Assembly: GCA_028717465.1 (NCBI GenBank)
Contig: JAQUNS010000041.1
Span: forward strand, 1-6,226
Length of the DNA stretch: 6,226 nucleotides
Source of the DNA: Candidatus Omnitrophota bacterium
GTDB taxonomy: Bacteria; Omnitrophota; Gorgyraeia; Kaelpiales; Kaelpiaceae
Direction of reading: 5' to 3'
How positions within the stretch are numbered: position 1 is the stretch's first letter; the number at the start of each line of letters is the position of its first letter. Made by a program: the position numbers and the translations under genes. Positions 1 to 6,226 of the stretch are shown here, in pieces. The notes beneath the pieces are model-generated. The model was given only the letters and a program-made list of their open reading frames with translations. It was not told the DNA's origin and did no database searches.

Positions 1-1
1 G

Positions 2-232
2 GCCATAAAATTTTTAAAGGATAGCGGAGTCTTAGTCCAGTCTCTCAGTAAGGACGTAATAAGAAACGAAGATAAATGTACTCATTGCGGGCTGTGTATA
101 GTCTATTGTCCGACCGGGGCTTTGTTTGAAGATAGGGCTTCACGAAAGGTAATTTTCGAAGAAAAAAAATGTATTGGCTGCGAGATTTGCGTCAAAATAT
201 GCCCTACCCGCGCTATGGAAGTTGATTTCTGA
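2..232 (+). CDS. NIL-domain / 2x[4Fe-4S] ferredoxin-like protein, 3' end (5' truncated by window edge)
   Basis: The first 76 residues visible are the C-terminal part of a protein that begins before the window; the frame is open from base 2 to the TGA at 230-232. Residues 1-20 (AIKFLKDSGVLVQSLSKDVI) resemble the end of a NIL domain. Two complete CX2CX2CX3CP motifs follow, with cysteines 26, 29, 32, 36 and then 57, 60, 63, 67, so two [4Fe-4S] clusters are expected. NIL-ferredoxins of this type (Methanosarcina MA1822) work with a COG1900/DUF39 protein (MA1821) to make homocysteine from aspartate semialdehyde and sulfide, probably supplying electrons. The UPF0280 gene 39 bases downstream fits that pathway. 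The COG1900 partner, if present, would lie upstream and cannot be seen here. A generic 2x[4Fe-4S] ferredoxin is the alternative, because only the edge of the NIL domain is in view. Confidence 0.85.
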   Translation, partial: AIKFLKDSGVLVQSLSKDVIRNEDKCTHCGLCIVYCPTGALFEDRASRKVIFEEKKCIGCEICVKICPTRAMEVDF

Positions 233-271
233 AGCGATATCAAAGATATTTTTGTTTTCTGCTTGAACAAT

Positions 272-991
272 ATGCAAGATAGATTTTACAGAGACTGGAT
301 TAAAGGCCAGGACTTAACTTGCTTTACAGTGCAGGTCGAAGAGACCGATCTTTTTATAGCCGCAGATAAAAACTTAAAAGAAGAAGCCAGAAATTCGGTT
401 GAAAAACACAGGTATTCCTTAAAGAGTTATATTGAACGGGACAGCTGTTTTTTAGATTCCCTGGAACCGGTTAAAATTGATCTTAGAGCGCCTTCTATTG
501 TAAAGGAGATGGCTTATGCTGCTTCTTTAGCCGGAGTCGGGCCTATGGCTGCCGTTGCCGGGGCATTCTCTGATTTCGTAGCAAAAGACTTAAAGCCGTT
601 AACTGAGAATATAATTGTCGAAAACGGCGGCGATATTTACATCAAAACAACCAGTTCTAAAACCGTTGCCATATATGCTGGAAATTCTATTTTATCCGGC
701 AGGATAGGCTTAAAGATCAAAGCTCAGGATATGCCCTGCGGAGTTTGTACTTCTTCCGGCAAGGTTGGGCATTCTTTAAGTTTTGGCAAGGCTGATGCCG
801 TAACTGTCATAGCCAAGTCAGCTGTCTTAGCAGATGCTTTTGCTACGGCTGTCGGCAATATGGTCAAATCTTCATCCGATATCGAAAACACAATAGATTG
901 CTACTCTATGATAAGAGAGATATTAGGCATAATTATAATTATTGATGATAAGATAGCTTTTTGCGGCAACATAGAGATTGTCAAAATTTAG
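272..991 (+). CDS. UPF0280 (COG2122) family protein, probable sulfide assimilation / homocysteine synthesis factor
   Basis: This 239-residue protein is full length for UPF0280, a family with an ApbE-like fold. Visible family motifs, numbered from the ATG, are the RFYRDWI opening (4-10), the Gly/Ala-rich GVGPMAAVAGAFSD (88-101), ENGGDIYI (117-124), CGVCTSSGKVGHS (156-168) with two cysteines, SFGKADAVTVIA (170-181) and DAFATAVGN (188-196). The Methanosarcina acetivorans member, MA1715, is needed for efficient use of low sulfide; its chemistry is not settled. The CGVC cysteines could carry persulfide, which is inference. A TTG at 263 would add three residues (MNN). ATG 272 is preferred because family members open close to the RFYRxW block. 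Neither start has a clear Shine-Dalgarno sequence, so translation may depend on ribosomes finishing the ferredoxin gene just upstream, which lies in the same frame. Confidence 0.88.
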   Translation: MQDRFYRDWIKGQDLTCFTVQVEETDLFIAADKNLKEEARNSVEKHRYSLKSYIERDSCFLDSLEPVKIDLRAPSIVKEMAYAASLAGVGPMAAVAGAFSDFVAKDLKPLTENIIVENGGDIYIKTTSSKTVAIYAGNSILSGRIGLKIKAQDMPCGVCTSSGKVGHSLSFGKADAVTVIAKSAVLADAFATAVGNMVKSSSDIENTIDCYSMIREILGIIIIIDDKIAFCGNIEIVKI

Positions 992-1050
992 CTTTATTTT
1001 AAGGTAAAAACATCTATCTTATTGCAGTTGTTTTAGTTATGGTAATTATC

Positions 1051-1079
1051 TTGACAGTTATTTATGGTTGTGTTAATTT
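1051..1079 (+). promoter_or_regulatory. Sigma-70-type promoter for the HU gene
   Basis: A perfect TTGACA (1051-1056) is followed, after 17 bases, by TAATTT (1074-1079). The -10 is preceded by TGT, giving an extended TGn element (1071-1073). Transcription would begin around 1085-1087, leaving a leader of about 27 bases that contains the strong ribosome binding site. The match to the housekeeping consensus suggests strong expression, as expected for a nucleoid protein. It also separates this unit from the sulfur genes upstream. Confidence 0.65.
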
Positions 1080-1098
1080 AAACTTGAGGTTTTACGGC

Positions 1099-1107
1099 AA
1101 AGGAGGT
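1099..1107 (+). promoter_or_regulatory. Very strong ribosome binding site for HU
   Basis: AAAGGAGGT is a near-complete complement of the 3' end of 16S rRNA. Its GGAGG core ends six or seven bases before the ATG at 1113. This fixes the HU start and contrasts with the weak or absent sites before the UPF0280 gene and hisS. Confidence 0.85.
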
Positions 1108-1112
1108 TTAAA

Positions 1113-1385
1113 ATGACTAAAAAAGATATTGTGAATAAAATCGTAGAAAAAACAAATTATAAACAGACTGAAGTCAAAAACACTGTTCAGATGGTATTGG
1201 ATACTATAGCCGAGGCTTTGCTGGAAAGCAAAAGTATTGAGTTGAGGAATTTCGGTGTTTTTAAGGTAAAAATGAGGAAACCCAGGCAGGGTCGTAATCC
1301 CAGAACCGGGGAGACTGTGCCTGTGCCGTCAAGAAGAGTAGTGGTCTTTAAGCCAGGATTGGAACTAAAGGCAAGATTAAAATAG
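1113..1385 (+). CDS. HU/IHF-family nucleoid DNA-binding protein
   Basis: At 90 residues this is the standard length for HU/IHF. Residues 1-45 form the helical dimerisation part (MTKKDIVNKIVEKT and onwards). IELRNFGVF (42-50) and the family signature GRNPRTGETVP (60-70) follow. The beta-arm spans roughly 52-75, with Pro63 at the position that intercalates in the minor groove, and FKPGLELK (79-86) closes the domain. Such proteins bind as dimers, bend DNA with little or moderate sequence preference, and help compact the chromosome. One visible copy gives no basis for deciding between a homodimeric HU and an IHF-like subunit, so no gene symbol is assigned. It has its own promoter and an excellent ribosome binding site, and the cold-shock gene follows 82 bases later. 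Confidence 0.96.
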   Translation: MTKKDIVNKIVEKTNYKQTEVKNTVQMVLDTIAEALLESKSIELRNFGVFKVKMRKPRQGRNPRTGETVPVPSRRVVVFKPGLELKARLK

Positions 1386-1400
1386 GCCTCTTTTAAAAGG

Positions 1401-1430
1401 GGTGAATGTTGACTTCTTTTCATATTCACC
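1401..1430 (+). other. Hairpin between HU and the cold-shock gene
   Basis: GGTGAATGT (1401-1409) can pair with ATATTCACC (1422-1430) to form a 9-bp stem with one G-U pair around a 12-base loop. No run of T follows, so it is not a clear intrinsic terminator. It may stabilise or partly attenuate the HU-csp transcript, or be part of a structured cold-shock leader. The role is inference. Confidence 0.35.
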
Positions 1431-1467
1431 TGGCTGTATGAAAAGCAAGTAAGAGGGAAGGTGAAGC

Positions 1468-1674
1468 ATGAGCAGTAAAGGTAAGGTAAAATGGTTTTCC
1501 AATCAAAAGGGTTTCGGTTTCATTACTCCGGAAGAAGGGGCGGATGTTTTTGTCCATTTTTCTGCGATTCAAACCGATGGTTACAGAACGCTCGCCGAAG
1601 GCGACGAAGTCGAATTCGATATAGTTGAAACACCCAAAGGTCCTCAGGCAGCAAACGTAAAGAGAGCAAGTTAA
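1468..1674 (+). CDS. Cold-shock domain protein, CspA family
   Basis: This 68-residue single-domain OB-fold protein binds single-stranded nucleic acid and typically keeps mRNA unstructured. The sequence shows GKVKWF (5-10), the RNP1 motif KGFGFI (14-19) and the RNP2 motif VFVHF (27-31), and ends in the usual [13 protein letters not shown] stretch (56-68). The aromatic residues that stack on bases are present (W9, F16, F18, F28, H30, F31). AAGGTGA (1458-1464) is an acceptable Shine-Dalgarno sequence before the ATG. The gene is probably co-transcribed with HU, possibly with a start of its own in the 82-base gap, though no convincing promoter was seen there. Whether it is cold-induced or constitutive cannot be told from the sequence. 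Confidence 0.96.
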
Positions 1675-1686
1675 AAATCAGATTAT

Positions 1687-1729
1687 AAGCCCGTCTCTTT
1701 TATATTGCACTATATGGAGAGGCGGGCTT
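1687..1729 (+). terminator. Strong hairpin ending the HU-csp unit
   Basis: AAGCCCGTCTCT (1687-1698) pairs with AGAGGCGGGCTT (1718-1729) as a 12-bp, GC-rich stem with one G-U pair. The intervening bases can also form a small TATA-type stem. It lies 12 bases after the csp stop codon. The tail is only CTTTAAAAT rather than a clean T-run, so termination may be partial, or the hairpin may mainly protect the 3' end. Position and stem strength still make terminator the best reading. Confidence 0.65.
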
Positions 1730-1753
1730 TAAAATAATAACATTTATGTTTTT

Positions 1754-1787
1754 TTGAATGCATCCGGCAAGCTAATAGTACTATACT
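1754..1787 (+). promoter_or_regulatory. Possible promoter region for the hisS operon
   Basis: TTGAAT (1754-1759) could act as a -35 with TACTAT (1779-1784), but the 19-base spacing is long. TATACT (1782-1787) is a better -10 but lacks a good -35 at 17 bases. A promoter is expected here because the upstream unit ends at a hairpin and hisS opens a long gene cluster, but the exact elements are uncertain. Confidence 0.3.
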
Positions 1788-1809
1788 AGAACAGGTATAG
1801 GGTGTTAGC
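1771..1809 (+). other. Two-part hairpin upstream of hisS
   Basis: GCTAATA (1771-1777) pairs with TGTTAGC (1803-1809), and inside it CTATAC (1781-1786) pairs with GTATAG (1795-1800). The two stems are separated by a small internal loop, and the apical loop has 8 bases. No T-run follows. It could be a structured leader or an operator-like inverted repeat. It overlaps the possible -10 elements, so both readings cannot hold in full. No T-box or other known riboswitch motif was recognised. Confidence 0.35.
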
Positions 1810-1827
1810 AGGCTTTACACGGTTAGT

Positions 1828-3087
1828 ATGAAATATAGAAGAGTAAGGGGTACAGAAGATATTTTTGGAACAGAATCTGAGAAATGGCAGCAGATAGATA
1901 ATATTTTCAAGCACATCTGTGGGCTTTACGGCTATAGCCAGATTCAGACTCCTGTTATAGAGCATAGCGAATTATTCAGGCGCAGCATAGGAGAGGCCAC
2001 AGATATAGTCGAAAAAGAGATATTTCAATTTCAGGATAGGTCCGGCAGGGACCTGTCGTTACGTCCGGAGGCCACAGCCTCTATTATCAGGGCCTATCTT
2101 GAGAATAGCCTGTACCAGAGCCCGGGAGTTGTGAAATTATATTATTCCGGGGCTATGTTCAGGGCAGAGAGGCCCCAAAAGGGCAGGAAGAGAGAGTTCC
2201 ATCAGTTTGGCGTAGAAGCTATAGGCTCTTACGGTCCGGAATTGGACTGTGAGACAATAATGTTGGCCAACAGGCTATTGAGAAGCATAGGAATTGAAGG
2301 TTCGATTATTGAATTAAATACTTTAGGTTGCAGGAAAGACAAGAAAAAGATAGCCGGTTATCTTAAAGATATAATAGGTAAAAATATACCGGATCTTTGT
2401 CCAAAGTGTTCGGATAGATTTGAGAGAAATATTTTAAGGGTCTTGGATTGCAAGAACCAGGCTTGCCGGGATGTTCTTGGCAATCTGAATGTAGATATCA
2501 AAAAAGCGGTATGTCCGGACTGCATTAACCATTTTCAGGAACTAAAAAGATGCCTTGATGGAATGGGTTTTCAGTATAGAGAGAATAATTTCCTAGTACG
2601 CGGATTGGACTATTACAGCAGGACTGTTTTTGAAGTAATACATACCGGTTTAGGCGCTCAAAATGCAGTAGGCGCAGGTGGCCGTTATGACAATCTTGTA
2701 GAAGATATGGGGGGACGTCCTGAAGGAGCGGTAGGTTTTGCTTTTGGGCTGGAAAGACTGTCATTTATTGCCGCTAATCTGCCTAGCTGTTCTAGGATGC
2801 TAGATGTTTTTATAGTTTTACAGGATTATAAATTGGTAGGTGAGGCCCTGAAAGAGGCTGACTTTTTAAGAGCTGAGAATATATCTGTGGATATAGATTT
2901 TCAGGGCAGGTCTGTCAAGTCACAGATGCGCCTTGCTAACGATAGAAGAGCCAGGTTTGTTTTAATAATTGGCCAAGAAGAAGCGCAGAAGGGGGTCTGT
3001 TCATTAAAAGATATGTCGACAGGAGAACAAAAGAGCCTCACGAGAAAAGATGTTTTTAAAACGATCAAGGGAGGAGTCAATTGCTAA
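1828..3087 (+). CDS. hisS: Histidyl-tRNA synthetase
   Basis: This class II synthetase charges tRNA-His with histidine and ATP in the cytoplasm. At 419 residues it has the usual bacterial length. The N-terminal YRRVRGTEDIFG (3-14) is typical. Motif 1 lies around TPVIEHSELF (41-50), and LRPEAT (78-83) is the substrate-binding stretch, with Ala where Gly is commonest. Motif 2 is FRAERPQKGRKREFHQFG (111-128), the histidine-specific RGLDYYSRTVFEV runs 258-270, GAGGRYDNL is at 282-290, and motif 3 (GFAFGLERL) is at 303-311. The C-terminal anticodon-binding domain spans about 325-410. The insertion region has CPKC (191-194), C208/C213 and CPDC (229-232), a cysteine-rich form also seen in other bacterial HisRS. 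The upstream frame is closed by TAG at 1798-1800 and ATG 1828 is the first start. It lacks a clear ribosome binding site. The 3' end overlaps aspS by 7 bases. Confidence 0.97.
   Translation: MKYRRVRGTEDIFGTESEKWQQIDNIFKHICGLYGYSQIQTPVIEHSELFRRSIGEATDIVEKEIFQFQDRSGRDLSLRPEATASIIRAYLENSLYQSPGVVKLYYSGAMFRAERPQKGRKREFHQFGVEAIGSYGPELDCETIMLANRLLRSIGIEGSIIELNTLGCRKDKKKIAGYLKDIIGKNIPDLCPKCSDRFERNILRVLDCKNQACRDVLGNLNVDIKKAVCPDCINHFQELKRCLDGMGFQYRENNFLVRGLDYYSRTVFEVIHTGLGAQNAVGAGGRYDNLVEDMGGRPEGAVGFAFGLERLSFIAANLPSCSRMLDVFIVLQDYKLVGEALKEADFLRAENISVDIDFQGRSVKSQMRLANDRRARFVLIIGQEEAQKGVCSLKDMSTGEQKSLTRKDVFKTIKGGVNC
3069..3076 (+). promoter_or_regulatory. Ribosome binding site that supports the TTG start of aspS
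   Basis: GGGAGGAG lies inside the last codons of hisS, with its GGAGG core (3070-3074) ending six bases before TTG 3081. This spacing, plus the normal AspRS N-terminus that follows (MLRTDYCGKL), makes TTG the real start and couples aspS translation to hisS. Confidence 0.8.
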
Positions 3088-4472
3088 GAACTGATTATTG
3101 CGGAAAACTGAATTTAAAAGATGAAAATAGAGCCGTATCTTTGTGCGGATGGGTGTACAGGATAAGGGAGCATGGCAAAGTAGTCTTTCTTGATTTAAGA
3201 GATAGAGAGGGAGTAATTCAAGTTGTCTGTGTGCCAAGTGTTTTAAAAGAAGGTTTTGATACAGTTAAAAGCCTGGTTAAAGAAGATGTTATTTTATTGA
3301 GAGGTATTGTTAATAAAAGACCAAAAGGTACGATAAACGATAAAATACCGACAGGTTTTATAGAGATTCTGGCTTCTGAGATAAAAATTTTAAATAGATG
3401 CTTAAATCTGCCTTTTGAGCTTGATTCTGATACGGAAGTTGCCGAGGAACTGCGTTTAAAATACAGATATCTGGATTTACGGAGAGAAGGACTACAAAAT
3501 AACTTCATTTTTCGCGACAGGGTTACTAAAGAGATGAGATATTTTTTAGATAGCCAGGGTTTTCTCGATGTCGAGACTCCTATATTGACAAAGTCTACTC
3601 CGGAAGGGGCCAGGGATTATCTTGTACCTGCCCGTTTGCGTTCTGGAAATTTCTATGCTTTGCCTCAATCACCCCAGCTCTTTAAGCAGATTCTTATGGT
3701 AGCCGGATTCGACAGGTATTTTCAGATAGCAAGGTGTTTTAGAGACGAGGATTTAAGGGCTGACAGGCAACCGGAATTTACCCAACTTGATTTGGAAATG
3801 AGTTTTATAGACGAAGAAGATATTTTCAATTTAATTGAAGGTTTACTGAGCCAGGTCTTTAAAAAAACATTGAACATTGATTTGAAGACGCCTTTTTTAC
3901 GCCTTAAATATATAGATGCTGTTAAAAGATACGGATCTGATAAGCCTGATTTAAGAAAGGAAAGAAATGAGGAACTCTCTTTTTTATGGATAAATGATTT
4001 TCCTCTTTTCAGGATGGACGAAGAGTCTGGTAAGTGGGATATGGAACACCATCCTTTTACCGCTCCTCATCCTGACGATGTAGGTTTGATAGGTAAAGAT
4101 ATGGCTAAAATAAGAGCCAGGTCCTACGACTTAGTTTTAAACGGAGTAGAGCTTGGCAGCGGCAGTATAAGAATCCACGATAGAAATCTGCAGAAAAAGA
4201 TATTTCAAACCATAGGCATAAGCGACGATGATGCGGAAAGAAAATTCGGTTTTCTTTTAAAGGCTTTGGAGTGCGGGGCACCACCTCATGGCGGTTTTGC
4301 CTTAGGTTTAGATAGAATGGTTGCTTTAATGTTAAATAGGGATAGCATAAGGGATGTTATAGCTTTTCCAAAGACGCAGCGCGGCATCTGCCTTTTGACC
4401 GATGCGCCTTCATCTGTTGATATCAACCAATTATTGGAACTTAAGATCAAGGTTTTAAAAGAACAGGAATGA
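3081..4472 (+). CDS. aspS: Aspartyl-tRNA synthetase, bacterial type, lacking the GAD insertion domain; probably non-discriminating
   Basis: This class II synthetase charges tRNA-Asp, and probably tRNA-Asn as well. It starts at TTG and overlaps hisS by 7 bases. Residues 1-105 form the OB-fold anticodon domain (LCGWVYRIREHG, 21-32). Catalytic motifs are all present: motif 1 around GFLDVETPIL (160-169), QSPQLFKQ (196-203), motif 2 FRDEDLRADRQPEFTQLD (220-237) with R221 and E223, GSGSIRIHD (359-367), and motif 3 GGFALGLDRM (404-413). Bacterial AspRS usually has about 580-600 residues; this has 463. YGSDKPDLR (284-292) is followed after 8 residues by FLWINDFPLF (301-310), so the roughly 130-residue GAD domain between motifs 2 and 3 is absent. 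The frame is intact on both sides, and nothing suggests loss of catalysis. His31 and Gly83 match residues tied to relaxed tRNA specificity in the Pseudomonas enzyme. Confidence 0.96.
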   Translation: MLRTDYCGKLNLKDENRAVSLCGWVYRIREHGKVVFLDLRDREGVIQVVCVPSVLKEGFDTVKSLVKEDVILLRGIVNKRPKGTINDKIPTGFIEILASEIKILNRCLNLPFELDSDTEVAEELRLKYRYLDLRREGLQNNFIFRDRVTKEMRYFLDSQGFLDVETPILTKSTPEGARDYLVPARLRSGNFYALPQSPQLFKQILMVAGFDRYFQIARCFRDEDLRADRQPEFTQLDLEMSFIDEEDIFNLIEGLLSQVFKKTLNIDLKTPFLRLKYIDAVKRYGSDKPDLRKERNEELSFLWINDFPLFRMDEESGKWDMEHHPFTAPHPDDVGLIGKDMAKIRARSYDLVLNGVELGSGSIRIHDRNLQKKIFQTIGISDDDAERKFGFLLKALECGAPPHGGFALGLDRMVALMLNRDSIRDVIAFPKTQRGICLLTDAPSSVDINQLLELKIKVLKEQE

Positions 4473-4478
4473 CAATAG

Positions 4479-4538
4479 TACCGATAAATTGAAAGATATT
4501 TTTAACGGCACTGCAGGGCAGCCTTTAGAGCGTCGGTA
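4479..4538 (+). other. Weakly structured gap between aspS and the LysM gene
   Basis: TACCGA (4479-4484) can pair with TCGGTA (4533-4538) across 48 bases. Within that span, CTGC (4511-4514) pairs with GCAG (4518-4521), extended by GG (4507-4508) with CC (4522-4523). No T-run and no convincing promoter were seen. It may be a leader for the LysM-phoH part of the operon. No known riboswitch class was recognised. Confidence 0.25.
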
Positions 4539-4561
4539 TAAACAGTATTTATTATTTAGGG

Positions 4562-4570
4562 AAAGGAGGT
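4562..4570 (+). promoter_or_regulatory. Strong ribosome binding site that supports the GTG start of the LysM gene
   Basis: AAAGGAGGT precedes GTG 4576, with the GGAGG core (4565-4569) ending six bases upstream. The protein that begins there has a complete lipoprotein signal peptide, which confirms the start. Confidence 0.85.
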
Positions 4571-4575
4571 AACCT

Positions 4576-5181
4576 GTGAAGAATATCGGTTTCATTTACC
4601 TGGTTTTTGCATCAGCCTTAATTATTGTTTGCGGATGCGTAAAGACCGGCACTAGAGAGATCATGATGCCTGACCAGGATATTTCCGGCAATCAGGGTTA
4701 TATGAAGGGGGTTCCGGAGATAGGATCTGATAGGCAGATAAGAAAAAAGATAATCTATGAACTGGAGATAGAAGTACCCGATATGTTTAAAAAGGAACCG
4801 GGGTCCGGCTATAAAGATGAGACCATTTGGGGCAATCAAGGTTATCTTTATAAAAGAGACAGCAGTGCAGTGTATATTTATACTTCATCCGAAAAAGTTC
4901 AAGAGAGAGTAAGCCCGGAGCCAGTCAAGCAGCAGCCCGAAGCGGTTTTACCGGATAAAGATGCCCGGCAATGTGAAGTTAACCAATCCGGCTACATAGA
5001 GTATAAGGTCTCTTCTGGCGAGAGCCTCTGGAGTATTTCCAAGAAAATCTACGGAGACGCAGCTAAGTGGAATATAATATATGAGCATAATAGAGACGTG
5101 ATAAAGGACTCCCATAATTTAAATCCGGGCATGATATTGAAGGTTCCGGTTCAGGAAGATAGTTTGAAATATATAAAATGA
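4576..5181 (+). CDS. LysM-domain lipoprotein, peptidoglycan-binding
   Basis: This 201-residue protein begins with a short charged end (MKN), a hydrophobic stretch (4-18) and a lipobox VCGC (18-21). It should therefore be exported, lipidated at Cys21 and anchored to a membrane. A low-complexity middle part contains two copies of a short motif, SGNQGYMKG (37-45) and WGNQGYLYK (85-93), and a Glu/Lys/Pro-rich linker (about 105-137). One LysM domain follows at about 141-191 (YKVSSGESLWSISKKIYGD, then W165 and LNPGMILKVP). LysM binds N-acetylglucosamine glycans, so the protein probably tethers envelope to peptidoglycan; no catalytic domain is visible. Its stop overlaps the phoH start as ATGA. The GNQGY repeats are of unknown role. 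Confidence 0.9.
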   Translation: MKNIGFIYLVFASALIIVCGCVKTGTREIMMPDQDISGNQGYMKGVPEIGSDRQIRKKIIYELEIEVPDMFKKEPGSGYKDETIWGNQGYLYKRDSSAVYIYTSSEKVQERVSPEPVKQQPEAVLPDKDARQCEVNQSGYIEYKVSSGESLWSISKKIYGDAAKWNIIYEHNRDVIKDSHNLNPGMILKVPVQEDSLKYIK

Positions 5182-6155
5182 ACGAAAGGCTTCTAGAGTT
5201 TAAAGATTCCAAAGTTGCCCAGATGATTGCCGGAAGGTTTGACGAAAACGTAAAGCTGATAGAAAAAGAGATGGGTTTGAATGTTATTGCCAGGGGCAAT
5301 ACTTTTATAATCAAAGGCAGCGAAGACAGAGTCAGGCTTACCGAGAAGCTTTTTCAAGAGCTTGCTCTTGTTGTCAATGAAGGGTCTTACTTAAGAAAAC
5401 ATGATGTAATCTATGCTCTAAAGCTGCTAAATAGAAATGCTGAGGCTATACACGAAGTATATTTGGACAGAATAGAGGTTTATTCCAAGAAAAAATACAT
5501 AACCCCTAAAACACACGGCCAGAAACAATACGTTGATGCTATAAGGAGCTATGATATTGTTTTTAACATAGGCCCTGCCGGCACAGGTAAAACCTACCTT
5601 GCTATGGCTATGGCTGTTAACGCCCTTAAAAACCAGAAGGTTTCTCGTATTATCTTAACGCGACCGGCGATTGAGGCGGGCGAAAAACTGGGATATTTGC
5701 CCGGTGATATGCGCGATAAAGTTTCGCCGTATTTAAGGCCTCTTTATGATGCTTTATATGATATGATGGAGCCTAATATGATAGAGGGTTATATCGATGT
5801 CGGAATTATTGAAGTTGCTCCTTTAGCATATATGAGAGGCCGGACTCTTAACGATGCTTTTATTATTTTAGATGAAGCCCAAAATTCTACCCCCGAACAG
5901 ATGAAGATGTTTTTAACCCGGCTGGGTTTTGATTCCAAAGCCGTTATTACTGGAGATATTACTCAGAGCGATTTGCCCAATGGTATAGTGTCCGGGCTGA
6001 CGAAAGCAGTTGAAATTTTAAAAGGGATAGATGATATCAAGTTTGTATATATGATGCGGGACGACGTTGTTAGGCATGAATTGGTACAAAAACTATTAGA
6101 GGCTTATGAATTATATGAAAGCGAGAGAGAGAAAGCGAATATTAAAACTCCGTAA
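5178..6155 (+). CDS. PhoH-like (PhoL/YbeZ-type) ATPase
   Basis: This 325-residue protein has the normal length of the bacterial PhoH-like family (COG1702). An N-terminal KH-like segment covers about 25-65 (LIEKEMGLNVIARGNTFIIKG region). The P-loop ATPase domain starts near ITPKTHGQKQYVDAI (108-122). Walker A is GPAGTGKT (132-139), ILTRPAIEAGEKLGYLPGD (159-177) is a family block, and Walker B is IILDEAQN (229-236). VITGDITQSDLP (256-267) is the sensor-like motif. Members are linked to RNA metabolism and ribosome maturation, often next to ybeY and a 7TM-HD phosphodiesterase gene. The start overlaps the LysM stop by 4 bases (ATGA) and has no ribosome binding site at normal distance, so translation is probably coupled. 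The last 50 bases or so also carry the start of the next frame. Confidence 0.96.
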   Translation: MNERLLEFKDSKVAQMIAGRFDENVKLIEKEMGLNVIARGNTFIIKGSEDRVRLTEKLFQELALVVNEGSYLRKHDVIYALKLLNRNAEAIHEVYLDRIEVYSKKKYITPKTHGQKQYVDAIRSYDIVFNIGPAGTGKTYLAMAMAVNALKNQKVSRIILTRPAIEAGEKLGYLPGDMRDKVSPYLRPLYDALYDMMEPNMIEGYIDVGIIEVAPLAYMRGRTLNDAFIILDEAQNSTPEQMKMFLTRLGFDSKAVITGDITQSDLPNGIVSGLTKAVEILKGIDDIKFVYMMRDDVVRHELVQKLLEAYELYESEREKANIKTP

Positions 6156-6226
6156 GCGCAAAGAGCGCAAAGATTCGCTGCATCTTAAGTGTTTTGCTAG
6201 GAGTTTCATAATACTTATTACTGCGG
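6115..6226 (+). CDS. N-terminus of the next operon gene, probable membrane protein (3' truncated by window edge)
   Basis: A frame different from phoH is open from 6100 to the window end. It begins MKARERKRILKLRKRKERK, then continues DSLHLKCFARSFIILITA. The first 20 residues are very basic and the last visible ones turn hydrophobic, as in a cytoplasmic lead-in to a first membrane helix. ATG 6115 overlaps phoH by 41 bases; an in-frame ATG at 6106 would add MNY and lies only three bases after GAGG (6099-6102). TAG at 6097-6099 rules out earlier starts. A 7TM-HD cyclic-dinucleotide phosphodiesterase (PgpH/YqfF) commonly follows phoH and would fit, but only 37 residues are visible, so the identity is a guess from context. 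Confidence 0.5.
   Translation, partial: MKARERKRILKLRKRKERKDSLHLKCFARSFIILITA
6156..6173 (+). repeat. Tandem 9-base repeat, GCGCAAAGA x2
   Basis: Two exact adjacent copies (6156-6164 and 6165-6173) directly follow the phoH stop codon. In the overlapping downstream frame they encode the repeated Arg-Lys-Glu / Arg-Lys-Asp stretch. The 9-base unit preserves that frame, which mildly supports it being coding. Confidence 0.6.

Follow-up and report, generated by a model that had tools for sequence, protein, structure and literature searches.

Bacterial and archaeal aspartyl-tRNA synthetases (AspRS) are told apart, in PMC4206432, by the GAD insertion. The bacterial-type AspRS of E. coli (1c0a), Thermus (1efw) and Pseudomonas (4wj4) have the OB domain, the class II core, the motif residues and the C-terminal part in common with the enzyme described here, to which they are 43-56% identical in structural alignments, but they carry GAD and comprise about 580-600 residues, whereas the present enzyme has no GAD and 463 residues. 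It resembles in this respect the archaeal / Thermus AspRS2 type (TIGR00458; 1b8a, 1wyd, 1n9w), which consists of an OB domain and an unbroken core without GAD and includes a Thermus AspRS2-type structure titled non-discriminating, and also human cytosolic AspRS (4j15), an enzyme of the eukaryotic lineage that is 27% identical and, according to PMC3824080, lacks the insertion domain present in human mitochondrial AspRS. In the papers cited here the function of GAD is unsettled: it is a tRNA-positioning element in PMC4237437, a table in PMC10810186 lists the AspRS modules with their tRNA interactions, and PMC3532385 regards GAD as a possible editing domain and ties its absence to the non-discriminating type. 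No description of a bacterial-type AspRS without GAD was found among the literature matches listed, in which subscription journals are thinly covered, and many GAD-less proteins are already annotated as aspartate--tRNA ligase in databases. As far as the searches reach, GAD-less aspS genes are known and the loss of the domain is undescribed in the literature.

The window, meaning the whole 6,226-base stretch analysed, is the complete contig C41 of a 1.04 Mb MAG (206 contigs, 76% complete). It contains, in order, the end of a ferredoxin-like gene (2-232), beside it an uncharacterised PRK04334-family gene (263-991; NF003323, 301.7 bits against a cut-off of 271), HU-type and cold-shock genes, the histidyl-tRNA synthetase gene hisS (1828..3087, forward strand; Pfam tRNA-synt_His), aspS (3081..4472, forward strand, TTG start), a LysM-domain protein gene (4576..5181, forward strand; PF01476) and a phoH-like gene (5178..6155, forward strand; PF02562), with hisS 5' of aspS and the two sharing 7 bases. 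A Pfam search of the AspRS detected the anticodon-binding OB-fold domain (PF01336, residues 19-104, 3135..3392, forward strand) and tRNA-synt_2 (PF00152, residues 122-433), with no GAD (PF02938). The tRNA-synt_2 match comprises a first part of the catalytic core with motifs 1 and 2 (residues 122-292, 3444..3956, forward strand) and a second part with motif 3, GGFALGLDRM (residues 301-433, 3981..4379, forward strand). Between them GSDKPDLR (residues 285-292, 3933-3956) is joined to FLWINDFPLF (residues 301-310, 3981-4010) by the eight-residue linker KERNEELS (residues 293-300, 3957..3980, forward strand), which in alignments occupies the GAD site of GAD-bearing relatives. The open reading frame and its coordinates thus agree with the original prediction of a 463-residue AspRS with this junction.

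The assignment to the bacterial AspRS lineage, made there from motifs, was borne out by family models: PRK00476 scored 699.9 bits (cut-off 443) and TIGR00459 657 bits (cut-off 373.85), each in two stretches of which the first ends at residue 294, and the archaeal-type TIGR00458 reached 233 bits, below its cut-off of 368.4. These scores weigh against an archaeal-type AspRS, naturally without GAD, gained by transfer, a reading to which the archaeal, human cytosolic and Thermus AspRS2 enzymes without the insertion and the similar length of archaeal-type chains (422-438 residues) might otherwise point. The closest solved structures by sequence and by fold are moreover bacterial AspRS, and GAD-less members of the families f8 and f29 nest within GAD-bearing bacterial clades in trees of bacterial-type sequences from which archaeal-type AspRS was left out, so that we give such a transfer practically no credence. 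Among solved structures Thermus AspRS1 comes closest in sequence, and the alignment with it breaks where the domain was said to be missing: the first stretch ends at query residue 293 (chain 295) and the second starts at query residue 290 (chain 409). Counted between window residues 290 and 301, the window has 10 residues, the 172 GAD-bearing rows have 122-140, and the GAD-less rows, of which 339 span the junction, have at most 22. In both the 75-row and the 73-row tree the window AspRS falls among GAD-bearing and GAD-less Omnitrophota rows (100/99* and 100/96*). Two loops of its predicted structure, at residues 168-179 and 221-232, have pLDDT <50.

Since the window is a full 6.2 kb contig of a 206-contig MAG, the missing segment might have been lost in assembly or binning, or the gene might be a decayed copy. 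The same short junction was found in the same-genus genomes G001 and G002, in the same-family genomes G003 and G004, and in G027 and G224, both listed as single contigs, so the roughly 390 extra bases expected of a deletion were not seen in any of these six related genomes. The window AspRS is 75% identical to a same-genus copy in an alignment starting at residue 1. Among 7,999 database matches the best 120, the window's own included, are all 460-483 residues long and the named ones belong to Omnitrophota, the nearest being Kaelpia and Saelkia. The frame is open and keeps the residues shared by 99% or more of 511 GAD-bearing and GAD-less AspRS rows, class II motif residues among them; the window AspRS has this set by construction of the column list. 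Deletion or decay is refuted for the clade, with next to no probability left to it, and the claim of a clean domain excision in an undecayed gene stands on the open frame, the kept motif residues and the same state in relatives.

To see how far the short form extends, we searched 39 genomes including the window's own. An AspRS match was obtained in 38, GAD-less in 23 and GAD-bearing in 15, and a chance origin is excluded because 23 of the 38 share the same GAD-less state. In 22 of the 23 the gene was matched in one piece over almost the full query, and in G007 as two fragments, one of them across the junction. PF02938 was found within the AspRS frame in exactly the 15 GAD-bearing genomes and in 14 of 14 control genomes; at E <= 1e-3 it had no match in the remaining 24, namely the 23 GAD-less genomes, the window's own 76%-complete genome among them, and G031, which has no AspRS match. 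GAD is a domain known also outside AspRS, in GatB/GatE-type proteins, as its name indicates, and it might therefore have split off to act in trans as a separate protein; the empty PF02938 search of all 23 genomes with GAD-less AspRS makes this very improbable. A second full-length aspS was not found either, the other PF00152 match in the window's own 76%-complete genome being a LysRS fragment and archaeal-type AspRS over the TIGR00458 cut-off occurring in none of the 39 genomes.

A survey of the phylum at E <= 1e-60 gave an AspRS match in 363 of 384 genomes, of which 226 were GAD-less by score class, assigned from the best E-value of a single query (E <= 1e-135); this count is likely a lower bound, as fragments at contig ends land in the other class. 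The GAD-less class accounts for 223 of 310 genomes in the same class of organisms as the window and for 3 of 53 outside it, the three all belonging to family f58 and each confirmed singly. Absence of GAD is common in the window's class and is the state of most sampled relatives. One genome of family f46, G217, carries a GAD-bearing AspRS (L150), while 22 of the 23 genomes with a match in that family score as GAD-less; the two trees place L150 differently, one with the f29 line and the other with the f8 line, and it is either a replacement by transfer or a mis-binned contig.

Gene order was compared between the two forms. A hisS match accompanies aspS in 28 of 31 GAD-less loci (L033-L062, L065), a set that leaves out the truncated row L083, and in all five GAD-bearing Omnitrophota loci (L063, L067, L093, L096, L108). 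On the 3' side of aspS a phoH match is present in many loci of the GAD-less form as well as in the GAD-bearing L067, L093 and L096; in L137 hisS, aspS and a phoH-like frame, the last recognised by eye, follow the order of the window. The hisS match in both kinds of loci probably places the GAD-less aspS at the orthologous locus, and the window aspS is thus likely the gene of its GAD-bearing relatives in shortened form. In L130 (1492-3453) the GAD-less AspRS frame extends to about 651 residues with a LysM domain at its end, and aspS there appears to be fused with a LysM gene like that 3' of the window aspS.

When named genomes were scanned, with 80 of 570 loci retained, GAD-less bacterial-type AspRS turned up also in records labelled as an archaeon (L060) and as Aminicenantes (L061). 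With L060 as the query 118 of the 120 matches listed were short, the named ones being Woesearchaeota, Nanoarchaeota or other archaea, and with L061 as the query 19 of the 120 matches listed were short and 101 long. In the phylum of L060 an AspRS match was present in 132 of 193 genomes, 26 of them with a one-piece bacterial-type match (at least 52% identity) and nine with weaker one-piece matches of 33-40% identity that look archaeal-type; in the phylum of L061 it was present in 191 of 199, the single one-piece bacterial-type match being that of L061's own genome. These Woesearchaeota/Nanoarchaeota and Aminicenantes-type enzymes lack GAD at the same site as the window and have a short linker too, and come out on the trees as losses of their own. 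Among Woesearchaeota/Nanoarchaeota-type archaea many genomes and proteins show a bacterial-type AspRS, GAD-bearing or GAD-less. One genome of L060's phylum, G702, has a GAD-less and a GAD-bearing bacterial-type AspRS (C4:37596-38951 and C15:21962-22837), either a real pair or the product of mis-binning.

The trees, built without the insert columns, were used to count the changes of state, which by themselves give no direction. The 75-row tree, the first, from which the partial L147 was dropped and in which the bootstrap had not settled, has seven changes, five of them forced by starred branches, and the 73-row tree has nine, seven of them forced by supported (starred) branches. The main GAD-less clade was supported at 94/91 in one tree and 65/86 in the other. 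For groups picked by trait and family code, in part after the first tree, the AU test rejected a single clade of all GAD-less rows (p 5.9e-61) as well as union of the main group with f8 (1e-4), with f29 (7.8e-9) and with the archaeal group (2.4e-4), and rejected its union with f58 weakly (p 0.028). Family f29 contributes a single gene, truncated at a contig end but with the junction in the part present; its joining with L031 is unstarred (97/69 and 98/56) and lies within starred clades that are otherwise GAD-bearing. From the changes of state and the AU rejections, the sequences suggest at least five separate GAD losses, in the main group, f8, f29, the archaeal group and the Aminicenantes-type group, with f58 likely a sixth. 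Two groupings were not rejected, one uniting Omnitrophota f9 with the main clade (p 0.42) and one placing the Aminicenantes-type GAD-less rows in a single clade (p 0.22); f9 and further Aminicenantes-type losses are therefore uncounted. The direction is taken as loss because GAD occupies a single, shared site in each of the 172 GAD-bearing rows, which come from several phyla, and because it is hard to believe that the same domain was inserted there again and again.

The same two unrejected groupings would suit a single GAD loss followed by spread of the short allele across lineages through gene transfer, as would the G217 and G702 copies, which were moved between, or binned into, other lineages. 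Spread of the whole gene predicts, however, that GAD-less genes group together, which the AU test rejects both for all rows and for the main group with f8, f29 or the archaeal group, and the residues after the junction match those of the GAD-bearing sister (in f8, FLWITDFPLF in both L137 and L166). We thus consider a single loss unlikely; transfer of the junction segment alone is a possible variant.

As regards tRNA specificity, AsnRS over cut-off was detected in none of the 39 genomes, GAD-bearing and GAD-less alike, and GatB, the GatCAB subunit searched, was detected in 35, including the same-genus G001 and G002. The window's own 76%-complete MAG gave no GatB match, so a second AspRS could sit in its missing part, against which the relatives argue. 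Residues H31 (codon 3171..3173, forward strand, placed by alignments) and G83 of the window align with the His and Gly of the non-discriminating Pseudomonas AspRS in a hand-counted Pseudomonas numbering, and sites of the His31 / Gly82 type presumably set tRNA-Asn recognition in AspRS. The GAD-less G008 (96% complete) has neither GatB (E <= 1e-3) nor AsnRS over cut-off, and the tRNA-Asn reading may therefore not cover every member. One could suppose that loss of GAD went with a change between discriminating and non-discriminating specificity, since PMC3532385 links the absence of GAD with non-discriminating enzymes and proposes an editing function for the domain. Such a link has a slim chance at best, since AsnRS over cut-off is absent from relatives of both forms (0 of 39) and since the Aminicenantes-type group has lost GAD as well, with I or L at position 31 of its 19 GAD-less rows and M, I or L at that position in its 101 GAD-bearing rows.

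Taken as a whole, the sequences very probably reflect an ancestral excision of GAD, closure of the core by a short turn and a still-active AspRS, presumably non-discriminating and working with GatCAB. An ancestor would have lost the GAD insertion, whose ends meet in the core fold, by excision, and the gap would have been bridged by a turn of some eight residues. The GAD-less AspRS would aspartylate tRNA-Asp and, as a non-discriminating enzyme, tRNA-Asn, and the Asp on tRNA-Asn would then be amidated by GatCAB. To judge from the conservation of the gene, GAD is likely dispensable for bacterial AspRS, as had been proposed.

A lead as to how the loss may be tolerated comes from residue 33, which lies in the anticodon domain two positions beyond His31 (Lys33 in the window, codon 3177..3179, forward strand). 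A basic residue, Lys or Arg, stands here in 305 of the 338 GAD-less rows and in none of the 172 GAD-bearing ones, counts that leave out L065, L083 and L147, which do not span the junction, and that are not independent, as the rows share ancestry and the origins are few. Most rows of the main Omnitrophota group have the basic residue, as do one of three f58 rows and every one of the 118 database rows of the archaeal group. The f8, f29 and Aminicenantes-type losses lack it, and so do the GAD-less Omnitrophota L011, L017, L019, L021, L023 and L047 and 2 of 119 database rows. On the tree Lys33 and GAD loss changed in the same direction in one to three of seven independent pairs and never in opposite directions, a comparison that cannot reach significance. 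Our hypothesis is that Lys33 was a late compensatory gain, by which the basic residue in the two large GAD-less groups would add tRNA affinity after the loss of GAD. A more far-reaching reading, which we offer tentatively and would sooner doubt than accept, combines three claims: that GAD is a removable accessory, shed on five or more occasions across two domains of life, that the two largest GAD-less groups converged on basic residue 33 and so shifted the holding of the tRNA from its acceptor end to its anticodon end, and that GAD helps to position the tRNA and serves neither for editing nor as a discriminating/non-discriminating switch. Compared by lineage, GAD-less and GAD-bearing rows differ further in at least columns 283, 285, 293, 270, 299, 301 and 360.

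The GAD-less AspRS is of interest because its loss of the domain is widespread and recurrent and has occurred beside close GAD-bearing relatives. The GAD rule, as given in PMC4206432, would misfile the AspRS of about 226 of the 363 Omnitrophota genomes with a match. Repeated natural losses with such close relatives would provide ready enzyme pairs for the function of GAD; in some cases the GAD-less AspRS and its GAD-bearing relatives share about 80-85% identity across the 63-64% of the query that aligns.
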